Shown here piece by piece: positions 1-64,000 of a DNA stretch of 64,000 bases. The DNA comes from an uncultured Hymenobacter sp. Lineage in GTDB: Bacteria; Bacteroidota; Bacteroidia; Cytophagales; Hymenobacteraceae. A program made the translations under genes and the position numbers. The notes beneath the pieces were generated by a model, which saw nothing but the letters and a program-made list of their open reading frames with translations, searched no databases and was not told the origin of the DNA. Where the stretch lies: NCBI GenBank assembly GCA_913778455.1, contig CAJYVK010000374.1, positions 29,280 through 93,279 of the forward strand. Direction: 5' to 3'. Within the stretch, counting starts at the first letter, position 1, and every line of letters starts with the position of its first letter.

Positions 1-290
1 TGGTCGAGGGTCAGGTTTTTGCCGGAGCCGCAGTACTGGCACTCGTACTGGTCGCGCTTGAAGATATTGTGGCGGCTGAGAGCAATGCCCTTGTAGGGTA
101 CCCGCACGTAGCGCGCCAGCCGGATGATGCTGGGCTTAGGAAACGCCTGTGAAATCGTACGGAGCGTCCCGTGCTCCGACTTTGCCACCATTTCAGCCTT
201 ATCTAAAAAGAGTAAAACGAAAGCCTTTTGCACGCTGCATAAGGTAATGGCGGTGTAGTCGCCATTTAGTACAAGCACTTTTTGGTCCAT
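1..290 (-). CDS. HNH endonuclease family protein (C-terminus cut by window edge)
   Basis: Minus-strand frame from ATG at 290: MDQKVLVLNGDYTAITLCSVQKAFVLLFLDKAEMVAKSEHGTLRTISQAFPKPSIIRLARYVRVPYKGIALSRHNIFKRDQYECQYCGSGKNLTLD; CxxC zinc knuckle of HNH proteins; not in the ORF track. Confidence 0.8.
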   Translation of the reverse strand, partial: MDQKVLVLNGDYTAITLCSVQKAFVLLFLDKAEMVAKSEHGTLRTISQAFPKPSIIRLARYVRVPYKGIALSRHNIFKRDQYECQYCGSGKNLTLD

Positions 291-541
291 ATACGGTAGG
301 CGAAAACTAGTGATGCGCAAGCTACTAGATTTCATGCACATGAACAAGAAAAAGTAGGCGAATAATTCCGGCAGGGGTAAGGCAAACGGCCGGGCTTGGC
401 GGTAGAGCGCCCGTAGCGGCCGTTTGCGGGGAAATTAAATTATTGTTGGCCGGTATCACCAAGCGGTCCAAGGCCCACCAATTCGCGCCGATTGCTCCGC
501 ACCGGCCTTATTTTTACAGACTTTACCCGTACCCGATTCTG

Positions 542-1894
542 ATGCCCGAAGGCGCTATTCTGCTCATCGACGACGAGGCCAGCCTGCGCCGGGTGGTGGC
601 GCGGGTGCTCGAATTTGAGGGCTACACCGTGTGGCAGGCGGCCGACGCTCGCAGCGGCCTCGACCTGCTGCGCCAGCACGCCGCCGAGGTGCTGGTAGTG
701 CTCTGCGACGTGAAGCTGCCCGACGCCCACGGCGTGACCCTGCTGCCCCGGCTGCGAGCCCTGGCCCCGCTGGCCGAGGTCATTTTGCTTACCGCCTACG
801 GCACCATTGCTGACGGCGTACGCGCCATGAAGGAGGGCGCGTTCGACTACCTCACCAAGGGCGACTCCGACGACCAACTGCTCGTGCTGGTGGCGCGGGC
901 CGCCGAAAAAGCCCGCCTCCAGCACCGCGTGGCCGAGCTGGAAAAGCAGGTGGGCAGCCAGCACAGCTTCGCCTCCATGATCGGCACCTCACCCGCGCTG
1001 CAACGGGCCAAGAGCCTGGCCGAGCGCGTGGCCCCTACCGAGGCTGCCGTGCTGCTCGAAGGCCCCACCGGCAGCGGCAAGGAGTTGTTTGCCCAGGCCA
1101 TTCACCAGGCCAGCCCGCGCCGCAGCAAGCCTTTCGTGGCGGTCAATTGCAGCGCCTTCCCGAAGGATCTACTGGAAAGCGAGCTGTTCGGCTACCGCAA
1201 AGGAGCCTTTACCGGGGCAATGGCCGATAAGAAGGGCTTGTTTGAGGAAGCCAACGGCGGCACGCTCTTTCTAGACGAAATCGGGGAGCTCGATAGTGGC
1301 TTGCAAGCCAAGCTACTGCGCGTGCTCGAAACCCAGGAGTACTACAAGCTCGGCAACTCCAAGCCCGCCAAGGCCAATGTGCGGCTGGTGGCCGCCACCA
1401 ACCGCAACCTCCGCGCCGAAGCCGATGCGGGTCACTTCCGGGCCGATTTGTACTACCGCCTCTCGGTATTTGTGGTGCCCGTGCCGCCGCTCAACGCCCG
1501 GCGCGAGGACATCGAGCCGCTGGCCGAGTATTTCCTGCGCTTCTATGCCGCCAAGCTGCGCAAGCGCCTGCGCGGCATGGATGCCGAATTTGCCCGTTTG
1601 TTGCGGGCCTACGACTGGCGCGGCAACGTGCGCGAGCTCAAGAATGTGCTGGAACGCGCCGTCATCCTGGCCGACGAGGAGGAGCTAACCGCCGATACGC
1701 TACCGCCCGAGTTTCAGGCGCTGGCCCTGGCGGGTACCGACGAGCCCACCGGTAGCCGCAGTCTGTGGGCGGTGGAGAAGCGCCAGATTCAGCTGGTGCT
1801 GCACGAGGTTGGGGGCAATAAGACCGAGGCCGCCCGGCAGTTGGGAATTGGGGTAAAGACGCTGTATCGCAAGCTGCAAGAGTATGGTTTGTAG
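542..1894 (+). CDS. Sigma54-dependent response regulator (NtrC family: receiver, AAA+, Fis-type HTH)
   Basis: LLIDDE / LCDVKLPD receiver; GPTGSGKE Walker A; GAFTGA loop; C-terminal [25 protein letters not shown]. Start chosen at internal Met 542. Confidence 0.92.
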
Positions 1895-1918
1895 GGAATT
1901 TGTCGGCACTCTCCCCAC

Positions 1919-2005
1919 CCGTCATGCTGAGCTTGCGAAGCATCTTATCACGCTCGGGCGGGCCGTTCTAACCCGATAAGATGCTTCGCAAGCTCAGCAT
2001 GACGG
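1919..2005. repeat. Long perfect inverted repeat (31-bp arms) between regulator and kinase genes
   Basis: CCGTCATGCTGAGCTTGCGAAGCATCTTATC (1919-1949) vs GATAAGATGCTTCGCAAGCTCAGCATGACGG (1975-2005). Confidence 0.95.
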
Positions 2006-2090
2006 ACATGAAAAAAGGCGAAAAGAAGACTGTCGGAACGGGTTCAGTTAATAGTAAACAGGGATGCGATACCAGGTCTTTTTAGCCCGG

Positions 2091-2113
2091 TACCGGGTCA
2101 TTTTGACCCGGTA
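2091..2113. promoter_or_regulatory. Perfect 10-bp inverted repeat with 3-nt spacer, candidate operator upstream of histidine kinase
   Basis: TACCGGGTCA-TTT-TGACCCGGTA; overlaps a second palindrome CCCGGTACCGGG. Confidence 0.5.
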
Positions 2114-2269
2114 AGAACCAGTTAGGTCAAGACTGAAAAAGAAAAAGCATGCTATTTATCTCTGTAAGTCAAGTAGATAGGTGAGAACGGCATCCCTCCC
2201 GCCCAACCTGGCGCAGCATTGGTAGCTCCTGGCACGAAGCGTTCGGCATTAGGCCGCCACTTTCGCGCT

Positions 2270-4027
2270 ATGAGTGTCAAAACATCCATCACTATCGGGC
2301 TGCTGGCCATGCTGGCGCTGCTGGTCGGCGGCGGCAGCTACGCCTACTACACGGTGCAGCGTCTGGAGCACAGTACCCGGGCCATTCTGCAAGACAATTT
2401 TTACTCGGTCCAGCTGGGGCAGGGCATGTTGCAGGCCCTCGACCAGGTAGAGGCCGCGCCCTCGGCGGCGGGCCTGGTCCAGTTTGAAGCGCAACTGACC
2501 CGCGAGGCGGGCAACGTGACCGAGCGCGGCGAGCGGGCGCTCGTCGATGACCTGACGCAGACGCTGGCCCGCTACCGCACCCAGCCCAGCGCGGCCGACC
2601 TGGCCCAACTGCGCCGCCAGACTCACCGTATGGTAGAGCTTAATATGCAGGCCCTGACGCGCAAGAACGCCGCCGCTGCCCACGCCGCTACCGTGGCGAG
2701 CCGCTACCTCATCCTCTGCACGGTGGTGGGCCTGCTGCTGGCATTGTCGCTGGTCCTCAGCGTGCCCGAAGCCGCCGTGAGCGGGCTGCGCAAGCTGTCG
2801 GCCAGCATCGCGCACGCCACGCAGGGCGACTTTGCCGCCACTATTCCGGTCGAGAGCCACGACGAGTTCGGGCGAGTAGCCGAGGGTTTCAATCGCCTGC
2901 TGGTGCAGCTCAACACCTTCCGCCACACCAACCTGGCGGGCATCATGGCCGAGCGCAACCGCGCCGCCAGCATCGTGCGCACGCTCGACGAAGGCATTTT
3001 ACTGCTCGATGAAAACGGGCAAATATTAGTGGCCAACCCATTGGCCTGTAATCTGCTGGGCCTGCCCGAGCGCCAGGTAATCGGCCGGCTGGCCCCGGAG
3101 CTGGCCGAGCAGCAGCCGCTGCTGCACCAGTGGCTGGCCTACGCGCAACGGCCGGCTTCCCGCCGCACGGGGGCGCTGCCCTTCACCGCGACGCAGCAGG
3201 GCGAAGAGGGCCATTACCACTTGGTAGTGCACGACGTGCTGAGCCCCAGCCCCACGCTGGGCCACCTGGAGCTGGCTGGCACCATCCTGGCCTTGCACAA
3301 CGTGTCGGACTTTGCGCGGCGCGACCAAACCAAGTCGCACTTCCTGGCCACCGTGAGCCACGAGCTGCGCACACCCCTCTCGACCATTAATTTCCACCTC
3401 AAGCTGCTACAAGACCCCCGCGTGGGTACCCTCACCGCCGAGCAGCAAGAGATACTGACCAGCGTGAAGCAGGAAAACCAGCGGCTGCTGGCCCTTACCG
3501 GCAACCTGCTCGACGTATCGCGCCTCGAAAGCGAAACCCTGCCCCTCGATGCCCAGCCCGTGCCCGTGGCTGAGCTCGTGGCCCAGGCCACCGCGCCCGT
3601 GCAGCTTCAACTCGCGCCCAAGCACTTGCAGCTCGCCACGCAGCTCCCGGCCGACCTGCCCCCCGTGCGAGCCGACCGCGAAAAAACGGTGTGGGTGCTG
3701 CTCAACCTGCTCACCAACGCCGTGCGCCACTCGCCCGAAGGCACCACCATCGCCATCACGGCCGCCCGTACGCCCAATGGCCGCGCCGTGCGCGTGGCCG
3801 TGCAAGACCACGGCCCCGGCATTGCCCCGGAAGATCAGGAGCGCATTTTTCACCGCTTCACCCAGCTGGCCAGTGAGGGCGACGCGCCCCGCACCGGCAG
3901 CGGCCTGGGCCTGAGCATCGGCCGCGAGTTTATCAGCTCGCAGGGCGGGCAGCTGGGCGTCGAGAGCGCACTGGGGGCCGGGAGTACCTTCTTTTTTACG
4001 CTTCCCATTGCGGATGAGCTGAGCTAA
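2270..4027 (+). CDS. Membrane sensor histidine kinase (HAMP-PAS-HisKA-HATPase)
   Basis: Two TM segments, HAMP-like segment, PAS-like region, H-box TVSHELRTPL, N/G boxes (LLTNAVRHSP, DHGPGIAPED, GSGLGLSIG). Confidence 0.92.
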   Translation: MSVKTSITIGLLAMLALLVGGGSYAYYTVQRLEHSTRAILQDNFYSVQLGQGMLQALDQVEAAPSAAGLVQFEAQLTREAGNVTERGERALVDDLTQTLARYRTQPSAADLAQLRRQTHRMVELNMQALTRKNAAAAHAATVASRYLILCTVVGLLLALSLVLSVPEAAVSGLRKLSASIAHATQGDFAATIPVESHDEFGRVAEGFNRLLVQLNTFRHTNLAGIMAERNRAASIVRTLDEGILLLDENGQILVANPLACNLLGLPERQVIGRLAPELAEQQPLLHQWLAYAQRPASRRTGALPFTATQQGEEGHYHLVVHDVLSPSPTLGHLELAGTILALHNVSDFARRDQTKSHFLATVSHELRTPLSTINFHLKLLQDPRVGTLTAEQQEILTSVKQENQRLLALTGNLLDVSRLESETLPLDAQPVPVAELVAQATAPVQLQLAPKHLQLATQLPADLPPVRADREKTVWVLLNLLTNAVRHSPEGTTIAITAARTPNGRAVRVAVQDHGPGIAPEDQERIFHRFTQLASEGDAPRTGSGLGLSIGREFISSQGGQLGVESALGAGSTFFFTLPIADELS

Positions 4028-4153
4028 AACTGCCCTGGTGGTAGGGTTTTGAATTAAAAATTAAGCAAGCGAAAAAAGATAATTTTTAATTCGAAAGCCC
4101 TCTGCAGATGTGCCGAGTATTCGCATAAAAAACAGATAATCAACTTATTTTTC

Positions 4154-6160
4154 ATGGCTCCCGCAGCGCATTCCGAATCCAACATTCATACCCGTAGCAT
4201 CACGGCCGCCGGGCTGCTCGTGACGCTGGGTATCATCTTCGGCGATATTGGTACGTCGCCGCTCTACGTCTTCAAGTCCATTCTCGGCGACCGTCCCATC
4301 AGCGAGCTGCTGGTGTATGGCGGCGTGTCGGCCGTGTTTTGGACGCTCACGCTCCAGACGAGCATCAAATACATCTGGCTCACGCTGGAGGCTGATAACC
4401 ACGGAGAAGGCGGTATTTTTTCGCTCTACTCGCTGGTGCGCAAGCGGGGCAAGTGGCTGTTGTGGCCGGCCATCATCGGGGCGGGCACGCTGCTGGCCGA
4501 TGGTATTATCACGCCGCCCATCTCGGTGTCGTCGGCCATTGAGGGGCTGAAAATTCTGGACCCCAGCTTGTCCGAGACCTACATCATCGCGGTGGTGGTC
4601 ATTATTATCACGCTGCTCTTTGGCTTCCAGCAGTTTGGGACCAAAGTAGTGGGCGCGTCGTTCGGGCCGATTATGCTGCTGTGGTTTATCACCATTGGTA
4701 CGCTGGGCCTGGTGCAGGTGCTGCACCATCCCGGCGTGCTGGCGGCCCTCAACCCGCTCTACGCCATTAAGCTGCTGACGGTGTACCCCAAGGGCTTCTG
4801 GCTGCTGGGCGCGGTGTTTCTCTGCACCACCGGGGCCGAGGCGCTGTACTCCGACCTGGGCCACTGCGGGCGCAAGAACATTCGCGTGTCCTGGCTTTTG
4901 GTGAAAAGTGCGCTCGTGCTCAACTACTTCGGGCAAGCCGCTTGGGCTATGCAGTTTGTAGGTAAGCCCCTGGGCGGCGACCAAAACCCCTTCTTCCTCA
5001 TCGCGCCCACCTGGGCCGTGCTGCCGCTCATCCTACTGGCCACGATGGCAACCATCATCGCCTCGCAGGCCCTGATTTCGGGCTCGTACACGCTTATCTC
5101 CGAAGCCGTTAGCCTGAACTTCTGGCCCAAGGTGCGCATTACCTACCCCACCGATCAACGCGGGCAGATCTACGTGCCCAGCATCAACTGGATGCTGTGG
5201 GCCGGCTGCGTGGCCGTGCAGCTGTGGTTTAAAACCTCGTCGAACATGGAGGCGGCCTACGGCTTCTCCATTACCGTGGCCATGATTACGACCAGCATCC
5301 TGCTCTCGCAGTACCTGCGCGGGGTGCGGCATTGGGCACTGCCGGCGGTGGGGCTTATCATGCTGGTATTCATGACGGTGGAGCTGTCCTTCCTCATCGC
5401 CAACATCACCAAGCTGCTCAACCGCCTGGGCATCCTGATTTTCGAATGGGCGCTGATTCTTAGCATGTGGGTCGGCTACAAGGGCCGCCAAATCAAGAAC
5501 CGCTACCTCGACATGACCACCTGGGGTGGCAACCTAGCCATGCTGCAAGAGCTGAGCCAGGACGAAACGGTGAGCAAGTATGCCTCTAACCTCGTGTACC
5601 TCACCCGCAGCAAGGACGCCAAACAGATTGAGTCGCGCATCATCTATTCCATCCTGCGCAAGAAGCCCAAGCGGGCCGACCACTACTGGTTTTTGAATAT
5701 CAGCTTGTTGAACGAGCCCTTCGGAATGCGCTACACCCTCGAAACGCTGGTGCCCGACGTGGCTTACAAAATCAATTTCCAGCTCGGCTTCCGCATCCAG
5801 CCGCGCATCAACCTGCTGTTCCGCCGCGTACTCGAAGACATGGGCCGGCAGGGTGAAGTTGATATTACCTCGCGCTACGCCACCCTGCAAAAGCGTAACC
5901 TGCCCGGCGACTTCCGCTTCGTGGTCCTCGATAAAGTGCTGAGCTTCGACAACCAGCTATCGTTTATGGAGGGCTTTATTTTAAAGGCGTATTTCTTTAT
6001 TAATAAATTAGCTATCAGTGATCAGCAGGCTTTCGGCCTCGATACCAGCGACGTAACGGTGGAGAACGTGCCGCTCACCATTCAGCCCTACCGCGAGCTC
6101 GACTTGCAGCGCGTGGCGGTGGGAGAGGAGGCCCCGGTGCGGGCAGTGCTGGCGCATTAG
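4154..6160 (+). CDS. kup: KUP/HAK/KT-family potassium uptake transporter
   Basis: GIIFGDIGTSPLYVFKSI, ADGIITPPISVSSAIEGL, FLCTTGAEALYSDLGHCG signatures. Confidence 0.95.
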   Translation: MAPAAHSESNIHTRSITAAGLLVTLGIIFGDIGTSPLYVFKSILGDRPISELLVYGGVSAVFWTLTLQTSIKYIWLTLEADNHGEGGIFSLYSLVRKRGKWLLWPAIIGAGTLLADGIITPPISVSSAIEGLKILDPSLSETYIIAVVVIIITLLFGFQQFGTKVVGASFGPIMLLWFITIGTLGLVQVLHHPGVLAALNPLYAIKLLTVYPKGFWLLGAVFLCTTGAEALYSDLGHCGRKNIRVSWLLVKSALVLNYFGQAAWAMQFVGKPLGGDQNPFFLIAPTWAVLPLILLATMATIIASQALISGSYTLISEAVSLNFWPKVRITYPTDQRGQIYVPSINWMLWAGCVAVQLWFKTSSNMEAAYGFSITVAMITTSILLSQYLRGVRHWALPAVGLIMLVFMTVELSFLIANITKLLNRLGILIFEWALILSMWVGYKGRQIKNRYLDMTTWGGNLAMLQELSQDETVSKYASNLVYLTRSKDAKQIESRIIYSILRKKPKRADHYWFLNISLLNEPFGMRYTLETLVPDVAYKINFQLGFRIQPRINLLFRRVLEDMGRQGEVDITSRYATLQKRNLPGDFRFVVLDKVLSFDNQLSFMEGFILKAYFFINKLAISDQQAFGLDTSDVTVENVPLTIQPYRELDLQRVAVGEEAPVRAVLAH

Positions 6161-6192
6161 CGTGTAGTAGGGCGTTGCTCGCCGCCCGTGTG

Positions 6193-6250
6193 ACCCCACC
6201 CCCGGCCCCTCCCCTCTCCCAAAGGGGAGGGGAGGGGCCGGGGGTGGGGT
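6193..6250. repeat. GC-rich intergenic palindrome
   Basis: ACCCCACCCCCGGCCCCTCCCCTCTCCC-AAA-GGGGAGGGGAGGGGCCGGGGGTGGGGT. Confidence 0.9.
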
Positions 6251-6332
6251 TATGCGTTAGGGCAATACTCAATCCCTAACATTGTATCTTGATTTTGGGC
6301 CATTACCACCCCGCCCGCCCCGATTACTTGCC

Positions 6333-7733
<1,401 letters not shown>

Positions 7734-7750
7734 GGGCTAGGTGGTGCGGG

Positions 7751-8044
7751 CTACGTGAGGCGAGTCGCCACGGCTCCCTGCCCAACCCACGTGGCGTAAG
7801 CCGCTATTGACAACCGCTCGGCCATAAAATCGCGCATCGAGTACCCCCGTACTTCCAGGCACCAGCGCAAAAAATCGGGTTCCGACTGGGTGGTGGTGAA
7901 GCCCCGCTTCAGCACTTCGGCCCGGCGTACGGGGGATAGTGAAGCCAGCCAGTCGTAGAAATCGGTGGCAGTGAGCGGGAAGTCGGCCGTCTGGGCGTAG
8001 TAGGCCTGGGTGGCGGCGGTAATTTCAGGAAGCAACGAAGACAT
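7751..8044 (-). CDS. Small hypothetical protein
   Basis: ORF with plausible start MSSLLPEITAATQAYYAQ; no recognised family. Confidence 0.55.
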   Translation of the reverse strand: MSSLLPEITAATQAYYAQTADFPLTATDFYDWLASLSPVRRAEVLKRGFTTTQSEPDFLRWCLEVRGYSMRDFMAERLSIAAYATWVGQGAVATRLT

Positions 8045-8178
8045 AGTAGGCTGGCCCGCCCACAATCGGCCGGGCCGCGCAGCCCCATGCCAACCTGGGG
8101 CCAGCCCGCGCAATATGCCGCTATAGCCTTTAAAGCCAGTTTCGGCTGCACCCGCGAGCTGGCGAAATGCACGCGGGC

Positions 8179-8193
8179 CTAGCAAAACGCTAG
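8179..8193. promoter_or_regulatory. Kdp-island motif CTAGCAAAACGCTAG (candidate sigma54 activator site), copy 1
   Basis: Exact 15-mer; bracketed by GCACGCGGG (8169-8177) / CCCGCGTGC (8195-8203); inverted half copy GCGTTTTGCTAG at 8202-8213. Confidence 0.6.
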
Positions 8194-8293
8194 CCCCGCG
8201 TGCGTTTTGCTAGGGATATCTATTGGCGAGAGCGAGTGGATAAATTTCTAACAGTGAGCACCATGATCATCAGGTGAGGAAAACCGTGCGTCG

Positions 8294-8309
8294 TGGCACT
8301 GGCCTTGGT
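8294..8309 (+). promoter_or_regulatory. Candidate sigma54 -24/-12 promoter (imperfect)
   Basis: TGGCAC-TGGCC-TTGGT; GG conserved, -12 GC is GG; about 80-100 bp downstream of motif copies. Confidence 0.35.
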
Positions 8310-8352
8310 AAAAGGGATTTGCCGCCAGCTAGTTGGCGGCAAGTCCCTTTTT
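8310..8352 (+). terminator. Terminator-like hairpin plus T-tract directly upstream of the 8362 start codon
   Basis: AAAGGGATTTGCCGCC-agctagtt-GGCGGCAAGTCCCTTTTTT. Confidence 0.6.
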
Positions 8353-8361
8353 TCTTATTCC

Positions 8362-8712
8362 ATGACTGCCCACGAAACGGCCGACCTGCTCACCCTGGAA
8401 TTTCCGGAGCTGGACGCCGAGCTGCACGCCCCCAGTACGCTGCACAGCGTGTACCGCCAGCTCGATTGCTTCGCCGCCTTCACCCGCCGCGCCCTGAGCG
8501 CCGACCGCCTGGCTCTGCTGCGCCGTTGCTTCGCCGTGGCCGATAGCCTGCTGCGCCACGCCGACCACTACCTCACCCGCGCCATCGAAAACGTGTACCT
8601 CCACGGCCTGCACCTCGACGGCAGCACCGCCCACCTGCACCTGGCCCAGCAGCTCATGCCCCAGGGTCTGTACCGGGCTTACTGCCACCCCCATACCAAC
8701 ATGCTCCCCTAA
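8362..8712 (+). CDS. DUF7674-like small protein
   Basis: MTAHETADLLTLEFPELDAELHAPSTLHSVYRQLDCFAAFTRRAL...ENVYLHGLHLD; sits between regulators and kdp genes. Confidence 0.55.
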   Translation: MTAHETADLLTLEFPELDAELHAPSTLHSVYRQLDCFAAFTRRALSADRLALLRRCFAVADSLLRHADHYLTRAIENVYLHGLHLDGSTAHLHLAQQLMPQGLYRAYCHPHTNMLP

Positions 8713-8745
8713 TGAGCCAGCCGGCTAGCATTCTGCACCGGCCCC

Positions 8746-8760
8746 CTAGCAAAACGCTAC
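8746..8760. promoter_or_regulatory. Kdp-island motif CTAGCAAAACGCTAC, copy 2 (upstream of kdpFABC)
   Basis: 14/15 match to CTAGCAAAACGCTAG. Confidence 0.55.
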
Positions 8761-8883
8761 GCTTGCCCCACGCACTACTACCTGAACACCTACTACTGCT
8801 GAATTATTTATCGTTGTTAGTCAATCAATTACCTCGATAAGCGTCCCTTTGTCCCTTACTAGGGCCAGCCTTTGCTCTATGGC

Positions 8884-8899
8884 TGGCACCCCCGCCGCT
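8884..8899 (+). promoter_or_regulatory. Candidate sigma54 -24/-12 promoter for the kdp operon
   Basis: TGGCAC-CCCCG-CCGCT; GG and GC in correct spacing; about 125 bp downstream of motif copy 2. Confidence 0.45.
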
Positions 8900-8938
8900 G
8901 GCGGCTTTTCTCGCCCTTTTTCTTCCTCATTTGCTCCC

Positions 8939-9034
8939 ATGACTTCCGCGCTGATGATTCCGCTGCTCACGGCCACTGGCCTGGCTGGCTTCTGGCTCTT
9001 CTACAAGTCAGTCGATTTTTTTGATAACATCTAA
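8939..9034 (+). CDS. 31-aa single-TM microprotein upstream of kdpF
   Basis: MTSALMIPLLTATGLAGFWLFYKSVDFFDNI; one hydrophobic helix; first ORF after the candidate promoter. Confidence 0.55.
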   Translation: MTSALMIPLLTATGLAGFWLFYKSVDFFDNI

Positions 9035-9046
9035 CTGCTTCGCGCT

Positions 9047-9127
9047 ATGATGATTGCCCTCTTTGCCTTATCGCTGGCCGTGTTTGGCTACCTCGTGTAC
9101 GTGCTGTTGAAGCCCGAGCGCTTCTAG
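9047..9127 (+). CDS. kdpF: KdpF-like small subunit (26 aa)
   Basis: MMIALFALSLAVFGYLVYVLLKPERF; position directly before kdpA; not in ORF track because of size. Confidence 0.85.
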   Translation: MMIALFALSLAVFGYLVYVLLKPERF

Positions 9128-9154
9128 CCGTTTTTTCTCTTTCGAATTACTGTC

Positions 9155-10855
9155 ATGACTACTGGTTTACTAGGGATTGTTGTCACCTTCGGGCTCACGC
9201 TGCTGCTGGCCCTGCCGCTGGGCCGGTTTCTGGCCAACGTGTTTCAGGGCAACAAGAACGCCCTCGATTTTCTGGCCCCGCTCGAGCGCGGCATTTTCCG
9301 CCTGGCGGGCATCGATGAGAAGCGCGAAATGACCTGGCAGCAGCACATGCTGGCGCTGCTCACCATCAACCTGGTGTGGTTCGTGTTTGCGATGGTCGTG
9401 CTCTGCACCCAGGGTAGCCTGCCGCTCAACCCCGACGGCAACCCCTCGATGTCCCCCGACCTGGCCTTCAACACCAGCATCTCCTTCCTCGTCAACTGCA
9501 ACCTGCAACACTACTCCGGCGAATCGGGCCTGAGCTATCTGTCGCAAATCGTGGTAATTACTTTTCTGCAATTCGTGACCGCCGCCGTCGGCATCGCCGC
9601 CGCCGTGGTCGTCATCAACGCCCTGCAAACCCGCACCACCGACAAGCTGGGCAACTTCTACAACTACTTCGTTAAGAGCATCACCCGCCTGCTGCTGCCC
9701 ATCTCGCTGGTTATCGCCGTCATTCTGGCGTTCAACGGCTCGCCGATGACCATGCACGGCAAGCAGCAGCTGATCACGGTGCAGGGCGACACGACCGCCG
9801 TCTCGCGCGGCCCGGTGGCCGCGATGGTGGCCATCAAGGAGTTGGGCACTAACGGCGGGGGCTTCTACGGGGCCAACTCAGCCCACCCGCTCGAAAACCC
9901 CAACTTCATCACCAACGTGACGGAAAACGTGTCGCTGGTGCTCATTCCGCTGGCCATGATCTTCGCCCTGGGCTTCTACCTCAAGCGCAACCGGCTGGCC
10001 TACATGATATTCGGCGTGATGACGGTGGGCTTCCTGGCCCTGCTGGCCCCCACGGTGTACTACGAAATGCACGGCAACCCCGCCATTGCCCACATGGGCG
10101 CCGACCAGGCCCTGGGCGCGATGGAAGGCAAGGAAATCCGCTTCGGCGCGGCCGCCTCGGCCTACTGGAGCATCACCAATACCATCATCAGCTGCGGCTC
10201 GGTCAACTCGATGCACGACTCGTTCATGCCCATGTCCGGCCTGTGCCAGATGCTGGGCATGATGACCAACGCCTTCTACGGCGGCTGCGGCGTGGGGCTG
10301 CTCAACTTCTTCGCCTATCTCATTATCGCCGTGTTTATTGCCGGGCTGATGGTGGGCCGCACGCCCGAGTTTTTGGGTAAGAAAATCGAGGCTCGCGAGA
10401 TGAAAATCGCCGTCATCGTAACCCTGCTGCACCCGCTGCTCATCCTGGCCGGCACCGCCATGACGGCCCACCTCTACGCCGGCAACCCCACCGAGTACGC
10501 CGGCTGGCTGGCCAACCCCAGCTTCCACGGCTTCAGCGAGATGCTCTACGAGTTCACCTCCTCCTCGGCCAACAACGGCTCGGGCTTCGAGGGCCTCGGC
10601 GACAACACGCCCTGGTGGAACATCTCGACCGGCGTGGTGCTGCTACTCTCGCGCTACCTGCCCATCATCGGCCCGGTAGCCATCGCCGGCCTGCTGGCCC
10701 GCAAGAAAGTGGTGCCCGCCAGCGCCGGTACCCTGCCCGCCGACACTGCCACCTTCGGCGTGATGGTGCTGGCCGTCATCGTGATCATCGCCGCGCTGGC
10801 CTTCTTCCCGGCCCTGGCGCTGGGGCCGCTGGCTGAGCATTTTACAATTTATTGA
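9155..10855 (+). CDS. kdpA: K+-transporting ATPase subunit A
   Basis: CNLQHYSGE, GTNGGGFYGANSAHPLENPN, SANNGSGFEGLGDNTPWWN filter motifs. Confidence 0.97.
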   Translation: MTTGLLGIVVTFGLTLLLALPLGRFLANVFQGNKNALDFLAPLERGIFRLAGIDEKREMTWQQHMLALLTINLVWFVFAMVVLCTQGSLPLNPDGNPSMSPDLAFNTSISFLVNCNLQHYSGESGLSYLSQIVVITFLQFVTAAVGIAAAVVVINALQTRTTDKLGNFYNYFVKSITRLLLPISLVIAVILAFNGSPMTMHGKQQLITVQGDTTAVSRGPVAAMVAIKELGTNGGGFYGANSAHPLENPNFITNVTENVSLVLIPLAMIFALGFYLKRNRLAYMIFGVMTVGFLALLAPTVYYEMHGNPAIAHMGADQALGAMEGKEIRFGAAASAYWSITNTIISCGSVNSMHDSFMPMSGLCQMLGMMTNAFYGGCGVGLLNFFAYLIIAVFIAGLMVGRTPEFLGKKIEAREMKIAVIVTLLHPLLILAGTAMTAHLYAGNPTEYAGWLANPSFHGFSEMLYEFTSSSANNGSGFEGLGDNTPWWNISTGVVLLLSRYLPIIGPVAIAGLLARKKVVPASAGTLPADTATFGVMVLAVIVIIAALAFFPALALGPLAEHFTIY

Positions 10856-10982
10856 GCTGTTAGCTATTAGCTCTCACATAAGCATCAAGCTGTTAGCTAC
10901 TAGCTATTAGCTGCTAGCCTCAGCAATTTTCGTCCCGGTTCTTTTTAAAAGCTAACAGCTAGCAGCTAATAGCTAACAGCTG
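10854..10982. repeat. Inverted AGCTGTTAGCTATTAGCTG-type heptad repeat, kdpA-kdpB gap
   Basis: AGCTGTTAGCTACTAGCTATTAGCTGCTAGC vs GCTAACAGCTAGCAGCTAATAGCTAACAGCTG. Confidence 0.9.
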
Positions 10983-10988
10983 AATAAA

Positions 10989-13037
10989 ATGGCAACCCAA
11001 TCCCAATCCTTATTTCAACCCGCGCTGGTGGCCGAGGCCACCAAGCAAGCGTTCGTCAAGCTCGACCCGCGCATCATGTTCCGCAACCCGGTGATGTTCA
11101 CCGTGGAGCTGGGCACGCTGGTGATGGGTATCGTGACCGCCGCCCAGCTCCTGCGGCCCGATGCCAGCCAGGGCAGCTTCGGCTACAACTTCACGGTATT
11201 CATCGTGCTGTTCCTGACGCTCTTATTTGCCAACTTCGCCGAGGCCATCGCCGAGGCGCGGGGCAAGGCCCAGGCCGACTCGCTGCGCAAAACCCGCCAG
11301 GACACCCCCGCCCGGGTGCGCCTCGACAACGGTAAGTTTGAATCCGTGAGCTCGGCCCAGCTGCAAAAAGGGCAGGTGTTCGTGGTCGAAGCCGGTGAGA
11401 TTATCCCCACCGACGGTGAGATCATCGAGGGCCTGGCTACCATCGACGAGTCGGCCATCACCGGCGAGTCGGCCCCGGTTATCCGCGAGGCCGGCGGCGA
11501 TAAGTCGTCGGTAACGGGCGGTACCAAGGTGCTCTCCGACCGCATTGTGGTGCTGGTGACCACCGCCCCCGGCGAGTCGTTCCTCGACAAGATGATTGCC
11601 CTGGTCGAAGGCGCGGCCCGCCAGAAAACGCCCAACGAGATTGCCCTCACCATCCTGCTGGCGGGCTTTACGCTGGTGTTCGTGATTGTGTGCGTGACCT
11701 TGCAGCCCTTCGCCGAGTACTCCAATACGCCCATCGCCATCTCAGCCTTCATCGCGCTGTTCGTCTGCCTGATTCCGACTACCATCGGCGGGTTGCTCTC
11801 GGCCATCGGCATTGCGGGTATGGACCGCGCCCTACGGGCCAACGTCATCACCAAGAGCGGCAAGGCCGTGGAAACGGCCGGCGACATCGACGTGCTGCTG
11901 CTCGACAAAACCGGCACTATCACCATCGGCAACCGCAAGGCTACGCACTTCTGGCCTGCCCCCGGCGTGAGCGAAGGCGAGCTGATTGAATCGGCCGTGC
12001 TCACCTCGCTGCACGACGAAACCCCCGAAGGCAAGAGCATCGTGGAGCTGGCCCGCGCCAACCGTCGCCTCGACGAAAGCGGCCTGCAAGAGCGCCTGCT
12101 GGGCAGCGAGCCCATCAAGTTCACGGCCGAAACCCGCAGCAGCGGCGTCACCCTGGCCAGCGGCCTGCGCATCCGCAAGGGTGCCTCCGACGCCATCCGC
12201 AACCTGGCCAACGCCGCCGGCCAGACCTTCCCCAACGAGACGACCCAGCGCGTCGCCCACGTATCGAGCAACGGCGGCACGCCGCTAGTGGTGAGCGAAA
12301 ACGACCGTATCCTGGGCGTGGTGGAGTTGCAGGACATTATCAAGCCCGGCATCTCGGAGCGCTTCGAGCGCCTGCGCAAGATGGGCATTAAGACCGTGAT
12401 GGTGACTGGTGACAACCCGCTCACCGCCAAGTTTATCGCCGAGAAAGCCGGCGTCGATGACTTCATCGCCGAAGCCAAGCCGGAGGATAAGATGAAGTAC
12501 ATCCGCGCCGAGCAGCAGGGAGGTAAGCTGGTGGCCATGATGGGTGACGGCACCAACGACGCCCCCGCCCTGGCCCAGGCCGACGTAGGGGTAGCCATGA
12601 ACTCGGGCACCCAGGCCGCCAAGGAAGCCGGCAACATGGTGGACCTCGACAACGACCCCACCAAGCTCATCGAGGTGGTGGAAATCGGCAAGCAGCTGCT
12701 CATGACCCGCGGCACGCTCACCACCTTCTCCATCGCCAACGACGTAGCCAAGTACTTCGCCATCGTGCCGGCCCTGTTCATGGTGGCTATCCCGTCGCTG
12801 GGCGCGCTCAACATCATGGGCCTGAAATCGCCGCAGTCGGCCATCCTCAGCGCCGTGATTTTCAACGCCATCATCATCCCTGCCCTGGTGCCGCTGGCGC
12901 TGAAAGGCGTGGCTTACACGCCCATCGGGGCCTCGGCCCTGCTCCGCCGCAACCTGCTGATTTACGGGCTGGGTGGGGTGATTGTGCCCTTCATCGGCAT
13001 CAAGGCCATCGACCTGCTGGTAGGGCTATTCCTTTGA
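10989..13037 (+). CDS. kdpB: K+-transporting P-type ATPase subunit B
   Basis: [63 protein letters not shown]. Confidence 0.98.
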
Positions 13038-13039
13038 TT

Positions 13040-13154
13040 TAGCCGTTAGCTGCTAGCTATTAGCTGTTAGCTTTTTGCTTGACATCTAAAGTAGCAGCTG
13101 CCTGCTGCCATCTACATTAAAAAGCTAACAGCTAGCGGCTAATAGCTAGCAGCT
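13040..13154. repeat. Second inverted heptad repeat of the same family, kdpB-kdpC gap
   Basis: AGCCGTTAGCTGCTAGCTATTAGCTGTTAGCTTTT ... AAAAAGCTAACAGCTAGCGGCTAATAGCTAGCAGCT. Confidence 0.9.
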
Positions 13155-13160
13155 CAACAT

Positions 13161-13724
13161 ATGAAATCCCATCTCCTGCCCGCCATCCGCCTCACCCTGG
13201 CCCTGCTGGTGCTGTGCTGCGTTATTTACCCCGCCATTGTGTGGGCCGCTGCTCAACTGGCCCCCGGCCACGGCGAGGGCGAACAAATTACCAAAAATGG
13301 CCGCCTGGTGGGCTTTGCCAACGTGGGCCAGAAGTTCGACAAGCCCGAGTATTTCAACTCGCGGCCCTCGGCGGTGGGCTACAAGGCCGACGGCTCGGCC
13401 GGCTCCAACAAAGGCCCCAGCAACCCCGACTACCTGAAGGAAGTACAAGCCCGCCTCGACACCTTCCTGGTGCAGAACCCCAGCGTGCACCGCAACGAGG
13501 TGCCCGCCGAGCTCATCACGGCCAGCGGTTCGGGCCTCGACCCCGACTTGTCGGTGCAGGGCGCCTTGGTGCAGGTGGCCCGCGTGGCCCAGGCCCGCGG
13601 CCTGGCCCCGGCCAAGGTGCAGGCCCTGGTGGCCCAGCACATTCAGTCGGGTACGCTCGGTCCCGACCGCGTCAACGTGCTCAAGCTCAACCTGGCGCTG
13701 GACGACATGACCGGCAAAAAGTAG
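13161..13724 (+). CDS. kdpC: K+-transporting ATPase subunit C
   Basis: FNSRPSAVGYKADGSAGSNKGPSNPDYL, ASGSGLDPDLS. Confidence 0.96.
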   Translation: MKSHLLPAIRLTLALLVLCCVIYPAIVWAAAQLAPGHGEGEQITKNGRLVGFANVGQKFDKPEYFNSRPSAVGYKADGSAGSNKGPSNPDYLKEVQARLDTFLVQNPSVHRNEVPAELITASGSGLDPDLSVQGALVQVARVAQARGLAPAKVQALVAQHIQSGTLGPDRVNVLKLNLALDDMTGKK

Positions 13725-13795
13725 TGCGCGAACCAGCACACTTGGCCCGCCCGCTGTAACGGTGGGCCAACCTCAACGATATACTCCCGAAGCGC

Positions 13796-14953
13796 TTGCA
13801 GTTGAGCGCCTACCCGATGAAAAAGCTTTTCCTGCCCGTGCTGGCGACCCTTTGCACAACCGCCGCTCTGGCCCAGACTACCCCCACTACTGATCCCGCA
13901 CTGGCCGTGCCGCCACCCGTCGCCCCGGCCCCGCCCGCGCCGCCGGCCCCCGGTCCGCTCACCACCTACGGCTTCGTGGATGCTTACTACGGCTTCGATT
14001 TCAACCACGGCAACACCAACCAGCGGCCGGGCTTTTTCTACTCGCACAACCGCCAGAACGAGTTCACGGTGAACAACGCCCTGTTGGGCATGCGCTACGA
14101 CGACGGCAAAGTGCGCGGGGCCATCGGTATCCACGCCGGTACCTACGTGAGCGCCAACTACGCCGCCGAAGACCAGGTGCTTAAGCACATCTACGAAGCC
14201 TACGCGGGTTTCCGGCCCTTCGAAAAAGCCTGGCTCGACCTGGGGATCTTCAGCTCGCACATCGGGTTTGAGTCGGCCATTTCGAAAGACAACTGGACGC
14301 TGACCCGCTCGCTGATGGCCGAAAACTCGCCCTACTACGAGTCGGGTGCCCGCTTCACCTACGAAGTTGACCCCAAGCTGACGCTCACCGCGCTCGTGCT
14401 CAACGGCTGGCAGAACATCCGCGAAACCAACCAGGGCAAGGCCCTCGGCACCCAGATTCAGTGGAAGCCTACCGATAAGCTGCTCATTAATAGCAGCACG
14501 TTTTACGGCAACGAGCAGCCCCAGGACTCGCTCAAGCGCCGCCGCTACTTTCACGACTTCTACCTCACTTACGCCGCCACCGACCGCCTGAACCTGGCCG
14601 TGGTGTTCGACGTGGGTAAGCAGCAGAGCGAAGGCCGCAGCGGCTACGACACTTGGCACACGGGCTCGGCCTTCGTGAAATACAAGCTGGCCGAGAAGTT
14701 TTCGACCACTCTGCGCGGCGAGTACTACAACGCCGACCGGGGCGTGATTATCAGCAGCATCATGCCCAGCCGCACCGACATGCGCTTCCTGGCCGGCGGT
14801 ACCTCGCTCAACCTCGACTACCTGCCCACCGCCAATGTGGCCTTCCGCGTCGAGGGCCGCTACCTGCGGGCGCAAAGCCCGATTTTCGAACACGACAACG
14901 GCTTTTCGCAGAACTACGGCAACCTGACGACGAGCGTGGCGCTGTCGTTCTAG
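13796..14953 (+). CDS. Outer membrane beta-barrel porin (OmpL-like / BBP2 type)
   Basis: Signal peptide, TYGFVDAYYGFDFNHGN, alternating beta-strand pattern, terminal LTTSVALSF. Confidence 0.8.
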   Translation: MQLSAYPMKKLFLPVLATLCTTAALAQTTPTTDPALAVPPPVAPAPPAPPAPGPLTTYGFVDAYYGFDFNHGNTNQRPGFFYSHNRQNEFTVNNALLGMRYDDGKVRGAIGIHAGTYVSANYAAEDQVLKHIYEAYAGFRPFEKAWLDLGIFSSHIGFESAISKDNWTLTRSLMAENSPYYESGARFTYEVDPKLTLTALVLNGWQNIRETNQGKALGTQIQWKPTDKLLINSSTFYGNEQPQDSLKRRRYFHDFYLTYAATDRLNLAVVFDVGKQQSEGRSGYDTWHTGSAFVKYKLAEKFSTTLRGEYYNADRGVIISSIMPSRTDMRFLAGGTSLNLDYLPTANVAFRVEGRYLRAQSPIFEHDNGFSQNYGNLTTSVALSF

Positions 14954-15079
14954 AAAAACCTGAACAATAGGGTGACGGTACGGGCAAAATAATCAGCCCG
15001 TACCGTCCCGACACCCGGCCGCCGGCGGTGCCCCCGCGCCGGCGGCCGACCCGCTTGGCGCAGCTGCGTACTTACCGCC

Positions 15080-17029
15080 ATGACAACTTCTCCCCCCCCG
15101 ACAACTGCCAGCCTGCACCAGCGTATTACGGCCGCCGGCACGCTCATTGCCCTCGGTATCGTGTACGGCGATATTGGCACCTCGCCGCTTTATACGGTCC
15201 GGGGTGTATTTGTGAGCCGTCCCGTCACCGAAGACGTCGTGCTGGGCACCGTGTCGGCCATTATCTGGACGCTCACGCTGCTCACTACCGTCAAGTACGT
15301 GCTGCTGGCCATGCGGGCCGACAACCACGGCGAGGGCGGCATTCTATCGCTCTACGCCCTGCTGCGGCGGCTGCACCTGCGCTGGCTCTACGTGCCGGCC
15401 ATCGTGGGGGCGGCGGCGCTGCTGGCCGATGGCATCATCACGCCGCCCATCTCGGTAGCCTCGGCCATTGAGGGGCTGCAAGTACTCAAGCCCGACCTCA
15501 ACACGGTACCCATCGTGCTGGCCATCATCGTGGGGCTGTTCGTGTTTCAGCAGTTTGGTACGGCCGTTATCGGCCGGCTGTTCGGGCCAGTGATGCTGGT
15601 GTTTTTTTCGATGTTGGCCGTGTTGGGGCTGCCCTACGTGCTGCGTGAGCCGAGCATTCTGCGGGCGCTCAATCCCTACTATGCCCTGCACATGGTGACC
15701 CAGCTGCCGGGCGCATTCTGGCTGCTGGGTAGCATTTTTTTGTGCAGCACCGGGGCCGAGGCGCTCTACGCCGACATGGGCCACGTGGGGCGGCGCAACA
15801 TTTACCTGTCGTGGACTTTCGTTAAAATCTGCTTGCTACTCAACTACCTGGGGCAAGGTGCCTGGCTGCTTCAGCACCTGGGCCGGCCGCTGGGCGAGCA
15901 AAACCTGTTCTTTGAGATGATACCCCGCTGGGGTTTGCTGCCAGCCATCGGGCTGTGCACGCTGGCCACCATCATCGCCTCGCAGGCGCTCATTTCAGGC
16001 TCCTACACGCTCGTGATTGAGGCGTTGCGGCTCAACTTCTGGCCCAAGGTGAAGGTGCGCTACCCCAGCGAGCTGCGTGGGCAGGCCTACGTGCCGTCGC
16101 TGACCTGGCTGCTGGGCCTGGGCTGCGTGGGGGTGGTGCTGTACTTCCGCGAAAGCTCGCGCATGGAAGCGGCCTTCGGGCTGGCCGTGACCATCACCAT
16201 GCTCAGCACCACTGTGCTGCTGGCCTACTACCTGCGCCTGCGCCGGGCGGCTACCGGCTGGATACTGCTGCTGCTGGCGGTGTACTTCACGGTGGAGGGC
16301 TCGTTTCTGGTGGCCAACCTGCGCAAGTTTCCGCAGGGCGGCTGGCTGAGCGTGTTATTGGGCAGCATGCTCCTGCTCGTAATGGTCAGTTGGATTCAGG
16401 GTCGGCGGCTATTCCGCGACTTCAACAAGTACGTGCCGCTGGCCGAATGGCTGCCCAAGCTGCGCGCCCTGAGCCGCGACGACACCGTGCCCCGGCTGGC
16501 CACCAACCTCGTGTACTTCACCGACTCGGAAGACCCCAAGCTGGTAGAGAATGCCATCATGCACAGCATTTTCCGCAAGAGCCCCAAGCGGGCCGACCTC
16601 TACTACCTGCTGCACGTGACCACCACCGACGAGCCCTACACCCGCACGTATCACGCCGAGGTAATCCTGCCCGACGACCTCGTACGCATCGATTTCCACC
16701 TGGGCTTCCGGGTAGACCACGCCATCAACTACATGTTCCGGCAGGTGGTAACGGACCTGGTGAAGGCCGGCAAAATCGACATCTGCTCGCGCTACGCCTC
16801 GCTGCGCGACGAGGCGGGCGACTTCCAGTTCGTGATTCTCAACCGCACCCTGCCCTACGCCCAGAGCCTGAACGGCTGGCAGCGGCTGGTGGCCCGGCTG
16901 TCGGGTGCGCTGCGCTGGCTCGGGGCCAGCCAGCAGGAAAGCTTCGGGCTGGACAACTCGTCGCTGACGCTCGAAAACATTCCGCTGCTCACCCCCGAGC
17001 GCCCCGAGCTGCATCTGACCCAAGTATAA
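15080..17029 (+). CDS. kup: Second KUP-family potassium transporter
   Basis: GIVYGDIGTSPLYTVRGV, ADGIITPPISVASAIEGL, CSTGAEALYADMGHVG. Confidence 0.95.
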   Translation: MTTSPPPTTASLHQRITAAGTLIALGIVYGDIGTSPLYTVRGVFVSRPVTEDVVLGTVSAIIWTLTLLTTVKYVLLAMRADNHGEGGILSLYALLRRLHLRWLYVPAIVGAAALLADGIITPPISVASAIEGLQVLKPDLNTVPIVLAIIVGLFVFQQFGTAVIGRLFGPVMLVFFSMLAVLGLPYVLREPSILRALNPYYALHMVTQLPGAFWLLGSIFLCSTGAEALYADMGHVGRRNIYLSWTFVKICLLLNYLGQGAWLLQHLGRPLGEQNLFFEMIPRWGLLPAIGLCTLATIIASQALISGSYTLVIEALRLNFWPKVKVRYPSELRGQAYVPSLTWLLGLGCVGVVLYFRESSRMEAAFGLAVTITMLSTTVLLAYYLRLRRAATGWILLLLAVYFTVEGSFLVANLRKFPQGGWLSVLLGSMLLLVMVSWIQGRRLFRDFNKYVPLAEWLPKLRALSRDDTVPRLATNLVYFTDSEDPKLVENAIMHSIFRKSPKRADLYYLLHVTTTDEPYTRTYHAEVILPDDLVRIDFHLGFRVDHAINYMFRQVVTDLVKAGKIDICSRYASLRDEAGDFQFVILNRTLPYAQSLNGWQRLVARLSGALRWLGASQQESFGLDNSSLTLENIPLLTPERPELHLTQV

Positions 17030-17043
17030 CCTGATCCTACCCC

Positions 17044-18216
17044 ATGTCTCCTTCTGACGACCTCCAGCGCGACGCCTCGGCCGAGCGGTTTCTGCGCCTG
17101 GTGCAGCAGAAGCGGCGCGGCACGCTCAAAATCTACCTGGGCCTGGCCGCCGGCGTGGGCAAAACCTACCGCATGCTGCAAGAAGCCCAGGAGCTGCACC
17201 GCTACGGCGTAGACGTGCTGCTGGGCTACGTCGAAACCCACGGCCGGCCCGGCACCGTGGCCCAGCTCACTCGTGAGCTGCCGCTGCTGCCCCGCAAGCA
17301 GGTTTTTTACAAGGGCCACGCGGTGGAGGAGATGGACCTCGACGGCATCGAGCAGCGCCGCCCGCAGGTGGTAATCGTGGATGAGCTGGCCCACAGCAAC
17401 GTGCCCGGCTCGCGCCACGAAAAGCGCTGGCAGGACGTGCGCGAGCTGGTAGAGCGCGGCATCTCGGTGATAACGGCCGTGAACGTGCAGCACCTCGAAA
17501 GCCTGCACGACCAAGTGCTGAAAATCACGGGTACCGACGTGACCGAGCGCATCCCCGACAGCCTGCTGCGCGAGGCCGACGAGGTAATCAACGTGGACCT
17601 CACGGTGGGCGAGCTGCGTGCCCGCCTCGAAGAAGGCAAAATCTACGACGCAGCCAAGGTGCCCACCGCGCTGGCTAATTTCTTTCAGGCCGAAAACCTC
17701 TTGCAATTGCGGCGGCTGGCCGTGCGCGAGGTGGCCCAGCTGCTGGGCCGGCAGGTTGAAACCGGGGCGGGTGGGGCGGCGGCCGTGCCCGCCCAGCGCC
17801 GCAACGACGACCGCCTGCTGGCCTGCATCAATACCAACGAGCGGGCCGCCAAGGAAATAATTCGCAAGGCATCGCGTCTGGCCGACCGCTTCAGCGCCGC
17901 CGCCTGGTACGTGCTCTACGTGCAGACCGGCGAGGAAAGCGCCGACCGCATCGGCCTGGCCGCCCAGCGCCACCTCATCAACAACTTGCAGCTCGCCACT
18001 GAGCTGGGCGCGCAGATTATGCGCGTGAAGGACAACGACATCGTGGCGGCCATCCGCCGGGTGGCGCAGGAGAAAGAGGCCACGCTGCTCGTGTGCGGCA
18101 TCACCCGCGAGAAGGGCCTGTGGCAGCGCCTGAGCCGCGGCGGCGTCACGCACGATTTGCTCACGGCCGTAGCCAGTGATGGCAGCGACCTGGATGTGTA
18201 TTTAATAACCTATTGA
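17044..18216 (+). CDS. kdpD: KdpD-like sensor: KdpD domain plus universal stress domain, no kinase
   Basis: GLAAGVGKTYRMLQEA, GYVETHGRPGT, DELAHSNVPGSRHEKRWQDV; C-terminal USP; ends before any HisKA. Confidence 0.9.
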   Translation: MSPSDDLQRDASAERFLRLVQQKRRGTLKIYLGLAAGVGKTYRMLQEAQELHRYGVDVLLGYVETHGRPGTVAQLTRELPLLPRKQVFYKGHAVEEMDLDGIEQRRPQVVIVDELAHSNVPGSRHEKRWQDVRELVERGISVITAVNVQHLESLHDQVLKITGTDVTERIPDSLLREADEVINVDLTVGELRARLEEGKIYDAAKVPTALANFFQAENLLQLRRLAVREVAQLLGRQVETGAGGAAAVPAQRRNDDRLLACINTNERAAKEIIRKASRLADRFSAAAWYVLYVQTGEESADRIGLAAQRHLINNLQLATELGAQIMRVKDNDIVAAIRRVAQEKEATLLVCGITREKGLWQRLSRGGVTHDLLTAVASDGSDLDVYLITY

Positions 18217-18240
18217 TTATGTAGCTTATCGATTGTGTGC

Positions 18241-18321
18241 TTGTAACACCAAGCTCCGGCTTGGTGAAGCATCTGGTGAGTAAATCCGGACGCATCACCA
18301 AGCCGGAGCTTGGTGTTACAA
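18241..18321. repeat. Perfect 27-bp-arm inverted repeat between KdpD-like and kinase genes
   Basis: TTGTAACACCAAGCTCCGGCTTGGTGA (18241-18267) vs TCACCAAGCCGGAGCTTGGTGTTACAA (18295-18321). Confidence 0.95.
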
Positions 18322-18353
18322 ACCCGAGCGATAGCCTAAGCCCCCGACCTCCC

Positions 18354-20129
18354 ATGAACCTCAAAACCAAAATCACGCTCGGCTTCACGGCGATGCTGCT
18401 GCTCTTGCTCGGCCTCGGGGGCTATGCCTTCTACACGGTGCAGCGCCTCGACCGCAGCTCGCGTAACGTACTCAAGGACAACTTTTATTCCGTAGAGCTG
18501 GGCCAGCAGATGCAGCGCGCCCTCGACCGCATGGAAACCGACCCCAGCGCGCCCCAGGGCCTGCCCCAGTTTCGGCAGAGCCTCACGCGTGAGGCCGGCA
18601 ACATTACGGAGGTGGGCGAGCGGGAGGTGGTGGATAGCCTGACGCAAAACCAGGCGGAGTTTCAGCGCCTGCTCGACGCCGGCACGCCGCCCGCTGGCCG
18701 CGCCGCCACCCTGGCGCTGCTGCGTCAGCAAACCTACCGGATGGTGGCCCTCAACACGGCCGCGCTCACCCGCAAAAACGAGCAGGCCAACCACAACGCT
18801 GCCCGGTCTAACCAATACCTGGCCCTCATCGTGGGCCTGAGCCTGCTGCTGGGGCTGATGTTCGTGCTGAGCGTGCCCGAGGCGGCCGTAGGGCCGCTGC
18901 GCAAGCTCACCAACAGCCTGGAGCACGCTACCGAGCAGGATTTTACGGCTACCATTCCTATTGAAAGCCAGGACGAGTACGGCCGCGTGGCCACGGCCTT
19001 CAACCGCATGCTGGTGCAGCTGCAAGAGTACCGGGCCTCCACGCTGGCCGAGCTGCTGGCCGAGCGCAACCGCACTGCCAGCATCGTGAGCGGCCTCGAC
19101 GAGGGGCTGTTGCTGCTCGATGAAAACCGCCGCATCATCCTGGCCAATCCCGCCGCCTGCACCCTGCTGAGCCTGCCTGCCGAGGCCCTGCTCGGTAAGC
19201 CCGCTGCTGAGGTTGCCAAAACCAACGACCTGCTGCGCGAAATCCTGCGCCCGCTTGACGTGGAGGCCGCCCGCCGCGAGCAGGCCGTGGCCGATGCCCC
19301 GCTGCTGCGCATCGCGCAGCGCGGCGAGGAAGCCTTTTACCGGCTGGCCATGCAGGAATTGGTTTCCTTCAACGAGGCACGGCAGAAAAACGAGTTCGTG
19401 GGCCAGATTATCACCCTGCGCAACGTGTCGGACTACAAGAAGCTCGACCAGGTAAAGTCGAATTTCCTGGCTACCGTATCGCACGAGCTAAAAACACCGC
19501 TCAGCAGCATCAACATCAACACCAAGCTCTTGCAGGATGAACGCCTGCCCGCCGACGAGCGCCAGCGCATCACCGGTCACATCCGGCAGGAAACCCAGCG
19601 CCTCCAGCGCATGGTGAGCGAGCTGCTCGACGTGTCGCGCCTCGACGCGGGGGCCGGCATTCAGCTCGACCTGCACCCCACCAGCCTGGCCGACGTGGTG
19701 CGCTTCGCCACCTCCACCGTCGAGCCCCAATTGCGCGACAAGCGAATTGCCCTCGACCTGCAACTGCCCGCCGAGCTGCCGCTCGTGCGTGCCGACGTGG
19801 AAAAAGCCACCTGGGTGCTCATCAACCTGCTGGCCAACGCCATCCGCTACGCCCCCAGCGGTGAGCCGCTCACGGTGCGCGCCGCCGTGGCCGGGGCCTT
19901 CGTGCAAGTGAGCGTGCAGGATCGCGGCCCCGGTATTGCGGCCGAAAACCACGACAAGATCTTCCAGCGCTTCGCCCAGATACCCGACAAAACCGGCTAC
20001 CGCGGCGGCTCCGGCTTGGGTCTGAGCATCGCCCGCGAGTTTATCACCACCCAGGGCGGCCGGCTGTGGGTGGAGAGCGAACTGGGCAGTGGCAGCACGT
20101 TCAGCTTCACCCTGCCCATCGCGAAGTAG
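18354..20129 (+). CDS. Sensor histidine kinase (HAMP-PAS-HisKA-HATPase), paralogue of 2270-4027
   Basis: TVSHELKTPLSSININTKL, LLANAIRYAP, DRGPGIAAEN, GSGLGLSIAREF; start after palindrome. Confidence 0.92.
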   Translation: MNLKTKITLGFTAMLLLLLGLGGYAFYTVQRLDRSSRNVLKDNFYSVELGQQMQRALDRMETDPSAPQGLPQFRQSLTREAGNITEVGEREVVDSLTQNQAEFQRLLDAGTPPAGRAATLALLRQQTYRMVALNTAALTRKNEQANHNAARSNQYLALIVGLSLLLGLMFVLSVPEAAVGPLRKLTNSLEHATEQDFTATIPIESQDEYGRVATAFNRMLVQLQEYRASTLAELLAERNRTASIVSGLDEGLLLLDENRRIILANPAACTLLSLPAEALLGKPAAEVAKTNDLLREILRPLDVEAARREQAVADAPLLRIAQRGEEAFYRLAMQELVSFNEARQKNEFVGQIITLRNVSDYKKLDQVKSNFLATVSHELKTPLSSININTKLLQDERLPADERQRITGHIRQETQRLQRMVSELLDVSRLDAGAGIQLDLHPTSLADVVRFATSTVEPQLRDKRIALDLQLPAELPLVRADVEKATWVLINLLANAIRYAPSGEPLTVRAAVAGAFVQVSVQDRGPGIAAENHDKIFQRFAQIPDKTGYRGGSGLGLSIAREFITTQGGRLWVESELGSGSTFSFTLPIAK

Positions 20130-20227
20130 GTGGGAGGTAGCGCAGACCTGTAAGCGCCGGGTAGGGGATACGCTACCAATTCAGCGGGCCCCGCAATAAG
20201 TAGTACCACCAGCAATCTGCTAAGAAT

Positions 20228-20875
20228 ATGCAGCTTATCTCTCATCCTGCCTTTCCCGCCGCGCGTTATTACAGCCTGGGCGAGCCGGGGCCGGCTATTC
20301 AGCACGTGTGGTTTTGCCTGGCTGGCCACGACCAGCCGGTAGCGGACTTAGCCGCGCAGCTCGTGAACCTGGACACGCCCGAGCGACTGCTCATTCTGCC
20401 GCAGGTGCCGGGTGCGGGGCCGGCTCCCACGGCCGCCCCTACGTGGTTCGACGAAACCAACCCCGCCCCCGGGCTAGCCGCTACCCGGGCTTACCTGGCC
20501 GGGCTGGCGGCCCCCGTGCTGGCGGCGTGCCCGGCCGGTACGCCCGTTACGGTGCTGGGCTGCGGACAAGGGGCGGTAGCCGCCTGTGCCTGGCTGGCGG
20601 GCGAGGCGTTGGCCTACGACCGCCTGATTTTTTACGCGGCCGTGTTTCCGGCGGCGGTAGGGCGCGCGGCCTTGTTGGCGGCGCTGCCGCCGCGCCCGGT
20701 GGTAGTAGCGGCCACTACCACCGACGTGTACACGCCCGAAGCCGAAGGCGTTGGCCTGGTGCAGGATCTGCGGGCGGTCGGGCTGCGTGCCCAGCTGCGC
20801 TACGTAGATGAAGGCCCGCTTACGCTGACTGCCCTGGGGGCCGGCGGGGAGCCCAGCGGCCTGCGCCCGCACTAA
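20228..20875 (+). CDS. Alpha/beta-hydrolase-fold protein with degenerate catalytic residues
   Basis: Esterase-like layout but nucleophile elbow is VLGCGQGAVAA, with Gly at the Ser position. Confidence 0.6.
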   Translation: MQLISHPAFPAARYYSLGEPGPAIQHVWFCLAGHDQPVADLAAQLVNLDTPERLLILPQVPGAGPAPTAAPTWFDETNPAPGLAATRAYLAGLAAPVLAACPAGTPVTVLGCGQGAVAACAWLAGEALAYDRLIFYAAVFPAAVGRAALLAALPPRPVVVAATTTDVYTPEAEGVGLVQDLRAVGLRAQLRYVDEGPLTLTALGAGGEPSGLRPH

Positions 20876-20941
20876 CGCAACGGCGGCCCGGGGCTGCCGC
20901 GCCGCCAGTAAACGAAACCTTCGGCTACGGCTACTCCTCTC

Positions 20942-22531
20942 ATGCACGAGATTGAATTACTGGTAATCCTGCTGGCCGTGACGACGGCGCTGGCGGAAGT
21001 GGCTAACCGGCTGCGGGTGCCCTACCCAGTATTGCTGGTGGTGGCGGGTCTGGCCCTGAGCGGGCTGCCGGGGCTGCCGCCGGTGGCGCTGGCCCCCAAT
21101 CTGGTGTTTTTCGTGTTTTTACCGCCGCTGCTCTACGCCTCGGCCTGGGAGCTGTCGTGGTCGGCGTTTCGGGCCGAGGCGCGGGCCATTACCTGGCTGG
21201 CGGTGGGCGGCGTACTGTTTTCGTTGGCCGTGGTGGCCGCCGTGGCTTACTACGCCGTGCCGGGCTTTGGCTGGGGGCCGGCGTTTGTGCTGGCCGCCAT
21301 CGTGTCGCCCACCGACGCCATATCGGCCGCGCTGGCCACCAAAGGGCTGCCGGTGGCGCGGCGGCTACTCGTGGTGCTGGAGGGCGAAAGCCTGGTAAAC
21401 GATGCCACCGGCCTGATTGCCTACCGGTACGCGGTAGCGGCCGTGATTACGGGGCAGTTCGCGTTTGGGCAGGCGGCGGGGCAGCTGCTGCTCGTCACGG
21501 TGGTCGGTATTGGGGTAGGGCTGGCGGTGGCGGCCGTGTTCTACGGGGTGCACCAGCTTTCGCGCACCAGCACTGCCATCGACACCAGCCTGAACCTGCT
21601 CACGCCCTACGCGGCCTATCTGCTGGCCGAGGCCTGGCACGGCTCGGGCGTGCTGGCGGTGGTAGCGGCCGCGCTCTTTGGCAGCTACTACTCGGGGCGC
21701 ATCTTCGCTCACGACCGCCGCCTGCAAGCCAATGCGGTGTGGGACACGCTGGAATTTCTGCTCAATGGCTTGGTATTTATCCTGATCGGCTTGCAGCTGC
21801 CGGCCGTGGTAGCGGGTGTGGCCCCCGGCCTGCGCTGGCCGCTGGTGGGCTACGGCGTACTCATCGGCCTGGCAGTGCTCGGCGCCCGCATGCTGTGGGT
21901 GTATCCCAGCGCCTACCTGGCCCGCTGGCTGGGTAGCCGCCGGGCCGCCGCAGCCCCCACGCTGGCCGAGGCCACGCTGCTGGGCTGGGGTGGGATGCGG
22001 GGCGTGCTATCGCTGGCTGCCGCGCTGGCCTTGCCGCTGGCGCTACCGGCGGGCGGGGCTTTTCCGCAGCGCAACCCCACGCTGCTGCTCACCTTCGTGG
22101 TTATTCTGGTGTCGCTGCTGGTGCAGGGTCTCACGCTGCGCCCCCTCATCGGCTGGCTGGGGCTGGAAGCCGACGGGCAGGCCGAGCGCGAAGAGCAGAT
22201 GCTTCGCATTCGGCTGGCCACCAGTACGCTGGCCTACCTGCAAAGCCCTGCTGCGGCCAGCCAGGCCCCGGCCGAGGTCTTGGGCCGGATGCAGGCGCGC
22301 TACCAGATTCGCCTCGACCGCCTGCATCGCCGGGCTGCCGAAGGCCCCGCCGCCGTGCCCGAGGCCACCCTCAGCCCGTTTCAGCAACTGCAGGAAGTGC
22401 TCATTCATTTCGAGCGCGGGCTGCTGGAAGAATTGCGCCGCGAGCCTGGAACCAGCGAGGAGGTGCTGCGCAAGCTCGAAAACGAATTGGACTTGGAAGA
22501 GGGCCGGCTGGCGCTCGATAAAGCCTTGTAG
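20942..22531 (+). CDS. CPA1-family Na+/H+ antiporter
   Basis: VSPTDAISAALATKGLP, LEGESLVNDATGLIAYRYA, GGMRGVLSLAAALALP. Confidence 0.93.
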   Translation: MHEIELLVILLAVTTALAEVANRLRVPYPVLLVVAGLALSGLPGLPPVALAPNLVFFVFLPPLLYASAWELSWSAFRAEARAITWLAVGGVLFSLAVVAAVAYYAVPGFGWGPAFVLAAIVSPTDAISAALATKGLPVARRLLVVLEGESLVNDATGLIAYRYAVAAVITGQFAFGQAAGQLLLVTVVGIGVGLAVAAVFYGVHQLSRTSTAIDTSLNLLTPYAAYLLAEAWHGSGVLAVVAAALFGSYYSGRIFAHDRRLQANAVWDTLEFLLNGLVFILIGLQLPAVVAGVAPGLRWPLVGYGVLIGLAVLGARMLWVYPSAYLARWLGSRRAAAAPTLAEATLLGWGGMRGVLSLAAALALPLALPAGGAFPQRNPTLLLTFVVILVSLLVQGLTLRPLIGWLGLEADGQAEREEQMLRIRLATSTLAYLQSPAAASQAPAEVLGRMQARYQIRLDRLHRRAAEGPAAVPEATLSPFQQLQEVLIHFERGLLEELRREPGTSEEVLRKLENELDLEEGRLALDKAL

Positions 22532-22548
22532 GCCCGGATTACGGCCGC

Positions 22549-23109
22549 CTACCGCAGCGCATCCAGGGCCAGGTTGAGGCGTAGCACGCTCACGTGCGCC
22601 GGCCCCATAAAGCCCAGCCAGGGTTGCTCAATGTGTTGGGTGACCAGTTGTTGCACCCGGGCGGCGGGCAGGTGCCGCGCCCGCGCCACGCGGGCCACCT
22701 GCACGTAGGCCGCCGCCGGCGATAAGTCGGGGTCGATGCCCGAGGCCGAGGCCGTCACTACTTCCGCGGGCACCTGCGCTTTGGCAACGCCGGGATTCTG
22801 GAGCAGAAACGTATCGAGCCGGGCGCGTACCACCGCGTGAAAATCGGGGTTATTCGGCCCCGCGTTCGAGGCCCCCGTGATGGCGGCATTGTAGTCCACG
22901 GCCGACGGCCGCCCCCAGAAGTAGCGCGCCTGGGTAAACTTCTGGCCGATGCGCTCGAAGCCCACCACGCGGCCCCCCGCCACTACCGGCGAGCCCGCCG
23001 CGCGCTGCGGTAGTAGCTGCGCCACGCCCCACAGCAGCCCCGGAAAGCCGAATCCAAATACGAGCAGCAACAGAACACTCACTAAAATCGGCTGCAAAAA
23101 AGATTTCAT
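22549..23109 (-). CDS. kdpC: Second KdpC (kdpC2)
   Basis: YFWGRPSAVDYNAAITGASNAGPNNPDF, ASASGIDPDLSPAAA; full length. Confidence 0.93.
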   Translation of the reverse strand: MKSFLQPILVSVLLLLVFGFGFPGLLWGVAQLLPQRAAGSPVVAGGRVVGFERIGQKFTQARYFWGRPSAVDYNAAITGASNAGPNNPDFHAVVRARLDTFLLQNPGVAKAQVPAEVVTASASGIDPDLSPAAAYVQVARVARARHLPAARVQQLVTQHIEQPWLGFMGPAHVSVLRLNLALDALR

Positions 23110-23205
23110 TGTAAGTAGAAAATTAGTATCTTATAAACAAGATTTAGCTGTTATGCTGAGCGCAGCATGACGACTGTTGTCTTTTTGCCACTGCCTTCGT
23201 ACCGC

Positions 23206-24912
23206 TTACTTCCCCCCGAAATACTCGGCCAGCGGCCCGAGCGTGAGAGCCGGGAAAAACAGCAGCGCCCCCAGAATGCCAATCACCACCAGCAGCAGCA
23301 CGCCAAACGTGAGGCTATCGAGCCGAATGGCCCCCGCGCCCGGCTCGGTGTAGGCTTTGGCCTGCAAGCGGGCGGCGATAAACAAGGCCCCCAGCAGCGG
23401 TACGAACCGTCCGCTGAGCATGGCCAGGCCCGGCACCAGGTTCCAGAACGGCGTATTGTCGCCCAGCGACTCGTAGCCCGAGCCGTTGCCCGCCGCCGCC
23501 GACACAAACTCGTAGAGCATGGCGCTGAAGCCGTGCGCCCCGGGGTTGGGCAGCCACTTGAGGGTGGTGGCCGCGCTGGGCGTGGTAGCCCACACCCAGG
23601 CCGCCAGCGCCGTGCACGCCAGCACCACCACGGGCTGGGCCACGGCCACCAGCGTCGCGGCCTGCATTTCGGGCGCTTCAATCTTCTTACCCAACAGCTC
23701 GGGCGAGCGGCCCACCATGAGGCTGGCCACGAAGGCTGCGATTATCAAGTAGATAAAGAAATTGAGAAAGCCCGTGCCCAGCCCGCCGAAGAAGGCGTCG
23801 ATTTGCATGAGCAACATAAACGGGGCACCCGTCAGCGACGTGAAGCTGTCCTGCGCCCCCACCAGGGTGCCGGCCGGAATGGCCATGTTGAGGGCGTTGT
23901 AATACGCCGTATGAAATACGCCGAAGCGGATTTCCTTGCCTTCGAGGTTGCCCGCCCCGGCGTCGATGCCCAGGGCGCTGAGCACTGGGTTGCCGTGCAG
24001 CTCGGCCAGCACGGCTGGCACCAGCAGCAGGAACAAGCCAGCCGTCATCACTCCAAAAATGAGCAGGGCCAGCCGCATCCGCTTTAAGTAAAAGCCCACC
24101 ATGAACACGAAGGCCATCGGCAAGAGCATCACCAGCAGGTGATGCAGCACGAAGGCGGCAAAATTGGGCGTTTCGAACGGGTGGGCGCAATTAGGGCCGA
24201 AGAATCCCCCGCCATTGGAGCCCAGCTCCTTGATGCTGAGCATGGCCGCCACCGGGCCGCGGGCCACGGTACCGGCCACGCCTTCGAGCGAGGTATAAGT
24301 CCCGGCGCCCTCAAACGTCATGGGTACGCCGGTGAGCAGTAGCCCCACCGAAAAAACAAAGCTTAGCGGTAGCAGCACGAGCAAGCACGAGCGCACCAGG
24401 TCTTGGTAGAAATTGCCCACCGTGGTAAGTTTTTCGGCCCGGCCCAGGGCGCGTACTACCGCCACCCCCACGGCCAGACTGGTGCCAGCGCTCACAAATT
24501 GCAAAAAGGTAAACACCGCCAGCTGAGCGAAATACGAGGCCCCCGTTTCGCCCGAGTAGTGCTGGGCGTTGGTGCTGGTGAGAAAGCTCACGGCCGTGTG
24601 CAACGCCTGCGTCAGCTCCATCGCCGGGATGTGGTCGGGGTTCCAGAACGGCAGCCTGTGCTGCACCAGCAAGATGCCGAGGCCCCAGAGCAGCCACACC
24701 GCATTCACGGCCAACAGGGCCCGCACATACTGGCCCAGCGTCATGGCCTGCGCGGGGTCGAGACCAGCGAGGCGGTAGAAGCCGCGTTCCAGGGGCGTGA
24801 GAAAGTGCAGCCAGGTGCGTTCGCCCGCGTACACGCGGGCCAGGTAGCGGCCCGTGGGCCAGGCTAGCAGAGCCGCCGCCCCGAAAAGCAGCAGCGCAGT
24901 CAATACATTCAT
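23206..24912 (-). CDS. kdpA: Second KdpA (kdpA2); adjacent to kdpC2 with no kdpB between
   Basis: STNAQHYSGE, GSNGGGFFGPNCAHPFETPN, GNGSGYESLGDNTPFWN; start at MNVLTALLLFG. Confidence 0.95.
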   Translation of the reverse strand: MNVLTALLLFGAAALLAWPTGRYLARVYAGERTWLHFLTPLERGFYRLAGLDPAQAMTLGQYVRALLAVNAVWLLWGLGILLVQHRLPFWNPDHIPAMELTQALHTAVSFLTSTNAQHYSGETGASYFAQLAVFTFLQFVSAGTSLAVGVAVVRALGRAEKLTTVGNFYQDLVRSCLLVLLPLSFVFSVGLLLTGVPMTFEGAGTYTSLEGVAGTVARGPVAAMLSIKELGSNGGGFFGPNCAHPFETPNFAAFVLHHLLVMLLPMAFVFMVGFYLKRMRLALLIFGVMTAGLFLLLVPAVLAELHGNPVLSALGIDAGAGNLEGKEIRFGVFHTAYYNALNMAIPAGTLVGAQDSFTSLTGAPFMLLMQIDAFFGGLGTGFLNFFIYLIIAAFVASLMVGRSPELLGKKIEAPEMQAATLVAVAQPVVVLACTALAAWVWATTPSAATTLKWLPNPGAHGFSAMLYEFVSAAAGNGSGYESLGDNTPFWNLVPGLAMLSGRFVPLLGALFIAARLQAKAYTEPGAGAIRLDSLTFGVLLLVVIGILGALLFFPALTLGPLAEYFGGK

Positions 24913-24960
24913 TGCAGCGGGAGCCCGCCTTTTTCGCCGAAGACGGGCGCCCTCGCGGCG

Positions 24961-24976
24961 GCCAACATGGTGCCAA
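24961..24976 (-). promoter_or_regulatory. Candidate sigma54 promoter for kdpA2
   Basis: Minus strand TTGGCAC-CATGT-TGGC; GG and GC in correct spacing; about 50 bp from ATG. Confidence 0.5.
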
Positions 24977-25028
24977 CCGCTAAAAACGCCTCTGGAAGCT
25001 CGCAGGAGGTCTTTTTGAGGATTACACG

Positions 25029-25043
25029 CTAGCGTTTTGCTAG
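25029..25043. promoter_or_regulatory. Kdp-island motif, exact copy (CTAGCGTTTTGCTAG); half copy GCAAAACGCTAG at 25053-25064
   Basis: Exact reverse complement of CTAGCAAAACGCTAG. Confidence 0.65.
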
Positions 25044-25168
25044 TACGCTTCCGCAAAACGCTAGGGGAGGGGCGCATCGCTAGTTCGCCGGCTGTCTGCT
25101 CGCTGCTGGTAAGGCTTAAGTAATGTAGCAACCTCCCGGACGAAAAACTAGCACAAGGGGGCTGCCGG

Positions 25169-25203
25169 CTAGCAAAACGCATCAGAACCTAGCAAAACGC
25201 TAG
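25169..25203. promoter_or_regulatory. Kdp-island motif, tandem copies CTAGCAAAACGCATC and CTAGCAAAACGCTAG
   Basis: 25169-25183 and 25189-25203, 20-bp spacing. Confidence 0.65.
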
Positions 25204-25295
25204 TGTCGCCAACTTTTTGCACCCCCCTTTTCTAGGTGGTTATTTGTGGTTAAATGCCTTTTATTCAGAATAATAAGCTGAAAGATGGCTTGCCC

Positions 25296-25311
25296 TGGCA
25301 CCTCCTTTGTA
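25296..25311 (+). promoter_or_regulatory. Candidate sigma54 promoter for the 25444 kinase-like gene
   Basis: TGGCAC-CTCCT-TTGTA; one mismatch at the -12 C; about 95 bp downstream of motif. Confidence 0.45.
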
Positions 25312-25443
25312 ATTATCGGCCCGAGCTATAGTGAGTAGTCCGGCAGCTAGCCGAACTGCGGCTAGCCTCTCGCTGGTCGGTAGCGCGCCAGGCGAGAGGC
25401 ATTTGCCGTGCCGGCTGCGGCTGGCTCCTAATTACTGAACCCT

Positions 25444-26901
25444 ATGAAATCGACCGACAAGAGTAGTATTGCCCTCGGCGTAGTACTGGCGCTGCTGCTG
25501 GGGGCTCCCGCCTACGTGTTTTATATGCTGTTGCGCCTCGGGCCGCTGGGTAGCGCGGCGGCCCGGGCCGACTACGGGGCGGCGCTGGCTGGCCAGCAGT
25601 TGGTACTGGTGCTGGCGGCAGGGGCAATGGGGCTGTTTCTGCTAAAATGGCGAGCCGCCCGCGCCGCGGAGGAGTCGTTGCGCGCGCTGCTGGCTGGCTT
25701 GGCCGCCGCCGGGCCGCAGCGGGCGACTATCAGCCTACCCACGGGCACCCCGGCCGAGCTCGACCAGCTGGCTGCCGCCTGCAACCACCTGCTGGGGCAG
25801 CTGCACGAGTGTCGAACCACCACGCTCACCCAGGTGATGACGGAGCGCGACTACCTGGCTACTGTGGTCAATGCCCTGGATGAGGCGCTGCTGGTGGTCG
25901 ATAAGGGTGGCCGCGTGCAGCTGGCCAACCCCGCCAGTAGCCGCCTGCTGGGCATTCCGCTGGCCGAGCTGGCCTGTGGCACGCTGCCCGAGTTGGCCCA
26001 GCGCAGTCCCCTGGCGGCGCAGCTGCTGCCGTACCTGGCTGGCCCGGCCGGTGAGCGCAGTACGGCACGGCCCTTCTTCACGCTGCCACAGCCGGGGGGC
26101 GAAGCGGCGTACCAGCTGCTAGTCGGGGCGGTGCGGACGTTCGAGGAAACCACCCAGACGGAGCAGACGGCTACTTTGCTAACCCTGCGCGATGTGTCGG
26201 ACTACAAAAAGCTCGACCAGGTGAAGTGGCGCTTCCTCACCACCGTGTCGCAGGAGCTGCACACACCGCTCTCGCGGATGCAGCTAAGCCTGCTGCGCCT
26301 GCAAGACGGTAAGTCCGGTCCCCTCACCCCCGAGCAGCACAACATTGCCTACACCCTCAGTCGCGATAGCAAGCACCTGCTGAAGGTGGTCCACGACCTG
26401 CTCGACGTGTCGCAGCTCGAAGCGGGGGCCATTCAGCTGAGCTTCCAGACGGCCCACTTGCACGACATCGTGCAGTTCGTGGTGGCGACCATCCGGCCCC
26501 AGCTCCAGCCCAAGCGCCTGGCGCTGGAGGTGCAGGTACCCGACAGCCTGCCCGCCGTGCGGGCCGACATCGAAAAAACGACCTGGGTGCTGCTCAGCTT
26601 GCTGGCCAACGCCATTCGCTACGCGCACTTGCAGGATACGCTGCGCATCCGGGCCAGCCTGCTGCCCACCGGCCAGCACGTGCAAGTGAGCGTGCAGGAC
26701 CAGGGGCCGGGCATCGCGCCCGAGTTGCAGGAGCGCATCTTTCAGCGCTTTACGCAGCTGCCCACCCAGGGCGGCAGCGGCCTGGGGCTGAGCATCGCCC
26801 GGGAGTTCATGGCCAGCCAGGGCGGGCAATTGGGCGTGGAGAGCGAAGTGGGCAAGGGTAGCACGTTCAGCTTCACGCTGCCCGTTGTTTCCGTGAAGTA
26901 G
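25444..26901 (+). CDS. Sensor kinase-like membrane protein with H-box His replaced by Gln
   Basis: Two TM, PAS-like region, TVSQELHTPLSRM in place of SHELxTPL; intact N/G boxes LLANAIRYAH, DQGPGIAPEL, GGSGLGLSIAREF. Confidence 0.88.
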   Translation: MKSTDKSSIALGVVLALLLGAPAYVFYMLLRLGPLGSAAARADYGAALAGQQLVLVLAAGAMGLFLLKWRAARAAEESLRALLAGLAAAGPQRATISLPTGTPAELDQLAAACNHLLGQLHECRTTTLTQVMTERDYLATVVNALDEALLVVDKGGRVQLANPASSRLLGIPLAELACGTLPELAQRSPLAAQLLPYLAGPAGERSTARPFFTLPQPGGEAAYQLLVGAVRTFEETTQTEQTATLLTLRDVSDYKKLDQVKWRFLTTVSQELHTPLSRMQLSLLRLQDGKSGPLTPEQHNIAYTLSRDSKHLLKVVHDLLDVSQLEAGAIQLSFQTAHLHDIVQFVVATIRPQLQPKRLALEVQVPDSLPAVRADIEKTTWVLLSLLANAIRYAHLQDTLRIRASLLPTGQHVQVSVQDQGPGIAPELQERIFQRFTQLPTQGGSGLGLSIAREFMASQGGQLGVESEVGKGSTFSFTLPVVSVK

Positions 26902-27196
26902 TCTGGCCCGCTGGTCTGTGCGCCGGCCCGGCGAACAGACCAGGTTTTTTACCGATTTATTAGCTGGAAATAGAGCCTGATAACCTGCTGATAATGCTCA
27001 CGAAACGTTCATTAATTGTGGATGAATAATTTATCATTCGTGTAATATTGACGCAATCTTAAAAGGGGAACTTTGCACCGTCAAGCCGAGCCATCGGCTG
27101 GCCGCTTTTTATTAAGCCGAAGCTCTAGCACGCTTGCTCTGCCGCCCACCGGCTAGCCGCGTCCGCTGCCAATTCGCGTTCTCTCCCCCTTTTTTC

Positions 27197-30100
27197 ATGA
27201 AGCAATATTCTACTAGTATGAGCACCCGGCTGGAGTGCTTTCGGCGCAGCCTTGCCCCAACCCTCGTGCTGGGCGTGCTGGCGGTGCCCGCCCTGGCCCA
27301 GACGCAGGCCGTGAGCGGCCAGGTAAAGGCCACTACCGGCGAAGGGCTGCCGGGTGTGAACGTCATAGTAAAAGGTACTTCGGTGGGCACCGTGACCAAT
27401 GCCGAGGGTAAGTACTCGCTGGCCGTGCCGGCCAACAAAGCGGGCACCACGCTTACGTTCTCTTTCATCGGCTACAAGCCGGAAGATGTGGTGGTGGGCA
27501 GCCAGACGAACATCAACGTGACGCTGGGCGAAGACACCAAGGAGCTGGCCGAGGTAGTGGTAACAGCGCTGGGTATCAAGAAAGACGCCCGCACCATCGG
27601 CTACACCACCCAGGAAATCGCGGGGGCGCAGCTGGTAAAAGCCCGCGAGCCCAACCCCGTCAACTCGCTCACCGGCAAAATCGCCGGCCTCACCGTGGCG
27701 CCCAGCGCCGAGCTGCTGGGCCGCCCGCAGCTGCTGCTGCGCGGCAGTTCCAACATCCTGTTCGTGGTAGACGGGGTGCCGATTAACTCCGACACCTGGA
27801 ACATCAGCCCCGACGACATCGAGACCTACACCGTGCTGAAGGGGCCGAACGCGGCCGCGCTCTACGGTTTCCGGGGCCAGAACGGGGCCATCATGATCAC
27901 CACCAAGCGCGGCACCGGCGACAAGCGCAAAGTGGCGGTGGAGTTCAATTCGAGCACCCAGATTCAGCCCAGCTACCTGGCCATCCCCGAGAAGCAGAAC
28001 GAGTACGGCTTCGGCTCCAACTATCAGTACGCCTACTCCAACAGCCTCTACGACGAGGGCAACCCCAACCGCCGGGCCAACATCTGGGGGCCGCGCTTCG
28101 AGGGGCAGAACGTGCCGCAGTACGACTCGCCGGTGGTCAACGGCGTGCGCCAGGGTACGCCCTGGCTGGCTAAAGGGGCCAATAACTTCCGCGACTTCAT
28201 GCGGGTCGGGGTGCTGTCGGCCAACAACATCTCGGTGTCGTCGAGCGGCGAAAGCTACGATGTGCGTCTGTCGGTATCGAATAACTACCAGCGCGGCATG
28301 GTGCCCAATACGGGCCTCAACATCACCAATTTCAACCTGAGCACGGGCGTCAATTTCAATCCCCGTCTCAAATTTGACGGGGCCCTGAACCTGAGCCTGC
28401 AAAACTCGCCCAACATCCCGCAGAGCAGCTCGGGGCCGGAGAGCCCGACCTACATTTTCCAGGTGTACGGCTCCGATAGCTGGGCGCTGGCCGATATGCG
28501 CGACTATTACAAAGGTCCGCAGGGCGTGCCCGGCGTGCAGCAGTACTACGCCGAGTACGGGCGCGGCAACAACCCTTACTTTGTGGCGTACGAGTGGCTC
28601 TACGGTCACAAGAAAACCGACATCTACGGCTACGGTCGCCTCAGATACAAGCTCAACGACCATTTCAACCTAGCGTTCCGCTCGCAGCTCACCACCTGGA
28701 ACCAGCTGCGCACCGAGAAGGTACCCTACTCGACCATCACCTACACCACCGACCAGAAGCCCGACTTGCGCCAGGGCGACTATCGCGAAGACCGCCGCAC
28801 GCTGCTCGAAAACAACACCGACCTGCTGCTGACCTACAACCAGAGCCTGGGTAAAAACTTTACCCTGAGCGCGGTGGGCGGGGCCAACGTGCGTCTGTTC
28901 GACTACAATTCCAGCTGGGCCACGACCGACTTCCTCATCGTGCCGGGCGTGTACAACTTCAGCAACTCGAAGAACCCTGCCCAGGCCTACGACTACATCT
29001 CGAGCATGACGGTGCTGAGCGCCTACGCTACCACCGACTTATCGTTTAAGAACATCGCCTCGCTGGGCCTCACCGGGCGTTTCGACAAGCTCTCGACCCT
29101 GCCCAAGAACCGGACGATTTTCTACCCGTCGGTGTCGCTGAGCACGGTGGTGAATGAGTATCTGCCGCTGCCCGAAGCTATTTCCTTCCTCAAGCTGCGC
29201 GGCTCCTTCGCCAACGTGAAAGGTGGCAATACGCAGGCGACAATCGGCTCGGCTTACCAAATGGTGACGGGCAATCCGGTATCAAGCTACATTGGGTACG
29301 GCAATGAGGTGTACACTGCCTACGAAGGGCCGACCTACAATCAGTCGACCTACACCATCACCAAGCCCTACAACAACCAGCCCGCCGCCAGCTTTACCAA
29401 CAGCCTGTCCAACGACGACCTGAAGCCCTTCACGGTAACCTCGTACGAATACGGCTTCGACGCCAAGTTTCTGGGCAACCGCCTGGGGCTCGACGTGACG
29501 CACTTCACGTCCATCAACGGCCCGCTGATTTTTCCGCTGCCGGTAGCTTCCTCCTCGGGCTTCACCAGCCAGACGACCAATTCGGTAACCACCCAGAAAA
29601 ACGGCTGGGAAGTAGCCCTCACCGGCTCGGTGCTGGCCAACCCCAACGGCCTGAGCTGGGACGTGCTGGCCAACTGGAGCACCTTCAAGGAAACCCTGAA
29701 GGAGATTTACGGCCAGGAAACCAGCATCTATCTGGACAGCCCCAACCACGTCTTCAACATCGGCGACCGCCTCGACGGTTACTACAGCTACAACTATCTG
29801 CGCTCGCCCGACGGCCAGATTATCAACGACGGTACCGGCATTCCGCTCACGCGGCCGCAGGGCACCAACAACCAGCAGCTGCTGGGCTATACCAACCCCG
29901 ACTGGGTATGGGGAGTTACCAACCGATTCTCGTACAAGAACTTCAACTTCAGCTTCCAGTTTGATGGCCGCGTGGGCGGCGTCATCCGCGACCAGGTGTA
30001 TGCTTACTCGCTGAGCTCGGGCAATAGCCCCGACCTCGTGACGGGTGCCCTGGGCGCGGCCCGCCTGGCCGAATGGCAGAGCACGAACCTCGGCACTAAA

Positions 30101-30541
30101 ACCCCGACCCCCGCCTACGTTGGCCCCGGGGTAGCGGTGACGAGCGGTACCGTGAAGTTTGACGCCAGCGGTAACATCAGCAACTACAACGAGTTGCAAT
30201 TTGCTCCCAACACCAAGGCGACGACCGTGCAGGCCTATACCCAAGGCGTGTACAAAGGTGGCATCGAGGAGTCTTACATGGTAAGTAAAACCTACGCGAA
30301 GCTGCGGGAAGTAGTCATTGGCTACACGTTCCCGAGCAGCCTGCTGGCCTCGCGCTTCATCAAAGGAGCCACTATCTCGCTGGTGGGTCGCAACCTGCTC
30401 TACTTCGCCCAGCGCAAAGATTTTGACCTTGACCAGTACGCCCAGGGCTTCAATCTGGCTGAGGTCAGCACCCTCAAAAAACCCAGCCTGCAATCGGCCA
30501 CCACGCGCTCGATGGGCATCAACATCAACCTGACTTTCTAG
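27197..30541 (+). CDS. SusC/RagA-type TonB-dependent outer membrane receptor
   Basis: Signal peptide, carboxypeptidase-like domain (VSGQVKATTGEGLPGVNVIVKGT), plug domain, C-terminal barrel strand. Confidence 0.93.
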   Translation: MKQYSTSMSTRLECFRRSLAPTLVLGVLAVPALAQTQAVSGQVKATTGEGLPGVNVIVKGTSVGTVTNAEGKYSLAVPANKAGTTLTFSFIGYKPEDVVVGSQTNINVTLGEDTKELAEVVVTALGIKKDARTIGYTTQEIAGAQLVKAREPNPVNSLTGKIAGLTVAPSAELLGRPQLLLRGSSNILFVVDGVPINSDTWNISPDDIETYTVLKGPNAAALYGFRGQNGAIMITTKRGTGDKRKVAVEFNSSTQIQPSYLAIPEKQNEYGFGSNYQYAYSNSLYDEGNPNRRANIWGPRFEGQNVPQYDSPVVNGVRQGTPWLAKGANNFRDFMRVGVLSANNISVSSSGESYDVRLSVSNNYQRGMVPNTGLNITNFNLSTGVNFNPRLKFDGALNLSLQNSPNIPQSSSGPESPTYIFQVYGSDSWALADMRDYYKGPQGVPGVQQYYAEYGRGNNPYFVAYEWLYGHKKTDIYGYGRLRYKLNDHFNLAFRSQLTTWNQLRTEKVPYSTITYTTDQKPDLRQGDYREDRRTLLENNTDLLLTYNQSLGKNFTLSAVGGANVRLFDYNSSWATTDFLIVPGVYNFSNSKNPAQAYDYISSMTVLSAYATTDLSFKNIASLGLTGRFDKLSTLPKNRTIFYPSVSLSTVVNEYLPLPEAISFLKLRGSFANVKGGNTQATIGSAYQMVTGNPVSSYIGYGNEVYTAYEGPTYNQSTYTITKPYNNQPAASFTNSLSNDDLKPFTVTSYEYGFDAKFLGNRLGLDVTHFTSINGPLIFPLPVASSSGFTSQTTNSVTTQKNGWEVALTGSVLANPNGLSWDVLANWSTFKETLKEIYGQETSIYLDSPNHVFNIGDRLDGYYSYNYLRSPDGQIINDGTGIPLTRPQGTNNQQLLGYTNPDWVWGVTNRFSYKNFNFSFQFDGRVGGVIRDQVYAYSLSSGNSPDLVTGALGAARLAEWQSTNLGTKTPTPAYVGPGVAVTSGTVKFDASGNISNYNELQFAPNTKATTVQAYTQGVYKGGIEESYMVSKTYAKLREVVIGYTFPSSLLASRFIKGATISLVGRNLLYFAQRKDFDLDQYAQGFNLAEVSTLKKPSLQSATTRSMGININLTF

Positions 30542-32131
30542 ATGAATTCTTTTGTTAAACTGGCTGGGGTGGCCCTCGCGCTGGGCCTGGCTGCCGGCGG
30601 CTGCAAGTCGATGGACGAGCAGTATCCCAACCCCAACCTGCCTACCAGCAGCAATGCCGTGCCCGCCTCGCTGCTACTGCCCCGCGTCGAGTTTGACCTA
30701 TACAGCAGCGGCGACGGGGGGCCCTTCAGCCAGGTACAGCGCTGGAACCAGTACACGATTTCCAACGATAGCTACTACGGTGGCCTCAACCAGTACAACT
30801 GGACCACCACCAATTCGCTGTACACGGTTCTTAAAAACGTGAACCAGATGGATGCCCTGGCCGTGAAGCAGCTGGGTACCAAGCAAAACCCTTACAGCGC
30901 GCTGGCCAAGTTTTTCCGGGCCTACATCTTCGTGTGGCAGGCCCAGCGCGTGGGCGACACGCCCGCCTCGCAGGCCGGCCAGGGCCTGGCCAACCTCACT
31001 CCCGCCTTCGACTCGCAAAAGGCCGTGTACGCCCGCAGCTTAGCTATGCTCGATACGGCTAATGCCATGCTGGGCGGCACGCTTACCGGCGCGGCCCAGT
31101 ACAGCGGCGACATCTACTACGCCGGCTTGTCGTCGACCAGCCAGCTGGCGCAGTGGCGCAAGGTAATAAATAGCTATAAGTTACGAGTACTCATTAGCTT
31201 AAGTAAGCGGGCCGCCGACAACCCCGATTTGCAGATTCCGCAGCAGTTTGCAGCTATCGTGAATAACCCCGGCCAATACCCGGTGCTGACTAGCAATGCC
31301 GACAATTGGGCGTTTCAGTTCAACTCGGCCTACAATACGTATCCCCACACGCCCAACGACGCTAATAACAAGAGCCAGAACGCGGGGGCTGCCTACCTGA
31401 GCCTGACCACCGCTACGCAGGACCCGCGCACCTTCGTGACGGCCACGCCGGCCCCGGCGCAACTGGCGGCTGGCAAGCAGGTCGGCGATTTCTCAGCCTA
31501 TGTGGGTAGTAGCCCCGCGCTGGGTATAAGCGACTTATCTACTGGATCGAGCGCCGGACGGTATTCCTTTACCAACGCGCTACGCTACTATGGCTCGGTG
31601 CAGGGGCCGGAAAACTACGTGTTGCTAGGCTATCCCGAGCTGAATTTCACCATTGCCGAGGGCATCAACCGGGGCTGGGTAGCAGGAGCCTCGGCGGCCA
31701 CCTACTATCAGAAGGGCATCAACGCCTCGCTGGACTTTTACGGCCTCACCGAAGGCCAGCAGCTAACGATCGGCAATGTGTCGGGTAAGGCGCTGGGTAC
31801 GGCCACGGTATCGCGCAGCACCTTTCTCAACAATGCCGGGGTAGTCTACAAGGGCGACAACGCCGACGGCCTGGAACAGATTCTCAACCAGAAGTACGTC
31901 GCCTTCTTCCAGAATTCGGGCTACGAGCCGTTCTACAATTGGCGGCGCACGGGCTTCCCGCGCACCTTCGTGAGCACCGGCAGCGGCCTCAATGCCACCG
32001 GCAAGATTCCGCGCCGCTGGCAGTACCCCGTGGACGAGCAGACCTATAACACCGATAACTATCAAGCAGCTATTAAAAATCAGTTTGGCGGTACCGACGA
32101 CCTGAACCAGGATACCTGGCTCACGAAGTAA
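30542..32131 (+). CDS. SusD/RagB-family outer membrane lipoprotein
   Basis: Lipobox GGCKSMDEQYPNPN; immediately follows susC; SusD-like body. Confidence 0.88.
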   Translation: MNSFVKLAGVALALGLAAGGCKSMDEQYPNPNLPTSSNAVPASLLLPRVEFDLYSSGDGGPFSQVQRWNQYTISNDSYYGGLNQYNWTTTNSLYTVLKNVNQMDALAVKQLGTKQNPYSALAKFFRAYIFVWQAQRVGDTPASQAGQGLANLTPAFDSQKAVYARSLAMLDTANAMLGGTLTGAAQYSGDIYYAGLSSTSQLAQWRKVINSYKLRVLISLSKRAADNPDLQIPQQFAAIVNNPGQYPVLTSNADNWAFQFNSAYNTYPHTPNDANNKSQNAGAAYLSLTTATQDPRTFVTATPAPAQLAAGKQVGDFSAYVGSSPALGISDLSTGSSAGRYSFTNALRYYGSVQGPENYVLLGYPELNFTIAEGINRGWVAGASAATYYQKGINASLDFYGLTEGQQLTIGNVSGKALGTATVSRSTFLNNAGVVYKGDNADGLEQILNQKYVAFFQNSGYEPFYNWRRTGFPRTFVSTGSGLNATGKIPRRWQYPVDEQTYNTDNYQAAIKNQFGGTDDLNQDTWLTK

Positions 32132-32141
32132 CCACCAGCGC

Positions 32142-32189
32142 AGTGGCCCAGCCGGCGGGTAACCGCCCCGGCTGGGCCACTTCTTTTTT
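32142..32189 (+). terminator. Rho-independent terminator after susD
   Basis: GTGGCCCAGCCGG ... CCGGCTGGGCCACTTCTTTTTT. Confidence 0.8.
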
Positions 32190-32202
32190 GCCTGCGCTCC
32201 GC

Positions 32203-33030
32203 ATGAAAAAGCTCTTCCTGTTGCTCGGGCTCGCCCCGCCCGCCCTGGCCCAAACGCCCGACACAGTCGTGTACAACCCGCGGCGGGCCATCACGCTGCA
32301 AGGGGCCAGCAACTTCCGCGACCTCGGCGGCTACCCCGCCGCCGGCGGCAAGCACGTGAAATGGGGCCACCTCTACCGCTCGGCCGACATCAGCAAGCTC
32401 ACCGACGTCGACCTGCGGGCCCTGCAAAGCCGCCATGTGGCCCTGGTGTGCGACCTGCGCGGTCCCCAGGAGGTAGCCCAGGCACCCGACCGCCTGCCCG
32501 CCGGGGCGCGTAGCCTGGCCCTGCCCGCCGGCAGCGAGAAAATCGACCCCCGCCTGCTCATGGGCGGTGGCCCGCGCATCGACCGCGACTCGCTGATGCG
32601 TGCCGTGTACACTAACACGAGCTTTTTCAAGGCTAAGTATAAGCCGCTGTTTGACGAGCTGCTGGTGCTGCCCGGTACCGAGGCGCTGCTCTTTCACTGC
32701 TCGGCGGGCAAAGACCGCACTGGCATCGGGGCGGCGCTCGTGCTCGCGGCGCTGGGCGTGGACCGCGCCACCATTCTAAAGGACTACGCCGCTACCGATA
32801 CCTACTGGCAGGCTGGCCGCGAGCAAAGCTTGCAGCGCCTGGCCCAGGCTGGCATGTCGGCCGCGGCGGTAGACGCCGTGCGCCCCCTGCTGGCGGCCAA
32901 TCCGGCTTACCTGGCGGCCACCTTCGCCGCCCTCGACCAGCAGTACGGCTCCGTTGAAAACTACCTGGCCAGCGAGCTGGGTCTCACGCCTAAGAAGGTG
33001 AAGGCGCTTAGGGTCAAGTATTTGCAGTAG
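32203..33030 (+). CDS. Secreted tyrosine/dual-specificity phosphatase
   Basis: Signal peptide; FRDLGGYPAAGGKHVKWGHLYRSADISKLTDVD; active site HCSAGKDRTG. Confidence 0.9.
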   Translation: MKKLFLLLGLAPPALAQTPDTVVYNPRRAITLQGASNFRDLGGYPAAGGKHVKWGHLYRSADISKLTDVDLRALQSRHVALVCDLRGPQEVAQAPDRLPAGARSLALPAGSEKIDPRLLMGGGPRIDRDSLMRAVYTNTSFFKAKYKPLFDELLVLPGTEALLFHCSAGKDRTGIGAALVLAALGVDRATILKDYAATDTYWQAGREQSLQRLAQAGMSAAAVDAVRPLLAANPAYLAATFAALDQQYGSVENYLASELGLTPKKVKALRVKYLQ

Positions 33031-33142
33031 GTATTTCGTAAGTAGGGAAATATATGAAATAGTTGTAAAAATTTAATCTCCCCGTGTTATTGCCGTAACG
33101 CTGCCGCCGGAGCTTTGTCCTGACAATATCCCCCGTTAGGCT

Positions 33143-33565
33143 ATGCAAGGCTTTGTACTGCTGCTGATTAGTTTGGGCCTGACTGCCTGGGTAGGGCAGG
33201 CGCAGACCCTGCACGCCACGGAGCCGCTGGGCGCGACGGTGGAATCCCCGGTGCTCACCTATGCCGAGCAGATGCCCACCTTTACGGGGGGCGAAGCCGC
33301 CCTGCACCGTTACCTCGCCGCCCAAATAAAATACCCGGCGCAGGCCATGCAGCGGGGGATGTCGGGGCAGGTAGTAGTGCAGTTCATCGTTGATGAGCAG
33401 GGCCGGACGCTGGACCCAATCGTCGTAAAGTCGACGGCCGACGACTTCAACGAGGAGGCGCGGCGGCTCATCTGGCTCATGCCCCGCTGGGAGCCCGGCC
33501 GCGAGAAAGGCCAGCCGGTGCGCGTGCGGTGCACCTTACCCATTGTTTTCACTTTCAGGCGGTAG
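33143..33565 (+). CDS. TonB-family energy transducer C-terminal domain protein
   Basis: YPAQAMQRGMSGQVVVQFIVDEQGR ... GQPVRVRCTLPIVFTFR. Confidence 0.85.
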   Translation: MQGFVLLLISLGLTAWVGQAQTLHATEPLGATVESPVLTYAEQMPTFTGGEAALHRYLAAQIKYPAQAMQRGMSGQVVVQFIVDEQGRTLDPIVVKSTADDFNEEARRLIWLMPRWEPGREKGQPVRVRCTLPIVFTFRR

Positions 33566-33617
33566 GCAGCGGCTCCGGTGTGGGCGCGGCCCCGCCGGTT
33601 CTTTGTTTGCTTAGTAC

Positions 33618-35276
33618 ATGACCAAGTATCTGCTGCTGACCGCAGCCCTGTTTGCCACCACCCCGGCCCTGCGGGCCCAGAATCGCCCCACTCCCAAGCT
33701 CCTGGTCGGCATTATGGTCGACCAGATGCGGCCCGATTACCTCACGCGCTTCGCCGCTGACTTTGGCCCCGACGGTTTCAACCGGCTGCGGCGCGAGGGA
33801 ATGGAGTGCCGCAACACGCACTACAACTACATCCCTACCGTGACCGGCCCCGGCCACTCCTCGGTGTACACGGGTACCACGCCGCGCTACCACGGCATCG
33901 TGGGCAACTCGTGGTACGACCGCCGCCTGCGCCACGACGTGTACTGCACCGACGACACCACCGTGCAGCTCGTGGGTACCGCCAAGGGTATGGGCGTATC
34001 GGCCCGCAACCAGGTGAGCACTACCCTCGGCGACGAGCTCAAGATGACCTACGGCGGCCGCAGCAAAGTACTGGCCCTATCGCTCAAAGACCGGGCCTCG
34101 GCCCTGCCCGCCGGCCACATGGCCGACGGGGCCTACTGGCTCGATACCAATACCGGCGACTTTATTTCGAGTACTTTCTACGTACCGCAATTGCCGGCCT
34201 GGGTGAGCGAGTTCAACGCCCAGAAGAAGTCCGCCGCCTACCGCCAGCAAACCTGGACGCCCCTGCGCGGCCCCGAGGCCTACCGCAACAGCCTGCCCGA
34301 CTCCAACCGCTACGAGCGCATCTTCAAGGGGAAAACGGCGGCTACTTTTCCCTACGATTTCAACAAGCTGGCCCCGCAGAATCCGCCCGCTTTTGAGAGC
34401 ATGTACACCTCGCCCTTCGGCGACGACCTGCTGACCGACCTTGCGCTGGCGGCTCTCAAAAACACTGACCTGGGCCGCGACGACGTGCCCGACCTGCTGG
34501 CCATCAGCTTCAGCAGCCCCGATGCCGTGGGCCACACCTTTGGTCCGCTTTCCAAGGAAGAAAACGACCTCTACCTGCGCCTCGACCTCGACCTGGCCCG
34601 CCTGCTGCAAGCGCTCGACCAGACGGTGGGCAAGGGTAATTACACCATCTTCCTTACCGCCGACCATGGGGCCAGCGAAGTGACGCGCTACCTAGCCGAC
34701 CACCAGGCTCCCGTGGGCTCGTACTCGCAAGCGGCCCTCAACCAGGCGGCCAACGCCCACCTCACCGCCCAGCTCGGCCCCGGCCAGTGGATAGAGGCCG
34801 AGCGCAACCACATGTACTACCTCAACCGCCCGCTGCTAGCCCAGCACAAGATTGAGTTGGCCCACGCCCAGCAGGTGCTGGCCGAGTTCCTGCGCGATCA
34901 GCCCGGCATTGCGCAAGTCAATACTACCTCGCAGCTGCTGAATGCCGGCTACACTACCGGCCTCGAAGCCCGCCTGCAAATGGGCCTCTATTACCCGCGC
35001 TTCGGCGACGTGCGCTTCGAGCTGCTGCCCGGCTGGACCGGCGACATCGGCGTGGGGGCCAGCCACGGCACCGGCTACGCCTACGATACCCACGTGCCGC
35101 TGCTGTGGTGGGGCATGGGCATCCCGGCTGGGGTGAGCTACGCCCCGCACACCATCACCGACATTGCCCCCACCGCCGCGATGATTGTCAACAGCAAGCT
35201 GCCCAGCGCCTGCACCGGCCAGCCCATCGTGGAAGTGCTCAACAGCCCGCCCGCTGGCAAAGCCCGCCGCAAGTAG
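33618..35276 (+). CDS. PafA-like alkaline phosphatase (Thr nucleophile)
   Basis: MVDQMRPDYLTRFAADFGPDGFNRL, NYIPTVTGPGHSSVYTGTTPRYHGIVGN, TADHGASEV. Confidence 0.9.
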   Translation: MTKYLLLTAALFATTPALRAQNRPTPKLLVGIMVDQMRPDYLTRFAADFGPDGFNRLRREGMECRNTHYNYIPTVTGPGHSSVYTGTTPRYHGIVGNSWYDRRLRHDVYCTDDTTVQLVGTAKGMGVSARNQVSTTLGDELKMTYGGRSKVLALSLKDRASALPAGHMADGAYWLDTNTGDFISSTFYVPQLPAWVSEFNAQKKSAAYRQQTWTPLRGPEAYRNSLPDSNRYERIFKGKTAATFPYDFNKLAPQNPPAFESMYTSPFGDDLLTDLALAALKNTDLGRDDVPDLLAISFSSPDAVGHTFGPLSKEENDLYLRLDLDLARLLQALDQTVGKGNYTIFLTADHGASEVTRYLADHQAPVGSYSQAALNQAANAHLTAQLGPGQWIEAERNHMYYLNRPLLAQHKIELAHAQQVLAEFLRDQPGIAQVNTTSQLLNAGYTTGLEARLQMGLYYPRFGDVRFELLPGWTGDIGVGASHGTGYAYDTHVPLLWWGMGIPAGVSYAPHTITDIAPTAAMIVNSKLPSACTGQPIVEVLNSPPAGKARRK

Positions 35277-35295
35277 GAGGGAGGTTTCCTGATTA

Positions 35296-35330
35296 AAAAG
35301 GCCCGTTACCGCATCGGTGACGGGCCTTTG
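35296..35330. terminator. Terminator hairpin
   Basis: AAAAAGGCCCGTTACC-gcatc-GGTGACGGGCCTTTG. Confidence 0.85.
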
Positions 35331-35773
35331 CTGTTGAGTAGACCTTCTGCGGCAGAGGTGTTGAGTTCTGCGGGCGGTGGCGGGAGCTACTTTGGTGCGG
35401 ACTGCGCCCCCGCAGGCTGTCTAGAGCGAGGTGCGCCGGTGGGCACCGTTGTTACCACCGCCGATGCCCGCGCGAATTTTTTAGCGTGACTGTAAAGCGA
35501 CTTCTTGAAGCTGCTTTTACGTGATAAAGCGTGGCCTGCAATATTCGGCAGAAATAGCTAAGCTATTCCTCAAGCAACGAGTCCTGCTGCATTATTACGG
35601 TTCTAAAGTTAAGAAATTAGTCGATATTCAGTAAAAAATCATCTTTTTTTGATTTATGTGTAAAACTAAGATGAGATATTCATAATGTAAATCTTAATTA
35701 ATTCTGATTGGGCTTTTTCTACTTTTACAGCAGAGAAATTTATCTCTACCCCAAATCAAATTATTAAGATTGT

Positions 35774-37315
35774 ATGAAAAAAAAATTCAAACAAGTATTA
35801 CTTACCGGCTCTTTAATGTTAGCGCTAGCTAGCTGTAATAAGAAGTCAGAGGTAATTCTGCCGACCCCTGGCGTAGGCAAGCCGGCCACCCAAAACATCA
35901 CCGCTAATTATTCTTTTAACTGGGATGATCCCAACACGATAACTATGCCGGTGTCGGCTAGTTCGCCTACGGTTTACGTGCCCTGGCGTAGTAATGGAGG
36001 TACGCCGCTAGACGCCGGTATCGTGGATGACTACCACAAGGCAGATGGCTGGGACCTGGTATTTAATAGCTTCAGCCCCGATAATTTTCCAAAAGCTGGC
36101 GATAGGGGAGCAATGGCAACCTCGAATGGCCTGCCAGCCGGGGGGCTTTATTTTGCGCTCTACAATCGCTACCGGGGCATTATTAGGTACTACACCTACA
36201 TTCCCCCTGGTCTCTTTGGTGGTAGTACCCAGCTAGCGCACGGCCTAAGCATTTATGGTAATGGGTCCACCGGTCTACTCAGCTTCGAGGGGACGGATAT
36301 CGTTGATCTGGACAACAAGGCTACTAGCTTTACGAAAACTAATAAAGACGGTATCTCAACGACGGGAGGCTGGTACGCCATGCAGTATCAGCTAGCTTAC
36401 GACCCCCTCTTCACGAGCACTACCTTTCCCAATCCTGGTTTCAGATGGGATTGCTACAACGTTAGCGTCTCCCAAATTAAATTGAATGGTACTGAGATAG
36501 GTAGCTTGAAAGGCACGATTACCACCCCGGCGCCTGATTTTAACTGGGGTAACGTAATTAATGGGGCGTTAGGAATAGCGGAGATATTTGGTACAGCTGG
36601 GCTGGCCAATGCTTCAAGTGATGTAGCCAAGGCATTTGCTGGCGCAGCGGCGGGTGGATTAGCTGGTAACACAACGGGATTTCTATCGGGTATTTTTGGT
36701 GGTAACTCAGCTAATTCGCAAACGGTTGATTTAGCGATAAATTCAACCATTACTACCACCGGCACCTCCACCTCCTTCCAGCCTTATCAGCTGAACTCTA
36801 CGCCTTTGCCCGGGCAAAATGTAGCTGGTACGAACGGCGTGCCCCCACTAATTAATTATCCGCTGGGTGTTTTTAATCTGTCCGGTAAACCGACCGTTAA
36901 GCTGACCACTACGCTGACCGAAGGTACCCCTCCTTATGAATATACCAATCCTGACTCAAGGGATACGTACACTAACGTGTACGACCTTGATTACAATGAA
37001 ATCAATAGCTTGCTGTTGTTTAACTTGCCGGCTGGTGCTTCCTACGATAAGCTAGGAGCGGAGGTAGTGCTAGTTGACCCCGACGAGGTGCCCGGTTTCG
37101 AGGTAGTAAGCGCGCAGCGTGAGGTGATTGGTAGTCACACTGTTTATACGGGTGTACCAGCAGTAATAGCTTATAAAGTACAGCACTGGGACCCACAGCC
37201 GGCCTCTGCTACCTCTCAAAAGGTGGCTATTAGAGTATCATTCCGGATAAAATCAAATAATGGGGTTCCGGATGTGTTCATGGTGAAAACATTCCTGGCT
37301 AACCTGGTTTCATAG
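35774..37315 (+). CDS. Hypothetical lipoprotein with Gly/Ala-rich central segment, AT-richer context
   Basis: MKKKFKQVLLTGSLMLALASCNKK lipobox; GLANASSDVAKAFAGAAAGGLAGNTTGFLSGIFGG. Confidence 0.7.
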   Translation: MKKKFKQVLLTGSLMLALASCNKKSEVILPTPGVGKPATQNITANYSFNWDDPNTITMPVSASSPTVYVPWRSNGGTPLDAGIVDDYHKADGWDLVFNSFSPDNFPKAGDRGAMATSNGLPAGGLYFALYNRYRGIIRYYTYIPPGLFGGSTQLAHGLSIYGNGSTGLLSFEGTDIVDLDNKATSFTKTNKDGISTTGGWYAMQYQLAYDPLFTSTTFPNPGFRWDCYNVSVSQIKLNGTEIGSLKGTITTPAPDFNWGNVINGALGIAEIFGTAGLANASSDVAKAFAGAAAGGLAGNTTGFLSGIFGGNSANSQTVDLAINSTITTTGTSTSFQPYQLNSTPLPGQNVAGTNGVPPLINYPLGVFNLSGKPTVKLTTTLTEGTPPYEYTNPDSRDTYTNVYDLDYNEINSLLLFNLPAGASYDKLGAEVVLVDPDEVPGFEVVSAQREVIGSHTVYTGVPAVIAYKVQHWDPQPASATSQKVAIRVSFRIKSNNGVPDVFMVKTFLANLVS

Positions 37316-37601
37316 CCTCTAGCGAGATTGCTAAGCAAGAAACGGAGCTTTTCTGCTTAGTAATTATTCTTGCTGGCTGCCTGCTATTTAGTAAAGTGAA
37401 AATAGCGCATCAGGCGTTTGGCCGCCCGACGAAGTAGTAACAGTAGTTGCTATTTCGTCGGGTATTGCGTTTCGTAGCGAGCCGTGTGCCTGTAGGCCGG
37501 TGTGCTTTTACCAGCAGCCAGCAGGGGCGCACCTAATCAATAGGCTCCGCTTCGGTTGCTCATTTGCTTGCCAAAAAGGCTTATTAGAACCATCATGCAG
37601 T

Positions 37602-37639
37602 AAAAAGGCCCCTTACCAAGTTGGTAACGGGCCTTTTTG
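37602..37639. terminator. Terminator hairpin
   Basis: AAAAAGGCCCCTTACC-aagt-TGGTAACGGGCCTTTTTGC. Confidence 0.85.
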
Positions 37640-37657
37640 CTTGAAAGCGCAGTAAAA

Positions 37658-37697
37658 AGCTAACAGCTAACAGCTAACAGCTAACAGCTAACAGCTA
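37658..37697. repeat. 7-bp tandem repeat (AGCTAAC)5 plus AGCTA, ending in lepB stop codon
   Basis: agctaacagctaacagctaacagctaacagctaacagcta. Confidence 0.95.
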
Positions 37698-38846
37698 ATC
37701 AATCGTGTGAAACAGCCGCCCCCAGCGCACTTTATGCGCCGCGTTGCCAAATGGATCGAGCGAAAGCCAGATGAGCACGGCTTTACCCACCACGTGGTCT
37801 TCGGGTACGAAGCCCCAGAAGCGCGAGTCTTCCGAGTTGTGGCGGTTGTCGCCCATCATCCAGTAGTAGTTCTGCTTGATGGTGTAGCTGGTCAGCGGCT
37901 GGCCGTTTTGCTGAATCATACCGTCCTTCCAGGTGATGCCCGCGTTGTGCTCGTACTGGCTCACGATTTTGTAGTAAATCGCGGCGTTGGCGGGCGTGAG
38001 GGCGATGGTCTGACCCTTCTTCGGAATGGGCAGCGGGCCGTAGCTGTCGAGCTGCCACTTGCGCTGCACGGCGCTCATGGCGTCCGACACGTGGAAGTCG
38101 GCCACGTCGGGGAAGAGCTGCACCTCGGGCGTCGTTACGGTGAGCGACTTCACGTAGGGCTGCTTGCGGAAATACTCCGCCACGTTGGCCGGGCAGCTGA
38201 TGATGTAGCCTACCTTACCGGTTTCGGGATTGGTGCCGGCGGCTGGGATGCCGTCGGGCTGGTCGTAGTCCACCACGCCCTGGTCGTGCAGCGCCTGGCG
38301 CACCTCGTCGTTGGGCGTTTCGACTTCCAGGAAGTAGGTGGTCTGGGGTGCCCCCGCGATGGTCCCAGGCTTGCCGTTGATAAATATCTGCCCCTGCCGA
38401 ATTTCCAGCGTATCGCCCGCGATGGCGATGCAGCGCTTGATGTAGTTGGTGCGCAGGTCGGCCGGGTACTGTTGCTCGTGCGGCACGTGGAACACCACCA
38501 CGTCGTTGCGCTTGATCGAGCTGAAGCCCGGCAGCCGGTACGTGGGCAGCTGAATGAGGTCGGAGTAGCTCTTGAAGTTGAAAATCGGCACCGTCTGGTG
38601 CGTCAAAGGCACTTGCAAAGGCGTCTGCGGCGTAATCGGCCCGTAGTGCAGCTTGCTCACAAACAAGTAGTCACCTACCAGCAGTGAGTGCTCCATGCTC
38701 GGCGACGGAATGACGTAGGCCTCAAACGTAGCCCAGCGGATGAGCGTCGCCGCGATAACGGCAAACAGCAGCGAATCGACCCACTCGCGGCTTTTACTCT
38801 TGGGAGGCTTGGGCGGAGCGTTCGGGTCAGTTTTACGAAAGAGCAT
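37695..38846 (-). CDS. lepB: Signal peptidase I
   Basis: YVIPSPSMEHSLLVGDYLFVSKLHYG; KRNDVVVFHVP; YIKRCIAIAGDTLEI; GDNRHNSEDSRFWGFVPEDHVVGKA. Confidence 0.96.
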   Translation of the reverse strand: MLFRKTDPNAPPKPPKSKSREWVDSLLFAVIAATLIRWATFEAYVIPSPSMEHSLLVGDYLFVSKLHYGPITPQTPLQVPLTHQTVPIFNFKSYSDLIQLPTYRLPGFSSIKRNDVVVFHVPHEQQYPADLRTNYIKRCIAIAGDTLEIRQGQIFINGKPGTIAGAPQTTYFLEVETPNDEVRQALHDQGVVDYDQPDGIPAAGTNPETGKVGYIISCPANVAEYFRKQPYVKSLTVTTPEVQLFPDVADFHVSDAMSAVQRKWQLDSYGPLPIPKKGQTIALTPANAAIYYKIVSQYEHNAGITWKDGMIQQNGQPLTSYTIKQNYYWMMGDNRHNSEDSRFWGFVPEDHVVGKAVLIWLSLDPFGNAAHKVRWGRLFHTID

Positions 38847-38988
38847 GAAGTAAAAGCGGGAGCGTAGGCTCCTCTAAAAGAATACGCAGCAAATAAACGA
38901 CTGTAAAACGGAGTGGCGCTCCGTTTTGCGTACGCAGGCAGCTTTCAACACAGAGCGCCCCTGAACACGCCAGCTTGGGGATACCGGT

Positions 38989-39711
38989 TTACAGCCCCAG
39001 CAGCTCCTTCATGCCGAACACCCCGTGGCGGCCGGGCAGCCACTCGGCCGCCAGCAGTGCCCCCAGCGCAAAGCCCTCGCGCGAGTGGGCCTCGTGCCGC
39101 AGCTCGATGGTATCGGCGCTCGATACGTAGCGCACCTCGTGGGTGCCCACTACCTCGCCCTGCCGCTCGCTGAGCACGGCCAGCTCGTGCGGAGCCTGGG
39201 CGGGGGCGTTGCGCCAGCTGGTCTTGGCCGAAAAATTGGCCAGGATGCCCTCGGCCGCCGTGAGGGCCGTACCGCTGGGCTGGTCTACCTTGTGGATGTG
39301 GTGAATCTCGGTCATTTCCACGTCGTAGCCAGCCGCAAACTGGTTCATCTTGGCCGCGATGTACTCGTTGAAGTGGAAAAACAGGTTCACGCCCACGCTG
39401 TAGTTGGAGGCGTAAAACAGCGCCCCGTTCGTATCCTTCGCCAACTGGCTGGCCTCCTCAAAATGGTGCAGCCAGCCCGTCGAGCCGCACACCACCGGCA
39501 GGCCCTGGCGCAGGCAGGCCGCCACGTTGCCAAACGCCGCCTCGGGGTGCGTAAACTCGATGGCCACGTCGACCTGCCCGGGCGTAAAATCCTCAATGCG
39601 CTGGGTGGAAGTCTGGTGGTCTACGATGCCCGCAATTTCGTGGCCCCGGCCGGCGGCCAGCCCGGCTATCGTCTGGCCCATTTTGCCGTAGCCGATAAGG
39701 AGGATTTTCAT
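38989..39711 (-). CDS. dapB: 4-hydroxy-tetrahydrodipicolinate reductase
   Basis: GYGKMGQTI, EFTHPEAA, EIHHIHKVDQPSGTAL. Confidence 0.95.
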   Translation of the reverse strand: MKILLIGYGKMGQTIAGLAAGRGHEIAGIVDHQTSTQRIEDFTPGQVDVAIEFTHPEAAFGNVAACLRQGLPVVCGSTGWLHHFEEASQLAKDTNGALFYASNYSVGVNLFFHFNEYIAAKMNQFAAGYDVEMTEIHHIHKVDQPSGTALTAAEGILANFSAKTSWRNAPAQAPHELAVLSERQGEVVGTHEVRYVSSADTIELRHEAHSREGFALGALLAAEWLPGRHGVFGMKELLGL

Positions 39712-39732
39712 AAAGGAAAGCGTGTCAAGAAG

Positions 39733-40458
39733 TTATTTTACCCGTAGCGTGAGGGCCACGCCGCCGGCGGGCACCAGCTGGCCGGGCACCGGCAGCAGCG
39801 CCGGCTGCCAGTTCAGCGATAGATTGTCGCTCACGTCGAAATCGTGCAGGTGGGCATCCACCACGGCGTCCAGGATTTGCAGCGAGTAGCCCAGGGCACC
39901 AACGAGCACGGCCAGGTCGCGGTAAGAGCGGTAGCCCGTCAGGTTGTTGTAAATATTGTTCAGCGACGTTTCACGGCTGGCCAGGTCGCCCAAGCTGGCA
40001 TCGCCCACCTGCTTGGCCCCGCTTCTAACGTCGTAGTACGCCTGCCGGTACTGGGCGTAGTATTTCTGCTGAAACCATACCCAGTACCCCAGTCCACCCA
40101 CCATGCCGTACACGATGGGCAGCTTCCAGTAGCGCTTGTTATAGATCTGCCCGCCGCTGGGCACGAGGGCCAGGATGCCCGCCTTTTCGGGCCGCGTGAG
40201 CCGCAGGCCAAACAGCCGCTCGGTACGGCGGGCCGAGTCGGCCGCTGCCTGCTCGCGCTTCTGCTTTTTAGTGGGCTTGCGAATGGTCGCCGTATCGGGC
40301 CGCACCATCTGCGGAGCGGCCGGGTTCTGCGTGGGGTCGAAGGGCTGGGTCGTGACCTGCGCCCGGGCGGGTAGCCCGAGCGCCAGCAGCAACCCAGCCA
40401 GCCCCAGTAGGCGTACCCAGGCACCGGGGACTTTCGGCAAAAAATTATTCATAAGCAA
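39733..40458 (-). CDS. DUF5683-type membrane protein
   Basis: AGILALVPSGGQIYNKRYWKLPIVYG; between dapB and parB as in many Bacteroidota. Confidence 0.8.
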   Translation of the reverse strand: MLMNNFLPKVPGAWVRLLGLAGLLLALGLPARAQVTTQPFDPTQNPAAPQMVRPDTATIRKPTKKQKREQAAADSARRTERLFGLRLTRPEKAGILALVPSGGQIYNKRYWKLPIVYGMVGGLGYWVWFQQKYYAQYRQAYYDVRSGAKQVGDASLGDLASRETSLNNIYNNLTGYRSYRDLAVLVGALGYSLQILDAVVDAHLHDFDVSDNLSLNWQPALLPVPGQLVPAGGVALTLRVK

Positions 40459-40499
40459 GCTGCTAACGCCAGCCCGCGCAAGGAATTGCGAGCTGCTCC

Positions 40500-41480
40500 C
40501 TACGCTGGTTGCAGAATGTGCAGGATGCGTTGCATGTCCTCGACCGAATCAAACGAAATCTTGATTTCGCCGCGTCCCTGGGCGCTGGGCCGCAGCTGCA
40601 CCTTCGAGCCGAAGTAGTCGGTGAGCTGGCGCTCGGTGCGGCGCAGCTCGGCCACGGGTACGGCCGGCGCGGCGGGCTCCTGCGCTTTGGCCGCGCCGCC
40701 CGGTACGGGCTGGCCGAAACCGTTGCGCACGATTTCTTCCACGCGGCGCACCGAGAGGTCTTCCGATACGATGCGGCGGTACAGATCTACCTGCTGCTGG
40801 GGGTCTTCGATGTTGATGAGGGCGCGGGCGTGGCCCATGCCGATAATCGAGTCGCGCAGGCCAATCTGGATGCTGGGCGGCAGCTTGAGCAGACGCAGGT
40901 AGTTAGTGACGGTCGAGCGATTTTTACCTACCCGCTCGCCCAGGTCTTCCTGGCGCAGCTGGCACTCGGAGAGCAGGCGCTGGTAGCTGAGGGCGATTTC
41001 GATGGCATTCAGGTTTTCGCGCTGAATGTTCTCGATGAGCGCCATTTCCAGCATCTGCTGGTCGTCGGCCTTGCGCACGTAGGCCGGGATGGTATCCAGG
41101 CCGGCCAGCTTGCTGGCTTGCAGGCGGCGCTCGCCCGAGATGAGCTGGTAGGAATTAGTACCCAGCTGGCGCACCGTGACGGGCTGGATAATGCCTTGAA
41201 TTTTAATGCTGTCGGCCAGCTCGGCCAGCGCCTCCTGGTCGAAGTGCGTGCGCGGCTGGTAGGGGTTGGCCTCAATCTGGGCCACCGGAATCATGCCTAC
41301 CGAGCTCACCGGATTGGGCGTGGCCGCAATCAGGTGCTCGCTGGGCTTGTCGTAGCTGCCCTCAATGAGCGCGTTGAGGCCCCGGCCCAGGCCGCCAATG
41401 CGGCGCTTGGCGGCAGCCGCCGCGCTGGGGTTCGCGTTCAGGGCTGCTTGGATTTTCTCGTTGTTCTTCTCTGCGGACAT
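40500..41480 (-). CDS. parB: Chromosome partitioning protein ParB
   Basis: GLGRGLNALI, EANPYQPRTHFDQEAL, LISGERRLQASKLAG, ENIQRENLNAIE. Confidence 0.97.
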   Translation of the reverse strand: MSAEKNNEKIQAALNANPSAAAAAKRRIGGLGRGLNALIEGSYDKPSEHLIAATPNPVSSVGMIPVAQIEANPYQPRTHFDQEALAELADSIKIQGIIQPVTVRQLGTNSYQLISGERRLQASKLAGLDTIPAYVRKADDQQMLEMALIENIQRENLNAIEIALSYQRLLSECQLRQEDLGERVGKNRSTVTNYLRLLKLPPSIQIGLRDSIIGMGHARALINIEDPQQQVDLYRRIVSEDLSVRRVEEIVRNGFGQPVPGGAAKAQEPAAPAVPVAELRRTERQLTDYFGSKVQLRPSAQGRGEIKISFDSVEDMQRILHILQPA

Positions 41481-41611
41481 CTTGGCTAGGGTCTGGGGGG
41501 CCGAGAGGCCGGCGCACCCAGAACTTCAAAATTACGGACTAGGGACCGAAGGGCAAGCCTTCAGCGAAGGAGAACGCCGGACTATCCTGTCAGGTGCACT
41601 TAGTGCGGCTC

Positions 41612-42178
41612 TTAGTGCCCCCAAAATACCTCAAGTACTTCCCAAACGCCCATCCGCTGGCTGCCTTCCACAAAATAACCGCGCGTGCCGGGCTGAACTA
41701 GTGGCCGATACTTGGCCCGCAAAGTAGAATTTAGGGGAAACATGTTGGCGCGGCCGACCGGCGCAACCGGACCGTTGGGAATGATGAACCCGTCGGCATC
41801 AATAAATTCCGGGTACACCATCCAGTTGTGTGGCCGGGTTTCATCAGCAAGGCGGCTATCCCAGCGAATACCCTGGTAGACCGGCGTTCGACGGCCTCCT
41901 TCCTCAGGGGGAAACAGGCGATACGTAACCTGAAAATCAGCAGGCCTGCCAAGCAGCTCGGCGTAGGGCGCGCCCCGATCAGCCAGATAAGCGCAGGCGG
42001 CGGTGACGTGCTCGGTAGCTAACTCGGGAAAATCAACTAGAATGTCGGCCACCTTCCTGCCGTCGGCTAGCCGCGCTCGCACCTCGTTCACGCTGATGTG
42101 GGTACCTACAATGCAGGCCCGTCCGGATCGGACTGCGGGGTCGATACCAATGAGAGGATGCGCGGCAGAGGAGAACAT
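41612..42178 (-). CDS. DUF433-like N-terminal domain fused to an EF-Tu-like/beta-barrel-like C-terminal region
   Basis: HPLIGIDPAVRSGRACIVGTHISVNEVRARLADGRKVADILVDFPELATEHVTAACAYLAD; QVTYRLFPPEEGGRRTPVYQGIRWDSR. Confidence 0.7.
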   Translation of the reverse strand: MFSSAAHPLIGIDPAVRSGRACIVGTHISVNEVRARLADGRKVADILVDFPELATEHVTAACAYLADRGAPYAELLGRPADFQVTYRLFPPEEGGRRTPVYQGIRWDSRLADETRPHNWMVYPEFIDADGFIIPNGPVAPVGRANMFPLNSTLRAKYRPLVQPGTRGYFVEGSQRMGVWEVLEVFWGH

Positions 42179-42242
42179 GAGCTACTGGGTAAGCAGCATA
42201 CCTATTGATAAGAATGCGGACTCGCAGAGTCCGCGCTACTGC

Positions 42243-43052
42243 CTATACCAGCTCGTCTTCGGCCGCTTCCTCGGGGTTGGCCTCTACGCTGTTTTTCTCC
42301 ACGATTTCGCGGGCCAGGTTGAGGTAGCTCACGGCACCCTTGCTCTCGGCGTCGTGCAGGATGACGGGGATGCCGAAGCTCGGCGACTCGCTCAGCTTAA
42401 CGTTACGTGGGATAATGGTGTCGAATACGAGCTGCTGGAAGTGCATCTGCACTTCTTCCACCACTTGGTTGGAGAGACGCAGGCGCACGTCGTACATCGT
42501 GAGCAGAATGCCCTCAATTTCAAGGTCGGTGTTGAGGCGGCTCTGAATGATTTTGATAGTATTCAGAAGCTTACCTAGCCCTTCAAGGGCGAAGTACTCG
42601 CACTGCACCGGGATAATAACCGAGTGCGCGGCCGTAAGCGCATTGACCGTGATGAGACCCAGCGAGGGCGAGCAGTCGATGATGATAAAGTCGTACTGGT
42701 CGGCCAGCGGGCGCAGGGCCTCCTTCATTTTCTCCTCGCGGTTGGGCAGGTTGATCATCTCCACCTCGGCCCCGACGAGGTCGATGTGCGAGGGCATGAG
42801 GTCGAGGTGGGGGAGGATGTTGGTCGGCAGAATGGCATCCTGCGGGGCAATGCCATCGACCATGCACTCGTACACGCTGTTCTCGATGTCCTTGGGGTCG
42901 AAGCCCACGCCCGAAGTGGCGTTGGCCTGCGGGTCGGCGTCTACGAGCAGGGTCCGGTAGTCGAGGGCCGCCAGCGAGGCGGCCAGGTTGATGGCCGAGG
43001 TGGTTTTGCCGACGCCGCCCTTTTGGTTGGCTACCGCGATAATTTTGCCCAT
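42243..43052 (-). CDS. parA: Chromosome partitioning ATPase ParA
   Basis: [48 protein letters not shown]. Confidence 0.97.
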
Positions 43053-43181
43053 AACAACAAACGAATAACTGAGGAAAACACTTACGCGGCAGGGCTAAAG
43101 CCAGCCGTTAGCAGCGCGGTTCAATCTACAAAATAAGGCTAAAAAAAATGGATTAGCCAAGGGTGATACGGTAGAAAGCAG

Positions 43182-43232
43182 AATGGGGAATGAAGAATTG
43201 CCCCGCGGGCAACTCCCCATTCCCCATTTCTT
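43182..43232. repeat. Imperfect intergenic palindrome
   Basis: GAATGGGGAATGaagaattGCCCCGCGGGCAACTCCCCATTCCCCATTTC. Confidence 0.7.
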
Positions 43233-43245
43233 GATACGACGTTTG

Positions 43246-43932
43246 TTATAGCTCTACCGACTCGCCAATGCGCAGCAGGCGCAGGTTTTTGCCAGCCGCT
43301 TTAGCTTCGGCCAGCGCTGCCGCGTGGTCGATGGCAATGGCGGGGAAGGTATCGTAGTGCATGCCAATTATTTCGCTGGTGCCCACCCAGTCGGCGGCCA
43401 CCAGCGCGTCGGTGAGGCCCATGGTGTAGTGGTCGCCGATGGGCAGCAGGGCCACGTCGACTTTGTGGCGCTCGCCGATGAGCTTGAGGTCGTAGGTGAG
43501 GGCCGTATCGCCGGCGAAGTAAAACGTCTTGTGCGAGCTGTCGTTGGCATTGACGACGAAGCCCATCGCCACGCCGGCGTACGAGCCGTCGGGAAACGAC
43601 GAGCTGTGGGCGGCGGCCACGCAGTGCACCGTGCCGAAGGGCAGCACCACCTTGCCCCCCAAATTGGTACCGATGGCCTCGATACCCTTGGCCCCGAAGT
43701 AGCCGGCTATCTCGGCGATGGCCAGAATCTTAGCGCCCGTGCGCTTAGCAATGGACTCCACGTCGGCGATGTGGTCGCCGTGGCCGTGCGAGATCAGGAT
43801 GTAGTCGGCCTGAATGGCATCGACGTTGATGGCCGAAGCCAGCGGGTTGGGGCTGATGAAGGGGTCGAACAGCACGCGCACGCCGCCGATAGTGGCCAGA
43901 AAGCTGGCGTGGCCGAAATAGGTAAGCTGCAT
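43246..43932 (-). CDS. Metal-dependent hydrolase of the MBL superfamily (UPF0173 type)
   Basis: MQLTYFGHASFLATIGGVRVLFDPFI, ISHGHGDHIAD. Confidence 0.9.
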   Translation of the reverse strand: MQLTYFGHASFLATIGGVRVLFDPFISPNPLASAINVDAIQADYILISHGHGDHIADVESIAKRTGAKILAIAEIAGYFGAKGIEAIGTNLGGKVVLPFGTVHCVAAAHSSSFPDGSYAGVAMGFVVNANDSSHKTFYFAGDTALTYDLKLIGERHKVDVALLPIGDHYTMGLTDALVAADWVGTSEIIGMHYDTFPAIAIDHAAALAEAKAAGKNLRLLRIGESVEL

Positions 43933-44034
43933 GGGAAGGAGTAAAAAGGTGGGAGAGGGTGAAAATGTGGAAGATGGATACGATGCCCGGGCGGCCCACC
44001 CCGCCCCTACCTTTGCAACCGACACCCCGAACCG

Positions 44035-45837
44035 ATGTTTCTACCCGAATTGCGTTTTCGCTGGCTCGCCGGGCTGGCCTCTGTCGCCAGCCTGGCGCTG
44101 CTGGCCGCCTGCTCGGGCGCCGGCCTCTCGGCGGCCGACGAGCGGCGCGTGTTCCGCTACAACCAGCCCGAGGCCCTGACCTCGCTCGACCCCGCCTTCG
44201 CCCGCAACCAGGCCAATAGCTGGGCCGTGGCCCAGCTCTACAACGGCCTGCTGGAGCTGGACTCGACCTTGCAGCCCGCGCCCGCGCTGGCCCGGCGGTA
44301 TAGCATTTCGCCCGATGGGCTCACGTACACGTTCTGGCTGCGCAAAGGAGTGTATTTCCATGCGGATAGCACCGTTTTTCCAGTGACTGAGGCACAGATA
44401 CGGGAGTTGCTGAAGCAGGAGGATGTAGAGCACGGCCGGCCAGTGCGAAACGTGTTAAAGCCAATGGAGGAGCCACTGGAGATGAGTGGGCCAACATCAA
44501 ACCCTCGTCCTGTCACGGCTGCCGACTTCGTGTACTCGTTCAAGCGGCTGCTCGACGCCAAAACGGCCTCGCCGGGCGGCTGGATATTTCGGGGTAAAGT
44601 GCTGGAAGACAGCAAAGGGAATATCAGCGATACCTGCTTTGTGGCGGTGAATGACTCCACGCTACGCATTCATCTCAAAGCGCCATTCATTCCCTTTCTG
44701 AGCCTGCTTACCATGCCCTACACCTACGTGGTACCGCACGAGGCAGTGGCGAAGTACGGCAAGGACTTCCGGGAGCACCCGGTGGGTACCGGGCCATTTC
44801 AGTTTAAGGTGTGGGACGAGGGCAACGTCCTGCTCTACCACCGTAATCCGAATTACTGGCGGACCGACGCCCGGGGCCGGCCCCTGCCGTACCTCGATGC
44901 CGTGGCCATCAGCTTCATTGCCGACCGCAAGACGGAGTTTCTGACCTTCCTGCAAGGTAAGCTCGACTTCCTGAGCGGTATCCGCGAGGGCTCGCGCGAC
45001 CTGATTCTCAACCCCGACGGCTCGGTGCGGACTGATTTCCAAGGGCGTTTCAACCTGCAAAAGGCGCCCTACCTCAATACCGAGTACCTGGGCTTTCAGC
45101 TCGACTCAACCAATCTCACCGGCGAGCAGGCCCGGCAGGGCCGTGCCCTGCGCGACGGGCGCGTGCGCCAGGCCCTGAGCTACGCCATTAACCGGCCCGA
45201 ACTGCTGGCCTACGTGCTCAACCACGTGGGGCGGCCGGGCGAGTCGGGCTTCGTACCGGCGGCGCTGCCCTCATTTTCGCCGGCCAAGGTGCCCGGCTAC
45301 ACGTTTCAGCCCCAAAAGGCGCGGGCCTTGCTGGCCGCCGCGGGCTACGGGGCCCGCCGGCCGCTGCAACTGCGCCTGAGCACGGTGGCCGAGCGCAAGG
45401 CCGTGGCCGAATACCTGCAAAAAAACTGGGCCGACGTGGGCGTGCAGGTGCAAATTGACATCAACCAATCGGCCGCCCAGCAGGAGCTGGTCGATAACGG
45501 CCGGGCGGCCTTCTTCAGCAAAAGCTGGCTGGGCGATTATCCCGACGCGGAAAACTACCTGGCGCTGTTCTACTCGCCCAATTTCAGCCCCGCCGGGCCG
45601 GATAAAACGCACTACAAATCGGCGGAGTACGACCACCTGTACACCCAGGCCATCCGGGAGCAGGACGCCGCCCGCCGCACGGCCCTCTACCAGCAGATGG
45701 ACCGCCTCGTAGTGCGTGACCAACCGGTGATTTCGCTGTACTACGATGAGATAATCCGCCTCACTCAGCGCAACGTACGCGGCCTCACCGCCAACCCCAT
45801 GAACCAGCTGCTGCTGGAGCGCGTGCGCAAGGAGTAG
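44035..45837 (+). CDS. ABC transporter peptide-binding lipoprotein (family 5 SBP)
   Basis: Lipobox LLAACSGA; EALTSLDPAFARNQANSWAVAQLYNGLLELD; VGTGPFQFK. Confidence 0.92.
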   Translation: MFLPELRFRWLAGLASVASLALLAACSGAGLSAADERRVFRYNQPEALTSLDPAFARNQANSWAVAQLYNGLLELDSTLQPAPALARRYSISPDGLTYTFWLRKGVYFHADSTVFPVTEAQIRELLKQEDVEHGRPVRNVLKPMEEPLEMSGPTSNPRPVTAADFVYSFKRLLDAKTASPGGWIFRGKVLEDSKGNISDTCFVAVNDSTLRIHLKAPFIPFLSLLTMPYTYVVPHEAVAKYGKDFREHPVGTGPFQFKVWDEGNVLLYHRNPNYWRTDARGRPLPYLDAVAISFIADRKTEFLTFLQGKLDFLSGIREGSRDLILNPDGSVRTDFQGRFNLQKAPYLNTEYLGFQLDSTNLTGEQARQGRALRDGRVRQALSYAINRPELLAYVLNHVGRPGESGFVPAALPSFSPAKVPGYTFQPQKARALLAAAGYGARRPLQLRLSTVAERKAVAEYLQKNWADVGVQVQIDINQSAAQQELVDNGRAAFFSKSWLGDYPDAENYLALFYSPNFSPAGPDKTHYKSAEYDHLYTQAIREQDAARRTALYQQMDRLVVRDQPVISLYYDEIIRLTQRNVRGLTANPMNQLLLERVRKE

Positions 45838-45876
45838 CTGGCTAGGGTACAACGGAGTGCCACGCCGTTTTACAGC

Positions 45877-46374
45877 TTACTCCATTACGTTGGTACCTGA
45901 TAGCGGGTCGATGCGGCTGTTGAGGTAGTCGATGTAGCCTTGCAGGCTGGCTGGGATATTTTCGGCGGCATACACCGCGTGCAGCGGCTTCCCGGCCGGG
46001 TGCACCGTGATGATGGTGGCAGGCAGGTCGGCGGTGTTGCCCGTATAGCGCTCGGCCAGCTTAGCAAACCCGATGCGCCGGGCCTCGGCCAGCATGGCAG
46101 CCACGGTGGCAGGCGGCAGGCTGAGCGTGTGCTTGCCGAGCAGCGCGACGTAGCGCTGGCCATCGTACTCTACCCGGCCGTTGGCGAAGATGCTGGCGGT
46201 GTACACCGGGCAGCGGCCGTTGCAAGGCGTGCGCTGGTACACGAGCACGGGCTCGGACGCAGTGGGCGCTACGGCGGCAGCAGCGGCCCCAGGCTTGGCT
46301 TTTCGGGGTTGCTGGCGCTGTGCGCAGGCGGGGAAAGCTAGCGCCCCGAGCAGTAAATACAGAAATAAGCGCAT
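45877..46374 (-). CDS. DUF6438-like secreted protein
   Basis: VYQRTPCNGRCPVYTASIFANGRVEYDGQRYV. Confidence 0.75.
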   Translation of the reverse strand: MRLFLYLLLGALAFPACAQRQQPRKAKPGAAAAAVAPTASEPVLVYQRTPCNGRCPVYTASIFANGRVEYDGQRYVALLGKHTLSLPPATVAAMLAEARRIGFAKLAERYTGNTADLPATIITVHPAGKPLHAVYAAENIPASLQGYIDYLNSRIDPLSGTNVME

Positions 46375-46411
46375 GGTCGAGAGATAAAAAGGACCGTTCA
46401 GATCAATGAGG

Positions 46412-47398
46412 TTAGTGAGTCCAGTGCAGCAGCTCTACCTGATTGCTCGCCACAAAGGCAAGTTGCCCAGTGGCCCGATTAAACGCAATGGCCGGCACAT
46501 CACGCTGCACAATCGGCGACCGCTGCTGGCTGCTCGCCAGCTCGGGGAGGCTGGCGACGACCGTACCGGTTGTGAGATCGAGCAGCTTGGGGTAGTTGTA
46601 CAAGTCCCATGCTAGCTTTTCGGTGAGCGGGAATAAATTACCAAATTCGCCGACGACGCGCACGGGAGCCGTCAATTCACCCGTACGGATATTCCAGACA
46701 GCAATAGACTTGGGCGGTAGCTGGGCTTCCAGGTCTTCGTCCATTGCCTCCTCGTCAGAAGTCCCCACCACTACCAGCTCGTCGGTAAGGAAGCCGGCGG
46801 TGCATACTTCGGTGCCGACATCTGGCTGGAATTGCAAGTCGTCGAGTAACAAAGGATTGGCAAGGCAAGCCGCGATATCGAAGGCACCTATCATATCCCA
46901 GGGGTGCCAGCACCAGCCTTTGCTCAGTAAGAACGTATTATTCGGGCTGATTTCAAGCCGGGAATGAAAGTAATCCTTTGGTGCCCGTTCCGGGACGTCG
47001 GTCACCAGCTCGCCGGTTGCCGCGTCTTCAAAATCGAGCCGATTGTATTCGAGGGGGCAGTGAATGAGGTAGGTGACGCCCGCCACCGTCACAAAGGCAG
47101 CCGGATATTCATAGACATTGGCGTGGTAGTCCGACCGGTTGATTTCGCGCAGCAGCTCGCCATTTTTCAGCAGCAGGCCCTTCGTGCCGCGGTGCTGGTA
47201 AATAAACGCGTATTCCCCATCGGCCGAAGTGATGGCGCGGTCGAAGGCCCCGGGAAAATGATAGAGGCCCACGGAGCCTTGTTGCCCGGCTGGCCCGTAG
47301 AGGCTGCCGCTATCGGCCCAGTCCACCAGCAAGTCGTTGGCAAACCAGGCAATGGTTTGCGGGCTCCAGTTGGTAATGGTTTGGCGTTGAATAGACAT
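46412..47398 (-). CDS. Hypothetical beta-propeller-like protein
   Basis: Repeated WD-like strands; no specific family recognised. Confidence 0.6.
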   Translation of the reverse strand: MSIQRQTITNWSPQTIAWFANDLLVDWADSGSLYGPAGQQGSVGLYHFPGAFDRAITSADGEYAFIYQHRGTKGLLLKNGELLREINRSDYHANVYEYPAAFVTVAGVTYLIHCPLEYNRLDFEDAATGELVTDVPERAPKDYFHSRLEISPNNTFLLSKGWCWHPWDMIGAFDIAACLANPLLLDDLQFQPDVGTEVCTAGFLTDELVVVGTSDEEAMDEDLEAQLPPKSIAVWNIRTGELTAPVRVVGEFGNLFPLTEKLAWDLYNYPKLLDLTTGTVVASLPELASSQQRSPIVQRDVPAIAFNRATGQLAFVASNQVELLHWTH

Positions 47399-47418
47399 AA
47401 GCGCAAGAAAGGCACAAA

Positions 47419-47453
47419 AAACGGCCCGCCGTGCAACGCACGACGGGCCGTTT
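47419..47453. terminator. Terminator hairpin between yidC and propeller-like gene
   Basis: AAACGGCCCGCCGTGC-aac-GCACGACGGGCCGTTT. Confidence 0.75.
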
Positions 47454-47477
47454 CTAACTAGATGCTGGCTCCGGCGG

Positions 47478-49271
47478 CTAGGCTTTGCCCGAAGACTTCT
47501 TGGCCTGGGCCTCGCGCTCCTGGGCGGTTTTCATGGCTTCGGCCAGGCGGGCCTGGAAGCCCGTGGGCTTCTTGTCCTTGTTCTTCACCTTGTTAGCTTC
47601 GAGCTGGGCGCGAATCTTGGTGTCGTCCACGAAGGAGCGGGTGAGCGCCTGCTGGCCCAGCGTCACGAGGTTCGACACGAGGTAGTACCACGTCAGGCCC
47701 GAGGCGAAGCTGTTGAGCACGAAGAAGAACACGAGCGGCATGAGGTAGCTGTAGAACTTCATCGGCCCCTGCATGGCGGCGGTGTTCATCTGGTTGCTCT
47801 GGTAGGTCATGAAGAGCGTCGAGATGGTCATCAGCACCGTGAACAGGCTGATGTGGTTGCCCAGGTAGGGCAGCGTGAAGGGCAGGATAATCGGGTTGTC
47901 GTACGTGCTCAGGTCGTGCGCCCACAGGAAGGACTGCTGCCGCAGCTCAATCGCGTTGGGGAAGAACTGGAACATGGCGAACAGAATCGGCAGCGTGAGC
48001 AGCGTGGGCACGCAGCCGCTGAGCGGCGACACGCCAAACTGCTGGTACAGCTTCATGGTCTCCTGCTGGCTCTTCACCTGGTCGTCGCCGTACTTGGCCT
48101 TGATCTCGTCGAGCTCGGGCTTGAGCACTTTCATGCGGGCCTGGCTTTCGTAGGTCTTGTACGTCAGCGGCCAGGTTACGAGCTTGATAATCACCACCAG
48201 CAACAGGATAATGATGCCGTACGACGAGATGAACTGCTCCAGGAAGTGGAACACCGGCAGCACGACGAAGCGGTTGACCCAGCGGAACAAGCCCCAGCCC
48301 AGGTACACGTTGCGGTCGAAGTTGGGCGCGACGTCCTTGAGCAGGTTGAATTGGTTGGGGCCGAAGAAGAAGCGGTACTGTCCGCCGGCCGGGCTCGTCA
48401 CGTCGGCCACGGGCAGGGCCAGCGTGGTGCTCAGCGTTTTGATAAACGTCGAGTCGGCCAGGTTCACCGTCGAGTTGAAGGTGCCGCTGGCGAAGGGCTG
48501 CGAATCAGCAATGAAGCCGGCCACGAAGAAGTCGTGCTTGTCGGCCGACCACTTGATGGGCGAGGTGATTTTCATCTCCTCGGGCTTCTCGCTGGCCTCG
48601 GCCAACGAGCCCGGGTCGTCGCTGGCCAGGTAGTGGTTGATGGTGGTGTGGTTGCGGTTCTGCTTGAGGTCCTGCTCGGTCTGGCGCACGTTGTCCACGA
48701 AGCTGAACGTGAGCGGCTGCGGGGCCACGGCCACGCCGCTCAGCTTGAGGTTGTACTTCACCTCGTAGCCGGTTTTGGGCAGCGTGTAGGTCTGGGTGAT
48801 GGTACCACCCGCGACGGGCGCGGTGAAGGCCAGCTGCTGGCCGCCGTCGGCGGTGGTAGTGGGAGCATCAGCCCGGAAGTTGAGGCTGGCGAAGTCGATG
48901 GTCTGGCCGCCGGTGGTGGTCAGCTTGGTGCCGAAGCGGGCGCTCTGGGCATCAAACAAATCGAGCGGCTTGCCGAAGAACGTCTTGTAGTTGTTGAGGC
49001 GGGCAGCCGTCACGCGGCCGCCCTGCGTCGAGAATTGCAGCGTCAGCTCGGGGTTTTTGAGCTCGATGCCGCGCACCGGGCCAGCCGTGGTATCGGTGGG
49101 CGCGGCCTCGGGGGCGAGGGCGGGGGCAGGGCCAGCGGGCTGGCCCGTAGTGGCGGTAGTGGGGGCCTGGGCCTTGTCTTTCTCCACCTTCTCTTTGGGC
49201 GAGAAGAAAAACAGGTATACCAGGAGCAAGGCCGAGATAAGGAAAAGGCCAGTCGCTTGGTTGCGGTCCAT
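47478..49271 (-). CDS. yidC: Membrane protein insertase YidC
   Basis: MDRNQATGLFLISALLLVYLFFFSP; YGIIILLLVVIIKLVTWPLTYKTYESQARM; GCVPTLLTLPILFAMFQFFPNAIELR. Confidence 0.97.
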   Translation of the reverse strand: MDRNQATGLFLISALLLVYLFFFSPKEKVEKDKAQAPTTATTGQPAGPAPALAPEAAPTDTTAGPVRGIELKNPELTLQFSTQGGRVTAARLNNYKTFFGKPLDLFDAQSARFGTKLTTTGGQTIDFASLNFRADAPTTTADGGQQLAFTAPVAGGTITQTYTLPKTGYEVKYNLKLSGVAVAPQPLTFSFVDNVRQTEQDLKQNRNHTTINHYLASDDPGSLAEASEKPEEMKITSPIKWSADKHDFFVAGFIADSQPFASGTFNSTVNLADSTFIKTLSTTLALPVADVTSPAGGQYRFFFGPNQFNLLKDVAPNFDRNVYLGWGLFRWVNRFVVLPVFHFLEQFISSYGIIILLLVVIIKLVTWPLTYKTYESQARMKVLKPELDEIKAKYGDDQVKSQQETMKLYQQFGVSPLSGCVPTLLTLPILFAMFQFFPNAIELRQQSFLWAHDLSTYDNPIILPFTLPYLGNHISLFTVLMTISTLFMTYQSNQMNTAAMQGPMKFYSYLMPLVFFFVLNSFASGLTWYYLVSNLVTLGQQALTRSFVDDTKIRAQLEANKVKNKDKKPTGFQARLAEAMKTAQEREAQAKKSSGKA

Positions 49272-49317
49272 TTACTAATAAAAAGAATACGAGGGGCAAA
49301 GGTACGGGGTGGTGAGT

Positions 49318-49420
49318 AGTGAAATGGTGAGATGGTGAGTTTGAGGAATTCCTGGTCAAGCCGTTCGAGCAAACAGACTAACCGAGTAATTCCCCAAACT
49401 CACCATCTCACCATTTCACT
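49318..49420. repeat. Long inverted repeat (33-bp arms, one mismatch) between yidC and pyrG
   Basis: AGTGAAATGGTGAGATGGTGAGTTTGAGGAATT vs AATTCCCCAAACTCACCATCTCACCATTTCACT. Confidence 0.95.
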
Positions 49421-49430
49421 AATTCACCGC

Positions 49431-51083
49431 CTACAGTCCCTTCTTATGCTGAATGGCCGCTTTCACGAAGCGCACGAACAGCGGGTGCGGGGTTTCGACG
49501 GTGCTCTTGAGCTCGGGGTGAAACTGCCCGGCCACGAACCACGGGTGCACCGTTTTGGGCAGCTCGATTACTTCCACCAGGCCCGTTTCGGGGTTGGTAC
49601 CCGAGAGGTGCAGGCCGGCTTCCTCGAAGCGCTGGGCGTAGGCCCCGTTGAACTCGTAGCGGTGGCGGTGGCGCTCGCTGATGGTGTTGCGGCCGTAAGC
49701 CTTTGCCGCCCGCGAGTTGCGCTTGAGCTCGCAGGTGTAGGCCCCGAGGCGCATGGTGCCGCCCTTCTGGGTGATGTCCTTCTGGTCGGCCATGAGGGCG
49801 ATGACCGGGTCGGGCGTGAGCGGATTCATTTCCGTCGAGCTGGCCTCGGGCAGCCCCAGCACGTGGCGGGCGTATTCGACCACGGCTACCTGCATGCCCA
49901 GGCAAATACCGAAGAACGGAATGCCCTGCTCGCGTACGTAGCGCACGGCGGCCACCTTGCCCTCGAAGCCCCGCTCGCCGAAGCCGGGGGCTACCAGCAC
50001 GGCATCCACGCCTTCGAGCTGCTGCACGGCGTTTTCGGGCGTCAGGAACTCGCTCTGAATGGTGCGCACCCGCACCTTGCACTCGTTGGTAGCGCCGGCG
50101 TGGATAAAGGCTTCGGTAATCGACTTGTACGCGTCGGGCAGCTCCACGTACTTACCCACCAGCGCGATAGTCACCTCCTCGGTCGGGTTCTTCAGGCGGC
50201 CCAAAAACTCCTTCCACTCCTCCAGGTCGGGGGCGTGGCCGCCGTTGAGGCGCAGCTTGCTGATCACGCGGGCATCCAACTCCTCCTTGAGCATGAGCAG
50301 CGGCACCGAGTAGATGCTGTCGGCGTCGAGGCTCTCGATAACGGAGTTGATCTTGACGTTGCAGAACAGCGCGATTTTGCGCCGCATCTCGATCGGGATG
50401 GGGTGCTCGGAGCGGCACACCAGGATGTCGGGCTGCAAGCCGGCCTCGCGCAGGTCGCGTACCGAGTGCTGGGTCGGCTTGGTTTTGAGCTCGCCGGCCG
50501 CCGCCAAAAACGGCAGTAGCGTGAGGTGAATCACGAGCGAATCGTGGGGCGGCAGCTCCCAGCGCAACTGGCGCACGGCCTCCACGAAGGGCAGGCTCTC
50601 GATGTCGCCGATGCAGCCGCCGATTTCGGTGATGACCACGTCGAACTTGCCGTCCTGGCCCAGCAGCAGCATCCGGCGCTTGATTTCGTCGGTGATGTGG
50701 GGCACGACCTGCACCGTTTTGCCGAGGAAGGCGCCCTCGCGCTCGCGGCGAATCACGGTGTCGTAGATGCGGCCCGTGGTCACGTTGTTGGCCTGCGAGG
50801 TGGGCGCGTTCAGGAAGCGCTCGTAGTGACCCAGGTCGAGGTCGGTTTCGGCCCCGTCGTCGGTGACGTAGCACTCGCCGTGCTCGTACGGATTGAGCGT
50901 GCCCGGGTCGATGTTGATGTACGGGTCGAACTTTTGAATGGTGACTCGGAAGCCTCTTGCCTGCAAAAGCTTAGCCAGGGAGGCGGAAATAATTCCTTTT
51001 CCGAGTGAAGAGGTGACGCCGCCGGTGACGAAGATGTACTTCGCGGCCGACGCTGGGGAGGTAGTGGTGGAGCGTTCAGGCAT
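49431..51083 (-). CDS. pyrG: CTP synthase
   Basis: [62 protein letters not shown]. Confidence 0.97.
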
Positions 51084-51228
51084 GACGGGGGACAAAGTTA
51101 CGGCGTAGCCGGCGGTGCCACCGGGTTTATTTTGAGCGGCCCCGGCTGGCTGGCCGGGTATTTTTGCCCGCTGGCACACTACTTGGCCCAGTGGGCGAGT
51201 TAGCCAGCACAAGCCTTCAACGACTGCC

Positions 51229-53136
51229 ATGACCCTAGCCACCCTCACGTTCGTTACCCGCCTCCGCCGCTGGCCCTGGCTGCTGAGCAGCTTGCTCTTA
51301 GCCGCCAGCCTGGCGGTGGCCCAGCCCGCCACCACGACCCTGCGCAAAGACCTGAAGCGGGATTTTGGGGCCGTGGGCGATGGCAAGACCAACGACCAGG
51401 CGGCCTTTCAGAAAGCTGCCGATTTTTTCAACCAGCGGGCTAAAACTCCGGCGGGAACGGGGCCCGCCGTGCTCACGATTCCGAAGGGCGTGTACCTGGT
51501 AGGCCGGCAGAATCCGCTCGGCGGCGAGGGCCTCGACGTACTCCATCTGGTGGGCTGTCGCAACCTGACCATCCAGGGGGCCGATAGCGCGAGCACCGAG
51601 ATTCGCTACGGGGGCGTGCGCTACGGGGCCTTCGAGCCGGCCAGCCTCAAGCCCTTCGAGGCCCCCACCGCCTATTTTGCCGATCGGGCGTACGCGGCCA
51701 TCGTGGGCGTGTGCATCACCCTGCAAAACTGCGACAACGTCGCGGTGACCGGGCTGGCCATCAACGGTAACGTGGGCCAGGCGGCCATCGGCGGCCACTG
51801 GGGCGACACGGGGATTCAGCTGAGCTACGACGGCATTTTTGTGAACGAGTCGCGGCGCGTGACGCTGCGCGGGCTGGCCCTGCACCACTTCGGCCGTGAT
51901 GGCATTCAGGTCCTCAATCACCTGGCCAAGACCCTCGACGACGCGCAGGCCGACAACGTGCTGCTCGAAAACCTGACGTGCACCTACAACGGCCGCCAGG
52001 GTTTGTCGGTAACGGGAGTGAGTGGCCTGCGGGCCGTCAATTGCAGCTTCAGCCACACCGGGCGGGTCGTGCTACCGGCGCTGGGTAAGGCGCTGTTTTC
52101 CAGCCCCGGCGCGGGCGTAGACCTGGAGCCCGAAAACGGCTTCGTCAAAAACGTGCGCTTCGACAACTGCCGCCTGGTGGACAATGCCGGCCAGGCCCTG
52201 GTAGCGGATCGGCCATCCGGCGACCACCCCGAAACGACTAAGAATGTCGTCGTGGCCAACAGCCTGCTGTGGGGCACGAGCAACTGGTCGATTTGGGTGA
52301 CGCAGCCCAACTTTCTGTTCCAGAACTGCCGGATCTACGGCTCCCCGGTGCACGGCTGCCAGGCTAAAACGCCCGCCGAGGCCACGCGCTTTGTCGGCTG
52401 CACGTTCGAAGACCGGGTGTACCACGGGCAGCGGGCGTACGGCCCGTTTCTCTTTCACTCCGACTCGTACGCCCGCAGCCTGAGCCTGGTGAACTGCCGC
52501 TTCGTGGGGCAGCACAGCTACCTGATTCACGCCATCCCGGCGCAGCTCGATTCGGCCAGCTTGTTTCACCTGCGCGGCTGCACCTTCGTCTACGACTACG
52601 CGGAAGCGCCGCAGGGGTCTTTCGATAAGATCCTGGGCGTAGTGTTCAGCGGGAATACGATCTTGCGCGACGGCCCGCACCGGGCCACCCCGCACCGCAA
52701 CGACCTGATGCTCGGCAACGCGGCGGCCCCGTTCTCCACCATCCTGCGGGCGCCGGGCAGCCTCCAGCTGCTGACCACGAATGGCTACTACCTGGTGCAG
52801 GGCGGCCTCGATATCGGCCGGCAGCCGGCCCGGCTCCGCGATTCGGCCCAGGTAGTAGTGGGCGCGGATAATGCCTTAGTGGTAAATGAAATGCCCAACA
52901 ACGTGCCCGAGCTGTACATCGGCCCCACCTCGCGCCTGATTGTGAAGAGCAAAGGGGCGCTGGAAATACTGCGGCGCGTGAAGGTGATCATCGCCGGGCA
53001 GCTGATTGTCGAAGACGGCGCCTATTTCTTCCTCGACCCGCAGGCGCAGGTAACGCTGGTAGGCAAGGGTCGCCTGCGCGTCGCGCCCAAGGTGATCAAG
53101 ACCAAGCACCCGGCTCTGCATTCTACTTACTATTAG
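51229..53136 (+). CDS. Secreted right-handed parallel beta-helix (pectate lyase-like) protein
   Basis: [21 protein letters not shown]; successive beta-helix rungs. Confidence 0.8.
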
Positions 53137-53271
53137 CGACTGACTGGCGACGGGGACAGCGGCGACCTCGCGCGAGTTAGGCAGTGTGGCGTGGCGGCGG
53201 GACAACTAAAAAATATTTTTAGTCGGGCACTAGGGGGGAGGCACCTCGGCGGTGTAGTACTGGTGGCGGTG

Positions 53272-53289
53272 CCCGCAAACGTTTGCGGG
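53272..53289. promoter_or_regulatory. LacI-family-type operator palindrome upstream of the GH5 gene
   Basis: CCCGCAAAC|GTTTGCGGG, perfect 18-bp palindrome 37 bp before ATG; core GCAAACGTTTGC resembles PurR/LacI-family sites. Confidence 0.6.
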
Positions 53290-53326
53290 TGCCGACCATC
53301 CTTTTCCACCTTTTTCCCACCCATCA

Positions 53327-55384
53327 ATGCCCACTTTTATTCCCCGCGCTGCTAAGCGCGTCCTGGCGCAGCGTGCCCTGGCCTGCTGTGCGCTCCTGGC
53401 TGGCCTCGGCTGGCAAACGGCGGCGGCCCAGAGCTTTCTGCAAGCCAGCGGCCCCCGAATTATTAACGCCAGCAATCAGGAGGTCGTCCTGAAGGGCGTG
53501 AACCTCGGCGGTTGGCAAGTGCAGGAAGGCTACATGCTCAAGCCCGGCTACGGCAACAACGGCACCGGCACCCAGAGCCTGGTCAAGCGCGGCTTGTTCA
53601 ACCAAGGCCAGAGCGACGGCCAGGTGGAGAGCTTTTATCAGCAGTGGCGGGATAATTTCTTCACCAAGGCTGACATCGACTACCTGAAGGACAAGGGGTT
53701 CAACTGCGTGCGGCTGCCGCTGCACTACGAGTTGTTCCTCACGGCCAGCCAGCGGGCCGTGCGTACCGGCGTGAGCAAGGGTAGCACGAGCTACGGCGAC
53801 TACCTCAACGCCCTGCGGAGCTGGTACAATAACAATCAGCTCTTTACCGACCCTACCCAGCAGGAAGGCGTGCGCCTCATCGACGAGGTGCTGAGCTGGG
53901 CCGGGGCCAACGGCATGTACGTGGTGCTCGACCTGCACGCCGCCCCCGGGGCGCAGGGCAGCGACATGAATATCTCCGACGCCCTGGTGAGCGGGGGCAA
54001 CGACTTCTGGAACAACCAAATCAACCAGGACATCGCCGTGCGCCTGTGGAGCGTGCTCTCCAACCGCTACAAGAGCGACCCGCGCGTGGCCATGTACGAC
54101 GTGCTCAACGAGCCCAATAACATCCCCAATACCTCGTCGCAGAACGGCAACCAGCGCCTGCACGACGTGATGCAGCGCTTCATCAATACCATCCGGGCCA
54201 ACGGGGATAACCACCTCATCTTGCTGGAGGGCAACGGCTTCGGCAATGATTACAACTGGATGGAGAAGCGCACCTTCACCAACACGGCCAACCTGGTGTA
54301 CAACTCGCACCGCTACAGCGGCGGCGGCTACGAGATCGACAACAACCCCAACTCGGTCGATGGCAACAACCCCAACAGCCTGCGCCTCATCGGCAACCTC
54401 ACGCGCTTCCGCTCCGACAACAACGTGCCCATCTGGGTGGGCGAAACGGGCGAAAACTCGGCCCAGTGGATGGCCGACGCGGCCAACGGCCTCAACAGCG
54501 TGGGCATCGGCTGGTGCCACTGGACGTACAAGCGCTTTGATACCAACTCGATGGCGGCGCTCTTCCGCATCAACCCGCCGTACATCGTGGATGGCGCGGG
54601 TAACATTCCGGCCGTGGTGCAGAACGTCAAGTTTGCCAACTGCGTGGTGAACACGAGCACGCTCAACGCCATTGCCCCCAACCCCGGCGGCGCGGTGCGC
54701 AACACCCGGGCCCCCATCGGCAGCCTCATCACGCTGCGGGCCGTGAGCAACAACGCCTACCTCTCGGGCGAGAATGGCCAGCAGGCCGTCACCTGCACCC
54801 GCACCACCGCTGGCACCTGGGAGCAGTTCTCGGTGCTCGACGCGGGCAACGGTAAGGTATATCTGCGCAGCCAGGGCAAGTACGTATCGAGCGAAAACGG
54901 CACCCAGGCCATCACGGCCAGCCGCACGAGCCCCGGCTGGTGGGAAGCCTTCGACTGGATTGTGAACGCCGACGGCACTATCAGTCTGGGCGGTTACAAC
55001 GGCCGCTACATCTCCAGCGAAAACGGCCAGCAGGCCGTAACGTGCAACCGCCAGACCATCTCGGGCTGGGAGGCTTTCCGCTATACCGTGGTGGGCAATG
55101 CCCGTCTGGCCGGCGCCCCCGCCCCGGCCAGCAGCGCCGCGCCCGCCGACTTCACGGCCTACCCCAACCCCGTGGCTAGCAGTCTTACCTACGCCCTGCC
55201 CGCGGGCACCCAGGCCCACACCCTTACCGTGACCGACGCCACCGGCCGCACGGTAGTAACCCGCGCCTACGGCGAAACCGGTGCCCAAAACACCTTCGAC
55301 GCCTCGGGCCTGGCTAAAGGTCTGTACGTAGTGCGCCTGGTGGGGGCCGACTTCGCGAAGTCGTTCAAGGTCACCAAGGAGTAA
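53327..55384 (+). CDS. GH5-type glycoside hydrolase with fascin-like beta-trefoil repeats and T9SS C-terminal signal
   Basis: KGVNLGGWQVQEGYM, MYDVLNEPNN, VPIWVGETGENS; repeats YLSGENGQQAVT / YVSSENGTQAIT / YISSENGQQAVT; YPNPVASSLTYAL...GLYVVRLVGADFAKSFKV. Confidence 0.9.
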   Translation: MPTFIPRAAKRVLAQRALACCALLAGLGWQTAAAQSFLQASGPRIINASNQEVVLKGVNLGGWQVQEGYMLKPGYGNNGTGTQSLVKRGLFNQGQSDGQVESFYQQWRDNFFTKADIDYLKDKGFNCVRLPLHYELFLTASQRAVRTGVSKGSTSYGDYLNALRSWYNNNQLFTDPTQQEGVRLIDEVLSWAGANGMYVVLDLHAAPGAQGSDMNISDALVSGGNDFWNNQINQDIAVRLWSVLSNRYKSDPRVAMYDVLNEPNNIPNTSSQNGNQRLHDVMQRFINTIRANGDNHLILLEGNGFGNDYNWMEKRTFTNTANLVYNSHRYSGGGYEIDNNPNSVDGNNPNSLRLIGNLTRFRSDNNVPIWVGETGENSAQWMADAANGLNSVGIGWCHWTYKRFDTNSMAALFRINPPYIVDGAGNIPAVVQNVKFANCVVNTSTLNAIAPNPGGAVRNTRAPIGSLITLRAVSNNAYLSGENGQQAVTCTRTTAGTWEQFSVLDAGNGKVYLRSQGKYVSSENGTQAITASRTSPGWWEAFDWIVNADGTISLGGYNGRYISSENGQQAVTCNRQTISGWEAFRYTVVGNARLAGAPAPASSAAPADFTAYPNPVASSLTYALPAGTQAHTLTVTDATGRTVVTRAYGETGAQNTFDASGLAKGLYVVRLVGADFAKSFKVTKE

Positions 55385-55394
55385 GCCGGAACCC

Positions 55395-55460
55395 CTCGGT
55401 AGCTACGCAAAAAGGGCGTTACACCGGCTGGGGTAGCGCCCTTTTTGCGTGGCTACCGAG
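55395..55460. terminator. Terminator-type inverted repeat after GH5 gene
   Basis: CTCGGTAGCTACGCAAAAAGGGCG ... CGCCCTTTTTGCGTGGCTACCGAG. Confidence 0.8.
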
Positions 55461-55480
55461 TAGTCCTCGCACAACCGGAC

Positions 55481-55566
55481 ATAATTAAATTATTTTTTTA
55501 ATAAATATGTCCTGGGCTTCCCCACCCGGCTGGGCATAACTAAATTATTTTTTTAATAAGTATGTC
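55481..55566. repeat. 31-bp AT-rich direct repeat, two copies 55 bp apart
   Basis: ATAATTAAATTATTTTTTTAATAAATATGTC (55481-55511) and ATAACTAAATTATTTTTTTAATAAGTATGTC (55536-55566). Confidence 0.9.
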
Positions 55567-55701
55567 TGGGTGTCTGCCCTGTGCACTGCCGTTGTTTGGG
55601 AAGGGGACAGCGTCGCTGCGAGTTTGCTCGCGGGACCCCGCCGGGTACTTGCTGAACAGCTCCGTTAATTAGGTAGAGTAGTTTCTGGAGAACTGCTTTA
55701 A

Positions 55702-55896
55702 GTCGGTGTACAGGTAGGTTATCGTTACCCAGGCGTGGGCGCCTCACCCCCGACCCCTCTCCGAAAAGGAGAGGGGAGCCTAACGATTTTCAATAACTGT
55801 TTACGTCTGCCGGCGCTCGGCTCCCCCTCTCCTTTTCGGAGAGGGGGCCGGGGGGTGAGGCGCCTACGCCTGGGTAACGACAACCTGTACCCCGAC
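55702..55896. repeat. MITE-like element: long imperfect inverted repeat with nested palindromes
   Basis: GTCGGTGTACAGGTAGGTTATCGTTACCCAGGCGTGGGCGCCTCACCCC... vs ...GGGGTGAGGCGCCTACGCCTGGGTAACGACAACCTGTACCCCGAC. Confidence 0.8.
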
Positions 55897-55914
55897 CCCG
55901 TACCCCTCTACCTA

Positions 55915-56826
55915 TTACTTGTGCAGCTTCCGCGCCCGCAGGTAGGCCAGTAGCTCGGTGGGGCGGTCGGTCTGGATGATGGTCGCCCCGTGGGCGACCA
56001 GCCAGCCCCAACCGTCGGCGGGTTGGCTTTCCTCCACGCTACGCTCGTCGTCGTGGCCGGCATTTTGATTGGCCCAGAGGCTGTTGAACCAGATTTTAGA
56101 GCCCGTCTTCGGGATGGTCTGGTACACGGAGTTAGTGAGCGCGGTGTCGGTGGCGAAGTTCAACTCGTAGGCCACGGGCTTGAGCTGCTGCTCGTACTCG
56201 CGGATGGAGGCGTTGGCCCCCGGCTTGCCCAGGCCGATGATGGGCATGTACAGGAGCTTGCTGTCCAGGAGCTTGCCGTTCTTGGCCCGCACCGTGGCGT
56301 AGGTCTCGTAAGATTTGATAACGGCGTGGTCCACGGTGCCGGTTTTTTCCAGCACGTCGTAGGCTTCCTGGTAGTAGTCGTAGCCCTTGTCCACGTTCAC
56401 CATCACCTTGCCCTTGGCGGCCAGCATGCACTGCTCGAAGGTGGGGATGCGCAGGCGGGTGGGGCCGCCGTGCTCGTTTTTGAGGGTCAGCTTTTGCAGC
56501 TCGGCCCAGGTGTAGTCGGCGGGCTTGCCGTGGCCGGTGGTGGTACGGTCGAGGGTTTCGTCGTGCATGAGAATCAGCACGCCGTCCTTCGACTTCTTCA
56601 AGTCGATTTCCACCATGTCCACGCCCATCTTGATGGCCGACTCAATGCCGACGATGGAGTTTTCGGGCTCGCGCCGCCAATCGGCGCGGTGCGCCACGAC
56701 GATAACCTGCTTGGTAGTGGGGTCTTTAAAGGTGCGAATAATGGCCTGTACGGGCTGCTGGGCCAGGGCCGGGGCGGCGAGGAGCAGGCCAGCGGCGAGG
56801 GAGAGGAGTTGCTTAGACAACGACAT
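55915..56826 (-). CDS. Glycerophosphodiester phosphodiesterase
   Basis: VVAHRADWRREPENSIVGIESAIKMGVDMVEIDLKKSKDGVLILMHDETLDRTTTG. Confidence 0.93.
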   Translation of the reverse strand: MSLSKQLLSLAAGLLLAAPALAQQPVQAIIRTFKDPTTKQVIVVAHRADWRREPENSIVGIESAIKMGVDMVEIDLKKSKDGVLILMHDETLDRTTTGHGKPADYTWAELQKLTLKNEHGGPTRLRIPTFEQCMLAAKGKVMVNVDKGYDYYQEAYDVLEKTGTVDHAVIKSYETYATVRAKNGKLLDSKLLYMPIIGLGKPGANASIREYEQQLKPVAYELNFATDTALTNSVYQTIPKTGSKIWFNSLWANQNAGHDDERSVEESQPADGWGWLVAHGATIIQTDRPTELLAYLRARKLHK

Positions 56827-56881
56827 GGGAGAAAATAAGAAAGACAAGGGGGAAGGGGGCCAGGCCGCGGAAAGGAGTGCG

Positions 56882-58168
56882 CTACCTGGCGGATGAATCG
56901 GCCAGATACGGCCCAAAAGTTTGCTTAATGGTCAGCGTGGGCGTGCGGTCGTCGAGCACGTACACGCAGTAGCGCCGGCCCTGGTCGAATACCCGGATGA
57001 GCACGTGTCCTGCCAAGCTCTTAAAGCCCCGCGCTACCCAGAAGCCGAGGTAGGCTTGCGTTGCGGGCTGCACGTGAAGGTTGAAAACCGCCGTCGTATC
57101 ACCGGCTGGCCGGCGGTTGAGTAGGCGAAACGCCAGCTCCTGGCCCGGCTGGTCGGAGCACCAGCTTTGCCCGACGACGACCTTAGGAGCCAAAGCGTTG
57201 AGGAAAGTCTCGTTGGTGGCGTCGCGGTTGCCGTGGTGGTCCAGGGTCAGGGCATCTACCCGGCCGATGGCCCGGGCCATTGGCGTTTCCACGTCTTGCC
57301 GGCCGGGGTAGGCGCTACCCCCGTAGCCCGTATTATCGCCCCCGGCGTAGTAGGCAAACGGGCCGTACGTTACTTTAATGGCGTTGCTCAACGGGTTCTC
57401 GTTGAACTTATGGCCGCCGCCCAGCAACTGTTCAGTCGTGAAGCAGGTGGCAGTGGCAGTACCCTGCCCCGTCCAGACCTCAGCGTTCGACTTGATGGCC
57501 CGCACGGCAAAGTTTGGGTAGCGCCCGGCCGCGTGCCGCAGGATAATCTGGTCGGTACGGCCGGCCTGCAAGGCAGCGGCCTGCAACTGGCCTTTGCCCA
57601 GCCAGTACTTAGCAAAGGCGCGGTAGTTAGCAAAGGTGGGGTCGGTGCGGTAGTGGGCATCCACGTCTACCGGGTAGGTATATCCCCGGTCGAGCAGCGT
57701 CTTGATGGGCAGGTATTCGGCCACGTCCGTAAGGCCCGATAGCCGGTAGGCTCCGGTAGCCGACAACGGGCTGTCGGGCCGCACTGCGCCATAGTGGTCG
57801 CCGTGGTAGTGCGTAATGAGGGCGTAGTCGAGGGTGGGCGCCCAGCCCGCGGGCATTACTTGCCGGATGTAGCTGGCAATCCACTGCCCGGGCCGCCGCG
57901 AGCTATCGGGCCGGGCGGGAGCGAGGCGTAGCGGGGCCAGCGCCTGCGTCGAGCTAGCCACATCCATATCGCCGGCGTCTACTAGCATGGTCGTACCGTC
58001 GGGAAATACCAGAAAGCTGGCATTGCCCCGGCCGGTATTGATGAAGTGGATAGCCAGCTCACCTGTCCGCCAGACCAGCGGGCTGGGCTGGGTGGCCGGC
58101 GCTTGGCCGTAGCTGCGCAGGCTACCGCAAGCCAGGGTCAGCACAAGAAGGATGGTGTGGGAGCGCAT
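56882..58168 (-). CDS. Secreted MBL-fold hydrolase (ComEC-like beta-lactamase domain)
   Basis: IHFINTGRGNASFLVFPDGTTMLVDAGD, ITHYHGDHYGAV, LDHHGNRDATNE. Confidence 0.85.
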   Translation of the reverse strand: MRSHTILLVLTLACGSLRSYGQAPATQPSPLVWRTGELAIHFINTGRGNASFLVFPDGTTMLVDAGDMDVASSTQALAPLRLAPARPDSSRRPGQWIASYIRQVMPAGWAPTLDYALITHYHGDHYGAVRPDSPLSATGAYRLSGLTDVAEYLPIKTLLDRGYTYPVDVDAHYRTDPTFANYRAFAKYWLGKGQLQAAALQAGRTDQIILRHAAGRYPNFAVRAIKSNAEVWTGQGTATATCFTTEQLLGGGHKFNENPLSNAIKVTYGPFAYYAGGDNTGYGGSAYPGRQDVETPMARAIGRVDALTLDHHGNRDATNETFLNALAPKVVVGQSWCSDQPGQELAFRLLNRRPAGDTTAVFNLHVQPATQAYLGFWVARGFKSLAGHVLIRVFDQGRRYCVYVLDDRTPTLTIKQTFGPYLADSSAR

Positions 58169-58299
58169 CGAAGCAGGCGGAAAAAGCGTGGCAGGCGGAG
58201 CCCTTCCCAGCCCCCGAAACGAGGCAGCGTGTAGCCCAAGCTGGTGTTTGAGACTACCCGCTCCTCGTTTGCGGGGGCTGGGAGAATTCCAGGTAGGCT

Positions 58300-59706
58300 T
58301 TAGTAACCCGGGTTCTGCTTGATGGCCGGGTCGGTATTCACCTGCGCCTGCGGCACCGGCATCAGCAAATTGTGGCTGTCGATGGTAATCGGAATGTTAA
58401 CGGCCGCGAAGTAGCTGTTCATCACCGAAATGGCCGTGCCGGTGCGCAGCAGGTCAAACCAGCGCTGGCCTTCGCCCACCAGCTCCAGGCGGCGCTCCAG
58501 GGCGATGGCAGCCCGCAGGTCGGCCTGGGTGATGGCGGTGGTGCCCGCCAGGCCGGCGCGGCTGCGCACGAGGTTGAGGTTGGTGGCAGCGTCGGGAGTA
58601 TTGCCCAGCTCGTTTTGCACCTCGGCCAGCATCAGCAGTACGTCGGCGTAGCGCAGCACCACTTGGTTGCTGCCGCCGTCGGTGATGACGGTAGTGGGCA
58701 GCACGAGCTTCTTGGTGAAGGGCGTGCCCGAGCTGGTAACGCCCACGTACACGTCTTTGCGGCGGTCGTTGCTGCCGTAGAGGGCGTAGAGGCTCTTGGT
58801 GGGCAGGTTGTGGCCCTTGGCCCCCGATACCGTGCCCGAGGGGCTAAACTGCTGGTAGGCAATGCTTCCCTCGGTGTTGCCATTCACGCCGGAGGCAAAC
58901 TGCACCGCGAAGATGATTTCCGAGTTGTTCTTGTTGGTCAGGCTGAAGATGTCGGCCGGGTTGCTTTGCAGCGCGTGGCGGCCGCTGGTCACGATGCTTT
59001 GCAGCTGCTGCTGGGCGGCGCTGTAGTTCTGCTGGGTCAGGTACACCTTGGCCAACAGGGCCTGGGCGGCGGTCTGCCGCACGCGGCCCGCCTGGCTCAC
59101 AGTAGCCGGCAGCACTGGGATGGCCTCGGTCAGATCCTTGATAATCTGGGTGTACACCTGCCCCTTGTCTGTCCGGCCCTGGCCGAAGTAGGCGTTGGGA
59201 TCGGTGGTTTCCTGGGTTACCAGCGGCACGTCGCCGTAAAGGCGCACGAGGTTGAAATACAGCAGCGCCCGGATGAACTTCATCTCGCCCACGCGGGCAT
59301 CGCGGGTGCTGCTGGAGGCGTAGCTCACGTTGCCGATGCGGCTGAGCACTACGTTGGCCCGCTGGATGCCCTGGTACGAAGCCTGCCACACGCCCGTCGC
59401 GATGGCGTTGGACGGGATGGTGGTAAACTGGTCGAGCTGCCCGTAGATGCCGTCGTCGTTTGCTGGTACCTCGTCGTAGGTGTTATCCGACGGAATTTCG
59501 GTAATGGCCGGCAGGTACAGGCCGTACAGGCCCTGAGCTTGCAGGGTGCCGTACACGGCGTTCACGTACTCCTCCACCTCCGTCTCGTTGCGTAGGAAGG
59601 CGCCGAGCGTTTTCGAGGTCTGGGGGTCTTGCAGCAGACTATTGGTGCAGGCGCTGGTGCCGAGCAGCAAACCCAGCGTGGCACAGAGAAGCAGGGATTT
59701 TTTCAT
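58300..59706 (-). CDS. SusD/RagB-family outer membrane lipoprotein
   Basis: Lipobox TSACTNSLLQDPQ; FNLVRLYGDVPLVTQ; LLMLAEVQNELGN; ERRLELVGEGQRWFDLLR. Confidence 0.95.
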   Translation of the reverse strand: MKKSLLLCATLGLLLGTSACTNSLLQDPQTSKTLGAFLRNETEVEEYVNAVYGTLQAQGLYGLYLPAITEIPSDNTYDEVPANDDGIYGQLDQFTTIPSNAIATGVWQASYQGIQRANVVLSRIGNVSYASSSTRDARVGEMKFIRALLYFNLVRLYGDVPLVTQETTDPNAYFGQGRTDKGQVYTQIIKDLTEAIPVLPATVSQAGRVRQTAAQALLAKVYLTQQNYSAAQQQLQSIVTSGRHALQSNPADIFSLTNKNNSEIIFAVQFASGVNGNTEGSIAYQQFSPSGTVSGAKGHNLPTKSLYALYGSNDRRKDVYVGVTSSGTPFTKKLVLPTTVITDGGSNQVVLRYADVLLMLAEVQNELGNTPDAATNLNLVRSRAGLAGTTAITQADLRAAIALERRLELVGEGQRWFDLLRTGTAISVMNSYFAAVNIPITIDSHNLLMPVPQAQVNTDPAIKQNPGY

Positions 59707-59718
59707 GGCTGGGAGAGC

Positions 59719-62700
59719 TTAGAACGTGAGGTTGAAGCCAGCCAGGAACGACTTGGCGATGGGGTAGTTGGCCTGCGAGAAGCCGTTTTGCAACACGTTG
59801 TCGATGCTGGTAGCGTCGGGGTTGCGACCCAGGAATTGGGTGATGGTGAAGAGGTTATTGGCCGAGATGTACACCCGGGCCCCGCTCATGTGCGCCTTGC
59901 TGGCCCACTCGGCCGGCAGGTTATAGGTCAGTTGCAGGGTGCGCAGGCGCAGGTAGTCGGCGTTCTTGTAGAAGATGCTCGACGAGCGAATCTGGCGGCG
60001 GGCGCTGGAGAAGTTACCCAGGTTGGGCTGGGCCAGCGTGCCGTTGGGGTTGTCGATGGGGTGGTAGCGATTCTCGAAGTAGTACTGGTTCGGTACCCCG
60101 AAGCCTTCGCCCGACTCTTCCTGGTTGGCCAGCTCCTGGTCGAAGATTTTGCGACCCTTGATGCCCAGCAGGCTGAAGCTCAGCTCAAAGTTGTGCAGGG
60201 TGAAGTTGCTCGAAAAGCCGTAGGTAAACTTCGGATTATAAGTGCCGAAGCCCTTGCGGTCGTTGAGGTCAATCACGCCGTCGCCGTTGAGGTCTTCCAC
60301 CTTGTAGTCGCCCACCAGCGTGCCGGCCAGGTGGGGCGTGTTGTCGATGTCGGCCTGCGACTTGTACACGCCCAGGATGTTGTAGCCGTACAATTCGGCG
60401 ATGGGGCCGCCCACCTGCGTGCGCCAGGTACCCGCCGAGCCGGTGATGATCTGCGTCTGGCCGGGGGCCAGCGCCAGTACCTCGTTGCGGTTGGTCGCCA
60501 GGTTGCCGCTGAAGCCCCATTTTACCGGCCCCAGGTTGATGTCGTTGCCGCCCAGCTCAATCTCAAAGCCGCTGTTGCGAATCTTGCCGATGTTCTGAAT
60601 CGATGACGTGAAACCCGATTGCTCCGGCACGGGCACGTTGAGTAGCAGGTCCTTGGTGGTCGAGTTGTAGTAGTCGGCGGCTACGGTCAGCTTCTGGCCG
60701 ATGCCCAGGTTCAGGCCCACGTTGGTCGAGGTCTTGGTTTCCCAGCTCAGGTTGGGGTTGGCCACGGTGGTGGCGTTGAAGCCGGGGGCCAGCGTGCCGC
60801 CGTACACGTAGTTGTTGGCGTTCACGAGGGCCTGCGAGCTGTAGTTACCAATCTGGTTGTTGCCCGAGAGGCCGTAGCTGGCCCGGATCTTGGCGAAGGT
60901 CAGCGCCTTGGTTTGCGGGAAGAACTTCTCGTTGCTGAGTATCCAGCCGCCCGTTACCGAGGGGAAGTTGCCCCACTTGCGGTCGGGGCCGAAGCGCGAC
61001 GAGCCGTCGCGGCGGGCCGTCACCGTGAATAAATACTTGTTGGCAAACGAGTACTGCACGCGGCCCAGGTACGACACCAGGCTCCAGGTGTAGCGGGTGG
61101 GTACGGCCACGAAGGCGCTGGCCCCGCCGATGTTGGGCAGGTTGTCGTCGGCAATGTTGGAGCCGGTAACGAAGGTGCTCGTGCCGCTTTCCTGCTGGTA
61201 GGTGTAGCCGGCCAGTACGTCGAGCGAGTGCTCGCCCCACTGCGCAGCGTAGTTGGCCGTGTTCTCGCTTAGGTAGTTGGCGATGAAATCACGGTTTTCG
61301 GTGGCGACGGCGGGCTTGGGCGCGGCCGTGCGGTAGGCCCCGATAGCCCCGGGATTGTAGAAGTCGAAGTAGTTGCTGTTGACGTCGCCCCCCAGCAGGG
61401 TCTTGAGCGTGAGGCCCGGCAGCGGCTGGTAGCTGAGGTAGGTATTGCCGAAGGTGCGGAAAAACGTGCGGTTATTGGTAATGCGGGTGGCGATAGCCAG
61501 CGCGTTCTCACCCAAGGCCCCGTCCTCGGGCGTGTTGGCCGCGATTTGCTGGCTGATGGCCAGCGAGCCATCGGCGTTGCGCGGGCTGAAGAACGGGTAC
61601 ATGATGTACAGGTTCGAGATCGGGTCGGTCGAGAAGTCGGCGTTGTTGTTGAAGTACTGCTGCCGGTTGTACGACGGGTTGAGGCTGGCCCCGATGGTGA
61701 ATTTATCCGAAGGCCGCACGTCGAGCTTGAGCGTGCCGCTGTAGCGCTTCAGCCCGTTGTTCACCACGATGCCCTGCTGGTCGAAGTAGTTGGCCGATAG
61801 GTAGTAGTTAGTCTTGGCCGAGCCACCCGAAAACGCTACGTTGTAGCTGCTGATGAGGCCCTTGCGGAACAACTCCTTCTGCCAGTCGGTATCGGTGAGG
61901 CCAGGCGTGCCGTCGAGGTAGGGCTGCAAGTAGTTGAGGCGTAGCTGGCGCAGGCTGGCCCCCTTGCTCAGGCGGGTAGCCCGGTCATCGCTGATGCTGC
62001 GGTTGCTGGGGTTGGCCGATACGTAGCCGTAGTCGCGGGCCTCGGTGAAGAACAGCGCCGCCTGGGCCGCGTTCACGTACTTCACCCGGTCGGCGCGCTC
62101 CTGGAAGCCGGTGTACACGTCGAGCGCCACAGTCATCTTGTCGGCCTTGCCCTTCTTGGTAGTGATGAGCACCACGCCGTTGGCCGCCCGCGAGCCGTAG
62201 ATGGCGGCCGAGGAGGGATCCTTCAGAATGTCCAGCTTCTCAATGTCCTGCGGGTTTATCGAGTTCAGCGACGAGCCCTCGCTCAGCGGGAAGCCATCGA
62301 CCACGATGAGCGGGTTGCGCCCCGCCGTGAGCGTGCCGATGCCCCGAATCACGATTTGCGGGTCGGTGCCGGGCTGGCCCGAGGCGTCGTTCACGACCAC
62401 GCCGGCCGCCTTGCCCGCCAGCTGCTGCCCAAAGCTGCTGCCGGCGTAGCGATTCAGCGCCGCGCCCTTCACCTCCGAAATCACGCCCGTTACCTTGGCC
62501 TTCGACTGCGAGCCGTAGCCAATCACCACCACGTCGGACAGCGCCTTGTTTTCCGCTTTCAGCCGCACCATCAGGCTGTTGTTGTCGCCGGCATTGACCA
62601 GGAAGTCGTTGATCTTCTGGCTTTCGTAGCCCACGTAGCTCACCGTGAGCCCGTAGCGCACGCCGGCTTTCAGGTTGTCGAAGGTGAAAACGCCGCTGGC

Positions 62701-62928
62701 ATCGGTGGTGCTGCCGCGCGGGTTGCCGTTGTTGCCGGCCTCATTCAGCAGCACCGTCACGCCGATGAGCGGCTCGCCCTTGTCGTCGAGCACGGTACCT
62801 TTCACGCGGGCCGTGGCTTGGGCGGCCGGGCGGGTACCGGGCTGGGCCGTGGCCGGGCTAGCCAGCAGTAGGCCGCAGGCCACGAGGCCCACCGGCCAGT
62901 TTTGCATAAATCGTAGGCGCTGTTTCAT
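59719..62928 (-). CDS. SusC/RagA-type TonB-linked outer membrane receptor
   Basis: VKGTVLDDKGEPLIGVTVLLNEAG, VVVIGYGSQSKAKVTG, YGSRAANGVVLITTKKGK. Confidence 0.96.
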   Translation of the reverse strand: MKQRLRFMQNWPVGLVACGLLLASPATAQPGTRPAAQATARVKGTVLDDKGEPLIGVTVLLNEAGNNGNPRGSTTDASGVFTFDNLKAGVRYGLTVSYVGYESQKINDFLVNAGDNNSLMVRLKAENKALSDVVVIGYGSQSKAKVTGVISEVKGAALNRYAGSSFGQQLAGKAAGVVVNDASGQPGTDPQIVIRGIGTLTAGRNPLIVVDGFPLSEGSSLNSINPQDIEKLDILKDPSSAAIYGSRAANGVVLITTKKGKADKMTVALDVYTGFQERADRVKYVNAAQAALFFTEARDYGYVSANPSNRSISDDRATRLSKGASLRQLRLNYLQPYLDGTPGLTDTDWQKELFRKGLISSYNVAFSGGSAKTNYYLSANYFDQQGIVVNNGLKRYSGTLKLDVRPSDKFTIGASLNPSYNRQQYFNNNADFSTDPISNLYIMYPFFSPRNADGSLAISQQIAANTPEDGALGENALAIATRITNNRTFFRTFGNTYLSYQPLPGLTLKTLLGGDVNSNYFDFYNPGAIGAYRTAAPKPAVATENRDFIANYLSENTANYAAQWGEHSLDVLAGYTYQQESGTSTFVTGSNIADDNLPNIGGASAFVAVPTRYTWSLVSYLGRVQYSFANKYLFTVTARRDGSSRFGPDRKWGNFPSVTGGWILSNEKFFPQTKALTFAKIRASYGLSGNNQIGNYSSQALVNANNYVYGGTLAPGFNATTVANPNLSWETKTSTNVGLNLGIGQKLTVAADYYNSTTKDLLLNVPVPEQSGFTSSIQNIGKIRNSGFEIELGGNDINLGPVKWGFSGNLATNRNEVLALAPGQTQIITGSAGTWRTQVGGPIAELYGYNILGVYKSQADIDNTPHLAGTLVGDYKVEDLNGDGVIDLNDRKGFGTYNPKFTYGFSSNFTLHNFELSFSLLGIKGRKIFDQELANQEESGEGFGVPNQYYFENRYHPIDNPNGTLAQPNLGNFSSARRQIRSSSIFYKNADYLRLRTLQLTYNLPAEWASKAHMSGARVYISANNLFTITQFLGRNPDATSIDNVLQNGFSQANYPIAKSFLAGFNLTF

Positions 62929-63031
62929 AAAACAACTGATAAAATGGGGAAATAAAAAGGCATGGCGGTGCCGCTCGCCCGGGCAAGGGCGCTTCGAAGC
63001 AGCTTAAACCGTGGTTAGGGGCAGGGGAGAC

Positions 63032-64000
63032 CTAGGGTGACTTGCGAATAGTGACCTGGCTAGGGGTTTGGATAAAAGTCAGATTATTGGCCGCGCACAC
63101 GGCCCGTAGCACGACGGGTAAGGCATCAGTGGCCGCAAACTCGCCCGTGAACGAGAGCCCGCGCACGGCAGCCGTATCGTAAGCCACGCGCACGTGGTAG
63201 CGGGCACCTACCTGGGCGAACACGGTAGCGAGGTCGTCTTTTTCAAAGGAGAGGCCGGTCGGAATCTCCACTGCCAGCGGCTGGGTGGGCCGGGGCGCGG
63301 GGCCGAAATTGTGCAAGCGCACCTGCCGGGTGCGGGTGTTGATGGTCAGCTCCTGGCCGGGCGTCAGGAACTGCTCGCGCATGGTGAGGTGGCTGGCCGC
63401 CGTGGCCCGCACCACCACCTTGCCTTCGAGCAGCCGCACGGCTACTTCCTGGCTAGTAGCCGCCTGCACCCGAAACTTGGTACCCAGCGCCGTGGTCGTA
63501 AACCCGTTGGCCAGCACCGTAAAAGGATGCGCCGCATCCTTGGCCACCGCAAACAGCGCCGTGCCGCGCAGGCTGATGTCGCGTCGCCCCTGGGCAAAGG
63601 GTGGGTAATACGCCACCGCGCTACCCGGTTGCAAGGTCACCACCGAGCCATCGGGCAAGGGCAGGCGCAGCGGGGCATGGCCGGTATTGGTGCGGCGGAT
63701 TAGCGTCGGGGTGGGGGCCGCCGGGCGAGTGGCCTGGGCCAGCGGCGCGGGGCCAGCCGGCCGGAAGGTGAGGCGCAGTGCCGCCAGGCCCACGGTCAGT
63801 AGTACGGCGGCGGCTACGGCCCAGCGCAGCCAGCCGCGGCGGGCGGGTGCCGGCGCTTCGGCGGCCAGGTGCCAGCGCAGGCGCGCCCACACCCGCGTCG
63901 ACTGCTCGGCGCTGAGCGGGCCGTCGGCCCCGGCCGGGTGGGCGGCGAACTCGCGCTCCAAGCGCTCGTGCCAGGCGTCTTCGTCGGGGCCGAAGAGCGC
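63032..64000 (-). CDS. FecR-family anti-sigma/sensor protein (N-terminus beyond window)
   Basis: TM segment; LPDGSVVTLQPGSAVAYYP; FTVLANGFTTTALGTKFRV; C-terminal STN-like region; frame stays open to 64000. Confidence 0.9.
   Translation of the reverse strand, partial: ALFGPDEDAWHERLEREFAAHPAGADGPLSAEQSTRVWARLRWHLAAEAPAPARRGWLRWAVAAAVLLTVGLAALRLTFRPAGPAPLAQATRPAAPTPTLIRRTNTGHAPLRLPLPDGSVVTLQPGSAVAYYPPFAQGRRDISLRGTALFAVAKDAAHPFTVLANGFTTTALGTKFRVQAATSQEVAVRLLEGKVVVRATAASHLTMREQFLTPGQELTINTRTRQVRLHNFGPAPRPTQPLAVEIPTGLSFEKDDLATVFAQVGARYHVRVAYDTAAVRGLSFTGEFAATDALPVVLRAVCAANNLTFIQTPSQVTIRKSP

Follow-up and report, generated by a model that had tools for sequence, protein, structure and literature searches.

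A KdpA subfamily with a rewritten inner filter, encoded beside a single KdpB in Hymenobacter and related Bacteroidota

KdpFABC, in which a P-type ATPase is combined with a channel-like subunit, is the textbook chimera of the two. What is the role of a KdpA that is encoded without a KdpB of its own? The question is raised by a 64,000-nucleotide stretch of DNA from an uncultured Hymenobacter (hereafter the window), in which a second kdpA and a second kdpC lie side by side. The first-pass annotation described them as full-length minus-strand genes with a gap of 96 bp, and both the coordinates and the family cut-offs agree with that description:

22549..23109, minus strand: kdpC2, a second KdpC of 186 aa, in a KdpC clade distinct from that of KdpC1
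23110..23205, minus strand: kdpA2–kdpC2 spacer of 96 bp, without a kdpB remnant
23206..24912, minus strand: kdpA2, a second KdpA of 568 aa, with its ATG start at 24912

The kdpA2 frame contains no internal stops and is open further upstream, to 25182, with homology beginning only at the ATG. KdpA2 scores 486.3 bits against TIGR00680 (curated cut-off 387.7) and 606.9 against PF03814 (E 3e-182), which places it in the KdpA family. KdpC2 likewise exceeds the KdpC cut-offs (172.3 versus 152.55 for TIGR00681; 195.4 versus 178 for NF001454). No similarity to kdpB was found in the 96-bp spacer, and no KdpF gene adjoins kdpA2; KdpA2 does not share a gene set with a KdpB and KdpF of its own, as the KdpA of KdpFABC does. 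The corresponding spacers of the nearest relative, G107 (L124:2272–2470), and of Hymenobacter caeli (L120:11552–11765) contain palindromic insertions of ~100 bp, which are probably small mobile repeats.

The pair is part of a large potassium island (window positions 443–26901) that also includes kdpFABC, two Kup transporters, a Na+/H+ antiporter, a BBP2 porin, a short KdpD-like sensor without the kinase part, three histidine kinases and two sigma-54-type response regulators. A riboswitch search of the window returned no Rfam family at the gathering threshold. Within the island, kdpB is positioned between kdpA1 and kdpC1:

9047..9127, plus strand: kdpF-like open reading frame of 26 aa with one hydrophobic stretch, assigned by size, position and hydrophobicity
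9155..10855, plus strand: kdpA1, with the standard filter NCN/TNG/SCG/NNG and N370, assigned by family profiles
10989..13037, plus strand: kdpB, the sole copy in the genome, with TGES, DKTGT and GDGTNDAPA motifs present
13161..13724, plus strand: kdpC1, assigned by family profile

The absence of a second kdpB from the window, as first annotated, extends to the whole genome (5.41 Mb in 403 contigs, ~91% complete). A genome-wide search identified two KdpA, two KdpC and a single KdpB above the curated cut-off (1012.7 bits), with the next P-type ATPases at ≤204 bits.

We looked for relatives by scanning 85,488 species genomes and by searching whole genomes. KdpA2 is found in 4 of 120 genomes of the window's genus (G000, G107, G078 and G011, which is H. 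caeli). In all four, kdpC2 adjoins kdpA2 with no kdpB between them, so the adjacency is conserved in every Hymenobacter carrier. A KdpA2 profile, which in the Spirosoma and Mucilaginibacter families scores KdpA2 above 880 bits and ordinary KdpA below 745 bits, identified carriers in 9 of 223 and 3 of 251 genomes of these families, respectively. One further carrier emerged from a phylum sample (G1185, score 827) and belongs to a different family of the same class. Since many carriers are cultured isolates, they are not an assembly artefact.

KdpB is present in every kdpA2 genome examined. Exactly one copy is found in 15 of the 17 kdpA2 genomes searched whole, a count to which G1185 does not belong; these include the four Hymenobacter, Spirosoma and other Spirosomataceae, Mucilaginibacter, and the near-one-contig assemblies G926 and G916. 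In Dyadobacter arcticus and Mucilaginibacter lappiensis there are two KdpB, each of which adjoins its own KdpA1, and G1185 carries an ordinary A1-B-C set elsewhere in its genome. Because KdpB is either single or paired with its own KdpA1, KdpA2 is without its own KdpB in all of these genomes. We observed no convincing KdpB changes that track the presence of KdpA2; the only signals came from gappy columns and from a single C-terminal position with a lineage-like pattern.

The linkage of kdpA2 varies. In Mucilaginibacter frigoritolerans and G1185 the gene is solo and unlinked to kdp. An open reading frame of 136 aa without a Pfam match lies 24 bp downstream of the M. frigoritolerans gene (the two are at L225:7440–7850 and 7875–9581) and is a possible new partner. 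Spirosoma G474 has only three pieces of kdpA2, in the same operon place between kdpC and the porin gene; this remnant (L154:7866–8468) covers residues ~1–35, 105–154 and the C-terminus, and is a kdpA2 lost by deletion. The patchy distribution of KdpA2, together with the G474 remnant, points to repeated loss, and transfer has perhaps contributed as well.

KdpA2 differs from every other KdpA in its selectivity filter, described here in E. coli KdpA numbering by alignment to the E. coli protein. The first residue is changed in all four filter loops (N112S, T230S, S343P and N466G), as is C344 (C344A), and G144S and K415Q occur alongside. At position 370 in the vestibule, KdpA2 has Asp where E. coli has Glu and nearly all Bacteroidota KdpA1 have Asn; residue 169 is Asp in both KdpA2 and E. 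coli. All 18 distinct KdpA2 carry the signature STN/SNG/PAG/GNG plus D370, and none of 194 other KdpA does. Five of the 18 (L163, L194, L197, L199 and L228) were found after the signature was fixed and lie outside the set from which it was derived. The canonical inner filter (N-T/C-N, T-N-G, S-x-G, N-N-G) is absent from all 18, and the outer filter (Q116, N231, G232, G345, N467 and G468) is unchanged, as is R493. The filter motifs had initially been called intact; this is accurate for the Gly/Asn framework, but N112, T230, S343, C344 and N466 are all substituted. From the alignment and from the general organisation of K+ channel filters, we take the changed positions to be its inner end, on the S4/vestibule side.

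In E. coli KdpA, Glu370 is located at the tunnel entrance, where its charge sets the apparent K+ affinity, and selectivity resides in the KdpA filter, KdpB being relatively promiscuous (PMC12629597). With KdpA G232D, KdpB pumps NH4+ and Rb+; Q116R and E370 variants, like G232D, have altered affinity and selectivity with KdpB still pumping (PMC12629597). Those mutants are laboratory-made, whereas KdpA2 is a natural, conserved filter variant that differs at other positions.

In a tree with ~200 other KdpA, mostly from Bacteroidota and Ignavibacteria, KdpA2 is monophyletic with support 1.0 and a long stem. The clade comprises 18 sequences from Hymenobacter, Spirosomataceae, Mucilaginibacter and one more family. 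Judged from these sequences, KdpA2 is an old paralogue and not a set of recent or stray duplicates. The Hymenobacter KdpC2 sequences also form their own clade (support 0.999), the deeper placement of which is weak; a recent origin of KdpC2 by copying of KdpC1 was considered and rejected because of this separate clade.

E. coli KdpA (KdpFABC; TIGR00680, PF03814; PDB 6hra and 5mrw) is a full-length homologue of KdpA2. An AlphaFold2 model of KdpA2 (pTM 0.76) has the KdpA fold, with top PDB matches that are KdpA (TM 0.82–0.83; 0.83 to 7nnp_A), and is poor at the filter loops (pLDDT <50 at residues 114–122, 231–240, 342–378 and 476–485). KdpA2 resembles the KdpFABC subunit in this predicted fold, in the Gly/Asn filter framework and in Q116, R400 and R493. 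It differs from E. coli KdpA in its filter (STN/SNG/PAG/GNG versus NTN/TNG/SCG/NNG) and in having neither its own KdpB nor an adjacent KdpF. KdpA2 is best described as a new KdpA subfamily, which belongs to the family by profile and fold and departs from it in lacking the canonical filter and a KdpB of its own.

Is KdpA2 still equipped to meet a KdpB? Contact sites in KdpA were taken from the published structures (PMC6255902). Every KdpA2 checked keeps R400, R493, Q116, N231, G232, N467 and G468, and L541 is kept in all but one, which has Met. Other contact positions are conservative (Tyr/Phe at 386, Ile/Leu at 389, Val for Leu at 422), and the coupling helix keeps its GRxPE end. The features by which we judged KdpB contact, namely R400, the coupling helix and L541, are thus found in KdpA2. 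Variability at the contact sites is similar in KdpA2 and KdpA1 (mean percentile 0.52 versus 0.53, at equal set size and a mean identity of 0.59), a weak comparison given that the sites are few and moderately conserved in any KdpA. Among these few aligned sites we saw no sign of relaxed constraint in KdpA2. At its cytoplasmic end, the coupling helix is somewhat more variable in KdpA2 (entropy 0.66) than in KdpA1 (0.41).

The gene is also under purifying selection. When the window is compared with G107, Nei–Gojobori dN/dS is 0.08 (kdpA2) and 0.09 (kdpA1); over the four Hymenobacter the ranges are 0.08–0.31 and 0.09–0.43, respectively. No frameshifts or stops were seen in kdpA2 of these four genomes. 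The simple decay that the first-pass annotation had kept in view is refuted by these whole reading frames and by the selection acting on them.

A shared upstream motif, putatively regulatory, connects the two kdpA genes. The 12-mer GCGTTTTGCTAG, the Kdp box, was first spotted upstream of kdpA2 and occurs seven times in the genome as an exact match. Three of these copies precede kdpA2, three fall in the 1.06 kb before kdpF–kdpA1 and one is elsewhere. The six copies near kdpA genes are as follows:

8179..8190, minus strand: Kdp box GCGTTTTGCTAG, upstream of kdpF–kdpA1
8202..8213, plus strand: Kdp box GCGTTTTGCTAG, upstream of kdpF–kdpA1
8746..8757, minus strand: Kdp box GCGTTTTGCTAG, upstream of kdpF–kdpA1
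25032..25043, plus strand: Kdp box GCGTTTTGCTAG, upstream of kdpA2
25169..25180, minus strand: Kdp box GCGTTTTGCTAG, upstream of kdpA2
25189..25200, minus strand: Kdp box GCGTTTTGCTAG, upstream of kdpA2, 20 bp from the preceding copy

With the kdpA2-region copies excluded, the chance of three of the four remaining copies landing upstream of kdpA1 is ~3e-11. In G078 both regions have a variant, GCGTTTCGCTAG: three copies precede kdpA1, and one sits 165 bp upstream of the porin gene that comes before kdpA2. Across 359 kb of Hymenobacter kdp loci, GCGTTTYGCTAG occurs 30 times (27 non-redundant), in every case no more than 1.7 kb upstream of a kdpA. Such zones make up 18% of the bases. The boxes are often paired ~20 bp apart. 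The sigma-54-type response regulators beside the locus are candidates for the protein that binds them. A small open reading frame with DUF7674 (8368–8712) is located between two of the boxes upstream of kdpF, and its DNA is conserved in G107.

Gene order links kdpA2 to the pump genes in other ways. In Spirosoma it lies within an operon, A1-B-C-A2-porin-D, and in H. caeli a single 1.2-kb region separates the divergently oriented kdpA1 and kdpA2. A sigma-54-like −24/−12 site, TGGCACCATGTTGGC, at 24955–24969, ~60 bp upstream of kdpA2, scores in the 99th percentile. We rejected it as a kdpA2 promoter because the essential GC is GT in G107, and because neither kdpA1 nor the other kdpA2 genes have a conserved site of this kind upstream.

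The original annotation offered two readings, in which KdpA2 and KdpC2 share the single KdpB or KdpA2 is an SKT-type channel that operates without a pump. KdpB is indeed single, and both readings overlooked that KdpA2 is an old clade with an altered filter and vestibule. On the comparative evidence, we consider it somewhat probable that KdpA2 serves as an alternative ion-selecting subunit, accompanied by KdpC2 in Hymenobacter, and replaces KdpA1 on a shared KdpB. Sharing is favoured because of the A1-B-C-A2 operons of Spirosoma, the Kdp box held in common with kdpFABC and the retained KdpB-contact residues. Counted against it are the lack of KdpF beside kdpA2, the two solo kdpA2 genes, the small number and moderate conservation of the contact sites compared, the somewhat more variable coupling helix and the absence of a tracking change in KdpB. 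KdpA2 would be made or induced together with KdpFABC and would dock on the KdpB motor in the place of KdpA1, in Hymenobacter with KdpC2 as its partner. The resulting second form of the pump, with its rebuilt inner filter and vestibule, would differ in affinity, selectivity or throughput. For KdpA2 we infer physical exchange on KdpB, function as part of a pump and the way in which transport would change. More tentative is a fuller version, in which one motor has two exchangeable filters under a common regulator, KdpA1 serving K+ and KdpA2 another K+ range or NH4+, Rb+ or Cs+.

The main rival, which we regard as unlikely, is that KdpA2 works free of a motor: it would be an SKT-superfamily channel or secondary transporter of the KtrB or TrkH type, and KdpC2, in genomes that have it, would be an extracytoplasmic accessory. 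The unlinked kdpA2 of two genomes and the missing KdpF would suit such a protein; the solo genes fit sharing in trans as well as a motor-free channel. KtrB and TrkH have a distantly similar fold with four pore loops, and the KdpA2 model matches them weakly (TM ~0.4); however, no KtrA- or TrkA-type partner is seen beside kdpA2. The universal presence of KdpB in the genomes examined also argues against this rival, as does retention of R400 and the GRxPE helix end, which meet the KdpB P domain. In published KdpA structures, moreover, the direct cytoplasmic pore is sealed (PMC6255902).

Quite improbable is a modulatory role, in which KdpA2, with or without KdpC2, competes for KdpB, forms poorly active complexes and so limits pumping once K+ returns. 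KdpA2 is expected to have its regulator and motor in common with KdpA1, which would suit this role, as would the concerted replacement of five inner-filter positions. A mere decoy would not need so strict a filter signature, however, and KdpA2 retains the whole outer filter and R493; the vestibule residue is acidic, and an acidic residue there aids K+ entry in E. coli.

That kdpA2–kdpC2 is a decaying remnant of a second kdpABC operon is largely refuted: G474 indicates that the gene can be lost, but in the four Hymenobacter kdpA2 is complete and evolves under purifying selection, its signature is invariant across families, the gap to kdpC2 has no trace of kdpB, and in Spirosoma kdpA2 follows kdpC of the sole operon, so a second kdpB is not implied. 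The window's genome is fragmented and incomplete, but a second kdpB missing from its assembly is very improbable: KdpB is likewise single in the near relative G107, which is 99% complete, and in the nearly closed genomes G926 and G916.

Second complete kdp operons exist in some bacteria, such as kdp1 and kdp2 of Anabaena, in which each KdpA has its own KdpB. The KdpA2 genomes are similar in having more than one KdpA and differ in that kdpB is not duplicated on the KdpA2 side. We found no description of a KdpB-less KdpA clade, or of genes named kdpA1 and kdpA2, in a search of open-access papers. The arrangement suggests that one pump motor can take two different ion filters. A KdpA clade with a rewritten inner filter beside a single KdpB provides a ready test of the idea of a generic motor with an interchangeable filter, and KdpA2 is a natural experiment on which filter positions determine K+ affinity and selectivity.

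Follow-up and report, generated by a model that had tools for sequence, protein, structure and literature searches.

A sensor kinase homologue encoded in a kdp island of an uncultured Hymenobacter sp., here called HKQ, has lost its phospho-acceptor histidine together with the first asparagine of its N-box and, judging from comparison with related sequences, the loss of the histidine is old, has a single origin and has been kept by purifying selection. On balance, and with a confidence a little above even, we consider HKQ to be a pseudokinase of the Kdp regulon, retained as a modulator of the split KdpD-type kinase or kinases. The gene lies in a stretch of 64,000 nucleotides, referred to below as the window:

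25444-26901, + strand: HKQ, pseudo-histidine kinase of 485 amino acids, intact open reading frame
26251-26253, + strand: CAG codon of Gln270, where alignments place the phospho-acceptor His
26596-26598, + strand: AGC codon of Ser385, replacing the first N-box Asn (Asn in 50/50 related kinases)

HKQ is composed of two predicted transmembrane helices separated by a short loop and followed by PAS, DHp and CA domains. Pfam recovered HisKA (PF00512, 44.6 bits) and HATPase_c (PF02518, 87.5 bits), both above their cut-offs, as well as PAS; the domain search found neither KdpD nor Usp domains in HKQ, which does not belong to NF038185. The H-box codons read GTG TCG CAG GAG CTG CAC ACA CCG (VSQELHTP), and Q270 aligns with the phospho-acceptor His both in the Pfam alignment and in phmmer alignments to solved kinases (PDB sequences), in agreement with the original prediction of a Gln at this place. 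That prediction had also assigned SHELRTP to both island paralogues, which is correct for HK1, whereas HK2 reads SHELKTP, and had described the N and G boxes as intact. This holds for the second N-box Asn and for the G1, F and G2 motifs, which are all retained, but not for the first Asn, with which S385 aligns in the phmmer alignments to solved kinases; the ATP lid is also some 5-6 residues shorter than in 50 related kinases. HKQ thus has the domains of an active kinase and lacks both the H-box His and a complete N-box, and this combination of a preserved fold and absent catalytic residues, conserved in 4/4 orthologues, is, at the level of sequence, that of a pseudo-histidine kinase. The structure prediction (six rows; pLDDT 61, pTM 0.35) was too poor for use or for searching.

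A search of 120 Hymenobacter genomes and of a one-genome-per-species collection identified three orthologues, in an uncultured Hymenobacter MAG (G107, 92% identity), in Hymenobacter sp. BT559 (G087, 65%) and in H. setariae Fur1 (G071, 63%). HKQ is rare: with the window genome (G000) included, it is carried by 4 of the 120 genomes of the genus. Aligning the orthologues, which had been suggested as a check on the Gln, gave Gln in all three and His in none. Their H-boxes (SQELHTP in G107, SQELRGP in BT559 and SQELQNS in H. setariae) indicate that the Gln is invariant while the neighbouring residues vary, its codon being CAG in three of the genes and CAA in BT559. A sequencing error or a strain mutation is excluded by the occurrence of Gln in four assemblies and through both codons. 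Gln270 is present in all four HKQ proteins vs His in 50/50 related kinases, and Ser385 likewise in all four vs Asn in 50/50. Altogether, six replacements (S262W, H270Q, L285R, R311H, R324Q and N385S) are fixed in the HKQ clade at columns that are invariant in the 50 compared kinases, and five of them fall in or beside the DHp domain. When 205 genomes of the family were scanned with a degenerate DNA pattern for F(L/F)xxV-S/T/C/W/R-Q-(E/D)-(L/F), no HisKA H-box with Gln was found outside the four HKQ genes; 15 of the remaining matches were translated, none of which was a HisKA H-box. The much shorter sensor noticed in the window sequence recurs in G107 and H. setariae, where most of the periplasmic sensor is also gone, but not in BT559, whose HKQ is a long protein with a full-length N-terminus and a HAMP domain.

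The maximum-likelihood tree, built from 54 kinase cores, unites the HKQ proteins in a single clade (100/100) with a long stem, nested inside a kinase group (95/89); those members of the group that were checked are encoded, in other Hymenobacter, next to kdpABC and the N-terminal half of KdpD. The dN/dS of HKQ between G000 and G107 is 0.127 (0.07 in DHp, 0.114 in CA and 0.231 in PAS), which lies among the values obtained for the rest of the island and argues that HKQ is under selection, and no stop or frameshift was found in the gene across the four genomes. Between BT559 and H. setariae, the kdp-linked kinases barely differ (branch lengths ~0.003), whereas the HKQ proteins have diverged widely and are encoded at different places, which suggests either rapid change in HKQ or its separate acquisition.

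The kdp-type promoter and leader that precede HKQ, as well as its descent from kdp-linked kinases, support a link to potassium regulation. The elements concerned are:

25296-25311, + strand: sigma54-like promoter of HKQ (TGGCACCTCCTTTGTA), with one mismatch to TGGCACN5TTGCW, at the -12 C; conserved in 4 genomes with fixed spacing
25318-25410, + strand: structured leader RNA of HKQ, homologous to kdp-operon leaders in G048, G099, G108 and G012
8294-8309, + strand: like promoter element (TGGCACTGGCCTTGGT) before the DUF7674-kdpABC operon of the window

The upstream DNA common to all four HKQ genes comprises GGCAC-N4-CTTTG, with the GG exactly 21 nt before a block of ~93 nt, which is itself followed after 18-54 nt by the HKQ start codon. 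Promoter and leader are conserved despite the location of HKQ at three different genomic places. The -24 box and the TTG are conserved and their spacing is fixed; none of the four HKQ promoters has the -12 C, which is present at the kdp locus of G108, and a TGG...TTG element also lies 21-22 nt upstream of kdp leaders. Scanning the window with the sigma54 consensus alone gave 3 sites vs 3.09 expected, which is not significant; what speaks for a sigma54 promoter is the conservation, the invariant spacing and the evidence from the kdp loci.

The leader folds better than shuffled sequences (z -3.0). A covariance model built from the four HKQ leaders and run over 205 family genomes retrieved these four and only G048, G099 and G108 besides, in each case sharing the strand of kdpA and lying upstream of it, immediately 5' of the DUF7674 gene that precedes kdpA. 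A second model added G012 (genome-scan E 0.235), which we accepted because it again lies before DUF7674 and kdpA; the other matches at E 0.1-1 are probably due to chance. In the alignment of the eight leaders, which was fitted to the structure and thereby favours pairing statistics, 95% of cells pair and two-sided changes occur in 13/29 pairs, values that 0/500 shuffles reach, and structures slid along the alignment pair at only 30-41%. No Rfam family passed its gathering threshold in the window, the best weak match being P33 (17.8 bits vs 45), and the c-di-AMP riboswitch family was not among the Rfam matches of the leader even at E up to 5. Our survey of the literature on Hymenobacter kdp kinases, a sigma54 kdp leader or kdpA without kdpB returned nothing relevant.

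The kdp operon of the window has the promoter element (8294) and a simple hairpin, without the long leader; since this leader is different and shorter, the argument for shared control in this genome is the promoter type. The hairpin, which is strong, carries a T run (AAAAGGGATTTGCCGCC...GGCGGCAAGTCCCTTTTTT) and follows the sigma54-like element before the DUF7674 protein gene (8362-8712, + strand), is conserved in G107 and is a possible attenuator; element and hairpin together occupy 8294-8360, + strand. In several Hymenobacter kdp operons, the DUF7674 gene precedes kdpA, 3' of the leader RNA. It is conceivable, though we would not call it probable, that some Hymenobacter place their kdp operon and a kinase-dead paralogue under one new class of sigma54-driven structured leader. 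A single potassium-responsive, RNA-controlled switch would then produce both the pump and a protein that restrains or boosts the pump's own sensor, and the RNA may itself sense the potassium state.

The island that contains HKQ also encodes its likely partners and neighbours:

443-1894, + strand: RR1, NtrC-type response regulator (receiver, sigma54 activator, Fis HTH)
2219-4027, + strand: HK1, second canonical sensor kinase of the island, SHELRTP
6282-7733, + strand: RR2, NtrC-type response regulator
17044-18216, + strand: KdpD N-terminal half with KdpD and Usp domains, kinase domain absent
18237-20129, + strand: HK2, kdp-linked sensor kinase, kinase half of the split KdpD, SHELKTP; likely partner of HKQ
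22549-23109, - strand: kdpC2, neighbour of HKQ
23206-24912, - strand: kdpA2, neighbour of HKQ, start placed at MNVLTALLLF

Sigma54 activator domains were found in both RR1 and RR2, and rpoN is present in each of the four HKQ genomes. The entire island is syntenic in G107. In BT559 and H. setariae, HKQ is located away from kdp, at two different places, and no response regulator adjoins it in either genome; the BT559 DNA that is collinear with the H. setariae HKQ site stops just past glgB and lacks HKQ. A search for plasmids gave no match. A palindromic element of ~105 bases in BT559 (locus L056, ~13070-13180) occurs in dozens of copies, on both strands, in the H. setariae genome. Four Hymenobacter genomes, with one kdpB each, conserve the kdpA2-kdpC2 pair (22549-24912, - strand, in the window), which lacks a kdpB of its own; the KdpA2 proteins share altered residues near the selectivity filter (GSNGGG/GSNGAG, PAGT, A/S-GNGS), which suggests that kdpA2 and kdpC2 encode alternative subunits for one pump.

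We thus propose that HKQ descends from a kdp-linked sensor kinase, which would have lost its phospho-acceptor His and part of its ATP site once, in the common ancestor of the four proteins, and would then have been kept by selection. Given its kdp-type promoter and leader, hkq would most likely be transcribed by the sigma54 RNA polymerase under RR1/RR2 when potassium is limiting, with a transcription start expected directly 5' of GGCCCGAGC. The protein would not autophosphorylate on the usual residue and would most likely serve as a feedback modulator, its DHp pairing with the DHp of active HK2/HK1 or touching these kinases in another manner, and such a contact would shift their kinase/phosphatase balance. 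Of the conceivable mechanisms, heterodimerisation via DHp is the simplest, given that HKQ is a close paralogue and that its upper DHp helix is like the one in HK2 (both read VSDYKKLDQVK), whereas below position 270 the sequence is altered relative to the compared kinases. The role of heterodimer partner, one of the options of the original prediction, is favoured alongside that of modulator, as an interpretation of sequence. The loss of the His and of the first N-box Asn, the single origin, the purifying selection, the common promoter and leader architecture, the sigma54-type regulators and rpoN are direct readings of the DNA; from these, we infer potassium-dependent hkq expression, contact with HK2/HK1 and an effect on them, which could be in either direction. 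The old, selected loss of the His, taken with the kdp promoter type and the leader, suggests that HKQ is probably a working modulator and not a decaying gene. Against the modulator model stand the absence of the -12 C, the chance-level frequency of the consensus, the deviating leader of the kdp operon in this genome, the rarity of HKQ and its unstable position.

The regulator-facing positions of DHp are changed in HKQ, so its partner could also belong to another system. HKQ may function as DivL does, sensing whether a response regulator is phosphorylated, or scaffolding that regulator, and relaying this to another kinase, with no outward signalling. The retention under selection of PAS, DHp and CA is in keeping with such a role, as is the conserved non-His residue, which recalls Tyr550 of DivL (PMC4211667). 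However, no cognate regulator lies beside HKQ and the regulator-facing part of DHp is the one that has changed most, and we hold this role to be unlikely, if deserving of attention.

Weaker is the case for a dedicated phosphatase of RR1 or RR2 that, lacking the His, could do no more than dephosphorylate them and would act through an ExxT/N motif beside position 270. Such a motif in HisKA proteins needs Thr or Asn four residues after the His, and loss of the His need not abolish phosphatase activity. Glu271, at H+1, is indeed present in 4/4 HKQ and Thr274, at H+4, in the window protein and G107, and the Asn of H. setariae could serve; but H+4 is Gly in BT559 (SQELRGP), which makes the phosphatase option of the original prediction less likely. 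The ATP lid and N-box, usual helpers in this activity, are altered in HKQ, and HKQ departs from all the kinases at DHp positions that are normally turned towards the regulator, for example Leu285, which is Arg in 4/4 and which we presume to bear on regulator specificity. We judge this function improbable.

It seems more doubtful still that HKQ is the private regulator of the adjoining module. The kdpA2 gene, seen as an orphan in the original prediction, does adjoin HKQ, but the module consists of kdpA2 and kdpC2. The two are divergent neighbours in G000 and G107; G078 and G011, however, have kdpA2-kdpC2 with no HKQ alongside, and BT559 and H. setariae have HKQ with a single kdpA. As each occurs without the other, the proposed pairing with a kdpB-less module is not general and adjacency to kdpA2 is not the key. 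Finally, a recently inactivated, decaying duplicate, as suggested by the lost or shortened sensor in 3/4 HKQ, the long stem branch and the rare, scattered distribution, is scarcely credible and is contradicted by the low dN/dS, notably that of DHp, by the Gln kept through two codons amid varying flanks, by the other clade-specific residues fixed in four genomes, by the open frames and by the conserved promoter and leader.

Several known systems offer points of comparison. The Caulobacter pseudo-histidine kinase DivL has Tyr550 in place of the phospho-acceptor His, keeps all other boxes and has a known regulator partner (PMC4211667). HKQ resembles it in the HisKA/HATPase fold, in the replacement of the His, conserved among orthologues, and in the retention of the other domains; it differs in having Gln where DivL has Tyr, a changed N-box, a shorter lid and a place in a potassium regulon. 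RocA of group A Streptococcus, a membrane pseudokinase that modulates the kinase CovS by contact and needs no phospho-acceptor (PMC7028121), is likewise a membrane-bound relative of sensor kinases, the comparison being made at the level of the kinase fold; its DHp His is present but dispensable and CA residues are missing, whereas HKQ has lost the His itself. A ChrS variant of Corynebacterium, a non-functional kinase obtained by laboratory evolution through a frameshift in CA (PMC9491836), is a dead form that alters signalling by a paralogous kinase, to which HKQ may be likened, although HKQ is an old natural lineage. By analogy, HKQ may work as these three proteins do. The KdpD-like non-kinase potassium sensor (NCBIfam NF038185) is found in the same island (17044-18216) and also has no kinase activity; it corresponds to the KdpD/Usp sensory half, while HKQ is a paralogue of the kinase half. 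As for the leader, a c-di-AMP riboswitch precedes kdpFABC in Bacillus thuringiensis (PMC6488665) and is similarly a structured RNA ahead of a kdp operon, but the Hymenobacter leader scores below every Rfam gathering threshold, and the c-di-AMP family is absent from its matches up to E 5.

Pseudo-histidine kinases such as DivL and RocA were already known; what is new here is a His-to-Gln kinase lineage in a potassium regulon, and its leader RNA. The proposed sigma54/NtrC-type control of Kdp in Hymenobacter departs from the classical KdpD/KdpE scheme, and potassium-pump operons are preceded by a covarying structured leader RNA that lies outside every Rfam family. HKQ itself is a natural example of a sensor kinase whose phospho-acceptor disappeared in a single event, after which selection preserved the gene, and its likely partners are encoded in the same island. 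With these partners at hand, and since the DNA discloses its expression context, the idea that a dead kinase may act as a feedback modulator becomes directly testable.
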